64,000 nt of DNA from Chromohalobacter sp. 11-W (GTDB lineage: Bacteria; Pseudomonadota; Gammaproteobacteria; Pseudomonadales; Halomonadaceae), in assembly GCF_029889905.1 (NCBI RefSeq), contig NZ_JARANZ010000002.1:372001-436000 (forward strand), read 5' to 3'. The notes under the pieces were generated by a model. That model ran no database searches. It was given only the letters and a program-made list of their open reading frames with translations, and was not told where the DNA came from. Position 1 is the stretch's first letter, and each line of letters opens with the position of its first letter. Below, piece by piece: positions 1-64,000 of the stretch. Made by a program: the position numbers and the translations under genes.

Positions 1-1053
1 CGCATCGATGGCATCCTGGTCGAGGTCGCGCGGCCGCCGTTCAATCTGCGCGCCCGCCTTTCGGCACGCCTCAAGGTCATGTCGCGTCTGGATATCTCCG
101 AGCGGCGTTTGCCGCAGGATGGCGCCATCAAGCTGCGTGTCTCGGCCTCGCGCACCATCGACTTTCGCGTCAGCACGCTACCCACGGTACACGGCGAGAA
201 AATCGTGCTGCGCTTGCTGGATGCTGGCGCTACGCGCCTGGGCATCGATGCGCTGGGCTTCAGTGAATCGCAAAAGGCGCTGTTCGAACACGCGCTCGCC
301 CAGCCGCAGGGGATGATACTCGCCACCGGCCCTACCGGCAGCGGCAAGACCGTGACCCTGTATACCGGGCTCAACATCCTCAATACCGACGCGCGCAACA
401 TCGCCACCGCCGAGGACCCCGTAGAGCTCAAGCTGGACGGCATCAACCAGGTCAATGTGCTGCCCAAGATCGGGCTGGATTTCGCCAGCGCACTGCGCGC
501 TTTCCTGCGCCAGGACCCCGATGTCGTGATGGTCGGCGAGGTCCGCGACCTGGAAACCGCAGAGATCTCCGTCAAGGCCGCGCAGACCGGCCACTTGGTG
601 CTGTCGACGCTGCACACCAACTCGGCGGCGGAAACCCTGACGCGACTGCGCAACATGGGCGTGGCGGCCTACAACATTGCAAGCTCGGTGACCTTGATCG
701 TCGCCCAGCGCTTGGTGCGTCAGTTGTGTCCTCATTGCAAGACATCCGTCGAGCTGCCTCGGGAACTCTTCCTCGACGCAGGCTTCACGACACAAGAAAT
801 CGAGACCGCGACCTGCTATCGCGCCACGGGCTGTACGCAATGCACCCACGGCTACAAAGGGCGCGTCGGTCTCTATGAAGTACTCCCCGTCAGCGAGGCC
901 ATGAGCAAACTGATCATGGCCGACGGCAATTCATTGGAACTCGGCGAACTGGCCCGTCAAGAAGGCCATCCCGATCTGCGGCGCAGCGGTCTGAGCAAAG
1001 TACTCGCGGGGATTACCAGCCTCGAGGAAATCAATCGCGTGGTGCTGGAATGA
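1..1053 (+). CDS. pilB: Type IV pilus assembly ATPase PilB (5' truncated)
   Basis: The reading frame is open from the first base, so the N-terminal part lies outside the window; about 350 residues remain. This hexameric cytoplasmic ATPase drives pilus extension. Visible are the Walker A motif GPTGSGKT (bases 328-351), an Asp-box/Walker B stretch DPDVVMVGE about 60 residues later, conserved His residues in LSTLHTN, and a tetracysteine zinc site made of CPHC and CTQC. The zinc site and the extension-ATPase layout favour PilB (GspE/PilB family) over the retraction ATPase PilT. pilC follows after 32 nt and pilD after that, the classic pilBCD order. Confidence 0.95.
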
Positions 1054-1085
1054 GCGATCCGGTCAAGTGACATGAGGGCAACGAC

Positions 1086-2318
1086 ATGGCGGTAGCGACA
1101 CGCAGCAAGGCGCCTCGGCGCGTCGTCCTGCACCGCTGGCGGTGGAAGGGCAAGAACTCCCGCGGTGAAACCATTCAAGGTGAACTGGTCGCCGCGGATG
1201 AAATGGGCGTGCGCCAGGAACTCGGGCGTCAGAACATCCTCGTCAAACGGATTCAGCGCGTGCGCAGCCCTTTCGGGCTGGGTCGCATTCGCCCGCAGGA
1301 CATCACCCTGTTCGCGCGCCAGATGGCGACCATGATCCGTGCCGGCATTCCCTTGCTGCAGGCGTTCAGCGTAGTATCGGAGAGCCTTAAACGCCCCGCC
1401 ATGCATCACCTCATCGAGACACTGATGAATGAGGTCTCGGCCGGCGCCAGCTTTTCCGAAGCGCTCTCGCAGCATCCGCAACATTTCGATCGCATGTTCG
1501 TCAACATGGTCGAAGCCGGCGAGCAATCCGGCTCGCTGGATCGCATGCTGGAGCGTGTCGCCAGCTACAAGGAGAAGATCGACTCGCTGCGGTCCCGCGT
1601 GCGCAAGGCGCTTTATTATCCTGCCGCCGTCGTGCTCGTAGGCATGGGGGTGACCGCCCTGCTGCTGATCAAGGTCGTGCCACAATTCGAGAGCTTGTTT
1701 CGCGGCTTCGGCGCCGACCTGCCTGCCTTCACGCAATTGACCATCCATCTCTCGGAATGGGTCCAGGCCTATTGGCCGCACTTGCTTGGCGCCTTCATCG
1801 CTGCCGGCTTGCTGATACGTCTCGGCATACGGCGTTCCCCGCGCTTCGCCTATCGCATTGATGGGCTGATGCTGCGCCTGCCGGTCATCGGCGATATCCT
1901 CGACAAGTCGTCGGTGGCGCGTTTTTCGCGAACTCTGGCGACGACCTTCAGCGCCGGGGTGCCCTTGGTAGAATCACTGCATACTGCGGCCGGCTCGACT
2001 GGCAACCGCCTCTACCAGCGCGCCATCAACGAGGTGCGTGAACACGTCGCCAGTGGCCAGCAACTCAACTTCGCCATGCGCGCCACCGGGCGCTTTCCCA
2101 ACTTGGCCGTGCAGATGATCGGGGTCGGCGAAGAGTCCGGCGCGTTGGACGCGATGCTCAACAAGGTGGCGGACTTCTACGAGGAAGACGTCGACACCAA
2201 GGTCGACGCCCTGACATCGTTGCTCGAACCCTTCATCATCGTGGTGTTGGGCGTTCTGGTCGGCGGTCTCGTGGTGTCGATGTATCTACCGATCTTCGAG
2301 ATGGGTTCGGCAATCTAG
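1086..2318 (+). CDS. pilC: Type IV pilus inner-membrane platform protein PilC
   Basis: This 410-residue product is the polytopic platform protein that couples the PilB ATPase to pilin polymerisation. It has two repeated GspF/T2SSF domains: one around residues 75-195 (starting near ITLFARQMATMIRAG) and one around 275-400 (starting near VARFSRTLATTFSAG). Each contains the E-x-G-E-x-S-G type signature (VEAGEQSG, GVGEESG). Hydrophobic segments lie near residues 175-195, 225-245 and 380-400. The length matches the family. It sits between pilB and pilD on the same strand. Confidence 0.95.
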   Translation: MAVATRSKAPRRVVLHRWRWKGKNSRGETIQGELVAADEMGVRQELGRQNILVKRIQRVRSPFGLGRIRPQDITLFARQMATMIRAGIPLLQAFSVVSESLKRPAMHHLIETLMNEVSAGASFSEALSQHPQHFDRMFVNMVEAGEQSGSLDRMLERVASYKEKIDSLRSRVRKALYYPAAVVLVGMGVTALLLIKVVPQFESLFRGFGADLPAFTQLTIHLSEWVQAYWPHLLGAFIAAGLLIRLGIRRSPRFAYRIDGLMLRLPVIGDILDKSSVARFSRTLATTFSAGVPLVESLHTAAGSTGNRLYQRAINEVREHVASGQQLNFAMRATGRFPNLAVQMIGVGEESGALDAMLNKVADFYEEDVDTKVDALTSLLEPFIIVVLGVLVGGLVVSMYLPIFEMGSAI

Positions 2319-2388
2319 GACGCTACCGCGTTTCCCAATTTATCCGCCCCGGCATTTCGCCGGGCGCGTTCGTTTCAGGAGTGGCACG

Positions 2389-3231
2389 TTGCTCGCCGAT
2401 ATCCCTTTACCGTGGCTGGCCGCAATGGCGTTCGTCCTCGGTACCTTGCTGGGCAGTTTTCTCAATGTCGTCATCGTACGTTTGCCGGTGATGCTGATGC
2501 AGCAATGGCGCCAAGAAGCACGCGATGCGCTGGCGCTTCCCGAGGAAGAGGTCGCGCGCTACAACCTGTGCACGCCACGCTCGCAATGTCCGAGCTGCCG
2601 CCAGACAATCGCCTGGCACGACAACCTGCCCCTCGTTGGTTGGCTCAAGCGCCGTGGTCGCTGCGCGCACTGCCAGACGCGCATCAGCGTGCAGTATCCG
2701 CTGATCGAACTGATGGCGGGTCTGTTGATGGCGAGCGTCATCATCGTGCATGGCGCCACCTGGGCGGCGCTGGCCTGGAGCGGACTATGCCTGGCGTTGC
2801 TGGTGCTGGCGGTCATCGATCTGCGCACCCAGTTGCTCCCCGATATCATCACGCTGCCATTGCTCTGGGCCGGCCTGCTTTATCAGCTCTTCTTTCAGCC
2901 CTATATGCTCGAGAATGCCGTCGTCGGCGCAATGGCCGGCTATGTGCTGTTATGGAGCTTCTACTGGCTCTTCAAGTGGCTGACCAAGAAGGAAGGAATG
3001 GGCTATGGTGACTTCAAGCTGTTAGCGGCGCTGGGCGCTTGGCTCGGCTGGACGATGCTGCCGATGCTACTGATGCTCTCCGCCGGGTTGGGGGCGATCA
3101 TCGGGATATTGTTGCAGCTCTCGCTGCCGCGTTTGCGCGGCATGCCACTACCCTTTGGTCCCTTTCTCGCACTCGCCGGATGGATCGCGGTACTCTTCGG
3201 TGCACCACTACGCGCCTGGACCGGCTTATGA
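2389..3231 (+). CDS. pilD: Prepilin leader peptidase / N-methyltransferase PilD
   Basis: PilD cleaves type IV prepilin leaders and N-methylates the new N-terminus in the inner membrane. The 280-residue protein carries the N-terminal bacterial domain with CPSC (residues 67-70) and CAHC (92-95) zinc cysteines. The aspartyl-protease residues sit in DLRTQLLPD (from residue 144) and GYGDFK (D208), with about seven hydrophobic segments. The start is TTG at 2389, preceded by AGGAG at 2377-2381; the nearby GTG at 2381 is out of frame. The gene ends 10 nt before coaE, so the two are probably cotranscribed. Confidence 0.94.
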   Translation: MLADIPLPWLAAMAFVLGTLLGSFLNVVIVRLPVMLMQQWRQEARDALALPEEEVARYNLCTPRSQCPSCRQTIAWHDNLPLVGWLKRRGRCAHCQTRISVQYPLIELMAGLLMASVIIVHGATWAALAWSGLCLALLVLAVIDLRTQLLPDIITLPLLWAGLLYQLFFQPYMLENAVVGAMAGYVLLWSFYWLFKWLTKKEGMGYGDFKLLAALGAWLGWTMLPMLLMLSAGLGAIIGILLQLSLPRLRGMPLPFGPFLALAGWIAVLFGAPLRAWTGL

Positions 3232-3241
3232 GGAATTTGTC

Positions 3242-3880
3242 ATGACATCCGTCGCCCCTATCATCGGCGTGACCGGTGGCATCGCATCGGGCAAGTCCAC
3301 CGCCGCCGCCATGTTCGCCGAATTGGGGATTCCCTGGGTCGATGCCGACCTCGTGGCACGCGATATCGTCGCGCCCGGTGAACCCGCGCTGGACGCAATC
3401 GTGGCACGTTACGGAAACTCGCTGCTCGACGCACACGGCGAATTGCAGCGCCGCGCCTTGCGCGACATCGTCTTCGCCGATGATGGCGAGCGCCAGTGGC
3501 TGGAAAGCGTCACACATCCACGCATCCGTCAGCGATTATGCGAGCGTCTCGAGGCGATACGCCAGGGCGCCGCCCCCTATGGGCTGCTCGTGTCGCCGCT
3601 GCTGTTCGAGACGGATCAAGTCTCGCTGGTCGACCGCCGCCTGGTCGTCGATGTTCCCGAAACGCTTCAGGTCGCGCGCACCCAAGCACGCGATGAAGTG
3701 AGCGAAACCCAGGCGCATGCTATCCTCGCGGCACAGATGCCCCGCCAAGAGCGGTTGGCGCTTGCCGACGACGTGATCGAGAATAATGGTGACATGACGG
3801 CGCTGAAAGCGCAGGTCGCCAAGCTCGACGCGCGTTACCGGCAACTATTCGATGGCACCCATCAGGAGTACTCGCTTTAG
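3242..3880 (+). CDS. coaE: Dephospho-CoA kinase
   Basis: CoaE phosphorylates the ribose 3'-OH of dephospho-CoA, the last step of coenzyme A synthesis, in the cytosol. The 212-residue product has the P-loop GGIASGKS at residues 12-19, a DADLVARD motif typical of the family and the expected length. The start is the ATG at 3242 with AGGA at 3231-3234; a longer frame from 3155 would overlap pilD extensively and is rejected. The pilD-coaE-yacG order is widespread in gammaproteobacteria. Confidence 0.95.
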   Translation: MTSVAPIIGVTGGIASGKSTAAAMFAELGIPWVDADLVARDIVAPGEPALDAIVARYGNSLLDAHGELQRRALRDIVFADDGERQWLESVTHPRIRQRLCERLEAIRQGAAPYGLLVSPLLFETDQVSLVDRRLVVDVPETLQVARTQARDEVSETQAHAILAAQMPRQERLALADDVIENNGDMTALKAQVAKLDARYRQLFDGTHQEYSL

Positions 3881-3881
3881 C

Positions 3882-4115
3882 ATGACGGAGACATCCCAAG
3901 ACCGCCCCCTTGAAGTCGCCTGTCCGCAGTGTCGCACCAAGGTCGCCTGGACAACCGACAACCCGTATCGCCCCTTCTGCACGAAGCGCTGCCGCTTACT
4001 CGACCTTGGCGCCTGGGCCGATGAATCCCACCGTATCGCGGGCGAGCCCGCCATGGACGAAACCGATCTCGACCGCTTGATCGACGATCTGGAGCGCGGC
4101 GAACCACGCCAATAA
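3882..4115 (+). CDS. yacG: DNA gyrase inhibitor YacG
   Basis: This is a 77-residue zinc-binding protein of the YacG family, whose E. coli member binds GyrB and inhibits gyrase. The four cysteine ligands are visible as CPQC (C14, C17) and C33-x3-C37 in FCTKRC, followed by the usual acidic tail. The start is ATG 3882, one base after the coaE stop, with AGGAG at 3864-3868 (rather distant). An upstream in-frame ATG at 3852 lies inside coaE and is less likely. Confidence 0.9.
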   Translation: MTETSQDRPLEVACPQCRTKVAWTTDNPYRPFCTKRCRLLDLGAWADESHRIAGEPAMDETDLDRLIDDLERGEPRQ

Positions 4116-4125
4116 GACGTAAACG

Positions 4126-4156
4126 CCAACGGCCCGCCAAAATGGCGAGCCGTTGG
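4126..4156. terminator. Bidirectional hairpin between convergent yacG and the mutT fusion gene
   Basis: An 8-bp stem CCAACGGC/GCCGTTGG (4126-4133 with 4149-4156) is continued by an imperfect inner CGCC/GGCG pairing. It lies between two convergent genes. No long T tract follows on either strand, so its efficiency is uncertain. Confidence 0.55.
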
Positions 4157-4187
4157 TATGCGATACCGCGCTGTCGCGACGAGAGTG

Positions 4188-5141
4188 CTATTTCCAGAGA
4201 TCGCGAATCGTCGCAATCCCCTGCGCGCCCACTGCACGCGCCTGGTCGATATCGTCTCGCGTGACTCCCCCTAGCGCATAGACCGGCATGCCTGCGGTTT
4301 CCACTAGCTGCTGGAAGTCATGCCAGCCGACCGGCGCGGTATCGGGATGGCTCGGCGTCACGCGCAGCGGCGAAAAGGTCACGAAATCGCAGCCAATCTC
4401 GGCGGCCTGCTCGAGTTGGCGAGGATCGTGGGTCGACGCCCCTAGCCACTTGTCATGGGCAATGGGGCGATGCTTGAGTGCCATCAAGGCACGACTGGGA
4501 AGATGGATGCCATCGGCATCGATATCGTCGAGCAGTGCTGGATCGCCGTTGAGAATCAAGCGCGCCTCGTAACGCCGGCAGAGCGCCAGCGCTTGCTCGG
4601 CACGCTTTAGGTACGCGCTATCATCCAACGTTTTGGCCCGCAGTTGCACCAGGCGCACGTCTTCATCACGCAAGGCGCGCTCGAGCTTGTCGAGAAATAC
4701 CGTGTCATCGGCTTCTTCGTCACTGATCAAGTACTCGTGCGGCAGGCACACCGCGCGCAAGATCGGGTGGTTGGCTTCCGGGAACGGGTAATTGTGCAGC
4801 TCGTTCTGTGGTACCCAGCGCACCGCCTGGCCCTCGCGCCCAAAGGGCTCGCCCTCGAACTCATGTACCTGCCAGACATCGAGCAAAATGCGTTTGTCGG
4901 CATATTCATGGTGAACGCGAATGAGTGGTTGAGCGCGCAGGATCTCAATGCCTAGCTCTTCACGAAGCTCACGCCTGAGCGCTTCGAAACCGGTTTCGTA
5001 GGGTGCCAGCTTGCCCCCGGGGAATTCCCATAGCCCACCCTGATCGACGATCGAGGGACGGCGTGCCAGCAGCACATGACCATCCTCGCGAATGATGGCA
5101 GCCGCCGCTACGTGTACCCTTCTCTTCACCATGTTGGTCAT
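4188..5141 (-). CDS. Nudix hydrolase (MutT-like) fused to a thiamine-phosphate-synthase-like domain
   Basis: The 317-residue protein has two parts. Residues 1-130 form a Nudix domain with a complete Nudix box at 43-65 (G-x5-E-x7-REL-x-EE-x-GI), as in 8-oxo-dGTP diphosphatase MutT. Residues 150-317 form a TIM-barrel domain like ThiE/TenI (VQLRAKTLDD, DADGIHLPS, ALGGVTRDDI). The ThiE-like half appears to lack the usual VND and HLGQ-D substrate motifs, so authentic thiamine-phosphate synthase activity is doubtful. The same fusion sits near secA/argJ in pseudomonads. Dinucleotide-pool sanitising is the likely main role. ATG 5141 is used; ATG 5132 is also possible. Confidence 0.88.
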   Translation of the reverse strand: MTNMVKRRVHVAAAAIIREDGHVLLARRPSIVDQGGLWEFPGGKLAPYETGFEALRRELREELGIEILRAQPLIRVHHEYADKRILLDVWQVHEFEGEPFGREGQAVRWVPQNELHNYPFPEANHPILRAVCLPHEYLISDEEADDTVFLDKLERALRDEDVRLVQLRAKTLDDSAYLKRAEQALALCRRYEARLILNGDPALLDDIDADGIHLPSRALMALKHRPIAHDKWLGASTHDPRQLEQAAEIGCDFVTFSPLRVTPSHPDTAPVGWHDFQQLVETAGMPVYALGGVTRDDIDQARAVGAQGIATIRDLWK

Positions 5142-5236
5142 TTCACCTTGACTGACTGTTCATGATCCGCGGACCGAAGACGGCCCGCTTATCGCTGCTG
5201 CCATCCGCACTCGGCTAGCCGTTTTACGACTCGCAC

Positions 5237-6445
5237 TCAACTACGGTAGTCGGCATTGATGGAGACATAATCGTGTGACAAGTCCGACGTCCAGACCGTC
5301 GCCGCGGTATCTCCGCGTCCAAGATGGATACGAATCGTAATCTCGGACTCGGCCATGACCGCGCTTCCCGCCTCCTCGGTATACGAAGCCGCGCGACCGC
5401 CTCGCTCGACGAGCGCCACCTCACCGAGGTCGATAGCGATACGCGACACATCCAGATCGGGTACCGGAGCACGCCCGACCGCCGCCAAAATGCGTCCCCA
5501 ATTGGCGTCACTGGCATAAAGCGCCGTTTTCACCAACGGCGAATGCGCCACGGTAAAGGCAACGTCCAACGCTTCCTGCCGATCCGCTGCCCCTTCGACC
5601 TCAAGGGTAACGAACTTGGTCGCACCTTCGGCATCACGGATGATGGCCTGCGCCAATTCTACCAGTACCTCGGTCAACGCCGCAGCAAAGCGCGACTCGT
5701 GCTCATCAGTATCGATGCGAGCACCGCGTCCGGTGGCAGCCAATGTACAGGCATCGTTGGTCGAGGTATCCGAATCCACAGTGATGCAGTTGAAGGAATC
5801 ATCGACGGCCCGCCGCAGCAATACTTGCAGGCGCGCGTCGTCGATGGCGGCATCGGTGAAGACGAAGCTCAGCATCGTGGCCATATCGGGCTTGATCATG
5901 CCCGAGCCCTTGGCGATGCCATTGATTGTTACCGGCTGGCCATCGATCTCGAGACACGCGGTGGCCCCTTTGGCTCGCGTATCCGTCGTCAGAATGCCTT
6001 CGGCCGCCGTCTGCCAGCTATCCGCCGACAACGCGGCAAGCGCCTCCGGCAACGCATCGCATAGCCGCTTTACGGGCAGCGGCTCGCCGATCACACCGGT
6101 CGAAAACGGCAAGACGGACTGCGCGGCGACACCCGCCAGCTCGCCCAGCGCCTGGCAACTCTTCTCAGCATCGTGCATGCCCTGCTCACCCGTACCGGCA
6201 TTGGCGTTACCGGTATTGATCAGCAGATAACGCGGCTTTTCCGTCTCGAGATGGCGTCGCGCCACATGCACCGGCGCCGCGCAAAAAGCGTTGCGCGTAA
6301 ACGCCGCCGCTAGAGTCGTTGCCTCGGGCAACTCGATCACTACCAGGTCACGGCGCCCCGCTGCCTTGATGCCTGCCATCGCCGTGCCCAGGCGAATGCC
6401 TTCGATGGCCGGCATCGCCGGAAAACTCGCTTCCCCCACCGCCAT
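5237..6445 (-). CDS. argJ: Bifunctional glutamate N-acetyltransferase / amino-acid acetyltransferase ArgJ
   Basis: ArgJ transfers acetyl from N-acetylornithine to glutamate (arginine biosynthesis) and can also use acetyl-CoA. The precursor is cut autocatalytically before a Thr in the motif KGSGMIKPDMAT; that Thr is residue 190 and becomes the nucleophile of the beta chain. The chosen start is ATG 6445 (MAVGEASF), preceded at once by GAGGAGA. A frame extended to GTG 6460 would place that ribosome-binding site inside the gene. The product is 402 residues, normal for the family. It is downstream of secA by 33 nt. Confidence 0.95.
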   Translation of the reverse strand: MAVGEASFPAMPAIEGIRLGTAMAGIKAAGRRDLVVIELPEATTLAAAFTRNAFCAAPVHVARRHLETEKPRYLLINTGNANAGTGEQGMHDAEKSCQALGELAGVAAQSVLPFSTGVIGEPLPVKRLCDALPEALAALSADSWQTAAEGILTTDTRAKGATACLEIDGQPVTINGIAKGSGMIKPDMATMLSFVFTDAAIDDARLQVLLRRAVDDSFNCITVDSDTSTNDACTLAATGRGARIDTDEHESRFAAALTEVLVELAQAIIRDAEGATKFVTLEVEGAADRQEALDVAFTVAHSPLVKTALYASDANWGRILAAVGRAPVPDLDVSRIAIDLGEVALVERGGRAASYTEEAGSAVMAESEITIRIHLGRGDTAATVWTSDLSHDYVSINADYRS

Positions 6446-6478
6446 GTCGTCTCTCCTCACGCCACGTTTGCCTTGAAC

Positions 6479-9217
6479 TCAGTTCAACTTGCCATGGCAA
6501 TGCTTGTATTTCTTGCCGGAACCGCAAGGACACGGGTCGTTACGGCCCACCTTAGGGCCTTCACGGCGTACCGGCTGTGCGTCCTCCTCGTCGCCAGTAC
6601 GCTCCTCGCCTTCGGCGGCTACCGCCTCAGCCGAGGCCACGGCGTCTTCATGCACTGGCTGGCTGACCGCACGTTCGCGCTCCAGCGTGGCACGCCGCTC
6701 ACGCTCCAGCTCATCGACCTCTTCCTGACGCCGCACTTGCACATGACTCAGGATGCGAATGACATCGTGCTTGATGTTGGCCAGCAGCGTCTGGAAGAGC
6801 TCAAAGGCTTCACGCTTGTATTCCTGCTTGGGATTCTTCTGTGCATAACCACGCAGATGGATCCCGCGGCGCAGATGATCCATGTGTTGCAGGTGTTCCT
6901 TCCAGCGCGTATCGAGCACTTGCAACATGACCTGCTTTTCGAAGCGGCGCATCAGCTCCGGTCCGACTGCCTCGGCCTTGCTGGCAAAGAGACCGCGGTG
7001 CTGGTCATGCAGACGTTCACGCAGCAGGTCTTCATGGAAGTGTTGATCCTCTTCTGCCCATTGCACCAAGGGCACGTCGAGGTTGAACTCCTGCTTGAGA
7101 TAGTCCTGCAACCCGGCAAGATCCCACTGTTCGGGCAGGCTCTGCGCCGGCACATAACTGGTAATGGCCTCGGACAATACTTGCTCACGAATCTCGGCGA
7201 TATTGGACGAGAGATCATCGGTGACAAGCACTTCATTGCGCTGCTGATAGACAACACGGCGCTGGTCGTTGGAAACGTCGTCGTATTCCAGCAGCTGCTT
7301 GCGGATATCGAAGTTGCGGCCCTCGACCTTTTTCTGGGCACGCTCGACGGCGTTGGACACCATCTTGTGTTCGATCGCCTCGCCACGCTCCAGTCCCAGG
7401 GCACCCATCAACCGCTGCACGCGATCGGAGCCGAACAACCGCATGAGGTTGTCTTCCAATGAGAGGAAGAAGCGTGTCGACCCTGGATCGCCCTGACGAC
7501 CGGAGCGCCCGCGCAGCTGATTGTCGATGCGGCGCGATTCGTGGCGCTCAGAACCAATCACATGGAGACCGCCCGCAGCCAGCACAGCATCGTGGCGTTC
7601 CTGCCATGCGGCCTTGAGGGCTGCGACCTGCTCGTCGGAAGGATTATCGAGAGCCGCCGCTTCGGCTTCCCAGTTGCCGCCCAGCACGATGTCGGTACCA
7701 CGCCCAGCCATATTGGTGGCGATGGTCACGGCACCGGGCTGCCCCGCCTGGGCGATGATTTCCGCTTCACTCTGGTGTTGCTTGGCGTTAAGCACATTGT
7801 GCGGTATCTGATACTTCTGCATCAGTTGGGCGAGATATTCCGAGGTTTCGATCGACGCCGTGCCCACCAAGATGGGACGCCCCGCTTCGCGTTGCGTCTT
7901 GACGTCATCGATGATGGCTTCGAATTTCTCTTCACCGCTCATGTAGACCAAATCGTTGTGGTCCACACGCACCAATGGGCGGTTGGTGGGAATCACCATG
8001 ACATCCAGCCCATAAATCTGACGGAACTCGAACGCCTCGGTATCGGCGGTCCCCGTCATCCCCGACAGCTTGTCATACAGACGGAAGTAATTCTGGAAGG
8101 TCGTCGAGGCCAGTGTTTGACTCTCTTTCTGAATTGTCACGCCTTCCTTGGCCTCGACCGCTTGGTGCAGACCCTCGGACCAGCGGCGACCCGGCATGCT
8201 GCGCCCGGTGTGCTCATCGACGATGACCACTTCATCGTTGTTGACGATATAATCGACGTCGCGATGATAGAGATGACGCGCACGCAACGCCGAATGCACA
8301 TGCTGTAGAAGTCCCAGATTCTGGGCCGAGTACAACGAGTCGTCCGCACCCAGAAGCTCCGTCTCTCTCAGTATCCCTTCCAGCTTCTGGTGACCGGTTT
8401 CCGTAAGCTCCACCTGCTTTTGTTTCTCATCGAGGATGAAGTCCCCGCTGGTCGGGTCCTCTTCGTCGCTGCACTCCTCAAGCCCCAAGGAAAGCTGGTT
8501 GATACGCCGGTAGAGCTCGACGTTTTCTTCGACCGGGCCGGAAATGATCAGCGGCGTGCGCGCCTCGTCGATGAGAATCGAGTCGACTTCATCGATGATC
8601 GCGTAGTGCAGCGCACGCTGGACCTTGTCATCCAGCGAAAACGCCATATTGTCACGCAGATAGTCGAACCCAAATTCGTTGTTGGTTCCGTACGTGATAT
8701 CGCAGGCGTAGGCTTCACGCTTCTGGGGTGAGGCCTGGCCGGAGTAGATCGTGCCTACGCTGAGATCGAGAAACTCATAGAGAGGACGCATCCACTCGGC
8801 ATCGCGGCTGGCCAGATAATCGTTGACCGTCACCACGTGCACGCCCTTGCCCGGCAACGCATTGAGATAGACCGACAGAGTACCGACCAGGGTCTTGCCC
8901 TCGCCGGTTTTCATCTCGGCGATGCGCCCTTCGTGAAGCGTCATCCCGCCGACCATCTGCACATCGAAGTGACGCATTCCCATTACGCGCTTACTCGCCT
9001 CGCGCACGACGGCGAAAGCTTCGGGAAGTATCTTGTCGATGGATTCGCCTGACTCCAGGCGCGTGCGGAATTCGCTGGTCTTTGCCGTCAGCGCGGCATC
9101 CTCGAGAGACTCGAACGTGGGTTCCAACACGTTGATGGCCTCGGAGGCCTTGCGCATGCGCTTGACTTCGCGCTCGTTCTTCGAGCCAACCAGCTTACGA
9201 ACGATAGTATTGAGCAT
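6479..9217 (-). CDS. secA: Preprotein translocase ATPase SecA
   Basis: SecA drives Sec-dependent export through SecYEG. The 912-residue protein shows Walker A TGEGKT (104-109), [12 protein letters not shown] (Walker B region), the MAGRGTDI motif of the second nucleotide domain, and a C-terminal zinc-binding SecB/ribosome-contact tail with C896, C898 and C907 in [16 protein letters not shown] at 9224-9227 lies 6 nt before ATG 9217. Just upstream on the same strand is a small membrane-anchored ORF in the position of E. coli secM; the secA ribosome-binding site can pair with the end of that ORF (see findings). Confidence 0.98.
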
Positions 9218-9287
9218 GTGAGATCCTGAAATTCAAAAGTGCCTAAAACGTCATATCGGCCACCGCATCGACGCGGCGCCAGCATCA

Positions 9288-9313
9288 ATATCAGGCGATT
9301 AATCGCCCGATAT
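9288..9313 (-). promoter_or_regulatory. 26-nt inverted repeat spanning the stop codon of the ORF upstream of secA
   Basis: The two 13-nt arms (9301-9313 and 9288-9300) are fully complementary in RNA apart from one G-U pair; the core is GGCGATTAATCGCC. It covers the last six sense codons and TGA stop of the upstream small ORF. No T tract follows on either strand, so it is not a normal terminator. Its distal arm (9287-9295, CCUGAUAUU in RNA) also pairs at 8 of 9 positions with 9225-9233 (AAUUUCAGG), which includes the secA Shine-Dalgarno. This offers two mutually exclusive structures. Confidence 0.5.
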
Positions 9314-9665
9314 CTCGGAATAAGACACTGTGTGGTGGACCTCGGCGCGAGAGGACATCCAATCCCACGCTCAACACATGATAGAAACGCTGCGGCAAGC
9401 GCCACAGGCGAGGAGACGGTGGGCGACGTCGTCTAGTGCCCAACAAGCGCTTGCGTCGCTCCACACGACGCGATTGGGCACGAATGGCTTCCGGCGCCAT
9501 CAGACAGATCTGCGTCAACCGCTCGGCGATACGTAGCGCGTCGGGGTGCATCAACCCTGCCGGTAACAGGCACCCGACCAACAGACCGGCAAGCCACCAT
9601 TGCGCACGATGGCGCGTGCGAACGCGACGCGGCGACGTTGAGCTATGGTGCGTAGCGCTGGTCAT
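9291..9665 (-). CDS. Small membrane-anchored basic protein upstream of secA; candidate SecM-like arrest peptide
   Basis: No family is recognised. The 124-residue product has a basic N-terminus and one hydrophobic segment at about residues 22-39, suitable as a signal or anchor. A very Arg-rich middle follows, then the sequence RRGPP at 107-111, thirteen residues before the end. It is co-directional with secA, 73 nt upstream of it, between secA and divergent dciA, which is where E. coli carries secM. RAPP-like motifs near the C-terminus of small exported proteins beside sec genes are known in ribosome-arrest peptides. Function as an arrest peptide is inference. ATG 9665 has only a weak GGAG 12 nt upstream. 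Confidence 0.55.
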   Translation of the reverse strand: MTSATHHSSTSPRRVRTRHRAQWWLAGLLVGCLLPAGLMHPDALRIAERLTQICLMAPEAIRAQSRRVERRKRLLGTRRRRPPSPRLWRLPQRFYHVLSVGLDVLSRRGPPHSVLFRDIGRLIA

Positions 9666-9733
9666 GCTATCGACGAGCTCCGGCTCATGGTAGATTGCGC
9701 AGACATTCTGCTTTCCTTCGCGCGGGCAAGCCC

Positions 9734-10195
9734 ATGAGTATAAAGGCTAAGCGTTTCCGAGCCCAGTCCATCCACCATCTCATCGACGGATCCGGCGAAT
9801 TGGGATCGGTGGTACGTATGGCGAAGCTGCTGCAGCGGGCCCAACAGCACCTGCGTGCCGGGCTTCCCGCCGAAATCGCCGAGCATGTCTATGTCGGTGG
9901 CTATCGGGAAGGCGCTCTGACGCTCATTACCGATGGCGCCGTATGGCTGACGTGGCTACGCTACGAGCGCCAACGCCTCCTCACACTGCTGCGTCAACTC
10001 CCCGAATTCGAAGCCGTACTCGCGCTCAACTTCAAGGTCCGCCCTGTACACCCTCTCAAGGCGCCCGCTTTTCAGGCACGCGCACTTTCAACCGAAGCCG
10101 CGCATCACCTCAAGGCATGCGCAGACGACACCGCGGACCCCAAGCTAAAAAAAGCGCTGACGCGCCTGGCGTCTCATGCCCCGGACGACGCTTAA
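9734..10195 (+). CDS. dciA: DciA-type replicative helicase loader (DUF721)
   Basis: The 153-residue protein matches the DUF721/DciA family: N-terminal LLQRAQQHLRAGLPAEIAEHVYVGGYREGALTLITDGAVW is the characteristic KH-like fold region (about residues 25-65), followed by a conserved short YERQRLLTLL stretch and a variable tail. DciA loads the DnaB helicase in bacteria lacking DnaC. The start ATG 9734 precedes MSIKAKRF; an upstream in-frame start at 9695 is possible but adds unconserved residues. It is divergent from the secA group and convergent with lpxC, the usual neighbourhood for this gene. Confidence 0.85.
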   Translation: MSIKAKRFRAQSIHHLIDGSGELGSVVRMAKLLQRAQQHLRAGLPAEIAEHVYVGGYREGALTLITDGAVWLTWLRYERQRLLTLLRQLPEFEAVLALNFKVRPVHPLKAPAFQARALSTEAAHHLKACADDTADPKLKKALTRLASHAPDDA

Positions 10196-10221
10196 AAAGT
10201 CGCGTCCGCGTCACGCCCCAT

Positions 10222-10251
10222 AAAAAACGCCGACCTACCGGTCGGCGTCAA
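10222..10251 (-). terminator. Rho-independent terminator for lpxC (and the dcw operon)
   Basis: An 8-bp perfect stem CGCCGACC/GGTCGGCG (10228-10235 and 10240-10247) with a TACC loop is followed on the minus strand by six T residues (A tract at 10222-10227). It is a strong terminator for transcription leaving lpxC; on the plus strand it would end dciA transcripts less efficiently. Confidence 0.9.
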
Positions 10252-10294
10252 TAAAAGCTTGGTCTTACGCTTAGCCTTACAAGCGGTGCGGCTA

Positions 10295-11206
10295 TCAAGC
10301 CAATGCTGGCGCCGCGTACGAGATAGGCGCTGCTTGCGTCTCGTCTTCAAAGGTCACGATTTCCCAGGCATCCTGCTGGGCCATCAAGGCGCGACATAGC
10401 TTGTTATTCAAGCCATGGCCGGATTTGACGCCACGAAATTCACCGATGAGGCTATGCCCCAACTGATACAAATCGCCAATGGCGTCGAGCACCTTGTGCT
10501 TGACGAACTCATCTTCGTAGCGCAAACCACCTTCGTTCACGATACGGTAATCATCGACAACGATGGCATTATCCAGACTTCCGCCGAGCGCCAGATTCTG
10601 GGCGCGCAGGAACTCTAGATCACGCATGAACCCGAAAGTACGTGCGCGGGAAACTTCCTTCACGAACGAAGTCGTCGAGAAGTCGACGCTCGCCGTCTGT
10701 TTCTGGTGCGCAAAAACCGGATGGTCGAAGTCGATGGCGAACGCGACTTTAAAACCGTTATGCGGTAAGAAGCGCGCTTCTTTATCGTCCTCTTCAACCA
10801 CGATCTCACGCTTGATGCGGATGAACTTCTTGGCCGCCCCTTGTTCAGCGATGCCCGCGGACTGAATCAAGAAGACGAACGGCCCAGCGCTACCATCCAT
10901 GATGGGCACTTCCGGGGCACTGAGCTCGACGAAGACATTGTCGATCCCCAAGCCGGCAAATGCCGACATCAGGTGCTCTACCGTCGCCACCTTGACGCCG
11001 TCACGCGAAAGCGCGGTACAAAGCGTCGTGTCGGTCACGTATTCGGCGTTGGCGGCGATCTGCACCACTGGATCGAGATCGGTACGTACGAAGACGACGC
11101 CAGTATTGACCGGCGCGGGGCGCAGCGTCAGGTAAACCTTTTCACCTGAGTGCAAACCCACACCAGTGGCACGGATGGTATTCTTTAATGTACGTTGTCT
11201 AATCAT
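10295..11206 (-). CDS. lpxC: UDP-3-O-acyl-N-acetylglucosamine deacetylase LpxC
   Basis: LpxC catalyses the committed, zinc-dependent deacetylation step of lipid A synthesis in the cytosol. Its 303 residues match the family. The zinc ligands are visible as H78 (in EHLMSAFAG), H237 and D241 (in HKVLDAIGD), and the catalytic H264 lies in SGHGLNNK; E77 precedes H78. It follows ftsZ on the same strand as in E. coli and Pseudomonas, with its own likely promoter in the 115-nt gap. FtsH-mediated turnover through the C-terminus is known in E. coli; this tail ends in APALA, also nonpolar. Confidence 0.97.
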
Positions 11207-11247
11207 GGGCGTAAGCCAAGCTTGGAAATCGTTATGAAACGCTGTTC

Positions 11248-11276
11248 ACTATAACACCGAACAAACGTTTCAACAA
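11248..11276 (-). promoter_or_regulatory. Probable sigma-70 promoter of lpxC
   Basis: On the minus strand TTGTTG (11271-11276) and TATAGT (11248-11253) are 17 bp apart, 42 bp upstream of the lpxC start. The -10 matches 5 of 6 consensus bases; the -35 matches only 3. Confidence 0.5.
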
Positions 11277-11321
11277 AAAAATGTCGCCTGGCCACGCCTA
11301 TGCGCCCAGCATGTCGTCCGA

Positions 11322-12506
11322 TCAATCGGCCTGACGGCGCAAGAACGCCGGGATATCCAGGTAGTCGTCGAGCTCTTGCGACTTACGGCGCGACTCCTGC
11401 CGGGACTTAGCCGACTCATCCTGCTCCTTCGCAGCCTGCTGACGCATGACCGTTGGCTGCTGCAGCTTGCGATAATCGGGCGATTCGGCACTGCGTGCCG
11501 CCGCAACTGTCTCACGCTGCGGTGTAGCGACTGTCGCCTTTTCCTTGAGGCCTTCTAGGCCCGCTGCCACCACGGTGACGCGCAACTCGTCGGACAACTC
11601 CATATCGATGGAAGTCCCCACCACGATCGTCGCGTCCTGAGAAGCGAACTCCTGCACGGTAGCCCCGACATCGTTGAACTCACCGATGGAAAGGTCCGGG
11701 CCCGCCGTGATGTTGACCAAGATGCCGCGCGCGCCATGCAGGTCGATGTCTTCCAGCAAGGGGCTGCGGATGGCCTTTTCGGCGGCTTCACGCGCACGAT
11801 TCTCGCCAGTGGCCGCGCCAGTCCCCATCATTGCCATACCCATCTCGGACATCACGGTGCGCACGTCGGCAAAGTCGACGTTGATGATGCCAGGACTGGT
11901 AATCAGCTCGGCAATCCCCTGGACCGCGCCCAACAGTACGTCGTTGGCGGCACTGAATGCCGACAGCAGGCTGGCGTTCTTGCCAAGCACTGCGAGCAGC
12001 TTCTCATTGGGAATGGTAATCAGCGAGTCGACATACTCGGACAGCGCCTCCATGCCCTCTTCGGCAGCCCGCATGCGCTTGGGCCCCTCGAAGGGGAACG
12101 GGCGCGTCACCACCGCCACGGTCAGGATACCCAGTTCCTTGGCGACCTGTGCCACGATAGGCGCGCCGCCGGTCCCGGTACCACCGCCCATGCCGGCCGT
12201 GATGAACACCATGTCGGCGCCTTGCAGCAGCTCGGCGATCCGTTCACGGTCTTCCGTTGCCGCTTGACGACCAACCTCGGGACTGGCTCCAGCCCCTAGC
12301 CCCTTGGTGATTTCGCTGCCGAGCTGAAGAACGGTCTTGGCAGCGACGCGCTTGAGCGCCTGAGCGTCGGTATTGGCACAGATGAACTCAACGCCTTCGA
12401 TGTTGCTTTCGACCATGTGGTTGACGGCATTGCCACCGCCACCACCGACGCCAATCACCTTGATAACCGCGCTGCTAGAAGGTGCGTTATCTACCAGTTC
12501 GAACAT
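11322..12506 (-). CDS. ftsZ: Cell division GTPase FtsZ
   Basis: FtsZ polymerises into the Z ring at mid-cell. The 394-residue protein has the tubulin signature GGGTGTGG (107-114), the NADFADV-like T7 region ([11 protein letters not shown]), and the C-terminal conserved peptide [12 protein letters not shown] that binds FtsA and ZipA, joined by a variable linker of about 50 residues rich in Q, E and S. It lies 38 nt downstream of ftsA. This is the last division gene of the dcw cluster before lpxC. Confidence 0.98.
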
Positions 12507-12544
12507 AAGCCCCGTCTCCTGTGGCCGCTACTTGTGCGGCCCTC

Positions 12545-13816
12545 TCAGAAATTTCCTTTGAACCAACCTTTGATCCTTTCCAACCCCGAGCGTTCTTGCC
12601 TTTGTCCACGTCGGGTATGAGCCTCTTCTCTACGGGGCTGAGCCGACACGACGGCATTACGTTTGGCATCATTCATACCGTAGAGTAGCAAACCCACTCC
12701 CGTCGAATAAATCGGGTTACGAACGACATCGGCGAGGCCGCGAACGTTTTGGGGATAAGCAATGCGCACGGGCATGTGAAAGATTTCTTCGGCTAGCTCG
12801 ACGACACCCTCCATGCGCGACGTACCGCCGGTTAGAACCACTCCGGCCGCCACGAGATCTTCGTAGCCGCTACGCCGCAATTCTTCGCGTACCAATGTAA
12901 ACAATTCTTCATAGCGAGGTTCGACTACTTCGGCCAACGCCTGGCGAGAAAGATCGCGCGCCGGTCTGTCTCCCACGCTGGGAACCTTGATCATTTCGTC
13001 GCTACTCGCGAGCTGGGTTAGCGCGCAAGCGTATTTGACCTTGATGTCTTCCGCGTACTGCGTCGGCGTGCGCAATGCCATAGCGATGTCATTGGTGACC
13101 TGGTCACCCGCGATGGGAATCACCGCCGTATGACGTATGGCCCCCTCGGTAAACACGGCGATATCAGTGGTACCGCCGCCAATATCCACCATGCACACGC
13201 CCAACTCGCGCTCGTCCTCCGTCAATACCGCATAACTGGAGGCCAACTGCTCCAGAATGATGTCATCGACTTCCAGGCCGCAGCGACGCACGCATTTTTC
13301 GATGTTCTGAACGGCATTCAATGCCGCCGTGACCAGGTGAACCCGTGCCTCGAGACGTACACCGGACATCCCCATCGGCTCACGGATGCCTTCCTGATTG
13401 TCGATGGCGAATTCTTGCGGCAACACATGAAGAATACGCTGTCCTTCAGAAATAGCACGTGCGCGAGCCGAGTCGATGACACGATCGATATCCGAGGGTG
13501 TTACTTCCCGCTCTTTGATGGCCACGACGCCGTCGGAATTCATCGAGCTGATATGACTACCCGCCACGCCAACATACACCGAGTGAATATCGCAACCCGC
13601 CATCAACTCAGCTTCCTCGACGGCACGCTGAATCGACTGCACGGTCGACTCGATATTGATGACGACCCCTTTTTTCATACCGCGCGAGGGGTGCGAGCCG
13701 ATACCTGCGATCTCGATGCTTCCATCATCGGAAGGCTGGCCGACGATAGCCACTACCTTGGACGTTCCGATATCCAGCCCGACCACCATGTTGGAAGCAT
13801 TGGATTGTCCTGCCAT
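12545..13816 (-). CDS. ftsA: Cell division actin-like protein FtsA
   Basis: FtsA tethers FtsZ to the inner membrane and recruits later divisome proteins. The 423-residue protein has the actin-family phosphate-1 loop GLDIGTSKV near residue 14, the phosphate-2 loop MVDIGGGTTD, and an amphipathic C-terminal helix (GLERIKGWFKGNF) that acts as the membrane-targeting sequence. GAGGAG lies 12 nt before ATG 13816. A 201-nt gap separates it from ftsQ and carries a TATAAT promoter. Confidence 0.97.
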   Translation of the reverse strand: MAGQSNASNMVVGLDIGTSKVVAIVGQPSDDGSIEIAGIGSHPSRGMKKGVVINIESTVQSIQRAVEEAELMAGCDIHSVYVGVAGSHISSMNSDGVVAIKEREVTPSDIDRVIDSARARAISEGQRILHVLPQEFAIDNQEGIREPMGMSGVRLEARVHLVTAALNAVQNIEKCVRRCGLEVDDIILEQLASSYAVLTEDERELGVCMVDIGGGTTDIAVFTEGAIRHTAVIPIAGDQVTNDIAMALRTPTQYAEDIKVKYACALTQLASSDEMIKVPSVGDRPARDLSRQALAEVVEPRYEELFTLVREELRRSGYEDLVAAGVVLTGGTSRMEGVVELAEEIFHMPVRIAYPQNVRGLADVVRNPIYSTGVGLLLYGMNDAKRNAVVSAQPRREEAHTRRGQRQERSGLERIKGWFKGNF

Positions 13817-13884
13817 AGGTCGGGGTCACTCCTCGAACTGCACTGGGTTTGAAATTTATCGATCTATAAAAACGCGCTGGGCCA

Positions 13885-13914
13885 ATTATAGTAACATGTG
13901 ACTTTACATCACCA
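13885..13914 (-). promoter_or_regulatory. Probable internal promoter driving ftsA-ftsZ
   Basis: A perfect TATAAT (13885-13890, minus strand) stands 68 bp upstream of ftsA, with TGGTGA (13909-13914) 18 bp further upstream as a weak -35. It lies in the largest gap inside the dcw cluster, between ftsQ and ftsA. Independent ftsAZ promoters are known in other gammaproteobacteria, usually inside ftsQ. Confidence 0.55.
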
Positions 13915-14017
13915 CCCAACAAATGAAACCGGCCTCAGAATACGGTGATTTTTTCGAAAAGGGAAACCCCCACCGCCCGGATTTCGTGGCCTGGCGCCGA
14001 AAAAGGCAACTGCGCCG

Positions 14018-14740
14018 TTACTCTGTCGCATCTATTTCTGTCTGTCCATGCCAAGCGACGGAAACACCATTGGGATAGCGTAAATCGATGTAGCGAATTT
14101 GCGACGCCTGCGTTCCCAACTGCCGTTGCCAAGCCGCAGTAAAACGCGCCAGGCGAGATTCGAGATCGGTACGTCCCAGGATAACCCATACACTGTCATT
14201 CACCTGAAAACGCCAAGCACCACGATCTTCCAATCGTAATTGCGTCACAAGCAAGTCCAAGGTCTCCAGACGGCGTAGCAACGAGTCAAGGTACGCCAAT
14301 ACTTCAGGCCCAGTGCCCTCGGGGCCCGCTAGATCGGGCAAAGGTTTATCAAAGTCATCGACCGGCCCCGGTGAAAAAGGCTCGCCATGCGTATTGAGCA
14401 GCTTGTCATCGTTCCAGTGTGCGACCGGTGCTTGTTCGAAAAGCTCGAAGCGTAAGGCATTCGGCCATTCGCGCGAGACTTTAACCTCCGACAGCCAGGC
14501 GATATTGCGAGCCTTGTCACGCACTTGGTCGAGATCGATGGATAGCCAGGTTTCACCGCTGACCAAGGGCGCGAGATTGCGCTGCAAGTAGGTCGCCGAG
14601 ACGTAATGCAGATCACCGCCGATGGAGACCCGCTCGATGGGCCGGTCGAGCCAGAGCCACAACGTACGCCCGCCCGCACCGAGCAAAACGGCCAACAAGA
14701 TCAAGCCTAACAAGGCACCGCGCAAACCGGCCTCCTTCAT
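14018..14740 (-). CDS. ftsQ: Cell division protein FtsQ
   Basis: FtsQ is a bitopic inner-membrane divisome protein that binds FtsB/FtsL. The 240-residue product has a short cytoplasmic N-terminus, one membrane segment (about residues 7-27), then the POTRA domain starting near PIERVSIGGDLHYVS and a beta domain with RLEDRGAWRFQVND and LGRTDLESRL. The start ATG 14740 lies 7 nt after the ddl stop; extending further upstream would overlap ddl. The length and position are typical. Confidence 0.93.
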   Translation of the reverse strand: MKEAGLRGALLGLILLAVLLGAGGRTLWLWLDRPIERVSIGGDLHYVSATYLQRNLAPLVSGETWLSIDLDQVRDKARNIAWLSEVKVSREWPNALRFELFEQAPVAHWNDDKLLNTHGEPFSPGPVDDFDKPLPDLAGPEGTGPEVLAYLDSLLRRLETLDLLVTQLRLEDRGAWRFQVNDSVWVILGRTDLESRLARFTAAWQRQLGTQASQIRYIDLRYPNGVSVAWHGQTEIDATE

Positions 14741-14747
14741 TACCGCG

Positions 14748-15692
14748 TCACTCGTCGGTCGTGGTGTCGAGAATCCGCAACACCAGCGCATCGAAGTCGA
14801 GGCCGGCATGCGCTGCCGCTTGCGGCACCAGACTATGATCGGTCATGCCCGGCACCGTGTTGACCTCGAGTAGCCAAAAGCGTCCCTGCGCGTCGCGCAT
14901 GACATCGACACGTCCCCAGCCGCTGCCGCCGATCACCTCGAACGCGCGGCGGCACAGCTCGCCCAGCGCTCGTTCATCGTCGGCCTCGAGACCGCACGGC
15001 AATAGATAACGCGTGGTGTCGGAATGATACTTGGCCTCGTAATCGTAAAAGCCACTAGGCACCTCGACGCGAATCGCCGGCAATACCTCGTCGCCAAGTA
15101 GCGACACGGTATATTCCTCGCCCTGCACAAAACGCTCGGCCATGATGGCATGATCGAAGCGTGCCGCCTCGGCATGCGCCGCGATCAACGCTTCCCGTGT
15201 ATCGACGATGCTGATCCCGATGGTCGAGCCTTCATGCACCGGTTTTACGATCAAAGGCAACCCGAGGGTCTCGATGACCGCGTCCCAATCGACCATGTCC
15301 TCCAGCATGACGCTTTCCGGCGTGGGCAGGCCATGGGCACGCCAGAACTGTTTGGTGCGTTCCTTGTCCATCCCCAGCGCAGAGGCCAGTACACCGCTGC
15401 CCGTATAGGGGATATCCAGCAACTCCAGGGCACCCTGCAAAGAGCCATCCTCACCGTCCCGGCCATGCATGGCGATGAAGACACATTCCGGCGCAAGTGC
15501 TTCCAACCCACTCAACCCACCACCGGCGAAATCGAACCCACGGGCGTCGACACCGCTACGCTTGAGCGATGTCAGGATCGCGCGGCCACTGAGCAGCGAC
15601 ACTTCACGTTCGGCAGAGCGGCCACCGTATACCACGACGATGCGCCCCGGATGTAGACGCTTCGCACCCTCGTTCGTCACGCTGTCATTCAT
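14748..15692 (-). CDS. ddl: D-alanine--D-alanine ligase
   Basis: Ddl makes the D-Ala-D-Ala dipeptide for MurF. The 314-residue ATP-grasp protein shows [14 protein letters not shown] near the N-terminus, [17 protein letters not shown], the glycine-rich [13 protein letters not shown], and the metal-binding [17 protein letters not shown]. The start ATG 15692 forms an ATGA overlap with the murC stop, favouring coupled translation; the upstream in-frame start at 15722 would extend into murC. This is the dcw copy usually called ddlB. Confidence 0.95.
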
Positions 15693-17155
15693 AATTCCAT
15701 CCCATCCAGATGTAACCGACAACCGGCTAGACGCAACGAAATCCCACCGATATCACCAGCGCCCTGGGTGATCAGGATATCGTCGGGGCGCAGCACGCGT
15801 GACAAGAGCGCAGGCAGTTCCTGCTTGCTTTCGACGAACAATGGATCGACCTGGCCACGTTGACGAATCGACCCGGCCAATGTGCGGCCCTCCGCTCCCG
15901 GAATGGAGGCTTCTCCAGCGCTGTAGACATCCAGCAGCAACAGCGTATCCACGCCCGAGAGCACACGCACGAAATCCTCGTATAGATCTCGCGTACGCGA
16001 ATAGCGATGCGGCTGGTACAGCATGACCAGGCGACGCTCGGGCCAGCCCGCACGCACCGCGTCGATGACCATTTCAACCTCACGCGGATGATGGCCGTAA
16101 TCGTCGACCAACATGACCTCGCCTTCGGCAGCCGGTGCCGGGAACTGCCCATGCACCTGGAAACGCCGCCCCACACCGGCAAAGTGTGCCAGACCGCGCT
16201 GAATAGCCGCATCGTCGACCCCCGCGTCACTGGCCACGGCAATCGCCGCTAGCGCATTGAGGGCATTATGGCGCCCCGGCATGCCCAACTGAATCTCGAG
16301 CGGCGCCATGCCAGGCGGGCGCTCGGCGGTAAAATGCACCACGCCACCGCGCTGGACGAAGTCACACAACCGGTAATCGGCATCCTCGGCGAAACCGTAG
16401 GTGACGAACTGACGCTGGAGACGCGGGATCAAGCCACGCACGTTGTCATCGTCGAGGCACAGCACCGCCAGCCCGTAGAAAGGCAGGTTATGCAAGAATT
16501 CCAGGAAGGTATCCTTGAGCCGCGTGAAGTCGCCTCCGTAGGTCGCCATATGGTCGGCATCGATATTGGTGACGATCGAGACCATCGGCTGCAAGTGCAG
16601 GAACGAGGCATCCGACTCGTCGGCCTCGGCCACCAGATAATCGCCCTCGCCCAGACGCGCGTTGGCACCGGCACTGGTCAGCTTGCCGCCAATCACGAAG
16701 GTCGGGTCGAGCCCACCCTCGCCGAGCAACGTCGAGGTCAGGCTGGTCGTGGTGGTCTTGCCATGCGTACCCGCCACGGCGATGCCATGACGAAAACGCA
16801 TCAATTCAGCAAGCATTTCCGCACGCCGGACGACGGGGATGCGATGCTCGCGCGCCCAGCGAATTTCCGGATTCTCGGTGTCGACGGCCGTGGAGACGAC
16901 CAGGACATCGGCTCCCTGGGCGTGCTCATCGACGTGCCCGATGCACACGCGAATGCCGCAGTCGCGAAGATGCCGCGTGACCGGTGACTCACGCAGGTCG
17001 CTGCCGCTGACCGTATAGCCCTGATTGGCCAGCACTTCTGCGATGCCGCACATGCCGGCACCGCCGATACCCACGAAATGGATATTATGAATGCGGCGCA
17101 TGCCCAATCCGGTGCGGTTCGGGCGGGTTGGGCCGGAAACGTTATGCGCTGTCAA
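15689..17155 (-). CDS. murC: UDP-N-acetylmuramate--L-alanine ligase MurC
   Basis: MurC adds L-Ala to UDP-MurNAc. The 488-residue protein shows the N-terminal [17 protein letters not shown] dinucleotide fold, the ATP loop [11 protein letters not shown] near residue 130, and the late Mur-ligase motif [10 protein letters not shown]. The start is TTG 17155, six nt after GGAGG and overlapping the last codons of murG by 14 nt; the next in-frame ATG (17101, MRRIHNIHF) has no comparable site. Coupling with murG is likely. Confidence 0.96.
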
Positions 17156-18236
17156 TATTTGCCTCCATGCACCCTGCCACCAGGCGCTCGACCGCTTCCA
17201 AGCGCGCCTCGGAGCGTGCCGCGATCGCCATGGTGGCCAAGGTCTCAGGTTCGAGAAGTGCCGCCAACGTCTCGGCGAGACTCGCCGCCGATAGTTGTTC
17301 CTGCGGCATCAAACGCGCGGCGCCGGCATCGACCAACTGCCGCGCATTGAGTGTCTGGTGATCATCGACGGCATGCGGAAACGGTACCAACACCGAGGGC
17401 TTGGCCGCCGCGGCAAGCTCGGCGATCGTCGAGGCTCCGGCACGGCAGACAATCAGATCCGCCCACTCATAGGCCGCTGCCATATCGTCGATGAAGGCAC
17501 TGACCTCGGCGCTGACGTCTACCGCGGCGTATTCCGCTTGCGTCGTGGCTTCCTTGTCGCGCCCCGCTTGATGTCGCACCTCGGGACGACGAGCCGCCGG
17601 CAATTCCGCCACGGCCCGGGGCACATTGGCATTCAGTGCCTGTGCGCCCAACGAGCCGCCCAAGACCAGCAATCGCAAGGGGCGCGCGCGAAGCGTCTCG
17701 ACATCGCGCGGTGTCTCGCCCAGCGTGGCGATGTCATCGCGCACGGGATTTCCCACCACTTCCGCCTGGCGTTCGCCGAACGCGCCGGGAAATGCGGCAT
17801 AGACGCGATCCGCCAGACGCGCTAGATAGCGATTGGTCATCCCAGCCAAGGCGTTTTGTTCATGAATGATCAAGCGTCGCCGCATCAACCAGGCGGCCAG
17901 CCCGCCGGGGCCGCTGGCGAAGCCGCCCAGCCCGACGACCAGTTGCGGGTCGAATATGGCAATCACCTGACGTGCCTGCCAGATGGCTTTGGCCAGACGC
18001 CATGGGGCCAATAGCCACCCGGCGATCCCATTGCCACGCAGGCCGGACACTTGCACGCGGTGCAAGGTAATATCCGCCGCTGGCACCAATTGGTTTTCGA
18101 TTCCCCGAGGGCTGCCCAACCATTCCACCGCGACACCGCGCGCGCGCAGCGCCTTGGCCAGCGATAGCGCGGGTACCACATGACCACCGGTCCCACCGGC
18201 CATGATCAGAACACGGGACACTTGCTGATGAGGCAC
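17142..18236 (-). CDS. murG: Undecaprenyl-PP-MurNAc-pentapeptide GlcNAc transferase MurG
   Basis: MurG converts lipid I to lipid II on the inner face of the inner membrane. The 364-residue GT-B protein has the glycine-rich loop [13 protein letters not shown] (residues 12-24), a second G loop [11 protein letters not shown], and the acceptor-site [12 protein letters not shown]. The start is GTG 18236, overlapping the ftsW stop by one base, with GAGGAGA inside the end of ftsW. The order ftsW-murG-murC is standard. Confidence 0.96.
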
Positions 18237-19420
18237 TAGCGCTCTCCTCGTTCTTGCTTCTTCGCTTGGCGTGCCGCTTGAGTGGCGCGCGTCTTGGCTC
18301 GTATTTCGGCATCGACGCGCAGTAACAAGGCGACCATGACACAGCTAACTGCCAAGCTAGAGCCCCCATAGCTCAATAGCGGTAAAGTCAGCCCTTTGGT
18401 GGGCAACATGCCGGTGCTGACGGCGATATTGATGAATGCCTGCGCCCCGAACACCAGCGAGATGCCGTAGCACAGGTAAGCGGAAAAAGCCCAGCCTCGC
18501 AATTCGGCCTTGCGTCCGATGCGAAGCCCGCGGAAGACAAGCAGCGCGAAAAGGCAGACGACGCCCACGGCCCCGATCAGCCCCAACTCCTCGGCCAACA
18601 CCGCAAACACGAAATCGGTATGCGCCTCGGGTAGATAAAACAACTTCTGGACACTGTTTCCCAGCCCTAGCCCCAGCCAGTGTCCACGCCCGAAAGCGAT
18701 CAATGCTTGCGTCAATTGATAGCCACTGGAGTACTGATCGGCCCAGGGGTTGGCGAAGCTGGTAATGCGCTCCAGGCGATAGGGCTCGGCCACGGCCAGC
18801 AAGCCACCGGCAACCACGACCACGATCATGACGAGCCCAAAACGGCCCAATGGGGCTCCCGACATCAGCAGCATGCCCATCATGCAACTGCCGATCACCA
18901 CGACGGCCCCGTAATCCGGCTCGAATATCAACAGCGCCACGTACACCCCGAGCACCACGAACGGGCGCAAGAAGGCTCCCCAGTAACGACGCACTTCGGG
19001 TAAGTAACGTTGCAAGTAATCGGCGAAGTAAACGATCAGGCACAACTTGGCGACTTCAGAGGCTTGAATGTTGGCAATGCCCAAGGGAATCCAACGTTTG
19101 CTGCCATTGACTTCGTGCCCGATGAGAAGAACCGCGATAAGAAGCACGGTACCCAACAACAGCAGACCCGGTCCCCAGGAACGCCAACGCTCGAGCGGTA
19201 TGCACAGCGCCACGAGCCCGAAAAAAATCGAGCAAAGCACGAAAACGCCATGGCGAATACTGAAATAATAAGGGTTGCCGGTAAGGCTCGTCGCGATCTC
19301 AGACGACGCCGAAGTCACCATTATCCAGCCCACCACCAACAACGAGAATGTCGCCAGCAGCAACCACCCGTCGGTGACTTGTCCCCGGGTGGAAAGTCGT
19401 TTTTCCCAACGCGCTAACAT
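18236..19420 (-). CDS. ftsW: Septal peptidoglycan polymerase FtsW (SEDS family)
   Basis: FtsW is a polytopic SEDS glycosyltransferase working with FtsI at the septum. The 394-residue protein has about ten hydrophobic segments, the catalytic-region sequence LIFEPDYGAVVV with the conserved Asp, and the C-terminal TKGLTLPLLSYGGSS signature. The ATG at 19420 overlaps the murD stop by 7 nt and has GGAG upstream; a GTG at 19447 would extend the overlap and is less likely. Confidence 0.95.
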   Translation of the reverse strand: MLARWEKRLSTRGQVTDGWLLLATFSLLVVGWIMVTSASSEIATSLTGNPYYFSIRHGVFVLCSIFFGLVALCIPLERWRSWGPGLLLLGTVLLIAVLLIGHEVNGSKRWIPLGIANIQASEVAKLCLIVYFADYLQRYLPEVRRYWGAFLRPFVVLGVYVALLIFEPDYGAVVVIGSCMMGMLLMSGAPLGRFGLVMIVVVVAGGLLAVAEPYRLERITSFANPWADQYSSGYQLTQALIAFGRGHWLGLGLGNSVQKLFYLPEAHTDFVFAVLAEELGLIGAVGVVCLFALLVFRGLRIGRKAELRGWAFSAYLCYGISLVFGAQAFINIAVSTGMLPTKGLTLPLLSYGGSSLAVSCVMVALLLRVDAEIRAKTRATQAARQAKKQERGER

Positions 19421-20781
19421 ATCGTCGCTCCGCCCTGCGTCAGCCACTGTCGGAAGGCGTCACCACGCGCCGTGTAATCGGAAAATTGGTCGAGACTTGC
19501 GCACGCGGGCGACAGCATGATGGCATCACCGGCGCATGCAATGGTCTGCGCCCGCCGCATGGCCGCGTCGAGGTCGGCGACACGGGTAACCGGAACGCGC
19601 CCGGACATGACATGCTCGAGGCGCGGAGCATCGCGCCCAAACACCACTACCTCGCGCGCATAGCGCATCAGCGGCTCCACCAGTGGCGTGAAATCCGCGC
19701 CCTTGCCGTCGCCACCCGCCAGTAGAATCAGGCGGCCCTCGAGCACCGGCCCGACCCCATCAATCGCCGCCAATGTCGCGCCCACGTTGGTGCCCTTGGA
19801 GTCATTGATCCAGCGCACGCCATCGCGCTCGACAACCAGCTCGCCTCGGTGCGGCAAGCCAGGGAAACGCTCGAGCACACCACGCATGGCCGTCAGCGAC
19901 AGCCCCAATTGTGTCCCCATCGCCAGAGCCGCCAGGGCATTGGCATGATTGTGCCGCCCGGGCATGCGCACACGACGCGTCGACATCAGAGGCGTGTCGC
20001 CATGCACGAGCCAAGATTCCCCAGCATGCTCGGCGATGCCCCAATCGCCGCCAGAAGGAACTTGAGTGGTGAATCGTGCTACTTTGCGCACATCAGTGTC
20101 AGGCCATGTGGTGGCATCGTCAGCATTGACGACGGCATGCCGCGCGCCGCGAAAGACACGCTGCTTCGCCGCCCGGTAGCCATGCATGTCGCCGTGGCGG
20201 TCCAGGTGATCCTCGCAAAGATTGAGAAATGCCGCCGTTTCGGCGCTCAGCCATGCCGTGGTTTCCAGCTGAAAGCTTGAGAGTTCGAGCACGAACAGTT
20301 CGGCGTCCGGCGCTTCGGCAAGCAAGTCGAGCGCCGGGGTGCCGAGATTTCCCCCGACCGCGACGCGATGGCCTGCTTCCCGTGCCATCTCACCGAGCAG
20401 TGTGGTCACCGTCGACTTGGCATTGGAGCCGGTGATCGCGGCTATCGGCGCACGACACGCACGCACGAAAAGCGCAATCTCGCCGACCACGTGCGGGCCT
20501 TCATCTTCGGCATTCGCGTACTCGGCGAGCCCCGGTGTGCGCAAATCGACCCCCGGACTGACCACGATTTCACGTGCCTCGCGCATATCCAGCGCTTGTA
20601 GCGGACCACACACCACGTCCACGTCTGGATAGGCTGCACGAAAAGTCTCCAGGCCCGTGGGCATCTCGCGCGTATCGGCGACCATGAACGGCACTCCCTG
20701 ACGGGCCAGATGCCGCGCGATCGCTTGGCCGGAGACACCCAGCCCGATGATTAGCGTATATCCAGGGGGCACCTTGGCCAT
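19414..20781 (-). CDS. murD: UDP-N-acetylmuramoyl-L-alanine--D-glutamate ligase MurD
   Basis: MurD adds D-glutamate to the nucleotide precursor. The 455-residue product has the N-terminal IIGLGVSGQAIARHLA motif, the ATP loop ITGSNAKSTVTTLLGEM (an Asn-Ala variant of the common TGTNGK loop), the LNLCEDHLDRH motif and a C-terminal domain with LLAGGDGKGADF and LSPACASLDQF. It starts one base after the mraY stop. Confidence 0.96.
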   Translation of the reverse strand: MAKVPPGYTLIIGLGVSGQAIARHLARQGVPFMVADTREMPTGLETFRAAYPDVDVVCGPLQALDMREAREIVVSPGVDLRTPGLAEYANAEDEGPHVVGEIALFVRACRAPIAAITGSNAKSTVTTLLGEMAREAGHRVAVGGNLGTPALDLLAEAPDAELFVLELSSFQLETTAWLSAETAAFLNLCEDHLDRHGDMHGYRAAKQRVFRGARHAVVNADDATTWPDTDVRKVARFTTQVPSGGDWGIAEHAGESWLVHGDTPLMSTRRVRMPGRHNHANALAALAMGTQLGLSLTAMRGVLERFPGLPHRGELVVERDGVRWINDSKGTNVGATLAAIDGVGPVLEGRLILLAGGDGKGADFTPLVEPLMRYAREVVVFGRDAPRLEHVMSGRVPVTRVADLDAAMRRAQTIACAGDAIMLSPACASLDQFSDYTARGDAFRQWLTQGGATIC

Positions 20782-20782
20782 G

Positions 20783-21865
20783 TCAGCGAATCTTCAACGT
20801 GGCCAGTCCCAGCAAGACCAGCACGACCGTGATAATCCAGAAACGCACGATCACGCGCGGTTCAGGCCAGCCCTTGAGCTCGAAATGGTGATGCAACGGG
20901 GCCATGCGAAAGATACGTCGCCCCGTGAGCTTGTAGGACCCTACCTGCAGCATGACCGAGACCGTTTCCATCACGAAAACGCCGCCCATGATGAACAGCA
21001 CGATTTCCTGACGCACGATGACTGCGACCACGCCCAACGCCGCCCCCAGGGCCAATGCCCCGACATCGCCCATGAACACTTGAGCGGGATAGGTGTTGAA
21101 CCACAAGAAGCCCAGCCCTGCCCCCGCGATGGTGCCGCAGAACACGGCCAACTCGCCGGCACCCGGCACCAGGGGAATATGCAGATATTGCGCGAAGACG
21201 GTATTACCGCTCGCATAGGCGAAGATCGCCAACCCCATGGCAACGAGCACCGTGGGCATGATCGCCAGACCATCGAGACCATCGGTGAGATTGACCGCAT
21301 TGGAGCTGCCGACGATGACCAAATAGGTCAAGACGATGTAGAACAGCCCCAGCGGCACCACGATGTCCTTGAACAACGGGACGATCAGACTGACCTCGAC
21401 GGGGCTGGCAGCCGTCAGATACAACACCACCGCCGCCCCGAGCCCGATGGCCGACTGCCAGAAGTATTTCCAGCGTGCCGGCAAGCCGCGCGGGTTCTTC
21501 TCCACGACCTTGCGGTAATCGTCGACCCAGCCAATGGCGCCAAAACCCAGCGTCACGGCTAGCACCAGCCAAACGTAGTGGTTGGTCAGATCTCCCCAGA
21601 GCAGGGTGCTGATAGCGATGGCAATGAGGATCATCGCGCCACCCATGGTCGGCGTGCCGGCCTTGGAAAGATGCGACTGCGGTCCATCGTCGCGCACCGC
21701 TTGGCCGATCTGACGCTCGACCAGACGCTTGATGACCTGAGGCCCCAACCATAGGCAGAGCATGAGAGCGGTCAGCGTTCCCAGGATCACGCGCAGGGTC
21801 AGGTAGTTGAAAACGTTGAAGGCGCTTTGAAAATTCGCCAATAAGTCAGCCAGGAAAAGCAGCAT
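20783..21865 (-). CDS. mraY: Phospho-N-acetylmuramoyl-pentapeptide transferase MraY
   Basis: MraY forms lipid I from UDP-MurNAc-pentapeptide and undecaprenyl phosphate. The 360-residue integral membrane protein has about ten hydrophobic segments and the family's conserved acidic motifs: [15 protein letters not shown] (catalytic Asp pair), [13 protein letters not shown], and the HHHFE motif near the C-terminus. It lies 9 nt downstream of murF. Confidence 0.97.
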
Positions 21866-21874
21866 GAGTCGCGT

Positions 21875-23233
21875 TCACCTTGGTGCATCCGTACGCAGTT
21901 CGGCAATCAAGCGCTCCATGCCGGCACTGCGCGACCCCTTGACCAGCACACTGGCCCCAGAGGGAAGATGGTCGTGGGCATAACGCACAAGCGTCGCCCA
22001 ATCATCGAAATGACACGCCGAATCGCCGAATGCCGCCACCGCAGGGCGAGCATCGGCACCGAACGTGCCGAGAAAGTCGATCTTCAGTTCCCGCGCGGCA
22101 CGGCCCAAGTCGGCATGCAAGCGCTCGCTATCGCGGCCCAGCTCCCCCATGGCGCCCAGGAAGCACCAGCGGGGCGCGGGCATATCGGCCAATACCGCCA
22201 GGGCGGCGTGAACCGCACCGGGGTTGGCATTGTAGGTATCATCCAGTAGATGCGCGCCACGCAGCCCCGGCACACACGCCATGCGGCCCGACATTGCCTC
22301 GCAGGCTTCGAGCCCGGCGACGATATCCTCGCGTGAGACGCCAAGTGCCCACGCCGCCGCCGCACTGGCCAGCGCGTTGAGCACATTGTGGCGCCCCAAT
22401 AAAGCCAACTGGATCCGGCCCAAGGGCTCGCCATCCACGGATAGCGTGAAAGCATAACGCCCGGCGTCGTCACAGGCCAGAGCCTGGGCACGCACTCGTG
22501 CCGTGGCATCGAGTCCGAAATCGAGCACATCGGCTTCGCCAGCCAGTTCCCGCCACAGTGGATAAAACCGGTCGTCGCGATTGAGCACGGCTGCACCCGA
22601 AGCCGGCAACCCCTGGAGAATTTCCGCCTTGGCCTGGGCGATCTGGCCGAGACCACCGAACTCACCGATGTGCGCGCCCGTAACATTGGTGATCACCGCT
22701 ACATCGGGACGCGCCAACGCCGTCGTCCAGGCGATTTCCCCCAAGTGATTGGCCCCCACCTCAATGACCGCGCGGCGATACGTTGGCGATAACGCCAGTA
22801 ATGTCTGTGGCACGCCGATATCATTGTTGAGGTTGCCCTGCGTGGCGAGGGTGGGCTGCGAACGGGACAGAATCGCCGCGAGCATTTCCTTGACCGTGGT
22901 CTTACCGCTGTTACCGGTGACCGCCACCAGTTCACCCGACCAAGCGCGCCGCCGAACGCGCCCCAGCATACCCAGCGCCAAGCGCGTGTCGGCGACTTCG
23001 ATCTGGGGCAAGGAGGTCGCCACGGGCCGCGATACGATCGCCCCCGTTGCGCCCTTGGCGCGCGCCTCTTCCAAAAAATCATGGCCATCGAAGCGCTCGC
23101 CGACCAAGGCCAAGAAGACATCGCCCGGTGCGATTCGACGCGTATCGCTCACCACCCGCACCGCCTCGGCGTCTACCACGGGAGGAGACACTCTCAGCCA
23201 GCCGGCGATATCGCATAGCGTCGTCGCGCTCAT
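21875..23233 (-). CDS. murF: UDP-MurNAc-tripeptide--D-Ala-D-Ala ligase MurF
   Basis: MurF attaches the D-Ala-D-Ala dipeptide. The 452-residue protein has the Mur-ligase ATP loop VTGNSGKTTVKEML near residue 105, EVGANHLGEIAW, NVTGAHIGEFGG and DDTYNANPGAVHAAL. It overlaps the murE stop by four bases (ATGA), so translation is probably coupled. Confidence 0.96.
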   Translation of the reverse strand: MSATTLCDIAGWLRVSPPVVDAEAVRVVSDTRRIAPGDVFLALVGERFDGHDFLEEARAKGATGAIVSRPVATSLPQIEVADTRLALGMLGRVRRRAWSGELVAVTGNSGKTTVKEMLAAILSRSQPTLATQGNLNNDIGVPQTLLALSPTYRRAVIEVGANHLGEIAWTTALARPDVAVITNVTGAHIGEFGGLGQIAQAKAEILQGLPASGAAVLNRDDRFYPLWRELAGEADVLDFGLDATARVRAQALACDDAGRYAFTLSVDGEPLGRIQLALLGRHNVLNALASAAAAWALGVSREDIVAGLEACEAMSGRMACVPGLRGAHLLDDTYNANPGAVHAALAVLADMPAPRWCFLGAMGELGRDSERLHADLGRAARELKIDFLGTFGADARPAVAAFGDSACHFDDWATLVRYAHDHLPSGASVLVKGSRSAGMERLIAELRTDAPR

Positions 23234-24759
23234 GCCTCATGCTCCCGACGTCGCTCGAGTGCGGCCTGCACCACCTCGACATCGCTGAACGGATAACGTC
23301 GCCCGTCGATATCTTGATAGGTTTCGTGGCCTTTGCCAGCGATCAGCACGATGTCGTCCGCGCCGGCCTCCTGCAAGGTACGCTCGATCGCCTCGCCACG
23401 TCCCGCGACGCATTGCGTGCGAGCCTGGCCCGTACTCGAGAGCCCCGCCACGACCTCGTCACGAATCGACGCCGCCGGCTCGCCACGCGGGTTGTCGTCG
23501 GTGACCACCAGGCGGTCGGCCAGCGCCTCAGCGGCTTGCGCCATCAGCGGGCGCTTACCGCGATCGCGATCACCGCCGCACCCAAAAACGCACCATAGCT
23601 TGGCCCCTTCTTGGGCGGGCACATGCGCGCGTAACGCATCGAGTGCGTTATGAAGCGCCTCCGGCGTATGCGCGTAGTCGACCACCACAGTGGGCGCATC
23701 ATCCGCGACCAGGCGCTGCATGCGCCCCGGTACCGGCGCAAGCTGAGCGGCGGCATCGAACAACACCGCCAAGTCGCTTCCCAGACCGTAGAGTGTCGTC
23801 ATCGCCAAGAGCACGTTGTCGAGATTGAAACGCCCCAGCAGCGACAGCTCCAATTCACGCTCACCCTCAGGCGTTGCGATCAAGGCACGCTGCCCGAGCG
23901 CATGCGGAAACCAGTCGATGACACGTAAAGTAGTGGCTTCATCGCTCCCCGTGGCGAGCACGCGCACGCCCTTTGGAAGACCGGCCAGCATCAATGGCGC
24001 CAAGCGATCATCGCCGTTGACCACCGCCAGCGACAACTCACGATGCTTGAATAGGCGTGCCTTGGCCGCTGCGTAGGCGGCCATGCTGCCGTGATAATCG
24101 AGATGATCACGGCTGATATTGGTGAACACTGCGGCATGGAATCGGCACCCGACCACGCGCCCTTGCTCCAGCGCATGCGACGAGACCTCCATGGCGACGC
24201 GCTCGATACCCTGCGCACTCAGATTCCCCAATGATGCTTGAAGTGCCAGCGGCCCCGGCGTCGTCAACGCGGCGGGCTCGAGTTGTCCCGGACGTCCAAT
24301 GCCCAAGGTGCCGATCACCGCCGTCTTCGTACCCAGCGATTCCGACAGCGCGGCCATATAATGGGTGACCGAACTCTTGCCATTAGTGCCGGTCACGCCA
24401 ATCAGTTCCAGTGTTTTGGGGACACCGAACAGATAACGCCCGAGCTCACCGAGGCGCCCGCGCAAGCCTGGCACGCCAAGTACGCGCGCATCCTGTGCGG
24501 GGATATCTTCCGGCATCGTGTCCGCATCGCAGAGCACCGCGTCCGCGCCGGACGCCAGCGCCTGACCGATAAAAGCACGCCCATCGGCATGCGCCCCCGC
24601 CACGGCCACGAACAGCACGCCGGAGCCCGCTTCGCGACTGTCGAGCGTCACCCCGCAAGTGGATAACGCAGGACACCACTCATCGAGCAGCGCGGGCGTG
24701 GCATGCGATGGCCAGAGCAACGCCAGGGCATCCGCCAAACGTTGCGTATCGATTTCCAT
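23230..24759 (-). CDS. murE: UDP-MurNAc-L-Ala-D-Glu--meso-diaminopimelate ligase MurE
   Basis: MurE adds the third stem-peptide residue. The 509-residue protein contains the ATP loop VTGTNGKSSVTHYM and the DDNPRGEP motif, whose DNPR signature marks meso-diaminopimelate rather than lysine specificity. The ATG at 24759 shares one base with the ftsI stop; a GTG three bases upstream is also in frame. AGGAG lies in the last codons of ftsI. Confidence 0.96.
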   Translation of the reverse strand: MEIDTQRLADALALLWPSHATPALLDEWCPALSTCGVTLDSREAGSGVLFVAVAGAHADGRAFIGQALASGADAVLCDADTMPEDIPAQDARVLGVPGLRGRLGELGRYLFGVPKTLELIGVTGTNGKSSVTHYMAALSESLGTKTAVIGTLGIGRPGQLEPAALTTPGPLALQASLGNLSAQGIERVAMEVSSHALEQGRVVGCRFHAAVFTNISRDHLDYHGSMAAYAAAKARLFKHRELSLAVVNGDDRLAPLMLAGLPKGVRVLATGSDEATTLRVIDWFPHALGQRALIATPEGERELELSLLGRFNLDNVLLAMTTLYGLGSDLAVLFDAAAQLAPVPGRMQRLVADDAPTVVVDYAHTPEALHNALDALRAHVPAQEGAKLWCVFGCGGDRDRGKRPLMAQAAEALADRLVVTDDNPRGEPAASIRDEVVAGLSSTGQARTQCVAGRGEAIERTLQEAGADDIVLIAGKGHETYQDIDGRRYPFSDVEVVQAALERRREHEA

Positions 24760-26471
24760 CACTCGGAAGTCTCCTGTTTATCGGGGGGCACATCGAGAAG
24801 ACGCAGCGCCTTGCCCACCACACGGCCAAAGACCGGTGCCGCCACCAGACCACCGTAATACTCGTCTCCCTTGGGATTGTCGATCATCACCACCGTCACG
24901 ATGCGCGGATCGGAAACCGGCGCAATACCCGCAAATAGGCCGCGGTAGGCTTTTTGCTGATAGCCCCCCGCAGTCACCTTGCGAACCGTACCCGTCTTGC
25001 CCGCGATGCGGTACCCTTCCACCATCGCACGCGAGCCACCGGCATCGGGCTGCACGATCTTCTCCATCATGCCCAGTAACTCATGCGCAATCTTCGGCGA
25101 CATGACCTGATCTCCGATAGGCGCCGATGTGCGCTTCAGCAACGAGGGATGCAGGCGTCGACCGTCATTGGCGATCGCCGTGTACGCACTGGCAAGCTGC
25201 AGTGGCGTCAGCGAGAGACCATAGCCATAGGCCATGGTGGCCTGGGCACTGCGCGACAGGCCGGTTAAGGACGGTAGACTGCCGCCACCTTCGCCCGGAA
25301 AACCGGTCCCCGGGGGCTGACCTAGCCCCAGCCTCTGGTATTGCTTCCAGATAGTGCCCTTGTCCAGCTGCAAGGCGATATGGGACATACCGATATTGGA
25401 CGAATGCAGCAGAATCCCCCCGGGAGTAAGCTTGCCGTAATTGCGAAAGTCGCTGATCGTATACCCATCAATGACCATCCATCCGGGCGAGGTGTCGATG
25501 ACCGTATCGGGATCGATCTTGTCCGTCGCCAGCGCCGCCGACATCGCCAACGGCTTCATGACCGACCCTGGTTCGATAGCGTCGGTCACCGCTTGGTTGC
25601 GCAAACCATTGATGTCGATCGAAGTGCGATTATTGGGGTTATAGGACGGGAGATTGGCCATCGCCAGGACTTCGCCGCTGCGCGCATCCATCATTACCAA
25701 GGAGCCACCGTCGGCATCATGCTCGTCGACGGATTTCTGCAATTCACGGTACGCCATGTACTGCAAGCGCAGGTCGATCGATAGCGTCAGATCGCCCCCC
25801 GGCTTGGCATCCTTGAGCAAGTGTAAATCGCGCACCAGACGACCCTTGCGATCCTTGAGCACACGACGCTTGCCAGGCTGGCCACTGAGATAGTCGTCGT
25901 AGGCCAGTTCCAAGCCTTCCTGACCATGGTCGTCGACATTGGTGACACCCACGAGTTGCGCGGCGACATCGCCGGAGGGGTAATAACGCTTGTACTCATC
26001 CTTGGCATAAACGCCCGGTATATCGAGATTTCGGGCAGGCTTTGCCGCTTCCGGTGTCAAGCGCCGCCGCAGATACATGAACTCATGCTCGGAATAACGC
26101 TCGACACGCGCCTCGAGCGTATCGGGATCCATCTTCAAGGCGCGCGCGAGCGTCGCCAGTTGGATCGGGTCGGAAGGTAGCTCTTGGGGGTTGGCCCATA
26201 GCGTGACCACCGGCGTAGAGATCGCCAGCGGATCGCCATTACGATCGGAGATCATCCCTCGGTGCGCATTGATGGGCTCGACACGCAGCGTGCGTGCATC
26301 GCCCTGATTCTGCAGAAAGTCTCGATCGATGACGTTGAGATAGGCAATGCGGCTGACCAAGGCGCCCAGACCGATGATGACGATGCCCAGCAAAAAAAGG
26401 TAGCGCCCACGGCCCATGGGGCCGTTATTCGGCGAACGACGCCCCGTGGTGGATCGACGCTCGCGACTCAT
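24759..26471 (-). CDS. ftsI: Septal peptidoglycan transpeptidase FtsI (PBP3)
   Basis: FtsI cross-links septal peptidoglycan with FtsW. The 570-residue protein has a cytoplasmic N-terminus, one membrane anchor (about 23-45), a pedestal domain and a transpeptidase domain with S303-VM-K306 (SxxK), SSN at 357-359 and KTG at 492-494. It begins in an ATGA overlap with ftsL. The C-terminus ends shortly after the transpeptidase fold. Confidence 0.97.
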   Translation of the reverse strand: MSRERRSTTGRRSPNNGPMGRGRYLFLLGIVIIGLGALVSRIAYLNVIDRDFLQNQGDARTLRVEPINAHRGMISDRNGDPLAISTPVVTLWANPQELPSDPIQLATLARALKMDPDTLEARVERYSEHEFMYLRRRLTPEAAKPARNLDIPGVYAKDEYKRYYPSGDVAAQLVGVTNVDDHGQEGLELAYDDYLSGQPGKRRVLKDRKGRLVRDLHLLKDAKPGGDLTLSIDLRLQYMAYRELQKSVDEHDADGGSLVMMDARSGEVLAMANLPSYNPNNRTSIDINGLRNQAVTDAIEPGSVMKPLAMSAALATDKIDPDTVIDTSPGWMVIDGYTISDFRNYGKLTPGGILLHSSNIGMSHIALQLDKGTIWKQYQRLGLGQPPGTGFPGEGGGSLPSLTGLSRSAQATMAYGYGLSLTPLQLASAYTAIANDGRRLHPSLLKRTSAPIGDQVMSPKIAHELLGMMEKIVQPDAGGSRAMVEGYRIAGKTGTVRKVTAGGYQQKAYRGLFAGIAPVSDPRIVTVVMIDNPKGDEYYGGLVAAPVFGRVVGKALRLLDVPPDKQETSE

Positions 26472-26794
26472 GGACGAATCACCTCGACATCATCGACGTC
26501 AGGCACGCGCATATCCAGGCGCTTAACGGCCATGTCCTCGATCCGCGCCGGCGCCGACCAGGTACTCTCCTCGAGAAGCAGCCGCCCCCAGACGGTCTGC
26601 AAGCTATCACGCTCGCTTTCAAGCTCTTGAAAACGCGCATACTGCACACGCGTCATATGGGTACTGGCGATGGACGCCAACGAGCTGATCAGCATCACGC
26701 CAATCAGCACCAGCAAGATGATATGGCGCCAACGCAAGCGACTGGCGAAAGGCCAGCCTATCTTGAGCGCGGTGTTTCGTCCTTGAGCCGCCAT
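26468..26794 (-). CDS. ftsL: Cell division protein FtsL
   Basis: FtsL is a small bitopic divisome protein that pairs with FtsB and FtsQ. The 108-residue product has one membrane segment (about residues 24-43) and a periplasmic heptad-rich region (ARFQELESERDSLQTVWGRLLLEESTW) suited to a coiled coil. It lies between rsmH and ftsI as in other dcw clusters. ATG 26794 with GAGG six nt upstream is preferred over the adjacent GTG at 26797. Confidence 0.92.
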   Translation of the reverse strand: MAAQGRNTALKIGWPFASRLRWRHIILLVLIGVMLISSLASIASTHMTRVQYARFQELESERDSLQTVWGRLLLEESTWSAPARIEDMAVKRLDMRVPDVDDVEVIRP

Positions 26795-26802
26795 CACGAA
26801 CC

Positions 26803-27798
26803 TCAGTCGAGTTTCCGGGCCACGCGCATCACGGCACTACGCGCACGAGGATTGAGGGCCACCTCGCACTCCCCGGGACGACTCGCCTTGCCGACCATGG
26901 CCAGGCGTCGATTCAGTTGGGTATCGCGAATCGGGAAGTCGCGTGGCAGATGCGTATCGCCACGTGCCTGGTCGCGAATGAAGCGTTTGACCAGCCGATC
27001 CTCCAGGGAATGAAAACTGATCACCACTAAACGCCCACCCGGCGCCAGTGCCTCGAGTGCCGCGGCGAGCGCGGCCTCGAGCTGCTCGAGCTCGCCATTG
27101 ATATGAATGCGAATCGCCTGAAACACCCGCGTCGCAGGATGTTTGCCTTTTTCCCAGGCCGGATGCGCGGCCTTGACGAGTTCCGCCAGGTCTTCGGTAT
27201 GCGTGATGGGTCGCTCGGCACGGCGCGCGATGATCGCTTTGGCAATGCGGCGCGCGAAGCGCTCCTCGCCATAACGTTTGAAGACATCGCTCATTTCGCG
27301 CTCGGGGACGCGGGCCAGCCAATCGGCGGCACTTTCTCCCTGAGTGGGGTCCATACGCATGTCGAGCGGGCCATCGCGCAAGAAACTGAAGCCACGCGAA
27401 GGATCGTCAAGCTGTGGCGATGAAACGCCGACATCCAACAACACGCCCCCTAAACGACCGTGCAACGCGTGGTCGTGGGCGATGGTGTCCAGCTCGGCGA
27501 AGCGGCCGTATTGAAGAGAAAAACGCGGGTCATCTAGCGTGGCGCCTTCGGCAAGCGCCGCCGGGTCGCGATCGATGGCCAGCAGGCGTCCTTGGGGAGA
27601 TAGACGCTCGAGGATCGCGCGGGAGTGCCCACCGCGACCGAAGGTACCATCCAGATAGCAGCCGTCGGGGTCGGTGATCAGTGCCTCTACCGCACCGTCG
27701 AGCAGCACACTCGCGTGTCGGTAATCAGCCGCCCGACCATCGACAGCACTCGGCGTATCGGAAAGCGGGTCCTTCTCGGGATTGTCACGATGCTGCAT
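26803..27798 (-). CDS. rsmH: 16S rRNA (cytosine-1402-N4)-methyltransferase RsmH
   Basis: RsmH (MraW) methylates N4 of C1402 in the ribosomal P site; RsmI, encoded beyond rnpB, methylates the ribose of the same nucleotide. The 331-residue protein has the SAM-binding [16 protein letters not shown] motif near residue 50, [20 protein letters not shown], and a C-terminal [16 protein letters not shown] motif. It is the first gene of the dcw cluster here. No mraZ is present upstream; 100 nt separate it from rnpB. Upstream GAGTGA is a weak ribosome-binding site. Confidence 0.96.
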
Positions 27799-27898
27799 GA
27801 ATCACTCGGGCGTTGGGGCCTGCCGCCGCTGTATCGGGCCGCCCGAAGGCAGACGTCGCGGCATGACGCGCACAGACCCGGAGATCTGAAATTCGAAT

Positions 27899-28250
<352 letters not shown>

Positions 28251-28259
28251 AAGCGCGCA

Positions 28260-28288
28260 AGAATAACAGCCCCTCGCAGGCCCCTCAA
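28260..28288 (-). promoter_or_regulatory. Sigma-70 promoter of rnpB
   Basis: On the minus strand TTGAGG (28283-28288) and TATTCT (28260-28265) are 17 bp apart, each 4 of 6 to consensus. The expected start falls close to the predicted 5' end of RNase P RNA near 28250. Confidence 0.6.
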
Positions 28289-28315
28289 GCGCCTAAACCC
28301 CGCAAGGGCACATTG

Positions 28316-29176
28316 TTATGCATCGCTGTCCTTGAGGGCCTGTGCACATTGGTACCAATATTTCTTGCGCCCCCCCAGACGGCTGGCCACGACCGTCGCC
28401 GCCGCCTTGACGCCGACGCCTTCGGCGAGCATCGCTGCAAGCCATGCTTCGCCTTCGACCAAGGCTTGTGTCTCATCGTCACGAGGCTCGGCGCCCGCCA
28501 CCATAATCACGAATTCACCGCGCGCTTGGTTGGGGTCTTCACGCATGTGCGCCAGCAATGTCTCGGCATCGGCGTCGAGAAAGGTTTCGAACGTCTTGGT
28601 CAACTCACGCGCCAAGACCACGCGCCGTGAGCCGAATAGCACCGCGATGTCCTGAAGCGTCGCCTGAATGCGATGCGGCGATTCGTAATAGACCAGGGTT
28701 TCTTCGCGCTCCAGCGCTGCCGTCAGACGCTGACGTCGCGCACCGCCCTTGGCGGGCAGAAACCCCTCGAATAGAAAGCGATCCGTCGCCAAACCGGCCG
28801 CCGACAACGCCGCGATCAGTGCACAGGCACCGGGCACCGGGATGACCCGATGGCCGCTAGCACGCAGTTCCCGCACCACCACGAAGCCAGGATCGGATAT
28901 CAGCGGCGTCCCTGCATCGCTGATCAATGCCACATCCTGTCCGGAGGACAGCGCATCGCGCAGCGCCGTCACCCGCGATGCTTCATTGTGCTCATGCAAC
29001 GAAACCAATGGTTTGTCGATTCCCAGATGACGCAACAAGCGTGCGCTGTGCCGCGTATCCTCTGCAGCCACCCAGGACACCTCACCGAGCAGACGGGCCG
29101 CGCGCGGGCTCAGATCCTCGAGATTCCCAATCGGCGTGGCGACCACGTACAATGACCCTTCACATCCTTCGCTCAT
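28316..29176 (-). CDS. rsmI: 16S rRNA (cytidine-1402-2'-O)-methyltransferase RsmI
   Basis: RsmI methylates the ribose 2'-O of C1402, complementing RsmH. The 286-residue protein has the tetrapyrrole-methylase-type fold with N-terminal LYVVATPIGNLEDLSPRA, VALISDAGTPLISDPGF, and FEGFLPAKGGARRQRL, plus a small C-terminal helical domain. It is divergent from lpoA by 166 nt, the same arrangement as E. coli rsmI/lpoA. It is followed on the same strand by rnpB. Confidence 0.96.
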   Translation of the reverse strand: MSEGCEGSLYVVATPIGNLEDLSPRAARLLGEVSWVAAEDTRHSARLLRHLGIDKPLVSLHEHNEASRVTALRDALSSGQDVALISDAGTPLISDPGFVVVRELRASGHRVIPVPGACALIAALSAAGLATDRFLFEGFLPAKGGARRQRLTAALEREETLVYYESPHRIQATLQDIAVLFGSRRVVLARELTKTFETFLDADAETLLAHMREDPNQARGEFVIMVAGAEPRDDETQALVEGEAWLAAMLAEGVGVKAAATVVASRLGGRKKYWYQCAQALKDSDA

Positions 29177-29342
29177 TCGTTAATATCCCGGTTGCGACGC
29201 TCTATTGGATAACTTGCGTCGTGTCATGTCGCCAGAGCGCCACGCGCCAGTGGAGCATGCGGTCGGCGCCAGGCTTAGATGCGTCAGACATAATCCGGAA
29301 CAGGGAACCGTCCGAGTCACACCGCCATAAAGGAATGACACC

Positions 29343-31128
29343 ATGCCCAAATCGTTGCGCAGCCTGTTCGGGCTCGCCTTGATCGCCCTACTACTCGCGG
29401 GGTGCGCCAGCGGCCCGGGGCCCAGCGATACACGCCCCGCCACGCAAGGCCTCAGCGCTAGCGAACTGCTCGACAAGGCCCAAGGCCAACCCGCCACGCA
29501 GGCAGCACAGAGCAGGCTTCAAGCGGCCCACATCCTATCACGGCAAGGCAATGACGAGCAGGCGCTGGACATTGCCCGAGACCTCGATGTATCTCGACTA
29601 ACGCGCGAGGATCGCATCGATCGCGCCCTTCTGATCTCCGATCTCAGCCTGCGCAAGGAAGATGGCCGAGGCGCGCTGGCGGCCACTCAGATACTCGGCG
29701 ACATCGACGACATGCCACGCGATGCACAGCAGACATTACGCCATCGTCGCGGCCTGGCCCTGACCCTAGTGGGCGAGTCGCGCGCGGCAGCGGAGTCCCT
29801 GATCGAGTTGCAACGCGACGGAGCACCTTTCGAACTCAACGACGACATCTGGACGCCACTGTCGCGGCTGAGCGAGACCGCACTCGACCGCATGGAGGCG
29901 CGAGACGACACCCTCACCCAAGGCTGGGTCGAGCTCGCACGGCTATATCGCCAAAGTGGCGGTGACATGTCCCGCCTCACCGATGCACTGGCCGATTGGC
30001 GCTCGAATTACTCCAACCATCCCGCCGCCCGCCGCTTGCCTAGTGACCTCTCCGCACTGAAAGATCTGCGCGGCAACGACGTCAAGCACATTGCCATCTT
30101 CCTCCCCGAGTCCGGCCCGCTGACCAACGTGGCCCAAGCGATCAAGAAAGGCATCGAGGCACGCCACATGGACGCCCTTAACCAGGGCGAACAGACACCA
30201 CAACTGACGTACTACGACAGTAGCGCAGGAAATCTCGAGGCCCTTTACGCACAAGCCACCATGGACGGCGCACAGGTCGTGCTCGGACCGCTCGACAAGG
30301 ACTTGGTATCGCAACTCGAGCTGCGCGACAACGTCGCCCTGCCGACGCTGGCCCTCAACTACGGCGAACACGACCGCAATCAAGCGGACGAGCTTTTCCA
30401 ATACGGACTATCGGCCGAGGACGAGGCGCGCCAGGTCGCTAAGCGCGCACGCATGGATGGTCATCACGGGGCAGCCGCGCTGATCCCCGACAACGCATGG
30501 GGCGAACGCGTATTCAAGGCCTTCCGCACGAACTGGGAAGACCGCGAAGGCGAGCTCGATGCCGTCGTGCACTATGATCCCAAGGGCTCCGTCAGCGAGG
30601 CGACCAAACGCTTGCTGAATGCCGATGGCAAGCGCAGTGGAAACGAGGATATCGACATGCTCTTCCTCGTGGCGCTGCCTAGCTATGCGCGCCAAGTGCC
30701 GCCCACGCTGGACTATTACTACGCAAGCGACCTCCCTGTGTACGCGACGTCTCAAGTCTATGGCGGCCAACCCCAACCGCGTGCCGACCATGACCTCAAC
30801 GACGTGATGTTCATGGACATCCCCTGGCTGATACCGGATGCTGCGACCGGCGGCGAAGAAGCGTTGCCGTTTTACTCCACCTATCGCGAACTCAACGCGC
30901 AGGACGACCCTAGCTTGCTCAAGCTCAATGCTATGGGCGTCGACGCCTACGAACTAGCACGGCGTCTACCACTGATGCAGGCACTGCACTCACTGGAAGT
31001 CTTCGGTGCAACCGGAACGCTTCAGGCACGCGATGACGGACGGATCCAGCGCACACTGCCCTGGGCCCAGTTCCAGTCCGGCGTGCCCGCGCCGCTACTG
31101 ACCGGCGGGTCCGACCTGGATATCGGCA

Positions 31129-31148
<20 letters not shown>
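29343..31148 (+). CDS. lpoA: Penicillin-binding protein activator LpoA (LppC family lipoprotein)
   Basis: LpoA is an outer-membrane lipoprotein that stimulates PBP1A in Enterobacteria. The 601-residue protein has a lipoprotein signal (MPKSLRSLFGLALIALLLAGC, lipobox LLAG-C at residue 21), an N-terminal TPR-like helical region to about residue 230, and a C-terminal domain resembling periplasmic substrate-binding proteins (HIAIFLPESGPLTNVAQAIK onward). The start ATG 29343 follows AAAGGA. It overlaps yraN by 20 nt. Whether it activates PBP1A here is by homology. Confidence 0.92.
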
Positions 31149-32114
<966 letters not shown>

Positions 32115-32124
32115 GGAATTCGTC

Positions 32125-32691
32125 ATGACACGACAGGTTATTCTCCCGCTCCTCCTTGGCATCACGCTAGCGCTGGCCGGCTGTGCCTCGCCTTCCACCG
32201 ACAGCCAGGGCGGTGAAAACTACGGCAAGCGCACCCCCGGCATGAAGGTGGAAGACGAAAGCATCCAGGACAAGATTTCCGACAATCTTGTCAGCACCGA
32301 CGCGCGCTTTCGCGACGCGCATCTCAATATCGACAGCTACAACGGCATGGTGCTTCTCACCGGCCAGGTGGCGAGCGACGAACTCAAGCAAAAAGCCGGT
32401 AACGTAGCCGAACAAGCCCGGCAGGTGCGCCGCGTTCACAACGAACTGGAAGTCGCCGCCAACTCCCCCATCGGCCAGCGTATGACGGATACCTGGATCA
32501 CCGGAAGGATCAAGGCAAACCTCGCGACCGACGAGCGCATCGACGGCAGCCGAATTCGGGTAATCACCGAAAACAGCACGGTCTATCTGATGGGTATGGT
32601 GACCCACCGAGAAGCAGACATCGTGACCAACATCGCTTCACAAGTGGGTGGCATTCAGAGGATCGTCAAAGTCTTCGAATATCTCGATTGA
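32125..32691 (+). CDS. dolP: Outer-membrane lipoprotein DolP (YraP), two BON domains
   Basis: DolP is an outer-membrane lipoprotein that supports envelope integrity and the BAM complex in E. coli. The 188-residue product has a lipoprotein signal with lipobox LALAGC (Cys about residue 20) and two BON domains, about residues 45-110 (ISDNLVSTDARF...VHNELEV) and 120-188 (WITGRIKANLATDERI...VVKVFEYL-like). ATG 32125 follows AAGGAA. A strong terminator begins just after the stop. Confidence 0.92.
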   Translation: MTRQVILPLLLGITLALAGCASPSTDSQGGENYGKRTPGMKVEDESIQDKISDNLVSTDARFRDAHLNIDSYNGMVLLTGQVASDELKQKAGNVAEQARQVRRVHNELEVAANSPIGQRMTDTWITGRIKANLATDERIDGSRIRVITENSTVYLMGMVTHREADIVTNIASQVGGIQRIVKVFEYLD

Positions 32692-32697
32692 GCACCG

Positions 32698-32720
32698 AGC
32701 AGGGTCGAAGACCCTGCTTT
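32698..32720 (+). terminator. Rho-independent terminator of the lpoA-dolP operon
   Basis: A 9-bp perfect stem AGCAGGGTC/GACCCTGCT (32698-32706 and 32710-32718) with a GAA loop is followed by T residues on the plus strand. It also sits against the sspB stop codon and could act on convergent transcripts. Confidence 0.85.
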
Positions 32721-33205
32721 TACTTCACGACACGCAGTGACGGGCGCCCCTTGCTACGCGGGGCGTCGTCACTTTCGCTCTCGGTTTCACTGGCTTCTTC
32801 ATCGTCACGCGCCTCGACGCTTTCCAGCGCAGGACGGTCGCCATCGTCTTCGGGCGGAGTGTCGCCACCCTCGCTCGCTTCGGCTTCCGGCATGACCGGC
32901 TCGTGGCCGAAGACCATGCCGACCCCATTCTCACGCGCGTAAAGCGCGATCAATGCTTCCATGGGCACGATGACATCCATCGGCTGGCCTGCAAAGCGCG
33001 CGCCGAAGGTCACGGCGGCATTCTCGATATACAAATCACGTACCGCGGAAGGCGCAATATTGAGGACGATCTGCCCGTTTTGCACAGACTGACGGGGTAC
33101 GTTTACACCTTCACGCTCGGCATCGACAACGATATACGGTGTATGTCCGTTGTCCAGCAACCACTCATAGAGTGCGCGGGCCAAGTAAGGGCGACTGGAA
33201 AGCAT
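32720..33205 (-). CDS. sspB: ClpXP protease specificity-enhancing factor SspB
   Basis: SspB delivers ssrA-tagged proteins to ClpXP. The 161-residue product has the N-terminal substrate-binding fold (RPYLARALYEWLLDNGHTPY, VNVPRQSVQNGQIVLNIAPSAV), a long acidic disordered linker (about residues 108-150), and a short C-terminal ClpX-binding peptide ending RPSLRVVK, the expected layout. ATG 33205 has AGAGGAAG upstream; a TTG two codons earlier is also in frame. It is cotranscribed with sspA, 65 nt upstream. Confidence 0.94.
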   Translation of the reverse strand: MLSSRPYLARALYEWLLDNGHTPYIVVDAEREGVNVPRQSVQNGQIVLNIAPSAVRDLYIENAAVTFGARFAGQPMDVIVPMEALIALYARENGVGMVFGHEPVMPEAEASEGGDTPPEDDGDRPALESVEARDDEEASETESESDDAPRSKGRPSLRVVK

Positions 33206-33270
33206 AGACAACTTCCTCTTTCGGTTCGCGGCGACGGTTCATCAGCGCTGCACACTCATGCATGGCAACG

Positions 33271-33897
33271 CTAAGTGCGCATTTCCTTCTCTGCCTCCAG
33301 CAGGGAAGCCTTGAAGGCATCACGACTGAAGAGGCGCTCCATGTAGCTCACCAGCGGCTGGACTTGCTTTTCCGGCAGCTCGACGCCCAGCGACGGCAGC
33401 CGCCAGAGAATCGGTGCGATGCAGCAATCTGCCAACGAAAACTCGTCGCTCATGAAAAACGGCATGTCTTCGAAGATCGGTGAAATACCCGTGATGCTTT
33501 CGCGCAACTCCTTGCGCGCCTTCTCGGCATCTTTCTTGCTGCCCTGCTGGATCGTTTCGACCAGCGGGCACCACTCGCGTTCGATGCGATGCATCCACAA
33601 ACGGCTCTGCGCACGCGCCACGGGATAGACCGGCAACAGCGGCGGATGGGGAAAACGCTCGTCCAGGTATTCCATCATGACCTTGGACTCGTAAAGCACC
33701 AGATCACGATCCAACAGGGTAGGCACGCTGTTGTACGGGTTGAGATCGGCAAGCTCTTCAGGGCTATTGTCATCGTTGACCTCGATGACATCGACGGCCA
33801 CCCCCTTTTCCGCCAACACGATACGCACGCGATGGCTATAATGATCATCGCTACCAGAATAAAAGGTCATCGACGACCGCTTGGCCACTACACCCAT
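33271..33897 (-). CDS. sspA: Stringent starvation protein A (GST-fold RNA polymerase-associated protein)
   Basis: SspA binds RNA polymerase and modulates sigma-70 promoters under starvation and acid stress. The 208-residue protein has an N-terminal thioredoxin-like domain ([41 protein letters not shown]) and a C-terminal helical GST domain with a PHPPLLPV motif, which is characteristic of SspA. ATG 33897 follows GAGGAA. In several gammaproteobacteria cytochrome bc1 genes separate sspA from rpsI; here the gap holds only 211 nt. Confidence 0.95.
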
Positions 33898-34041
33898 GAA
33901 ACATTCCTCGCTTCAGTTCGAACCCAGATGATAACACGTTAATAGGGGGCACGAATGCCACCCGCCGCCACTCATTGAGCATGCCGGGAGGGTAGATAAG
34001 GTCATGCACCCATACAAGCGCCCCTATCGAGTGCGTCACAC

Positions 34042-34072
34042 AAAAAGGCCCGGACGACAGGTCCGGGCCTTT
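34042..34072 (-). terminator. Rho-independent terminator of the rplM-rpsI operon
   Basis: An 11-bp stem AAGGCCCGGAC/GTCCGGGCCTT (34045-34055 and 34061-34071) is followed on the minus strand by a T tract (A run at 34042-34046). It ends the ribosomal protein operon before sspA. Confidence 0.92.
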
Positions 34073-34108
34073 GCGTAGCGCGCACCGATGGGTGCGAAGC
34101 GCTGCGTC

Positions 34109-34498
34109 TTAACGCTTGGAGAACTGCGGACGACGACGCGCCTTGCGCAGACCGATCTTCTTACGCTCGACCTGGCGGGCATCACGCGTCACGTAGCCTG
34201 CATCACGCAGCGGACGACGGAAGTCCTCGTTGTAGGCGAGCAAGGCACGCGTAATGCCGTGACGAATCGCACCCGCCTGCGCAGAGCCGCCGCCACCGCT
34301 CACGGTGACATAGACGTCGAACTGGCCAGTGGTTTCAGTCAACTCGAACGGCTGACGGACGACCATCTCACCGGTGACACGACCGAAATAGTCGTGCAAG
34401 TCACGGTTGTTGACGGCGATTTTGCCGGTGCCCGGCTTCAGAAACACCCGAGCCGTGGAAGTCTTGCGGCGCCCGGTACCGTAATACTGCTGTGTCAT
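34109..34498 (-). CDS. rpsI: 30S ribosomal protein S9
   Basis: The 129-residue product is ribosomal protein S9, with [17 protein letters not shown] near the N-terminus, [19 protein letters not shown], and the basic C-terminal tail [11 protein letters not shown] that reaches the P-site tRNA. It lies 13 nt downstream of rplM, the universal pairing. Confidence 0.98.
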
Positions 34499-34511
34499 GG
34501 CGAAGAATCCC

Positions 34512-34940
34512 TTAGAGGTTCAGTTCAAGCGGCTGCTGCGCGGCGTGCGGATGCTCGGCACCAGCATACACCTTGAGCTTGGAGTACATGGCGCGGCCCA
34601 ATGGCCCCTTCGGCAGCATGCCCTTGACCGCACTTTCGATAACGCGCTCAGGCGCGTGATCGATCAATTTCTCGAAGGACATGGAGCGCAGACCGCCCGG
34701 ATACCCGGTATGACGGTAGTAATTCTTGGCTTGCGCCTTGTTGCCAGTCACGCGCACCTTCTCGGCATTGACGACGACGATGTAATCGCCAGTGTCGACG
34801 TGCGGCGTGTATTCCGGCTTGTGCTTGCCGCGCAAGCGGCGAGCGATTTCGGTGGCCAGGCGGCCGAGCGTCTTGTCAGTCGCATCGACGACATACCAGT
34901 CGCGTGTGACGGACTGTGGCTTAGCACTGAACGTCTTCAT
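34512..34940 (-). CDS. rplM: 50S ribosomal protein L13
   Basis: The 142-residue product is ribosomal protein L13, with [36 protein letters not shown], and [21 protein letters not shown]. The start ATG 34940 (MKTFSAK) gives the usual length; a longer open frame upstream is noncoding leader. In E. coli L13 represses its own operon by binding the mRNA leader; the 5' leader here is over 100 nt and contains hairpins. Confidence 0.98.
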
Positions 34941-35062
34941 GGGTGAATCACCAATTGCTTGTGTGGACGTCACGCGTGTAAAGGGCGTGAGCAGCCAATC
35001 CCTATTTTTCTTGGTTGCCGCGTCCCGAAAGACGGACAACGTTAGAGCGAGCGCGCATTGTA
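34941..35062 (-). promoter_or_regulatory. rplM promoter and structured leader
   Basis: On the minus strand TACAAT (35057-35062) is a 5-of-6 match to a -10 box with TTTATG 17 bp upstream. It leaves a leader of roughly 110 nt before rplM. The leader contains a stem TCACGC/GCGTGA (34985-34990 and 34970-34975) close to the start codon and another small CGTC/GACG hairpin. Autoregulation by L13 is known in E. coli but not demonstrable from sequence here. Confidence 0.45.
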
Positions 35063-35112
35063 CACGACGCCGCTCCGGCCATAAAGCACGATTTCGCGCT
35101 TCACGGCAACCC

Positions 35113-36288
35113 TCACGGCTTGTGAGGCAATGCCAGATATTCCTTGGACTGCATTTCCTGCAGGCGAGACAGGGTCCGCTCGAACTCGAACTCCAACTGG
35201 CCATGAGTGTAGAGCGACTCAATGGCAACCTCGGCGGAAATCAGCAGCTTGACCCCGCGATCATAGAACTCGTCGACCAGATTGATGAATCGCCGCGCCA
35301 GGTCTTCCGTGGCCCCGCTCATCTGGGGCACATTGGAGACGAGGACCGTATGAAACTCGCGGGACAACTCGATGTAGTCGTTCTGGCTCCGCGGACCATC
35401 GCATAGCGTCTCGAACTCGAACCATACGACATCTTCATGCAGACGACGAGGCTGCAGAACACGATGGTTAACGTCGATCTCAGCATCCCTCTCGCCTTCG
35501 GCACCCGCAATGGCATGGAAGCTTTCGCCCAGCGCACGGTCAGCGGCCTCACCCCACGGGTGATAGAAGATCTTCACTTGTTCCAACGCCCGCAAGCGGT
35601 AATCGACCCCCGAGTCGACATTGACCACTTCGCAGTGACGCTTGAGCAAGTCGATAGCAGGAATGAAACGCGCACGCTGCAGACCATTCTTGTAGAGGTC
35701 GTCGGGCACGATATTGGAAGTCGTCACCAACACCACACCCTGTGCGAACAACGCCTCAAGCAGATTGGCGAGAATCATCGCATCGGTAATGTCTTTGACG
35801 AAGAATTCATCGAGACAGATCACCCTGGCCTCAGAGGCAAACTTGCCCGCAATCAGCGTCAGCGGATTTCTCTCCCCCTTGTAATGCGTCAATTCATTAT
35901 GCACACGCTGCATGAAGCGGTGAAAATGCGTACGCATCTTGTCGGCGAACGGCAAGGTCTCGTAGAACGTATCCACCAAATACGTCTTGCCTCGTCCCAC
36001 GCCTCCCCAGAAATACAGCCCCAAAACCGCCGGCGGTGCCTCGAAGGGAGAAGGCGCGGACTTCTTGCCGAAGAGCTTGGCGACCTTGGACTTGAGGCCA
36101 TCGTCACTTGCCGATGGTGCGCTCGACGATTGGCGTGGCGCATTTACCAACTCGTCATAGAGCCGCTGCAAGTGTTTAACGGCCTCTTCCTGATCGGGAT
36201 CGTACTCGAAATCGTCGCGCTGCAAGTCCTGGCGATATTTTTCCAGGGGCGTACGTGCTTCCGCGGACGGGGGCATGGTGGCACTCAT
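35113..36288 (-). CDS. zapE: Cell division protein ZapE (AFG1 family ATPase)
   Basis: ZapE is a cytoplasmic P-loop ATPase that associates with the Z ring in E. coli. The chosen 391-residue product has Walker A GGVGRGKT, Walker [10 protein letters not shown], the RFIPAIDLL and [15 protein letters not shown] motifs of the AFG1 family, and the usual length. ATG 36288 ([18 protein letters not shown]) is preferred; ATG 36276 is possible. A much longer open frame extends to 36543 but adds residues without family resemblance and crosses the promoter region. Confidence 0.92.
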
Positions 36289-36327
36289 GGGGGCGAAACA
36301 CACCTCGACTGAATGATGAAAGCTGTC

Positions 36328-36333
36328 ATTATA
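36328..36333 (-). promoter_or_regulatory. TATAAT -10 element upstream of zapE
   Basis: A perfect TATAAT on the minus strand lies 39 bp before the zapE start. No convincing -35 hexamer is seen at 16-18 bp. Confidence 0.4.
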
Positions 36334-36388
36334 CGCGTCATCACGATACTTGCATGGACACACGCGGCATGGTGCCGCACTTTCGGGT

Positions 36389-36419
36389 TTGACCCGCCGC
36401 GCCAAGACACCGATATAAT
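36389..36419 (+). promoter_or_regulatory. Probable promoter of the yhcB (zapG) gene
   Basis: TTGACC (36389-36394) and a perfect TATAAT (36414-36419) are separated by 19 bp, slightly long. They lie 62 bp upstream of the GTG start. Confidence 0.5.
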
Positions 36420-36481
36420 AGCCATGCCTGGTATGCCAACGCATCGCAACCGCATGCCCCGTGACGATCAAGGAGAGCATT

Positions 36482-36937
36482 GTGAACGAGAGCAACATCG
36501 ACTGGATCCTGGCCATCGCGTGCTTTCTGGCAGGCATTGGCATCGGTGCCCTCGGCTACCATCTGCTGAACGCCAACGTGGCCCGCAATCAGAAGGTTCG
36601 CCAACGACTGGCAGAGGCGGAGCTGGAACTCAGTCAAGTCAAGGATTCACTGAACGACCATTTCGCCAAGGCTTCTGAGCTGGTCAACAGCATTCAGCGT
36701 CAAAGCCATGAGCTTGAGCAGCAACTATCTCAAGGTGCCGACCGCCTCGTCGACGATTTGCAGCTCAAGCGCCGCCTGCATCCGCGCCAAGAGGGTGAGA
36801 CGCAAGAAGAAGATGCCGATCCACCCCAGATGCCACGCGACTACGCTGAGGGCGCCCAGGGCACGCTCTCGGAAAACTATGGCCTTGAGCCGCGCAGGCA
36901 GCGCGCCACCGAAGAAGAGACGCCGCCGCGCTACTGA
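36482..36937 (+). CDS. zapG: ZapG/YhcB family inner-membrane protein (DUF1043)
   Basis: The 151-residue product has one N-terminal membrane segment (about residues 6-26), then a long coiled-coil region (QRLAEAELELSQVKDSLNDHFAKASELVNSIQ) and an acidic, charged tail, as in E. coli YhcB, which links cell elongation, division and envelope synthesis. The start is GTG 36482, preceded by AAGGAG at a 6-nt spacing; the in-frame ATG at 36461 lies upstream of that site. Divergent from zapE, as often seen. Confidence 0.85.
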   Translation: MNESNIDWILAIACFLAGIGIGALGYHLLNANVARNQKVRQRLAEAELELSQVKDSLNDHFAKASELVNSIQRQSHELEQQLSQGADRLVDDLQLKRRLHPRQEGETQEEDADPPQMPRDYAEGAQGTLSENYGLEPRRQRATEEETPPRY

Positions 36938-36991
36938 GATTAGACGCTCAGGCATCCTTGTTGGACACCACTCAGGCTTGCTACAACGCTT

Positions 36992-37030
36992 AGGCGCCGA
37001 CCGTTTCAAACGCTCGGCGCCTTCTTGTTT
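36992..37030 (+). terminator. Terminator between convergent yhcB (zapG) and Nif3 genes
   Basis: A 9-bp stem AGGCGCCGA/TCGGCGCCT (36992-37000 and 37014-37022) with a 13-nt loop is followed by TCTTGTTT on the plus strand. Confidence 0.75.
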
Positions 37031-37039
37031 CGGAACCAC

Positions 37040-37798
37040 TCAGGCAGGGTTGTCGATATCCACGAAACGATGCGTGATATCGAAACGTGACGCCAGCCAA
37101 TCCCCCAGCGCCCTGACGCCATCACGCTCAGTGGCGTGATGGCCGGCCGCCACATAGGTCACCCCCATTTCACGTGCCATATGCGTGGTGCGCTCGGAAA
37201 TTTCTCCCGAAATGAAGGCATCGACACCCGCCTCGGCCGCCAGCGGCAGCATATCCTGTGCGCCGCCCGTACACCACGCGACACGCTCGATCGACCGAGC
37301 GTGTCCCGCTATGACCAAGGGCTCACGCCCCAATTGTCGCTCGAGATGCGCCGCGAACGCGGCATGATCCATCGACGACGACGTATTTCCGTACCACAGG
37401 AGACCCTGCCCGAGCGCACCGTCGAGACAGCCTGACGGCGTGAGGTCGAGACGCTTGGCAAGCTGCACGTTATTACCCAACGTCGCATGCGCATCCAACG
37501 GCAGGTGATACGCCAACAGATTGATATCATGTGTCATCAACGTGGCCAGACGGCGGCGCTTCATCCCCGTGACCGCTACCGGTTCGTTCTTCCAAAAATA
37601 ACCATGATGGACGAGCACCACATCCGCCTTCCAGGCCACGGCTTCATCGAGCAACGCTTGGTTGGCGGTGACACCGCTCATCACGCGCGTCACCGTGTCA
37701 CGCCCTTCCACTTGCAGGCCATTGAGGGTGTAGTCCTTGAAGTCGCCGCACTGCAATTCGGACTCAATCGCGGCGATCAATTCTTGTCGAGCACTCAT
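37040..37798 (-). CDS. Nif3-like dinuclear metal center hexameric protein (YbgI family)
   Basis: The 252-residue protein belongs to the Nif3/YbgI (DUF34) family, annotated as GTP cyclohydrolase 1 type 2-like but of uncertain function. It shows YTLNGLQVEG, VLVHHGYFW (metal-binding His pair), LLAYHLPLDAH, and AAGHHATERDGVRAL, the metal-site histidines and Glu of the family. ATG 37798 begins MSARQELIAAIE. It is divergent from the DegS-type protease gene. Confidence 0.9.
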   Translation of the reverse strand: MSARQELIAAIESELQCGDFKDYTLNGLQVEGRDTVTRVMSGVTANQALLDEAVAWKADVVLVHHGYFWKNEPVAVTGMKRRRLATLMTHDINLLAYHLPLDAHATLGNNVQLAKRLDLTPSGCLDGALGQGLLWYGNTSSSMDHAAFAAHLERQLGREPLVIAGHARSIERVAWCTGGAQDMLPLAAEAGVDAFISGEISERTTHMAREMGVTYVAAGHHATERDGVRALGDWLASRFDITHRFVDIDNPA

Positions 37799-37852
37799 GG
37801 GCGGCTCCAGACAGCTTAGGGATGCAATGTTACACTCGGCGCCATTGTAACG

Positions 37853-37870
37853 GCTGCCCCACGGGGCAGC
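37853..37870 (+). promoter_or_regulatory. GC-rich hairpin in the leader of the DegS/AlgW-type gene
   Basis: A 7-bp stem GCTGCCC/GGGCAGC with a CACG tetraloop lies 30 nt upstream of the start, just before the AAGGAA ribosome-binding site. No T tract follows, so it is not a terminator. Any regulatory role is unproven. Confidence 0.3.
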
Positions 37871-37900
37871 GACTGCCCGCTCGCCGACAAGGAACCTTAC

Positions 37901-39124
37901 ATGCGTCGCTCACTGATGTCGCTCGTCTGGCCCATCATCAGTGGCATCCTGCTCGCCATCGTGCTACTCAACGCTTTCCCCCAGCTAATGGGCGAGCGCA
38001 GCGCCGACGATGCCGCCACGCCAGTGCCCGATACCAGCGCCGTGCGCGCCATCGCAGAACGCACCGATACCGCCGAGCGCGCGCCGGAGGTCGTCGAGGC
38101 CGCACCCCTGAACAGGTCTCAAGGCCCCGCGAGCTATGCCAGTGCTGTGAACAAGGCGGCCCCCGCCGTCGTCAATATTTATTCGTCGCGCATGGTCGAG
38201 CGTAGCGAGCACCCGCTGATGTCCGACCCTTTTTTCCAGCAATTCTTCGGCAAGGACATGCCGCAACGTCAGCGCATGCTCTCTAGCCTGGGCTCGGGCG
38301 TCATCGTCAGCGCCGAAGGGTACGTACTGACTAACAATCATGTCATACGCGATGCCGATGAGATTCAGGTCGCCCTGCGCGACGGCCGCGAGACACTTGC
38401 CAAGGTCGTGGGCACCGACCCCGAGAGCGACTTGGCAGTGCTCAAGATTCCCAGCGAAAATCTCCCCGTCATCCAGCTCAGTGACTCCGAGCAAGTCGCC
38501 ATCGGCGATGTCGGCCTCGCCATCGGCAACCCCTTTGGCGTCGGCCAAACCGTCACCATGGGCATCATCAGTGCCACAGGCCGTAACCATCTCGGTTTGA
38601 ACGCTTACGAAGACTTCATCCAGACCGATGCCGCCATCAATCCTGGTAACTCCGGCGGAGCACTGGTCAATGCGGAGGGGGCACTCGTGGGGATCAATAC
38701 CGCGATCTTTTCACGCTCAGGAGGGTCACAAGGCATCGGCTTCGCCATTCCCGCCAACCTGGCGCACCAAGTACTCGACCAGATCGTCGCCCATGGCCGT
38801 GTCATCCGTGGCTGGCTGGGCATCGATGTTCAGGCGATGACGCCCGATCTAGCGTCGTCATTCGGCCTCAAGACGTTGACCGGCGTGGTCATCGCCAGCG
38901 TCGTACCCGACGGCCCAGGTGACAAGGCTGACCTGCAACCGGGTGACGTGCTCATGTCCATCGACGGCGAGCCCATCATCGATGCCCGCGAGGCCATGGC
39001 CGATATCGCCGAGATATCTCCCGGCACAAAGCTCCCCATTACCATCGTGCGTGATGGAGAGAAACGCGAGATCACACTGACGGCTGGCGAACGCCCCGTA
39101 GCGTCGGAGTCAGAGGCGCAATAA
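37901..39124 (+). CDS. algW: Periplasmic membrane-anchored serine protease DegS/AlgW (one PDZ domain)
   Basis: This HtrA-family protease senses misfolded outer-membrane proteins and starts sigma-E anti-sigma factor cleavage in E. coli (DegS) and Pseudomonas (AlgW). The 407-residue protein has an N-terminal membrane anchor (about residues 8-24), the triad H147 (TNNHVI), D177 (ESDLAVL) and S251 (GNSGG), and a single C-terminal PDZ domain (about 300-395). One PDZ and a membrane anchor favour DegS/AlgW over DegP. It sits beside hisD/hisG/murA as algW does in pseudomonads, but no hisC lies between. Confidence 0.9.
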   Translation: MRRSLMSLVWPIISGILLAIVLLNAFPQLMGERSADDAATPVPDTSAVRAIAERTDTAERAPEVVEAAPLNRSQGPASYASAVNKAAPAVVNIYSSRMVERSEHPLMSDPFFQQFFGKDMPQRQRMLSSLGSGVIVSAEGYVLTNNHVIRDADEIQVALRDGRETLAKVVGTDPESDLAVLKIPSENLPVIQLSDSEQVAIGDVGLAIGNPFGVGQTVTMGIISATGRNHLGLNAYEDFIQTDAAINPGNSGGALVNAEGALVGINTAIFSRSGGSQGIGFAIPANLAHQVLDQIVAHGRVIRGWLGIDVQAMTPDLASSFGLKTLTGVVIASVVPDGPGDKADLQPGDVLMSIDGEPIIDAREAMADIAEISPGTKLPITIVRDGEKREITLTAGERPVASESEAQ

Positions 39125-39134
39125 TCCTAACGCA

Positions 39135-39168
39135 GCATGCCCCCACCGGCGCACCGGTGGGGGCATGC
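39135..39168. terminator. 15-bp hairpin between convergent algW and hisD
   Basis: A perfect 15-bp stem (39135-39149 with 39154-39168) with a CGCA loop. No strong T tract follows on either side, but its position between convergent genes suggests bidirectional termination. Confidence 0.7.
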
Positions 39169-39197
39169 GATAACTGCCCTTAGGATGCCAATCGTCG

Positions 39198-40544
39198 TCA
39201 GGTGTCGCCGAGACGATTCTCCGGGAGACGATTCTCCGGGAGACGATTCTCCGCCGAACGCGCATGCGCCGTCAGCGACTCTCCTCGCGCCAGCACCGAG
39301 GCAGTACGCCCCAGAGTGGCCGCGCCTTCCGGCGAGCAATGAATCAGCGACGAACGTTTCTGGAAATCGTAAACGCCCAAGGGCGAGGAGAAACGCGCAG
39401 TGCCTGAGGTCGGCAACACGTGGTTGGGACCGGCGCAGTAATCGCCCAGCGCTTCCGCCGTGTAACGCCCCATGAAGATGGCGCCGGCGTGACGTACGCC
39501 TTCCGCCATCGCTTCAGGGTCGTCAACCGATAGCTCAAGGTGCTCCGGCGCAATGCGGTTGATGATCGTCAGCGCCTCATCGCGATCACGGCACTGGATC
39601 AAGGCACCGCGTGACGCCAGCGACTCGCGGATGATCGCCTCGCGCTCCATGGTAGGCAGCAAACGTTCGATGGCGGCGTGCACCGCATCGAGATGGGCTA
39701 CGTCCCAGCCCACGAGAATCGCCTGAGCATCCTCGTCGTGCTCGGCCTGTGAGAACAGGTCCATGGCCAGCCATTCGGGGTCGGTCTCACCATCGGTCAC
39801 GACCAGAATCTCGGAAGGCCCCGCGATCATGTCGATCCCTACCTGACCGAACACCGCGCGCTTGGCCGTGGCCACGTAGATATTGCCCGGCCCGACGACC
39901 TTATCCACGCGGGGAATGCTCTGAGTACCATATGCTAGAGCCGCCACGGCCTGGGCGCCTCCCACGGTAAAGACATGATCGACACCCGCCAGATGCGCGG
40001 CCGCCAGCACGAGGTCATTGAGCACCCCGTCAGGCGTCGGCACCACCATGACGATTTCGCGCACCCCGGCAACATGCGCGGGAATGGCATTCATCAGTAC
40101 CGAGGACGGGTACGCGGCCTTACCACCCGGCACATAGATGCCCGCACGGTCCAGCGGCGTGACCTTCTGGCCCAGCACACTGCCATCGGCCTCGGTGTAC
40201 TGCCAGGACTCAGGCTTCTGACGTTGATGATAGAGGCGAATGCGCTCGGCAGCGTGTGCCAGTGCCTCACGCTGTGCATCCGGCAGGCCCTCATAGGCCT
40301 CGCGCAACCGTGCCGCATCCAGCGTCAACTCACTCATGTCACGCGCCTGCATGCGATCCAGGCGATTGGTGTATTCGATCACTGCGGCATCGCCTCGCGA
40401 GCGCACAGCATCGATGATCTCCTCGACGCGTTCGACCACCTGCTTGTCGGAGACACCTTCCCACTCCAGCAACGCTGTCAGACGTGTATCGAAATCGTCT
40501 TGTGTGGTGCTCAGACGCGCCACATTCATGGCATTGTCAGTCAT
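39198..40544 (-). CDS. hisD: Histidinol dehydrogenase HisD
   Basis: HisD oxidises histidinol to histidine in two NAD-dependent steps. The 448-residue zinc enzyme shows [56 protein letters not shown], and [13 protein letters not shown] with the zinc-site His. The extreme C-terminus is a tandem pentapeptide repeat (ENRLP units) encoded by three 15-bp direct repeats, a short lineage-specific tail beyond the conserved domain. It follows hisG by 17 nt. Confidence 0.95.
39210..39254 (-). repeat. Three 15-bp tandem repeats at the 3' end of hisD
   Basis: GAGACGATTCTCCGG occurs three times head-to-tail (39210-39224, 39225-39239, 39240-39254, the last with one change). The unit is in frame and encodes the ENRLP repeats of HisD. 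Each unit can form a GGAGA/TCTCC hairpin. Confidence 0.95.
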
Positions 40545-40561
40545 CTCGCCCTCTCGTGTTC

Positions 40562-41215
40562 TTACGCCTGCGTCTCACCGCGCCGCGACTCGACCGCGCG
40601 CCCCAGGCGCTCGATCAGCGGCTTGAGCCGATCATGCTTCATGGTCATCGAGGCCTTGTTGACCACCAGCCGCGAACTAACCTCGTCGATCAATTCGCGC
40701 GGCTCCATGCCATTGGCGCGCAAGGTGTTACCGGTATCGACGATATCGACGATCTCATCGGCCAGATTCATCAAAGGCGCCAACTCCATGGCCCCGTAGA
40801 GCTTGATTACCTCGGCCTGAATCCCCTGTCGGGCATAGTAACGACGCGCCACATTGACGAACTTGGTGGCCACCCGCCGCCGCGCATGGGTTGGCTGCGC
40901 CCCGACCACACCGGCCGTCATCAACTTGCAGCGCGATATTTCCAGATCCAGAGGCTCATACAGCCCTTCGGCCCCATGCTCGAGCAAGGTGTCCTTGCCC
41001 GCCACACCGACATCGGCGGCACCGAGCTGCACGTACGTCGGCACATCGACGGCACGAATCACGACCAATTTGACATCGGGAAGATTGGTATCGAACAGCA
41101 ACTTGCGGCTCTTGCCGAAGTCTTCCGCCGGCTCTACGCCCGCGTCAGCCAACAGCGGGAGCGTTTCTTCCAGTATGCGCCCTTTGGATAGGGCCAGAAT
41201 CAGTTGCTTTGACAT
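40562..41215 (-). CDS. hisG: ATP phosphoribosyltransferase catalytic subunit HisG (short form)
   Basis: HisG catalyses the first step of histidine synthesis. The 217-residue product lacks the C-terminal regulatory domain of long-form HisG and so should need a HisZ partner, which is not in this window. Visible are [18 protein letters not shown] at the start, the [12 protein letters not shown] motif, and [16 protein letters not shown], the phosphoribosyl-binding loop. ATG 41215 begins [10 protein letters not shown]. It lies between murA and hisD. Confidence 0.95.
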
Positions 41216-41282
41216 GATGTTGGCACGTCTATTGAACTTGGCGTTCCGCCACCATGACGGAACGGGAGAATGAAACCGACGA

Positions 41283-42557
<1,275 letters not shown>

Positions 42558-42812
42558 TTAGACGCCCGCGTTTTCAGGGGCTTGCTCCCACTGAGACGGG
42601 GTGTAGGTCTTGATACTGATGGCATGTAGAGCGCCACTGGCGATTTCATCTGACAACGCCGAATAAATCAGCTGCTGGCGCTTGACCGGCGATAACCCCT
42701 CGAAAACGTCACCGACGGCGACCACCTGGAAATTGCAGCCTTCACCTTGAATATGAAACTGGCAGTCGTCGATACGCGATTCGAGTAGGGCCTTGACGTC
42801 GCTGGGTTGCAT
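42558..42812 (-). CDS. ibaG: BolA family protein IbaG
   Basis: The 84-residue protein is a BolA-like protein of the IbaG (YrbA) type, implicated with monothiol glutaredoxins in iron-sulphur trafficking and acid response. The BolA core is visible as GEGCNFQVVAVGDVFEGLSPVKRQQLIYSAL and the GALHAISIKTYTPSQW end. Its place between mlaB and murA is the same as in E. coli and Pseudomonas. Confidence 0.93.
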   Translation of the reverse strand: MQPSDVKALLESRIDDCQFHIQGEGCNFQVVAVGDVFEGLSPVKRQQLIYSALSDEIASGALHAISIKTYTPSQWEQAPENAGV

Positions 42813-42897
42813 AAGGCGATGGCTCCTGTGCTACGGCACGGCGCGCGTGACACGCACGAGTGCGGTAATTGAGTCGGGATTTCAAACAGGCATGATA

Positions 42898-42928
42898 AAG
42901 AAAACGGGCGCCGTTGGCGACGCCCGCT
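42898..42928 (-). terminator. Terminator after mlaB
   Basis: On the minus strand GCGGGCG is followed after a short loop by CGCCCG and then TTTTCTTT (reverse of 42898-42905). It lies between mlaB and ibaG and would separate the mla operon from ibaG-murA. Confidence 0.7.
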
Positions 42929-42963
42929 TGCACGCAGAACCCGGGAGGCGACGCTCCGCGTTG

Positions 42964-43317
42964 TCATGACGTTGCCGAAGCCACCCGTGACTCATCAATG
43001 GGAAGCAAGGGATCCAATCCCGCCATGGCCGTCAACCGCGCCAAAGGGTGCGACAAGGCCACATGGACGATATGCACGCCGTGCGACTGCGCGCAACGCA
43101 GCCATTCGAGCAGGACGCTGAGCACGGCACTGCTGGCACAGCTCACGCCGGTCAGGTCGAACTCGACATCGACATCGCGCGGTAAGCTTTGCAGCCATTC
43201 CCGCCCCTTGGCTGCCAACGAGGCGGCAGTGTCGAAATCCGCCTCGCCGTCGACTTTCAGAATACGCTCGTCACGTACCTCAAGCCGGGCATCGTCACGC
43301 TCGAGCAGGACATTCAT
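42964..43317 (-). CDS. mlaB: Phospholipid ABC transporter STAS subunit MlaB
   Basis: The 117-residue STAS-domain protein is the cytoplasmic regulator of the MlaFEDB complex. It shows VEFDLTGVSCASSAVLSVLLEWLR, with the conserved Asp-Leu-Thr-Gly and Ser region of STAS domains, and a following amphipathic helix. Sequence identity in this subunit is usually low; assignment rests on fold motif and its position directly after mlaC, with which it overlaps by 4 nt. Confidence 0.87.
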   Translation of the reverse strand: MNVLLERDDARLEVRDERILKVDGEADFDTAASLAAKGREWLQSLPRDVDVEFDLTGVSCASSAVLSVLLEWLRCAQSHGVHIVHVALSHPLARLTAMAGLDPLLPIDESRVASATS

Positions 43318-43979
43318 TGGTCGTCGTCGCCGCCTTTTTCGAGCTCATCGGTGGCGACGTCAGGCGCCCAGCCATCGATGACCGCATCGATATCGCGATT
43401 ATTGTCGCGCATGGCCTGATCGAACTGATTGCGGAACGTCAGCCCCAGATTGATGCCATTGACGATGACATTGATCACCCGCCACTCGCCGTCGCGCTTA
43501 TGCAACGTGTACACCACGGGATAGACATCGCCATTGGTGGAGACCACTTCCATATCGACGCTGGCCTGATCCTCATAACGACGCTTGCTATCATTATCGA
43601 GCACCCGGATGTCGCGATAATCGAACGTCACCAACCCCTTGGCATACGTCTCGATCAGCGTCTTACGAAACGTCTCGACGAAACGTGAGCGCTGCTCCGG
43701 CGAGGCATTACTGAAATACCGACCCATGACGCTGGCGCCGATATAGCGAAAATCGGCCACGTCGTCGAGGCTATCGTCGACCAACGACTCAAGCTCTCCT
43801 TCATGCTCGGCGTAATAATCCTTGCGTCCATCCAGCTTTTGCATCAACGCGGCCACGTTGTCTTCGATCAGTTGCTGGGGCGCTTGCTGGGCCTGCGCTG
43901 TCAATGCCACGCACCATAGGACCGAGAGCAGTAGTGCGCAAAGACTGAAGCGCCGGGGAGTGAATTGCCTTGATGTCAT
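43314..43979 (-). CDS. mlaC: Periplasmic phospholipid-binding protein MlaC
   Basis: MlaC shuttles phospholipid between the outer-membrane MlaA and inner-membrane MlaFEDB complexes. The 221-residue precursor has a signal peptide (hydrophobic FSLCALLLSVLWCVALTAQA, cleavage near residue 30), then the Ttg2 domain with RYIGASVMGRYFSNASPEQRSRF and LVTFDYRDIRVL. It lies 15 nt after mlaD. Confidence 0.94.
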   Translation of the reverse strand: MTSRQFTPRRFSLCALLLSVLWCVALTAQAQQAPQQLIEDNVAALMQKLDGRKDYYAEHEGELESLVDDSLDDVADFRYIGASVMGRYFSNASPEQRSRFVETFRKTLIETYAKGLVTFDYRDIRVLDNDSKRRYEDQASVDMEVVSTNGDVYPVVYTLHKRDGEWRVINVIVNGINLGLTFRNQFDQAMRDNNRDIDAVIDGWAPDVATDELEKGGDDDQ

Positions 43980-43994
43980 GGGAACCTCCTTGGC

Positions 43995-44459
43995 TCAATC
44001 GTTTGTCATGTTCGACACGAACTGCTGAATCAATTGCTCCAGCACCAGCGCTTGCTGTGTATCGCGGATGGTGTCGCCTTCTTCGAGCATCTCGGGGTCG
44101 CCCCCCACGCTCAGGCCGACATATTGCTCACCCAATAACCCCGAGGTGAGAATCGACGCCGTACTGTCCCGCGAGATCTTGCCCTCCAGATCCTCGTCGA
44201 GCTCCATCGTCACCCGGGCATCGAGCCATTCGGTGTCTAGCGCGACATCACTGACGCGCCCGATGGTCACGCCTGCCATGGCAACCCTGGAGCCCGACTT
44301 GAGCCCGCCGATGTTGGCGAAATTCGCCTGCAGCGTGAAAGTATCTTGCGGTACGCCAAGGCTGATGCCACTGACGCGCAAGCCAAGAAACACCATGCCC
44401 AGAATTCCGGCCAGGACGAACAACCCCACGCCGAACTCCATCATCTTGCTGCGCTTCAT
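43995..44459 (-). CDS. mlaD: Phospholipid ABC transporter MCE-domain subunit MlaD
   Basis: MlaD forms a membrane-anchored hexameric ring that guides phospholipid. The 154-residue protein has one N-terminal membrane segment (about residues 8-28) followed by the MCE domain with [26 protein letters not shown] and [20 protein letters not shown]. It overlaps mlaE by 4 nt. Confidence 0.95.
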
Positions 44460-45238
44460 CCAAGTTCTCCAAACATCAGCGCGGTCAGCACGAAATCCAA
44501 TCCGAGCACCGCCAGGGACGAATAGACCACCGTGCGGGTCGTCGCCCGCGAGATGCCTTCCGACGTCGGGATCAGGTCATATCCCTGAAACACCGCAATC
44601 CATGTAACGACGAGACCGAACACCACGCTCTTGAGCATGCCGTTGAGAATATCGTCGACGAACGCGACACTGCTTTGCATATTGCTCCAATAGGAGCCAT
44701 CGAACACACCCAGCCACTGCACGCCGACCAGGTAGCCACCCCAGATGCCGACCACGCTGAAGCCCACTGTCAGCAACGGCATCGAGATAAACCCCGCCCA
44801 GAGACGTGGTGCCACGATGCGCCGCAGCGGATCGACCCCGATCATTTCCATACTGGTCAACTGTTCGGTCGCTTTCATAAGCCCGATCTCGGCCGTCAGC
44901 GCCGAACCGGCGCGCCCCGCGAACAGCAAGGCCGCCACCACCGGCGCAAGTTCACGCAACAGCGACAGCGCCACCATCTGCCCCAGCGCATCCTCCGCGC
45001 CGAAACCGACCAGTATGGTGTAGCCCTGCAGGCCCAGCACCATACCGATGAATAGTCCCGACACCAGCACGATCGCCAACGACATGACACCAATGAAATG
45101 CATCTGACGCAGCCACAGATGCCACCCTTCGCGAGAAGGAATGCCCACCGCCGACTGAGCCAGGAACATCGCCGCCCGACCCAAGGCGCTCAGTGCATCG
45201 AGCGTACTTCGTCCAAGCGACGCGATAGGACGCATCAT
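44456..45238 (-). CDS. mlaE: Phospholipid ABC transporter permease MlaE
   Basis: MlaE is the integral permease of the Mla system. The 260-residue protein has about five or six hydrophobic segments and conserved sequences [31 protein letters not shown] and [23 protein letters not shown], which contain the family's coupling elements. Its ATG overlaps the mlaF stop (ATGA). Confidence 0.96.
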
Positions 45239-46086
45239 GAACGCTCTCCCTTGGTGGCCAGGATATCGCGATAAAAATCGGGTGCCGGGTAATGAAACGG
45301 CACCGGACCATCGGGCTCGCCATGCACGAATTGCTTGACGCGCGCGTCGCGATTGACATCCAGCGTTTGCGGGGTGCCATGGGCCATGACCTGGCCGTCG
45401 GCGATGATATACACGTAATCGGCGATAGAAAGCGTCTCCTTGATATCGTGCGAGACAATGACCGCAGTCAGCCCCAGGGCTTGATTGACCGTCTTGATCA
45501 GTTGCACTAGCACGCCCATTGAGATCGGGTCTTGGCCGACGAAAGGCTCGTCATAGAGCACCAATTCAGGGTCGAGCGCCACCGCACGCGCTAGCGCCAC
45601 GCGCCTGGCCATACCACCGGACAACTCCGCCGGCGACAAGTTGCGCGCACCACGCAGGCCTACCGACTGCAGCTTCATCAGCACGATATCGCGCACCATG
45701 GCTTCCGGCAGGTCGGTATGCACACGCAAAGGAAAGGCAACGTTCTCGAAAACGCTCAGATCCGAAAACAGCGCGCCACTCTGGAACAACATGCCCATGC
45801 GCCGCCGCATCCGAAACAACGCGCGGCGAGACAAACCATGCACATCCTCTCCGTCGATACACACACGTCCCGCATCCGGCACTAGCTGACCGCCGATCAA
45901 CTTGAGCAGCGTCGTCTTGCCCGTGCCGCTAGGGCCCATGACCGCGGTAATCTTGCCTTTAGGAATACGCAGATCGACGCCTCGAAAGATGTCATTCTCG
46001 CCCCGCGAGAAATGCAAACCCTCGACGTCGACCAGGGTCGTGTCAGTCACGTAAGGCTCATCCACGTCTCGATAATTATCGAACAT
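45235..46086 (-). CDS. mlaF: Phospholipid ABC transporter ATPase MlaF
   Basis: MlaF is the cytoplasmic ATPase of the Mla complex that maintains outer-membrane asymmetry. The 283-residue protein has Walker A GPSGTGKT (51-58), the signature [14 protein letters not shown] and Walker [14 protein letters not shown]. It is the first gene of the mla operon and diverges from kdsD across a 145-nt gap. Confidence 0.96.
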
Positions 46087-46122
46087 CGTATCCTAACTCG
46101 AGCGATCACCGCCAGCCTCACC

Positions 46123-46151
46123 TTGCAACACTCTCGGCGAGTGCGTTTAAT
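46123..46151 (+). promoter_or_regulatory. Probable sigma-70 promoter of the kdsD-lpt operon
   Basis: TTGCAA (46123-46128) and TTTAAT (46146-46151) are 17 bp apart and match 4 and 5 of 6 consensus bases. They lie about 80 bp upstream of kdsD. The palindrome ACTCCC-CC-GGGAGT at 46173-46186 sits in the presumed leader. Confidence 0.55.
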
Positions 46152-46231
46152 GAGCGCCCCAATTCGCTCGCCACTCCCCCGGGAGTCAGCGATGCTTGAG
46201 CCCAAGGCCGCGAAGGGCAACAATCACCATC

Positions 46232-47212
46232 ATGAACACTGTTACCAATTACGATTATCGAGCCAGCGCGCGACGCACGCTGACACTCGAATCTCAAGCC
46301 ATCGCCGCTTTGATCGAACGCCTCGACGAAGCCTTCGACCACGCCTGTCGACTGCTGCTAGCCTGCGAAGGGCGCGTCGTCGTCACCGGCATGGGCAAAT
46401 CCGGGCATGTCGCTCGCAAGATCGCGGCGACGCTGGCCAGCACCGGCACGCCAGCTTTCTTCGTCCACCCTGGCGAGGCCAGCCACGGCGACATGGGCAT
46501 GATCACGCCGCGTGACGTCGTCCTTGCCCTTTCCAATTCGGGGGAGACGGCTGAAGTCACGGCGCTACTACCGCTACTCAAACGCATGGGCGCCCCTCTG
46601 GTCAGCATGACCGGGCGCGCCGGTTCGACCCTATCGCGTCACGCCGAAGCACATTTGGATACCGCCGTGGCCCGCGAGGCCTGCCCCCTCGACCTCGCGC
46701 CAACCACCTCGACAACCGCCGCGCTGGCCATGGGCGATGCCCTGGCGGTAGCCCTACTGGAGGCGCGCGGATTCACCGCCGAGGACTTCGCCCTGTCACA
46801 CCCCGGCGGCAGTCTAGGCCGACGCCTCCTGCTCAGGGTCGAAGACCTCATGCATCATGGCGAGCGCCTGCCCTGTGTCACGCTGGGCAGCCCGCTACGC
46901 GACGCCCTGCTGGAAATCACCCGTCAGGGCCTAGGCTTTACCTGCGTAGTTGATGAAGCCGGGCATCTAGCCGGCATTTATACGGATGGCGACCTGCGGC
47001 GCACTCTCGACCACCACGACGACCTGCGCCGTCTGCGCGTCGATGACGTCATGACCCACGGTGGCAAGACGATCCGACCGGAACTACTCGCCGCCGAGGC
47101 CGTCAAGATCATGGAAGACAACCGCATCACGGCACTCGCCGTGGTCGACGACGACGGACGACCGGTCGGCGCGCTGCACATGCACGACCTATTGGTCAGC
47201 GGCGTCATTTGA
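46232..47212 (+). CDS. kdsD: Arabinose-5-phosphate isomerase KdsD
   Basis: KdsD converts ribulose 5-phosphate to arabinose 5-phosphate, feeding Kdo synthesis for LPS. The 326-residue protein has an SIS domain (VVVTGMGKSGHVARKIAATLASTGTPAFFVHPGEASHGD...LSNSGETAEV) and two C-terminal CBS motifs (from about residue 205, ending DNRITALAVVDDDGRPVGALHMHDLL). ATG 46232 (MNTVTNYDYR) gives the usual length; an upstream TTG at 46196 is possible. It leads the kdsD-kdsC-lptC-lptA-lptB set. Confidence 0.95.
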   Translation: MNTVTNYDYRASARRTLTLESQAIAALIERLDEAFDHACRLLLACEGRVVVTGMGKSGHVARKIAATLASTGTPAFFVHPGEASHGDMGMITPRDVVLALSNSGETAEVTALLPLLKRMGAPLVSMTGRAGSTLSRHAEAHLDTAVAREACPLDLAPTTSTTAALAMGDALAVALLEARGFTAEDFALSHPGGSLGRRLLLRVEDLMHHGERLPCVTLGSPLRDALLEITRQGLGFTCVVDEAGHLAGIYTDGDLRRTLDHHDDLRRLRVDDVMTHGGKTIRPELLAAEAVKIMEDNRITALAVVDDDGRPVGALHMHDLLVSGVI

Positions 47213-47220
47213 GGAGCCCC

Positions 47221-47763
47221 ATGACATATTCCAACGATTGGCGCGACAAGGCACGTCACGTCCGGCTCTTGGCCTTGGACGTGGACGGCGTACTCACTGA
47301 CGGCACGCTGCACTTTCAAAGCGATGGCCAGGAAACCAAGAGCTTCAACATCCTCGACGGCCTCGGCATCAAACTGCTGCAACAAAATGGCGTCGCCGTG
47401 GCATTGATCACCGGGCGTGAGTCGCCCATGGTTAGCCGGCGCGCCGAGGCGCTTGGCATCGCCCACGTCGCACAAGGTCGCGAGGACAAACTAGTGGCGC
47501 TGACCGCCTTGTGCGCACAGCTCGGCCTACCGCTGAACGCCGTCGCCTACTGTGGCGACGACTTGCCTGACCTGGCCGCGATTCGCGCCGCCGGGCTCGG
47601 CCTGAGTGTGAACAACGCCCCGGATTACGTCCGTGCACACGCCGACTGGGTCCCCTCGCGCTCGGGCGGCCAAGGCGCGGTGCGCGAAATCTGCGACGCC
47701 TTGCTGAGCTGCCAGGGACGGTGGGATGCTTGTCTCGCGCCCTATCTCGATGGCCAAGGATGA
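47221..47763 (+). CDS. kdsC: 3-deoxy-D-manno-octulosonate 8-phosphate phosphatase KdsC
   Basis: KdsC dephosphorylates Kdo 8-phosphate. The 180-residue HAD protein has DVDGVLTDG with the catalytic Asp pair at residues 20 and 22, ITGRES, and YCGDDLPDLAAI. ATG 47221 has GAGGAG just upstream; a TTG at 47209 in frame is not needed. It overlaps lptC by 4 nt. Confidence 0.96.
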   Translation: MTYSNDWRDKARHVRLLALDVDGVLTDGTLHFQSDGQETKSFNILDGLGIKLLQQNGVAVALITGRESPMVSRRAEALGIAHVAQGREDKLVALTALCAQLGLPLNAVAYCGDDLPDLAAIRAAGLGLSVNNAPDYVRAHADWVPSRSGGQGAVREICDALLSCQGRWDACLAPYLDGQG

Positions 47764-48359
47764 ATCGCGTCATGCCGACTTTTCTGTCTTCTCGCAAATG
47801 GGCACGACTGGGACTATTGCTAGTACTGATAGTCCTGGGTATCGGCCTAGCCATCGTCGAGCAACGCGACTCTTCTTCCCCGGGCCCCGTCCCTAGCGAT
47901 GACGCGGGCGAGCCCGATTACTACCTCGAAGGCGTCACCATGACGCGCTTCAACGCGCAAGGCATTCCCCATCAAACGCTTAAATCGCCGCGCCTCGTGC
48001 ATACCCCTGTCGACGACATCATTCGCGCCGACTCACCTAAGGCCAAGATCCGTGACGAGGCGGGACGCAAGTGGGACATCGCCGGTGACAAGGGAAGCCT
48101 GGGGCCGCAACGCGATTTACTCACCCTGACCGGAAACGCCCAGCTCGTACAACCCGAGCAGGGCTGGCGCCTCGACACCGACGTGCTGTACTACCAATCC
48201 AGCGAAGGCCACGCCTGGAGTGACACCGAGGCCGTGTTGCGGCAGCATGAGCAGCGCGTGCGCGGCAATCGCTTCGATGCCTGGATCGACACCGATCAAG
48301 CGCGTCTGAGCGGTGATGTGCGAGGCCACCACCCACAGCTTGCCGAGGACGAATCATGA
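47760..48359 (+). CDS. lptC: LPS export protein LptC
   Basis: LptC is the bitopic inner-membrane component of the LPS bridge. The 199-residue protein has one membrane segment (about residues 13-32) and a periplasmic beta-jellyroll domain with YYLEGVTMTRFNAQGIPHQTL and DILYYQSSEGHAWSD-like LDTDVLYYQSSEGHAWSD. ATG 47760 forms an ATGA overlap with the kdsC stop, and the lptC stop overlaps lptA. Confidence 0.92.
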   Translation: MNRVMPTFLSSRKWARLGLLLVLIVLGIGLAIVEQRDSSSPGPVPSDDAGEPDYYLEGVTMTRFNAQGIPHQTLKSPRLVHTPVDDIIRADSPKAKIRDEAGRKWDIAGDKGSLGPQRDLLTLTGNAQLVQPEQGWRLDTDVLYYQSSEGHAWSDTEAVLRQHEQRVRGNRFDAWIDTDQARLSGDVRGHHPQLAEDES

Positions 48360-48880
48360 GGACACGACCATTGACGACGGCGCTGGCATGCGCCGCGCTA
48401 GGGCTCGCCAGTCACACGGCGCTAGCACTGGAAAGCGATGCCAGCCAGCCTATCGAGATCGCCGCCGATCAGCTCGATCTCGACGATAACGCCGGCACCG
48501 CGGTCTACACCGGCGACGTCGATATGCAACAAGGCAGCATGCAACTGACGGCCGCGCGCGTGGAAATCGAACGCAACGCGCAGGGTGAAGTCTCCACGGT
48601 CACCGCTCATGGCGGCGGTGGCGAACGCGCTTATCTCGAACAAAAGCCCGCGCCGGACGAGCCGGTGGCCAAGGGCTGGGGCGATACGGTGATCTATCAT
48701 GCCGCCGAGCGTCGCGTGGAACTCATCGACAACGCCGAGCTTCACAAGGCCCGAGATACCTTCAATGGCGCCTATGTCGAATACTTTCTCGATCGTCGCC
48801 AGGTACAGGCACGCTCCGACGATGACGGCGATGGCAAGCAGCGCGTTCGCATGACGCTGACGCCCCGCGACAGCGAGTAG
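48356..48880 (+). CDS. lptA: Periplasmic LPS transport protein LptA
   Basis: LptA forms the periplasmic bridge carrying LPS from LptC to LptD. The 174-residue precursor has a signal peptide (cleavage near ALA at about residue 24), then the OstA/LptA fold with QPIEIAADQLDLDDNAGTAVYTGDVDMQQGSMQL and VIYHAAERRVELIDNAEL. It overlaps lptC by 4 nt and is followed by lptB. Confidence 0.94.
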   Translation: MRTRPLTTALACAALGLASHTALALESDASQPIEIAADQLDLDDNAGTAVYTGDVDMQQGSMQLTAARVEIERNAQGEVSTVTAHGGGGERAYLEQKPAPDEPVAKGWGDTVIYHAAERRVELIDNAELHKARDTFNGAYVEYFLDRRQVQARSDDDGDGKQRVRMTLTPRDSE

Positions 48881-48928
48881 TGGCGTGTTTCGTGATTCAC
48901 TCCCCCCATTAGGTAGGACCCGACGCCC

Positions 48929-49654
48929 ATGAAGACCCTGAGTGCCGCCAACCTCGCCAAGAGCTACAAGGGCCGCCGCGTGGTGCATGACATCAGCCTG
49001 ACCATACGTCAGGGCAGCATCGTCGGCTTGCTAGGCCCTAATGGCGCCGGCAAGACTACCTCGTTCTACATGATTGTCGGGCTGGTAGGCGCCGATGCCG
49101 GTAGCGTACACATCGACGAACGCAACCTGTCGCATGCGGCCATGCACGAGCGCGCCCGCGCCGGTATCGGCTATCTTCCCCAGGAAGCATCGATCTTTCG
49201 CAAGCTCTCGGTCGCCGATAACATCATGGCGATTCTCGAGACGCGCCGCGATCTCGACAAGGCCGCACGCAAGGCGCAACTCGAACGCCTCCTAGAAGAG
49301 TTTCACGTCACTCACATACGGGACAACCCCGGCATGAGCCTGTCCGGGGGCGAGCGTCGTCGCGTTGAAATCGCCCGCGCCCTGGCCACCGAGCCCGCCT
49401 TCATTCTTCTCGACGAGCCCTTCGCCGGGGTCGACCCGATCTCCGTTGGCGAGATAAAGAGCATCATCCGCCAATTGCGCGACCGTGATATCGGCGTCTT
49501 GATCACCGACCACAACGTCCGCGAAACCCTCGATATTTGTGACAACGCCTACATCGTCGGAAACGGACAGATCATTGCCGAAGGTCATGCCGACGCCATA
49601 CTCGCCAATCAAAAAGTACGTGATGTCTACCTCGGCCATGAGTTCCGACTGTAA
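48929..49654 (+). CDS. lptB: LPS export ABC transporter ATPase LptB
   Basis: LptB powers extraction of LPS from the inner membrane with LptF/LptG. The 241-residue ATPase has Walker A GPNGAGKT (36-43), the Q loop [14 protein letters not shown], signature [15 protein letters not shown] and Walker [14 protein letters not shown]. It lies directly upstream of rpoN, with a 124-nt gap carrying a sigma-54 promoter-like sequence. Confidence 0.97.
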
Positions 49655-49690
49655 ACGCAAGCCACTGGAACCGCCGCACGCTTATATAAA

Positions 49691-49706
49691 TGGCATGATT
49701 GTTGCT
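49691..49706 (+). promoter_or_regulatory. Sigma-54-type promoter upstream of rpoN
   Basis: TGGCATGATTGTTGCT matches the -24/-12 consensus TGGCACRNNNNTTGCW at all but one position (T for C). The invariant GG (49692-49693) and GC (49704-49705) are exactly 10 bp apart. It points toward rpoN, whose ATG is 73 bp downstream. No enhancer-binding-protein site is evident upstream, where lptB ends. Confidence 0.5.
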
Positions 49707-49778
49707 TATATTCTTGCAAGTGGCGTCGTCGCGAGATAACTTACGGGCACCGTTTCAGGAAGCGACGATCGATTTTCC

Positions 49779-51209
49779 ATGTCCATGAAACCTACCTTGC
49801 AGCTTCGCGTCGGCACACAGCTGACGATGACGCCCCAGTTACAGCAAGCCATTCAGCTCTTGCAGCTTTCAACGCTGGATTTGCGACAGGAGATCCAGCA
49901 AGCGCTGGACTCCAACCCCATGCTGGAGCTCGAAGAGGACTTCGAAGAGCGCGAGGTCAGCGAGACGCAGCAAGAGGATGACTGGACGAACGACATCCCT
50001 GAGAACCTGCCGCTGGATAGCGAATGGAGTGACACTTACCAGGATTCAGGTCCCTCACTATCGGGCGGCGGCGGCAGCGAGGAAGGTCCCGATATAGAGC
50101 GCAACACCGCGCATACCAGCCTTCACGACCATCTGGCCTGGCAACTCGCCATGGCCGATATGACACCGCGCGAACAGGCTATTGCCGAAAGCCTGATCGA
50201 CGCTGTGGGGCCCGACGGCTATCTCACCCTGCCCCTCGAGGGACTGGTCGATGGCTTGCGCGGCCAAGGCCTTTCGGGGCTCAAGGTGGGCGATGTCGAA
50301 CACGTCATGATGCGTGTACAGCAGTTCGATCCCACCGGCGTCGGCGCCCGCGACCTGCGCGAGTGCCTGTTGCTGCAACTCGGCGCCCTGCCCGAAGACA
50401 TGCCACTACTAACTCAGGCCAAGCGTCTGGTACGCCAGTTCCTGGAAGCGCTCGCCAGCAACGATCGCAAGTTGCTCAAGCGACGGTTGCGCCTCGACGA
50501 GGCAGAACTCGATCACATCATCGCCCTCATTCGGTCACTCGACCCGCGCCCTGGCCTTGCCTTCGAGGACAGCAGCAACGATTACGTCATCCCCGACCTC
50601 GTCGCACGACGCATCCGGCAAGATTGGCGCATCGAGCTCAATCCCGAGGCTTTGCCCCGCGTCCGCATCCAGCCGGATTATGCCGCCCTCATCAAGCGCG
50701 CGGACAAGAGCGACGACAACACCTTCCTCAAGCAACACCTGCAAGAAGCCAAATGGCTGCTCAAGAGCCTTTCGAGCCGTAACGACACCTTGCTGCGAGT
50801 GGGCCAGGAGATCATGGCGCGCCAGCTAGATTTCCTGGAGCGCGGCGAGGAAGCCATGAAGCCGTTGATTCTGGCGGATATAGCCGATGCAGTGGACATG
50901 CACGAGTCGACCATCTCCCGCGTGACCACGCAGAAATTCATCCATACCCCACGCGGCGTCTTTGAGCTCAAGTATTTCTTTTCCAGCCACGTTGGCGGGC
51001 AAGGCGAAACCGACGCCCATTCCAGCACGGCGATTCGTGCACGCTTGAAGAAATTGATTGGTGACGAGCCACCACGCAAGCCTCTATCCGACAGCAAGCT
51101 CGTCGACCTGCTAGCTCAGGACGGCATTCCGGTCGCACGACGCACTGTCGCCAAGTACCGCGAAGCCATGGGCATCCCCTCTTCCAGCGAGCGTAAGCGA
51201 CTCGCCTGA
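49779..51209 (+). CDS. rpoN: RNA polymerase sigma-54 factor RpoN
   Basis: RpoN directs polymerase to -24/-12 promoters that need AAA+ activators. The 476-residue protein has a Gln-rich activator-interaction region I (LTMTPQLQQAIQLLQLSTLDLRQEIQ), an acidic region II (about 50-110), the core-binding domain, and the DNA-binding C-terminus with the RpoN box ARRTVAKYRE. The lptB-rpoN-hpf-ptsN-rapZ-ptsO order is conserved in gammaproteobacteria. Confidence 0.97.
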   Translation: MSMKPTLQLRVGTQLTMTPQLQQAIQLLQLSTLDLRQEIQQALDSNPMLELEEDFEEREVSETQQEDDWTNDIPENLPLDSEWSDTYQDSGPSLSGGGGSEEGPDIERNTAHTSLHDHLAWQLAMADMTPREQAIAESLIDAVGPDGYLTLPLEGLVDGLRGQGLSGLKVGDVEHVMMRVQQFDPTGVGARDLRECLLLQLGALPEDMPLLTQAKRLVRQFLEALASNDRKLLKRRLRLDEAELDHIIALIRSLDPRPGLAFEDSSNDYVIPDLVARRIRQDWRIELNPEALPRVRIQPDYAALIKRADKSDDNTFLKQHLQEAKWLLKSLSSRNDTLLRVGQEIMARQLDFLERGEEAMKPLILADIADAVDMHESTISRVTTQKFIHTPRGVFELKYFFSSHVGGQGETDAHSSTAIRARLKKLIGDEPPRKPLSDSKLVDLLAQDGIPVARRTVAKYREAMGIPSSSERKRLA

Positions 51210-51344
51210 ACGCGGGCGGATTGCACGTATCGGCCACGCTGCGTAGACTCGCCGCGGCCATCGTTATCCAGCGCTTTCTAGGGCTATGCAGCGCTCTAAA
51301 AAGGGTTACAATCGAAGTGCCAACCGATGGAATAGGAGCGTGCC

Positions 51345-51653
51345 ATGCAAGCCAATATCACCGGTCATCACATCGAATTGACCGATGCTCTACGCGACTA
51401 CGTCAATGAAAAGCTCGCGCGTCTGGAACGTCACTATGACAACATCACCACCGTCCAGGTCACGTTATCCATCGAAAAGGAACGTCACCTGGCTGCATGC
51501 ACGCTTCATGCCGCAGGCGCGGACCTGCACGCCGATACACAAAGCGACGACATGTACGCCGCTATCGACGCCCTAACCGACAAGCTCGACCGTCAGCTCG
51601 TCAAACACAAGGAAAAGGTGCAGGCACGCGCTCAGGGCGCCGGTGCCCGTTAA
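51345..51653 (+). CDS. hpf: Ribosome hibernation promoting factor HPF (short form)
   Basis: HPF binds the 30S subunit and promotes ribosome dimer formation with RMF in stationary phase. The 102-residue protein has the short-form fold (NITGHHIELTDALRDYVNEKLARLERHYDNITTVQVTLS) and no C-terminal dimerisation domain of long HPF. TAGGAGC precedes ATG 51345. A TACAAT element at 51307-51312 may be a -10 box, but no matching -35 is seen. It lies 6 nt before ptsN. Confidence 0.95.
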   Translation: MQANITGHHIELTDALRDYVNEKLARLERHYDNITTVQVTLSIEKERHLAACTLHAAGADLHADTQSDDMYAAIDALTDKLDRQLVKHKEKVQARAQGAGAR

Positions 51654-51659
51654 TTCGCC

Positions 51660-52136
51660 ATGATATTGGAAAGCATCCTACCCCCCGAGCGCGCACTCTT
51701 CGGCGTGGCCGGGGGGAGTAAGAAGCGCGTGCTGGAATTTTTCAGCACCTTCATCGCCCAGAACACACCCAGCCTCGATAGCCAGGAAGTCTTCGGACGC
51801 CTCATCGGCCGTGAACGATTGGGCAGCACCGGTATCGGCAATGGTGTCGCTATTCCGCATGCGCGCAATCCACATTGCAAGGAGCCGATTGCCGGCTTTC
51901 TACGCCTGCAGGAGCCCATCGACTTCGATGCCACCGATGGCGACCCCGTCGATCTGATCTTCGTCCTGCTGGTACCAGAAGAAGCCGACGATGCCCATCT
52001 ATCGTTGCTGGCTCAGGTTGCCGCCATCATGAACGATAGCGCCATCCGGACCAAGCTGCGCCAGGCACAGACCCAGCGGCAGCTCTACGATACTCTGATC
52101 GAGGCGATCCGCCAGCACGATAACAGCGCAAACTGA
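51660..52136 (+). CDS. ptsN: PTS IIA-like nitrogen regulatory protein PtsN (EIIA-Ntr)
   Basis: PtsN is the terminal phosphoacceptor of the nitrogen PTS and regulates targets such as K+ transport. The 158-residue protein has the EIIA type-2 fold with the phosphorylated His67 in GVAIPHARN. Together with ptsO downstream it forms the PTS-Ntr branch; the EI-Ntr gene ptsP is not in this window. Confidence 0.96.
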   Translation: MILESILPPERALFGVAGGSKKRVLEFFSTFIAQNTPSLDSQEVFGRLIGRERLGSTGIGNGVAIPHARNPHCKEPIAGFLRLQEPIDFDATDGDPVDLIFVLLVPEEADDAHLSLLAQVAAIMNDSAIRTKLRQAQTQRQLYDTLIEAIRQHDNSAN

Positions 52137-52177
52137 CATCCGCGTAAACTGATATTCGCGCAACACAAGGGGCGCCC

Positions 52178-53074
52178 ATGCAGCTCGTGATCATCAGCGG
52201 CCGTTCCGGCTCCGGCAAATCGATTGCCTTGCAAGCACTCGAGGATCTCGGCTACTACGCGATCGACAACCTGCCGGCCAGCCTCATGGCGCCCCTGATC
52301 GATGAGCTGCGTGAAGGTCCGCCGTCACGCACGCATATCGCGGTTAGTATCGACGCGCGCAATCTTCCCGAAGCCCTGCGGCGCTTTCCGGTGCTGCTCG
52401 AAGAGATCCGCGCCCGAGGCATTCAGTGTCAGGTCGTTTATTTGACCGCTGACTCGCGCATACTACTGGAACGCTACTCGGCGACGCGCCGTCGTCATCC
52501 GTTGACGCGAACCAGTGAAATGACGCTCGCCGAGGCCATCGAACAGGAGCAGACCTATCTGTCGTCGATCCGCGATATCGCCGATTTGGTCATCGATACC
52601 TCCAACTTATCGGTACATGAGCTGCGTGGACGCATCGCCGAGCAGGTAGCCCGTCATAGCGGTCGACATCTAACCTTGACGTTCGAGTCGTTCGGTTACA
52701 AACGCGGCGTCCCGCTGGATGCCGACATGGTGTTCGATGCTCGCTGCCTGCCCAACCCTTACTGGGACCCCCAACTGCGCGGTTTCGACGGTCGCGACTC
52801 ACAGATCGTCACGTTTCTCGAAGCTTACCCCGACGTGCACGCCATGGCCGACGATATACGTCAGTGGCTGGAGCGCTGGCTGCCCGCCTATGTTGCCAGC
52901 AATCGCAGTTATTTGACCGTCGCGATCGGCTGCACCGGTGGCCAGCACCGCTCGGTATACCTGATCGAAGGGCTGGCTCGGTATTTTGCGACGCAAATGA
53001 GTGGCGTCCGTCTACGCCATCGCGAACTGGGCGTGCAAGCAGCGTTACCGGAGAACAGCGATGCCGCGTCGTAG
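52178..53074 (+). CDS. rapZ: RNase adapter protein RapZ
   Basis: RapZ binds small RNAs GlmY/GlmZ and guides RNase E to control glucosamine-6-phosphate synthase in E. coli. The 298-residue protein has the N-terminal P-loop GRSGSGKS (residues 8-15), the LPASLMAPLIDELR and RRRHPLTRT motifs, and the C-terminal sugar-binding domain with FKRGVPLDADMVFDARCLPNPYW-like YKRGVPLDADMVFDARCLP and AIGCTGGQHRSV. GlmY/GlmZ themselves are not seen here. It overlaps ptsO by 14 nt. Confidence 0.96.
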   Translation: MQLVIISGRSGSGKSIALQALEDLGYYAIDNLPASLMAPLIDELREGPPSRTHIAVSIDARNLPEALRRFPVLLEEIRARGIQCQVVYLTADSRILLERYSATRRRHPLTRTSEMTLAEAIEQEQTYLSSIRDIADLVIDTSNLSVHELRGRIAEQVARHSGRHLTLTFESFGYKRGVPLDADMVFDARCLPNPYWDPQLRGFDGRDSQIVTFLEAYPDVHAMADDIRQWLERWLPAYVASNRSYLTVAIGCTGGQHRSVYLIEGLARYFATQMSGVRLRHRELGVQAALPENSDAAS

Positions 53075-53330
53075 GCTGCAACTCATCAACAAGCGCGGCC
53101 TCCACGCGCGCGCCGCGACCAAGCTCGTGCAATGCTGCCAACCCTACGCGGCGCGCGTCTGCGTCTTCCATGGCCAGCGTGAGGCGGATGCCACCAATAT
53201 CATGTCACTGCTCATGCTGGCAGCCCCCTGCGGAACCGAACTCGACATTCAAGCCGAGGGCGAAGATGCCGACGAGGTACTCAAGGCCCTCACTGCCTTG
53301 TTCGAGGCACGCTTCGAGGAAGATGTTTGA
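53061..53330 (+). CDS. ptsO: Phosphocarrier protein NPr (PtsO)
   Basis: NPr passes phosphate from EI-Ntr to PtsN. The 89-residue HPr-like protein has the phosphorylated His15 in KRGLHARAATKLV and the EADATNIMSLLMLAAPCGTEL segment with the regulatory region. ATG 53061 is inside the end of rapZ, giving the usual length. Confidence 0.95.
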   Translation: MPRRRLQLINKRGLHARAATKLVQCCQPYAARVCVFHGQREADATNIMSLLMLAAPCGTELDIQAEGEDADEVLKALTALFEARFEEDV

Positions 53331-53412
53331 TTAGCGAACAGTGTTCGCGCCTTACCAAAGCAATGTTAGAATAGTGCCTCGCCCTAGAATCGACAAAGGA
53401 TGCCGATTCCCC

Positions 53413-54765
53413 ATGAGCCCCAATCACAAGCAATTACAGCCCCGGCTGGACCGCCTCAGCGAGGCCTTGGAAAGCGGTGCGTTGGACCAGGCGCGCCGCA
53501 TGCTCAATCGTGGCTTGGCACCGGTCGACGTCGCGCATCTGCTCGAGTCGACGCCGCCGCGTGAGCGCAATGTGCTTTGGGAGCTAGTCGAACCCGACTT
53601 GCAAGGCGATGTACTGCAATACCTGGGCGACGATATCCAGAGCGAGTTCTTGAGCCGCATGGATGCCGAACAGCTCGTCTCGGCGACCGAAGGGCTCGAT
53701 GTCGACGACCTCGCCGACTTGCTGCAACGCTTGCCCAACACGGTCATTCACGAAGTCCTGCAAGCCATGGAGGCGCAGGAACGCCAGCGAATCGAGACCG
53801 TGCTGTCCTATCCCGAGGACACCGCTGGCGGCTTGATGAACACCGATACCATCACCATTCGCCCGGATATCACCCTGGACGTGGTGCTGCGTTATCTACG
53901 CCGACACGAGAAACTGCCCGACTCCACCGATACGCTGCTCGTCGTCACCCGCCGCGACGAACTGATCGGCACGCTACCGCTCAATTTGCTGTTGGTGTCC
54001 GATCCTTCGATCTTGGTCCGCGAGGTCATGAACACCGACTTTGCCTCGGTGCAGGCCACGGCCGCGGACACCGAAGTCGCCAGCCTGTTCGAGAAATTCG
54101 ATCTGATTTCGGCGCCGGTGGTGAGCACCGACGGCGCCCTGCTGGGCCGTATCACCATCGACGACGTGGTCGACGTCATTCGTGAGGATGCCGAGCACCA
54201 GGTCATGAGCATGGCCGGCCTCGACGAGGACGAGGACACCTTCGCGCCGGCGTGGCGCACCGGGCGTCGACGCGCCGTGTGGCTGGGCATCAACCTGATC
54301 GCGGCGACCATCGTATCGTTCGCTATCGGCATCTTCGAATCGACCATTCAGCAAATCACCGCGCTGGCCGTCTTGATGCCCATCGTCTCCAGCATGGGGG
54401 GTATCGCCGGGTCGCAGACGCTGACGGTGCTGATTCGTGGGATTGCTCTGGGACACGTCGGCGGCGCCAACGTGCAGTGGCTGCTGGTCCGCGAAATGCT
54501 TTCGGGGATGATGAACGGAGTGCTATGGGCCGTGATCGTAGCCCTGGTCGCCATCGTGCGCTTCGACGACTACAAGCTCGGCGGCATCATCGCCTTGGCG
54601 ATGGTCATCAACCTGACCGTCGCCGCGCTGGCCGGCACCGTTATTCCCGTACTACTCAAGCGCCTGAAGATCGATCCAGCGCTCTCGGGAGGCGTGCTCT
54701 TGACGACGATCACCGATGTGGTCGGCTTCGTCGCGTTTCTGGGACTGGCCGCGGCGCTCTACTGA
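53413..54765 (+). CDS. mgtE: Magnesium transporter MgtE
   Basis: MgtE is a homodimeric Mg2+ channel gated by cytoplasmic Mg2+. The 450-residue protein has the N domain (superhelical, about 1-130), two CBS motifs (about 135-255, ending GRITIDDVVDVIREDAEHQVMSM) and a membrane domain of five segments from about residue 285, with MPIVSSMGGIAGSQTLTVLIRG, the pore-region signature. ATG 53413 (MSPNHKQ) is chosen; an upstream in-frame ATG at 53341 lies in the intergenic region, next to the palindrome GCGAAC-AGT-GTTCGC. Confidence 0.95.
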   Translation: MSPNHKQLQPRLDRLSEALESGALDQARRMLNRGLAPVDVAHLLESTPPRERNVLWELVEPDLQGDVLQYLGDDIQSEFLSRMDAEQLVSATEGLDVDDLADLLQRLPNTVIHEVLQAMEAQERQRIETVLSYPEDTAGGLMNTDTITIRPDITLDVVLRYLRRHEKLPDSTDTLLVVTRRDELIGTLPLNLLLVSDPSILVREVMNTDFASVQATAADTEVASLFEKFDLISAPVVSTDGALLGRITIDDVVDVIREDAEHQVMSMAGLDEDEDTFAPAWRTGRRRAVWLGINLIAATIVSFAIGIFESTIQQITALAVLMPIVSSMGGIAGSQTLTVLIRGIALGHVGGANVQWLLVREMLSGMMNGVLWAVIVALVAIVRFDDYKLGGIIALAMVINLTVAALAGTVIPVLLKRLKIDPALSGGVLLTTITDVVGFVAFLGLAAALY

Positions 54766-54789
54766 GACGCGGTGCCGAGGCACCGCGTC
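54766..54789. terminator. Hairpin terminator between convergent mgtE and pmbA
   Basis: A perfect 10-bp stem GACGCGGTGC/GCACCGCGTC with a CGAG loop starts directly after the mgtE stop. A modest TTTTA lies 10 nt further on. Confidence 0.7.
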
Positions 54790-54799
54790 GCCGAGCGTT

Positions 54800-56140
54800 T
54801 TACTCGCCCGCTACCGTCATGTCACCGATCAACCAACTGCCGGTATGCACGCTGCCCCGCGTATCGGTATCGCTGCCCACGCCTTGAAGATTGGCGAACA
54901 TATCGCGCAAGTTGCCGGCAATGGTGAACTCCTCCACGGGATGCTGAATCTTGCCATCCTCGACCCAGAAACCCGACGCACCGCGTGAATAATCACCGGT
55001 CACGCCATTGACACCCTGTCCCATCAACTCGGTAACGAGTACGCCACGCCCCATCTGCGCGAGCAATTCATCCCGCGAGACGAGAGGCGCGTCGATACGC
55101 AGGTTGCGTGCACCGCCGGCATTGCCGGTCGTGGTCATTCCCAGGCGCCGCGCGCTATACGTCGAGAGCATGTAACTCGCCAAGCGCCCCTGGTCGAGGA
55201 ATACGTTATCGCGCGTGGCAACGCCATCGTTATCGAAGGCCGTGCTCGCCATGGCGCCATATTCGCGAGGCCGTTCGCGCAGAGTGAACCACTCGGGGAA
55301 GATCATCTCACCCAACTGACCGCACAGGAAGGATGCCTCGCGGTACAAGGCGCCCCCGGCGATGGCGCCCATGAAACTGCCCACCAACCCGCTGGCAAGC
55401 TCGGGTGCAAAGAGCACCGGCATCCGTCCCGTCGCTGGTGAGGTCGCCCCCAACCGGGCCAACGTCTTCTCGGCGGCACGCCGCCCCACCACCTCGGGCG
55501 ACTCCAAGTCCGCCGGATTGCGTACCGAGGTATAGTCGTAATCGCGTTGCATGTCCGACCCCTGACCGGCGATCAACATGCACGACAGCGAGTGGCGGCT
55601 TCCGCGCTGGCTACCCAGAAACCCATGGCTATTGCCGTAAACGCGCACGCCTTCACCACTGGAAAGGCTCGCCCCCTCGGAATTGGCGATACCCTCGACC
55701 CCGCGACCGGCGGACTCGCAAGCAAGCGCCAGTTCGATGGCATCGTCGGTGCTCAACGGCCAAGGGTAATGAACACCGAGATCCGGCAATTCCGTCGCCA
55801 TCAGCGCCGCCTCGGCCAAGCCCGAGGCCGGGTCTTCCGCCGTATAGCGCGCGATATCCAACGCTTTCTCGACCGCCGCACGCAAGGATTCATCGCTCGC
55901 GTCGGATGTCGATACGCTGCCCTTGCGCTGCCCCACATACACGGTCACCGCGATACCCTGATCGCGGGATAGTTCGACGTTTTCCACGTCGCCCAGGCGT
56001 ACACCGACCTCGATCCCCTGGTCCACGCTGGCGCCCACTTCGCACGCATCGGCGCCCAATCGCTTGGCCAATTCCAAGGCCTGCGCGACGCGTGCCTCCA
56101 AGCGTGCTTGCTGCTCTACGGCATCGAAGGCCTGGCTCAT
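54800..56140 (-). CDS. pmbA: Metalloprotease-associated protein PmbA (TldE)
   Basis: PmbA/TldE forms a heterodimeric protease with TldD, encoded 2 kb away. The 446-residue protein has the U62 peptidase fold (QGIAVTVYVGQRKGSVSTSD, ASLSSGEGVRVYGNSHGFLGSQRGSRHS, GASGFWVEDGKIQHPVEEFTIAGNLRDM) but lacks the HExxxH zinc motif seen in TldD, as expected for this subunit. It is divergent from darP, as in E. coli. Confidence 0.95.
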   Translation of the reverse strand: MSQAFDAVEQQARLEARVAQALELAKRLGADACEVGASVDQGIEVGVRLGDVENVELSRDQGIAVTVYVGQRKGSVSTSDASDESLRAAVEKALDIARYTAEDPASGLAEAALMATELPDLGVHYPWPLSTDDAIELALACESAGRGVEGIANSEGASLSSGEGVRVYGNSHGFLGSQRGSRHSLSCMLIAGQGSDMQRDYDYTSVRNPADLESPEVVGRRAAEKTLARLGATSPATGRMPVLFAPELASGLVGSFMGAIAGGALYREASFLCGQLGEMIFPEWFTLRERPREYGAMASTAFDNDGVATRDNVFLDQGRLASYMLSTYSARRLGMTTTGNAGGARNLRIDAPLVSRDELLAQMGRGVLVTELMGQGVNGVTGDYSRGASGFWVEDGKIQHPVEEFTIAGNLRDMFANLQGVGSDTDTRGSVHTGSWLIGDMTVAGE

Positions 56141-56207
56141 GGTCTACTCCTGTACTCATAAGGCCCGAGACATTGCTCAAGGGCTCGGTAGGATTGTCGA
56201 GGAAGCC

Positions 56208-56216
56208 TGATATACT
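56208..56216 (+). promoter_or_regulatory. Extended -10 promoter of darP
   Basis: TGATATACT is an extended -10 element (TGn plus TATACT, 5 of 6) 33 bp upstream of the darP start. There is no good -35, which an extended -10 can tolerate. Confidence 0.5.
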
Positions 56217-56249
56217 GCACGGTCATCCCCGAAGCATGATGGTAATGCA

Positions 56250-56768
56250 ATGTCGATCGACCTCCCCGACCCGCACGATGAAGAGGCGGGACGCCCCAGC
56301 AAGACCCAGCGCAAGAACGAGATGAAAGCCCTGCAAGCGCTGGGTGAGCGCATCATCGCCATGAGCGATGCCGAACGCGCACGCCTACCGCTTTCCGACG
56401 ACATGCGCTTCGCGGTCGAGGAAACCTCGCGTATCCGCTCCCACGAAGGCCGGCGTCGCCACATGCAATACGTGGGCAAGGTCATGCGCCGCGAAGACCT
56501 TACGGCCATCCAGGCCACGTTCGACGCCATCGAGCAGGAAAGCTTACACCGCGATAACGCCTTTCATCGTCTCGAGCACTGGCGCGACCGGCTCATCGAG
56601 GACGACAGCGCAGACGCGCTGGAGGCCTTCATCGCCGAATACCCCGAGGTCGACCGCCAGACGCTGCGGCAACTCACCCGCAACGCCAAAAGCGAACGCC
56701 AGCGCGAGAAACCGCCGACGAATGCTCGCAAACTGTTCAAACTGATCCGCGAAACCGCCGGCCTCTAA
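56250..56768 (+). CDS. darP: 50S ribosome assembly factor DarP (YjgA, DUF615)
   Basis: DarP binds late 50S precursors and helps peptidyl-transferase-centre maturation in E. coli. The 172-residue, charged helical protein shows SKTQRKNEMKALQALGERI, VEETSRIRSHEGRRRHMQYVGKVMR and FHRLEHWRDRLI, the DUF615 hallmarks. The pmbA-darP divergent pair is conserved. Confidence 0.94.
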   Translation: MSIDLPDPHDEEAGRPSKTQRKNEMKALQALGERIIAMSDAERARLPLSDDMRFAVEETSRIRSHEGRRRHMQYVGKVMRREDLTAIQATFDAIEQESLHRDNAFHRLEHWRDRLIEDDSADALEAFIAEYPEVDRQTLRQLTRNAKSERQREKPPTNARKLFKLIRETAGL

Positions 56769-56772
56769 GCTA

Positions 56773-56852
56773 GAAGCCCCAGCTTCGCCGCTCGAAGCCA
56801 GGAATTTTCTTCAAGCTTCCGGCCGCGTAGCGGCGCTCTTTCCGCTTCGAGC
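56773..56852. repeat. Clustered GAAGC/GCTTC inverted repeats between convergent darP and tldD
   Basis: The 85-nt gap carries GAAGC at 56773-56777 and 56794-56798 and GCTTC at 56782-56786, 56815-56819 and 56844-56848. The outer pair forms a 9-bp stem GCTCGAAGC/GCTTCGAGC (56790-56798 with 56844-56852) enclosing a GCCGC/GCGGC hairpin (56823-56835). It may be a bidirectional terminator or a REP-like element. Confidence 0.55.
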
Positions 56853-56853
56853 T

Positions 56854-58308
56854 TTATGACTGCGTTCCGCCCACGGTGAGTTCATCGATCTTGAGTGTCG
56901 GCTGGCCCACGCCGACCGGCACCCCCTGACCTTCCTTGCCGCAGACACCAATACCGGTATCCAGCTCGAGATCGTGACCGATCATCGATACCTGTTGCAT
57001 CACCTCCGGCCCGTTGCCGATCAAGGTCGCGCCCTTGACCGGTGCGGTGATCTTGCCGTCCTCGATCAAATAAGCCTCGGAGGCAGAGAACACGAAACGT
57101 CCCGACGTGATATCGACCTGGCCACCACCAAAGCTCACCGCATAGATGCCCCGCTTGACGCTCTTGACGATATCCTCGGGATCATCCTGGCCAGCCAGCA
57201 TGCAGGTATTGGTCATGCGCGGCATGGTGACGTGTGCATAGGACTCGCGACGCGCATTGCCGGTGGGCGCCATGCCCATCAGGCGTGCGTTGAGCTTGTC
57301 CTGCATGTAACCCTTGAGGATACCGTCCTCGATAAGCGTGTTGCGCTGGCTCGGCGTACCCTCGTCATCCACGCTCAGCGATCCGCGCCGGTCGGATAGC
57401 GTCCCGTCGTCGACGACCGTAACACCCGGCGCGGCCACACGCTCGCCGATACGCCCCGCGAAAGCCGAGCTGCCTTTGCGGTTAAAGTCCCCTTCGAGAC
57501 CGTGCCCCACCGCCTCGTGAAGCAGAATACCGGGCCAGCCGTTGCCCAACACCACCGGCATCTGGCCGGCCGGCGCATCGACCGCCTCCAGATTGACCTT
57601 TGCCTGACGCACCGCTTCCTTGGCGAAGCGTTCCGCCACATTCTCGTCGCGCAAGCGCGCCATCGAGTAACGACCGCCACCGCCGGCACTACCGCGCTCA
57701 CGACGCCCGTCACGCACAGCGATGACGCTGACGTTGAACCGCACCAAGGGGCGAATATCGGCTGCTAGCGTGCCATCGCTGGCGCGCACCATTACCACTT
57801 CATAGACGCCCGACAGCGAGGCACTGACCTGCGTAATGCATGGGTCGGCGGCGCGGGCCACGCGATCCGCCGTCTTGAGCATGGCGATTTTATCCTCAGC
57901 GGATAGCCCCGCCAGAGGATCGACATCGGCATAGCGGCGCGTGGGCATGGCGGCCTGAACCGCCTGAGGTGGCAAGCGTTGGCCGCTTCGCGCAATGCCT
58001 GCTGCGATACGTCCGGTATCGGCCAGCGCATCGGCGCTGATCTGATTGGAGTAGGCGAAGCCGGTCTTTTCCCCGGTCAGGGTGCGTACGCCGACGCCAC
58101 CATCGATGCTGTAGCCGGCCTCCTTGACGTCGCCATCCTCGAGGATCCAGCTTTCTTGCCAGGTACGTTGAAAATATAAATCGGCATAGTCGATGCCCGG
58201 CCCCATGGCATGACTCAGGCCGGTATCTAGCGCCGCCAGGTCGAGACCGCCCGGCGCGAGGAGCAATGAGGTCGCCTGATTCAAGGCGCTATCGTTGAGT
58301 GCGTTCAT
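56854..58308 (-). CDS. tldD: Metalloprotease TldD
   Basis: TldD is the catalytic subunit of the TldD/PmbA protease, which in E. coli processes microcin B17 and degrades CcdA. The 484-residue protein has the zinc motif HEAVGH (264-269, HExxxH) and a cysteine-containing C-terminal region with [22 protein letters not shown] 58308 forms an ATGA overlap with yhdP; a longer frame to 58344 would extend into yhdP. Confidence 0.96.
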
Positions 58309-61300
58309 CGGGCGCTTTCCAGTGTCAGTTGCGGCGACGACCATGGGCCGTGCACGCGGTAATGTATCTGCGTTGCCTTATCGAGCCAGCCGCCGAAAAG
58401 CTTGTGGGCAAGGTACAATCCCACGCCTACTTGCGGTGCGCCAACGAGCACGGCCGCGAGCGGCAAATTCTGGCTCACCGGCACGGTGATACCCAGTCGC
58501 TGATTCAGTGTACGCTGCACGAGATCGACTTCGCCTTGCAAGGTAAAATGGGTAGCCGAACCGTCGATTTCAACCGGGCCTCGAGTCACGAGCTTGCCGT
58601 CGAACAGCGTCGCCTCGCCATTCACGCTATTGAAAGCCGTCCCTTCCTGGGTAATATCGGAGAAATCCAACGTCAGCCGACGGAAGATATTATCTAGGTT
58701 GAGCAGCCCCACCAGTTTGGCAGGGCCCGAGTCGACCTGCCGGAAACGGCCATTGGTCAATGCCAGCGACACGCTACCCTGCGAGCGTTCCACTGCAAAT
58801 TGCCATGGCGCGCCAGGCCATGCCAAGCGCGCATTCAGGTCAACGCTTTCGCTATTGACCACTTCGGGCTGTCCCAGGCGAACCAGGGCGTCGCCGAGAT
58901 TGCTGCCCTTCAGGGCCAACCGCGCGCGCGTCAGGCTACCTGCTTGCCCCGCGGTTTCCCAAGCCAGCTCGCCGCTCGCCGTCACGCCGTTGACCACCAG
59001 CGACAACGGCTTGATATCCAAACGCTGTGAAGAAGTCTGCCAATCGGCATCGAGCGGACCGAAGGTTTGTCCGTCATGGCGCAGCTCGCCGACATGCAAG
59101 CGCCCATCGGGCCAGCCTTCCACGCCATCCGGAAGCGCGACGGGGTCCGGCGGTGTGGCGATTTCATCGATGAGCCTCACCTGGCCGTCGCCTTGGGTGG
59201 CACTCTCGGCAGGCCACAAGGTATCGAGATCGAGTCGCGCGAGGTTAATATCCAACGGACGCGGCGTCTCTGGCCGCCACTGCGCTTCTCCCGCCGCCAC
59301 CGGGCCCGCCAGTGTCAGTTGCCATCCTTCCTCGAGCGGGGTGGCATCGGCTTGTAACGCTCCCCGACATTGTTCATCGAGAACGACACATGGCGTCGAG
59401 ACGGCGATACGCCGCAGACCGCTCGAGACGTCTTCGCCGGTGCCACTCGATGTGTCGTCCGGCACGCCCTTGGGTTGCGCAGTGACTTGCCGATTGAGAT
59501 CGCGTTCGCGCAGCAGCGAGATCCATTGTTGGGGATCCAAGCGAGGCGGCTGCCAGTTCACGGTCCAACCATCCTGCTGTGGCCACTGAGGCGCTTCCGG
59601 CCAATTTTCCAACCATGCCTGGCCTTGTAAGCGTTCGCCTTGCGTACGCCAGCGTAAGCGCCCCCAGTCCGACACTCGAACTCGGCCGCTACCCGAGGCC
59701 ACATCCGCGCTGACTTCCAGCGGCGTTGTGTCGTCGACGGTCTTGCCAAAGGGGGCCGGCAGGCGCAGGGCCAGACCCTTGAGATCGCTGGTGACGCGCA
59801 CGCTCGCGTTGTCCTCGTCATCGAAGGTAACCCGTGCGCGATACGGTAGCGTGCCCTCGGCAAGCGCGGGCTGCGGCGCTAGGCGCGCCCAGCTCAACAG
59901 CCCCTCGGCGCTGGCACGGCCCGTGAAGGTGAAGCCATCACCGCCCATATCCAGCGTGCCCTTCATGTTGCCTCCCAACGCCCGTGCACTCACGTCACCG
60001 GTCAGCAGGTCCTGATCCTTGAGGTGTCGATAACGCATATCCCCCTCAACATTCTGGAGCGGAAGGCGCAACATGCCGAGATACAGTTGCGAGGCCTCGA
60101 CGCGCCCCTGGATATCGGCCTTCATCGCTTCAGGAATTGCCAGTGGAATCGTCATGTCGAGATCGGCCTCGACGTGGCCTTCACTCTGCCAATCGGCGAA
60201 GGTTTCGCTGAGCCCTTCCAGCGGCGCTTCGGCGAGATAATCCAGCAAGGCCTGGCTGGACCCTGTGACCGGCCCGCGCACACCCAACGTATTGCCGACC
60301 ATCAAGACGCGGGCGTCACGCGTTTCCAGACCCATGCTGGAAGCGTGATCCACCTGCGCAACCAGGGTCTGGTTGTCGATATCCAAATGGCCGGCAACGT
60401 TTTCCAGCGCTGGCCATTCGGGATCATAAGGCAGACGGCCCTGCTCGACATCCAACTGTAGCTGCAGGCGATCGTCGGGATTGACGAATAACTCTCCCTC
60501 GGGCGCCTCGCGTTCGGTCAGCGTCTGCGACAAGGACAGACTGCCCTGAGCAACGCGCCCACTGACCTGCGACAGCCAATCGAGCAATTCTTCGTCCATG
60601 GCTTGGGTGGGGAGCCAGTCGAGCAGCGGTGTATCGATCGCATCGGCATCGGAAAACGCCAAGTCAAGATCGAGATGCCCGGGTACGTCCTCAGCCAGTG
60701 GCAGGTGGACCGCAAAGGTGCCATTCACCTCGGCCCCACGCCAGTTGGCTTGCAACGCCTTGCTCTCGATGTCGAAGGCGTTACCGTCACGCTGCCAGTC
60801 AATACGCCCGCTCGCGGCATCCACCTCGATCGGTTGGGCATAGACGTCGGGGAACGCGAGCGCCATGCTCGACTCATCACGAAATTGTACGCTTCCCGAA
60901 GCGTTTTCGGTGGTCACCCAGGCGCTGAATGGTCCGCCACCGGGAATGCCATCCCAAGCCGACACGCGTGCCCCCGTCAATGCCGTGCGTGAAAACCAGC
61001 GGCCGTCATGACGCCCGACTTCGAGGCCGGCGACTTGCCCCTTTGGGGCCATCTGCTCGAGCATTCGTGCGTGCTCATCGGATAATGGCAGCATGCCGCC
61101 CCAGGCGGCCAACGCATCCAGGGAAAAACCACTGCTGCGCAGCCACCAGTCGGCGCCTTCAACGCGCGCCTGTAATCGCTCGGGCAAAGGGGAGCCTTCG
61201 TGGCCGTCGCCGTCGCGCTTGGCGCCTAACCCATTGGCCCAGATATCCCAGCCGCCATCATCATCCCGCAACGCCTGGGCACGCACGCCGATATCCTCGA

Positions 61301-62195
61301 ACGCCAGCGGCGGGCCATCACGCCGCGTGATATTCAGCCTGGGTAGCGACAAGCGCAGGCGAGCATCCTCGAGACGGGCATCATGCCAACGGGCCCATAG
61401 CCGGGCGTCGCCTTCTACTGTTTTCAGAGTGTAGCGTTGCTGAGCGGTCAACACCTGTCCCAAGGCACGCAACCCTTGGGCATTGACGTCAACTTGCAAG
61501 GCGGCATTGAAGGCACCCAGCCCATGACGCCCGGGCAGCACCTCGAGCACCGCACTCAAGGCCGCCTCCGGCTGGCCGTCGACATGCATCTGGCCTTCGA
61601 GGTGGGCCTGTGAATCGCCGCCCGCCATCAGCACGCGCGGTGCCACGAGCGTGACATCATTCTGTCGCCCATGCAGGACCACGCGCACGTCATGAATGGC
61701 GACACGCTGACGCAGAAGAGCGCCGACCCAACGGTCGATATCGGCGAGGCGGAAGCGGCCCGGTGCCTGAACCTCATCAGGCACTTCCGCCGAAGGCCAG
61801 CCCCATCCCCCTTCGGCACGCTGATAGAGATGCAGCGTCGCTTGTTCGACCTCGGCCCTTTCGAAAACGGGGTACCCCGCGCGCAGCGACGCCAGAGTAT
61901 CGAGACGCGCATGCGCGCTCTCGAGGCTGAGCAAAGGCGGCGCCTGGGGTGCTTTAGCACGCAAGGTCATTCCCGAAAGCGTCGCCGACGGGTCCCAACC
62001 ATGCCAAGCGGCGCCGATATGCTCGAGCTCGGCATCGGCGCTGAAACGTTCGGAAAGCTGGGCTTCGATATCGTCGCGAAACGCATCGGCCTGTGTTGCC
62101 AAGCCGCGCAACGCCAGCAGCACCAGCACAATGATGCTCAGTACTACTGCCACGACCGTGAGCGCCCAGCGCCACCCTCCTCGCAACGCATTCAT
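58305..62195 (-). CDS. yhdP: AsmA-like inter-membrane phospholipid transport protein YhdP
   Basis: YhdP is a very large inner-membrane-anchored protein that, with TamB and YdbH, forms a periplasmic bridge for phospholipid transport to the outer membrane in E. coli. The 1296-residue product has one N-terminal membrane segment (about residues 10-30), then long beta-rich repeats (DUF3971-type) and a C-terminal AsmA-like region with [36 protein letters not shown]. It lies 4 nt after rng and overlaps tldD by 4 nt. Confidence 0.93.
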
Positions 62196-62199
62196 GGGC

Positions 62200-63663
62200 T
62201 CACATCAGCACGATGTCGTACTGCTCCTGGGAATAGTGGGCTTCGACCTGGAAGCGGATCGTCTTGCCGATAAAGGCTTCCAGGTCCGCCACCGCCGTCG
62301 ATTCCTCGTCGAGCAGGCGATCGACCACGCCCTGAGAAGCCAAGACCATGTAGGTTTCCGGGCTGTAGGCACGCTCCTCGCGCAGGATTTCCCGAAATAT
62401 CTCGTAGCACACGGTCTCCGGTGTCTTGAGCGTTCCGCGTCCCTGGCACGTCAAGCAAGGCTCGCACAGGGTCTGCTCGAGGCTTTCGCGGGTACGCTTG
62501 CGCGTCACCTGCACCAAGCCGAGCTCGGTCACGCCGGTCAGCTTGTTCTTGGCGTGGTCGCGTTCCAGCGCCTTCTCGAGAACACGCAGGACTTGACGCT
62601 GGTGCTCGAGCTCTTCCATGTCGATGAAATCGATGATGATAATGCCACCCAGATTGCGTAGCCGAAGTTGACGCGCAATCGCCGTGGCCGCCTCGAGGTT
62701 GGTCTTGAAGATGGTTTCCTCAAGATTGCGATGCCCCACGTAACCACCGGTATTGACGTCGATGGTGGTCATCGCCTCGGTCTGGTCGATCACCAGATAC
62801 CCGCCCGACTTGAGCTGCACCTTACGGCCCAGGGCTTTCTGGATCTCGTCCTCGACGCTGTAAAGATCGAACAGCGGGCGCTCACCGGGATAGTACTCGA
62901 TGCTCGACTCGACATCGGGCATGAATTCCTTGGCGAACTCCTTGAGCTTGGCGTAGTTTTCGCGCGAGTCGATGCGTACGCGCTCGATATCGGCGCGCAA
63001 CACGTCGCGCAACGTGCGGATGAATAACGGCAGATCATCGTAAAGAAGGGCCGGTGGCGTGGCGCTGTGGCGACGTTCATCGACCTTGCGCCAGAGCCGC
63101 AACAAGAAATGCATGTCGGTCGCCAGCTCTTCCTGCCCCACTCCCTCGGCCGCCGTGCGGATGATCACGCCCCCCGGCGCTTCATCTTGCATTGCCGCCT
63201 GGGAGGCTTCGATCAACGTCTTGAGCCGCTCGCGTTCGCTCTCATCCTCGATACGCTGGGAGACACCCGTATGCGGCGAGTCGGGCATGTAGACCAGATA
63301 GCGCGACGGCACCGACAGGTGCGTGGTCAAACGCGCCCCTTTCGATGCGATGGGATCCTTGGTGACCTGCACGACTAACGACTGACCTTCCTGGAGCAAG
63401 TGCGAGATCGTGGTGTGCTCATCGATGCTCGCATTGGGTGCAACGACTTCGTTGACATGAATGAAGGCCGCTCGCTCGAGCCCAATATCAACGAAGGCGG
63501 CCTGCATGCCAGGCAATACACGCACCACCTTGCCCTTATAGATATTGCCCACGATGCCACGCCGACGGCTGCGTTCGATGAAGGCTTCTTGCAAGACACC
63601 GTTCTCGACCACGGCGACGCGTGTCTCCATGGGCGTCAAATTGATCAGTACCTCGCCGCTCAT
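62200..63663 (-). CDS. rng: Ribonuclease G
   Basis: RNase G matures the 5' end of 16S rRNA and shares its catalytic domain with RNase E. The 487-residue protein has the N-terminal S1 domain (about 37-125, GNIYKGKVVRVLPGMQAAFVDIG), the DNase I-like catalytic region with TIDVNTGGYVG and IIIIDFIDMEE (metal-binding Asp residues), and a zinc-link CEPCLTCQGRG. It lacks the long C-terminal scaffold of RNase E. It lies 31 nt downstream of maf. Confidence 0.97.
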   Translation of the reverse strand: MSGEVLINLTPMETRVAVVENGVLQEAFIERSRRRGIVGNIYKGKVVRVLPGMQAAFVDIGLERAAFIHVNEVVAPNASIDEHTTISHLLQEGQSLVVQVTKDPIASKGARLTTHLSVPSRYLVYMPDSPHTGVSQRIEDESERERLKTLIEASQAAMQDEAPGGVIIRTAAEGVGQEELATDMHFLLRLWRKVDERRHSATPPALLYDDLPLFIRTLRDVLRADIERVRIDSRENYAKLKEFAKEFMPDVESSIEYYPGERPLFDLYSVEDEIQKALGRKVQLKSGGYLVIDQTEAMTTIDVNTGGYVGHRNLEETIFKTNLEAATAIARQLRLRNLGGIIIIDFIDMEELEHQRQVLRVLEKALERDHAKNKLTGVTELGLVQVTRKRTRESLEQTLCEPCLTCQGRGTLKTPETVCYEIFREILREERAYSPETYMVLASQGVVDRLLDEESTAVADLEAFIGKTIRFQVEAHYSQEQYDIVLM

Positions 63664-63694
63664 GCGTTGCCCCTAACCAGATAATCTGTCGGCA

Positions 63695-64000
63695 TTATGG
63701 CACAGCCAAGCGCTGGCCCCACAGCGAGACACCTTGGCGCGTCAATAACTTGGCAGTCTCGAAAAGGGGTAACCCGACCACTGCGGAGTGACTGCCTTCA
63801 ATGCGCTCAACGAAGATCGCCGCCAAGCCTTGAATGGCATAGGCGCCGGCCTTGTCGACGGGCTCACCACTACGCCAGTAGGCCTCGATCTCGTGCGTTT
63901 CGAGCAGGCGCAGTGTCACTCGAGTCGTCACGCAGGTCGACAACATGCCGCACGGCCCCGTCACCGCGACGCCCGTCATCACCTCATGTGTGGTGCCCGA
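63695..64000 (-). CDS. maf: Maf-like nucleotide pyrophosphatase (5' truncated)
   Basis: The frame stays open to the window edge, so the N-terminus is missing; about 101 residues remain. The visible part has the Maf motif TTHEVMTGVAV and the catalytic segment GEPVDKAGAYAIQGLAAIFVERIEGSHSAVVGLP. The yhdE-type Maf next to rng hydrolyses dTTP/UTP and modified pyrimidine nucleotides in E. coli. Confidence 0.92.
   Translation of the reverse strand, partial: SGTTHEVMTGVAVTGPCGMLSTCVTTRVTLRLLETHEIEAYWRSGEPVDKAGAYAIQGLAAIFVERIEGSHSAVVGLPLFETAKLLTRQGVSLWGQRLAVP

Follow-up and report, generated by a model that had tools for sequence, protein, structure and literature searches.

The closest described system to the gene analysed here is uA_RQH_Pseudomonadales, which Fujiwara et al. 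2024 report from a subset of the Pseudomonadales, where it carries R109GPP and lies upstream of secA (PMC10987492). According to the same account, uA_RQH_Pseudomonadales stalls both E. coli and B. subtilis ribosomes in vitro, with an fAP above 0.9, and toeprints of RQH members place the third residue of the motif in the P site in all cases. RGPP and RAPP are described as the cores most able to become robust stallers and as over-represented upstream of sec genes, and bacterial proteomes are reported to exclude RAPP-like motifs (PMC12992588). A narrow range of spacer lengths is associated with YidC monitors rather than with Sec monitors (PMC10987492).

We analysed an open reading frame (ORF) of Chromohalobacter sp. 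11-W in a stretch of 64,000 nucleotides, here called the window (contig NZ_JARANZ010000002.1, positions 372,001 to 436,000). GTDB places the family of this organism, the Halomonadaceae, in the Pseudomonadales. The ORF, a candidate RGPP-type Sec-monitoring arrest peptide gene, occupies 9291..9665 on the minus strand. It had been predicted from the sequence as a 124-codon frame co-directional with secA and ending 73 nt before it, and translation of 9665-9291 bears this out, giving 124 amino acids and a stop, with secA (6479..9217, minus strand; Pfam SecA domains) starting at 9217, 73 nt past the stop codon. The next gene on the same strand is lpxC (10295..11206, minus), and the divergent dciA (PF05258; 9734..10195, plus) lies between lpxC and the ORF. 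The strand order in the window is thus lpxC, ORF, secA, the E. coli counterpart being lpxC-secM-secA. The gap between the ORF and dciA measures 68 bp (9666-9733), and a consensus scan gave no sigma-70-like promoter there, nor any sigma-70-type promoter across 9150-9850; three terminator-like sites were found in that scanned region, with 0.5 expected. No Rfam match was obtained in 9000-9900 at E values up to 1.

Searches of the ORF protein against Pfam and NCBIfam gave no meaningful match, the single Pfam hit having an E value of 0.67, and the 23 members of an alignment of homologues (A1) hit four families, one member each, with a best E value of 0.012. No solved structure matched the ORF protein at E values up to 1. 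The clear match to an unrelated enzyme family that would have counted against the original prediction was not found in these searches.

In its sequence features the ORF fits the published RQH class of RAPP-like, sec-associated arrest peptides (PMC10987492). It is an upstream ORF of less than 300 amino acids with no assigned function, sitting immediately before secA and co-oriented with it. A conserved hydrophobic segment stands behind a basic n-region (this N-terminal signal or transmembrane segment was judged by eye on the alignment, together with n-region charge), 67-74 residues with a median of 70 separate the end of the hydrophobic stretch from the motif arginine in 110 homologous loci, the class calling for a separation of over 30 residues there, and a C-terminal RAPP-like motif is conserved in all 110 loci and in a distant member, G015. 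By elimination, since 52 loci sampled from the order's other families yielded no such ORF, the ORF family is very probably the published uA_RQH_Pseudomonadales. The published arginine is R109 and that of the window R108; R109 is possible in 8 of the 110 loci, two of which (L009 and L110) represent one genome. In keeping with the original prediction, no similarity to SecM was detected; the kind of peptide had already been described, as R109GPP upstream of secA (PMC10987492). A search of the main texts of open-access papers found no arrest peptide paper naming Halomonas or Chromohalobacter, and the only paper found for Halomonas with secM was unrelated.

We consider it highly probable that the ORF encodes a monitoring-substrate arrest peptide of the RAPP/RGPP class that controls secA. 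By analogy with the published class, the peptide would stall its ribosome at the predicted position and be relieved by export, and we infer that secA is the gene controlled. In the proposed mechanism, the hydrophobic signal would target the growing chain co-translationally to the Sec machinery. Under slow export, the DVLxRRGPP core would halt the ribosome while Pro110 occupies the P site and Pro-tRNA the A site, and the paused ribosome would cover mRNA otherwise able to fold onto the secA start, resulting in more secA translation. Once the Sec machinery pulls on the chain, the arrest would be released and secA translation would come back down.

The proposed arrest core, DVLSRRGPP, comprises residues 103-111 (9333..9359, minus strand), and translation places R108-G109-P110-P111 at 9344-9333, the position originally given for RGPP. 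The predicted P-site codon is that of Pro110 (9336-9338, minus), a position taken from the toeprints of RQH members (PMC10987492). Translation covered 30 loci from a first genome search and 80 from a scan of a species collection (110 in total), and removal of the overlap due to genomes shared between the sets left 95 distinct 3' regions; the motif played no part in choosing the ORFs. The motif figures rest on these 110 loci and G015. Every one of the 110 carries R[AG]PP, 1-16 residues ahead of the stop, and G015 likewise carries RGPP. The expectation that homologues would retain both the hydrophobic segment and the motif was borne out, with RGPP or RAPP as its two forms. Across the 95 distinct loci, the arginine and both prolines are invariant, with glycine in 92 and alanine in 3; upstream of the motif, D stands at -5 in 91, V at -4 in 86 and L at -3 in 82, and position -1 is R in 70, Q in 16 and P in 7. 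RAPP replaces RGPP in L030, L121 and L180; in all three, P stands at -1 and DVLxR is lost. P at -1 also occurs in four RGPP members. When the ORF protein was shuffled 200,000 times, R[AG]PP fell within 16 residues of the C-terminus in 0.27% of the shuffles.

The original prediction of a hydrophobic segment near the N-terminus is confirmed by the translation, with WWLAGLLVGCLLPAGL at residues 23-38. In alignment A1 the conserved localisation signal extends over residues 23-39 (WWLAGLLVGCLLPAGLM; 9549..9599, minus strand) behind an Arg-rich n-region. Within it, Cys32 (9570-9572, minus) closes a lipobox-like L[VI][GS]C; every one of the 110 loci has the cysteine, and 105 have it in this context. 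The spacer that follows (residues 40-102; 9360..9548, minus) is partly conserved at its start, then drifts and is strongly basic, with a net charge of +6 to +16 and a composition of 21% Arg and 1.6% Lys (95 loci). So many arginines would be expected to impede Sec export, and such a spacer is unusual in the exported chain of a halophile. The distance from Cys to Arg is 75-82 residues (sd 1.8, 95 distinct loci), and length variation is larger in the N-tail (sd 5.6, the nearest ATG being taken as the start) and in the C-tail (sd 3.5).

This anatomy could also be that of an arrest peptide sensing YidC membrane insertion or lipoprotein processing instead of SecA-driven export, a reading for which the invariant cysteine in its lipobox-like context speaks, as does the small spread of the Cys-to-Arg distance, a narrow spacer being described for YidC monitors (PMC10987492). 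We regard it as unlikely, because the gene precedes secA and not yidC, and because the median of 70 residues from hydrophobic stretch to arginine is near the 71 of the short SecM class (PMC10987492). The residues following the cysteine are hydrophobic, and a signal-peptidase-I-like site lies past it in 88 of the 95 loci under a permissive pattern lacking a control; these points too speak against such a sensor. The net charge of the n-region averages +4.1, and under the positive-inside rule a positive n-region favours an N-in/C-out orientation. A related refinement, which we hold to be possible yet rather doubtful, is that the sensor is tuned by geometry and charge together: the spacer would be an Arg-rich brake of fixed length that needs the full Sec motor, and the lipobox-like cysteine would make release depend on processing of the lipoprotein type or on a fixed position in the membrane. 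If so, the peptide would gauge export strength, or membrane potential and salt, instead of SecA engagement alone.

Selection on the ORF was assessed in ten genomes of the window's genus (G000-G009), for which the overall pN/pS is 0.22. By segment, pN/pS is 0.25 for residues 2-18, 0.05 for 19-40 (the surroundings of the hydrophobic segment), 0.15 for 41-70, 0.22 for 71-100 and 0.20 for 101-111, and rises to 0.86 over the 13 residues after RGPP. The value for 101-111 is held up by positions 102, 104 and 105, which exchange hydrophobic or small residues; residues 106-111 show no change across the ten genomes. The ORF is thus under purifying selection, and the C-terminal tail (residues 112-124; 9294..9332, minus strand), whose length varies from 1 to 16 in the 95 loci, is almost free of constraint as protein. 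A rival explanation is that the ORF encodes a small membrane protein, or an exported one, conserved for a function of its own, for which RGPP would be incidental and secA a mere neighbour. The conservation of residues 41-70, just past the hydrophobic segment, fits that explanation and means that the protein may do more than stall. It is nevertheless distinctly improbable: across the family, the best conserved columns outside the signal are those of the C-terminal core ending in PP, and constraint stops there. The exclusion of RAPP-like motifs from proteomes (PMC12992588) also argues against an incidental motif, as does the absence of RGPP and RAPP from the window's 54 stop-to-stop frames of at least 250 codons, which total 21,545 residues and include spurious frames.

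In a first set of 58 genomes, 32 matched the ORF protein, comprising 31 Halomonadaceae and one weak match outside the family. A 23-row profile (A1) found homologues in 257 of 275 Halomonadaceae genomes, and the presence of the ORF in relatives, on which the original prediction had depended, is near-universal within the bearing clade. The 18 unmatched family genomes consist of 16 from four genera (g2, g4, g22 and g24) and of G235 and G266, whose completeness is 80% and 66% and for which the search for the secA N-terminus was equally negative. Within the 20 bearing genera, every genome with a completeness of at least 90% and a contamination of at most 5% therefore matches (240 genomes). An order-wide search of 341 genomes gave 15 matches in family members and two further places, both weak and short. 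Weak matches outside the family were not counted (G395, E value 3.5e-4; G573, 6.8e-4; G044, 0.007); those of G395 and G573 are short, and that of G573 contains stops. The scan of the species collection found 162 relatives, and the 80 named loci retained are all from Halomonadaceae, in Chromohalobacter, Halomonas, Vreelandella, Billgrantia, Litchfieldella, Modicisalibacter, Onishia, Aidingimonas, Phytohalomonas and one unclassified member.

A SecA tree of 430 residues took in 30 bearers, 15 ORF-less members of the family and 8 outsiders; L197, which lacks the ORF, was left off because its SecA is cut. A branch supported at 100/99 has all the bearers on one side. The outsider L084, on a long branch, adjoins the bearers with weak support (87/44), the rows lacking the ORF require two changes, and the rest of the tree is without resolution. 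A single gain of the ORF is the apparent and simplest reading of this tree, short of proof. In the family loci that lack the ORF (L183-L198), a Pfam Peptidase_M23 gene lies upstream of secA in 16 of 16, at the place where the ORF sits in the bearing clade. Derivation of the ORF from the N-terminus of the M23 peptidase received no support (hhalign E value 0.53 against one M23 protein). Outside the family, sequence patterns were scored in 55 stretches, the surveyed outsiders being the best-scoring loci plus 40 hand-picked across families and not a random draw: 25 have an M23-like gene, six of these with lpxC as well, 20 have lpxC alone and 10 have neither gene. The secA start was obtained in 71 of 75 surveyed loci, namely four bearers, 15 family loci without the ORF and 52 from other families, and none of these 67 non-bearers has a plausible RAPP-like upstream ORF. 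Three motifs were set aside as chance hits, namely RASP in L098 (559 nt upstream), RAPP in L208 (845 nt upstream, in a 49-amino-acid frame) and RAPC in L229 (in a 63-amino-acid frame, 148 nt upstream). A strongly diverged SecM orthologue, descended from a common ancestor with the Enterobacterales, would explain the shared lpxC/secA slot, the N-terminal signal and the C-terminal R-x-x-P and is still very improbable, since BLASTP gave no alignment, hhalign gave an E value of 0.88 against a single E. coli SecM, no PF06558 match was found in the genome with a search that detected its E. coli positive control, the SecA tree unites the bearers in one clade, and family loci without the ORF have an M23 peptidase in that place. 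The view that the sequence is strongly diverged from SecM or independently evolved, as first proposed, fits this lack of detectable similarity.

Folding predictions suggest how a stalled ribosome might act on secA. The Shine-Dalgarno (SD) region of secA, GGAUCUC (9220..9226, minus strand), is predicted to pair with GAGGUCC (9337..9343, minus), which lies within the codons of R108-G109-P110, and AGUGUCU (9323..9329, minus) with AGGCACU at 9238-9244. For ten sequences of the genus, RNAalifold picks a structure in which the SD region pairs with the RGP codons. In this consensus 95.5% of cells are paired, and sliding the structure lowers the figure to 34-43%; the comparison is biased towards the structure, which was itself derived from that alignment. 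Variation in the two SD helices is slight within the genus, and the two-sided changes fall in a second hairpin (two pairs) and in a 12-pair hairpin over the ORF stop codon (9287..9314, minus; three pairs). No T run follows this stop-codon hairpin. Minimum free energy z-scores of -1.2 and -0.6 do not mark the region as unusual. Both upstream arms would fall under a ribosome stalled at Pro110, given an assumed footprint of P-14 to P+15. Over the 95 loci, mean SD pairing is predicted at 0.59 when free and 0.54 with the footprint blocked, and in an earlier model the gain in accessibility is 0.027 at the stall position; this small effect is largest 12-18 nt upstream of it, with a maximum of 0.055 at 18 nt upstream. 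In a two-state model, the predicted gain at the secA start is 0.053 over the 95 loci as compared to 0.023 in synonymous-codon controls (Wilcoxon p 0.012), 0.058 compared to 0.024 with the window's genus removed (p 0.009) and 0.011 compared to 0.008 within it; relatedness among the loci means that the p values cannot be read as if the data were independent. The two-state model gives no clear unmasking, and over the three versions, unmasking of the secA ribosome-binding site by a stalled ribosome, also as a family-wide rule, is kept as suggestive.

With this ORF, a bacterial family gains a defined candidate for secA feedback. To the published kind it adds near-universality within a clade, an apparent single gain, a fixed Cys-to-Arg geometry, a basic spacer and an invariant cysteine. 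The history of the ORF looks unusually clean: one gain is simplest, relatives without it have an M23 peptidase gene at the same place, and it is borne by every one of the 240 genomes of at least 90% completeness. Natural changes from RGPP to RAPP, together with a constrained core next to a free tail, make the family a good system for studying the birth and upkeep of arrest peptides.

Among described systems, VemP and MifM share the monitoring-substrate logic proposed here and are set apart by their description, their targets being secD2/F2 and yidC2 (PMC10987492). ApdA, ApdP (RAPP) and ApcA (RAPG) are closer in having a C-terminal RAPP-like core, a localisation signal and a sec or yidC neighbour; they differ, again by description, in that ApdA and ApdP precede secDF2 and ApcA precedes yidC2, in actinobacteria or Alphaproteobacteria (PMC10987492). 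With E. coli SecM the ORF has in common its site before secA, an export signal, a C-terminal arginine-proline core and a proposed feedback on secA. The two differ in the core itself, DVLxRRGPP in the ORF as opposed to FxxxxWIxxxxGIRAGP in SecM, and in the charge of the spacer, which averages +11.6 in the ORF family (95 loci) and is 0 in SecM 38-150.
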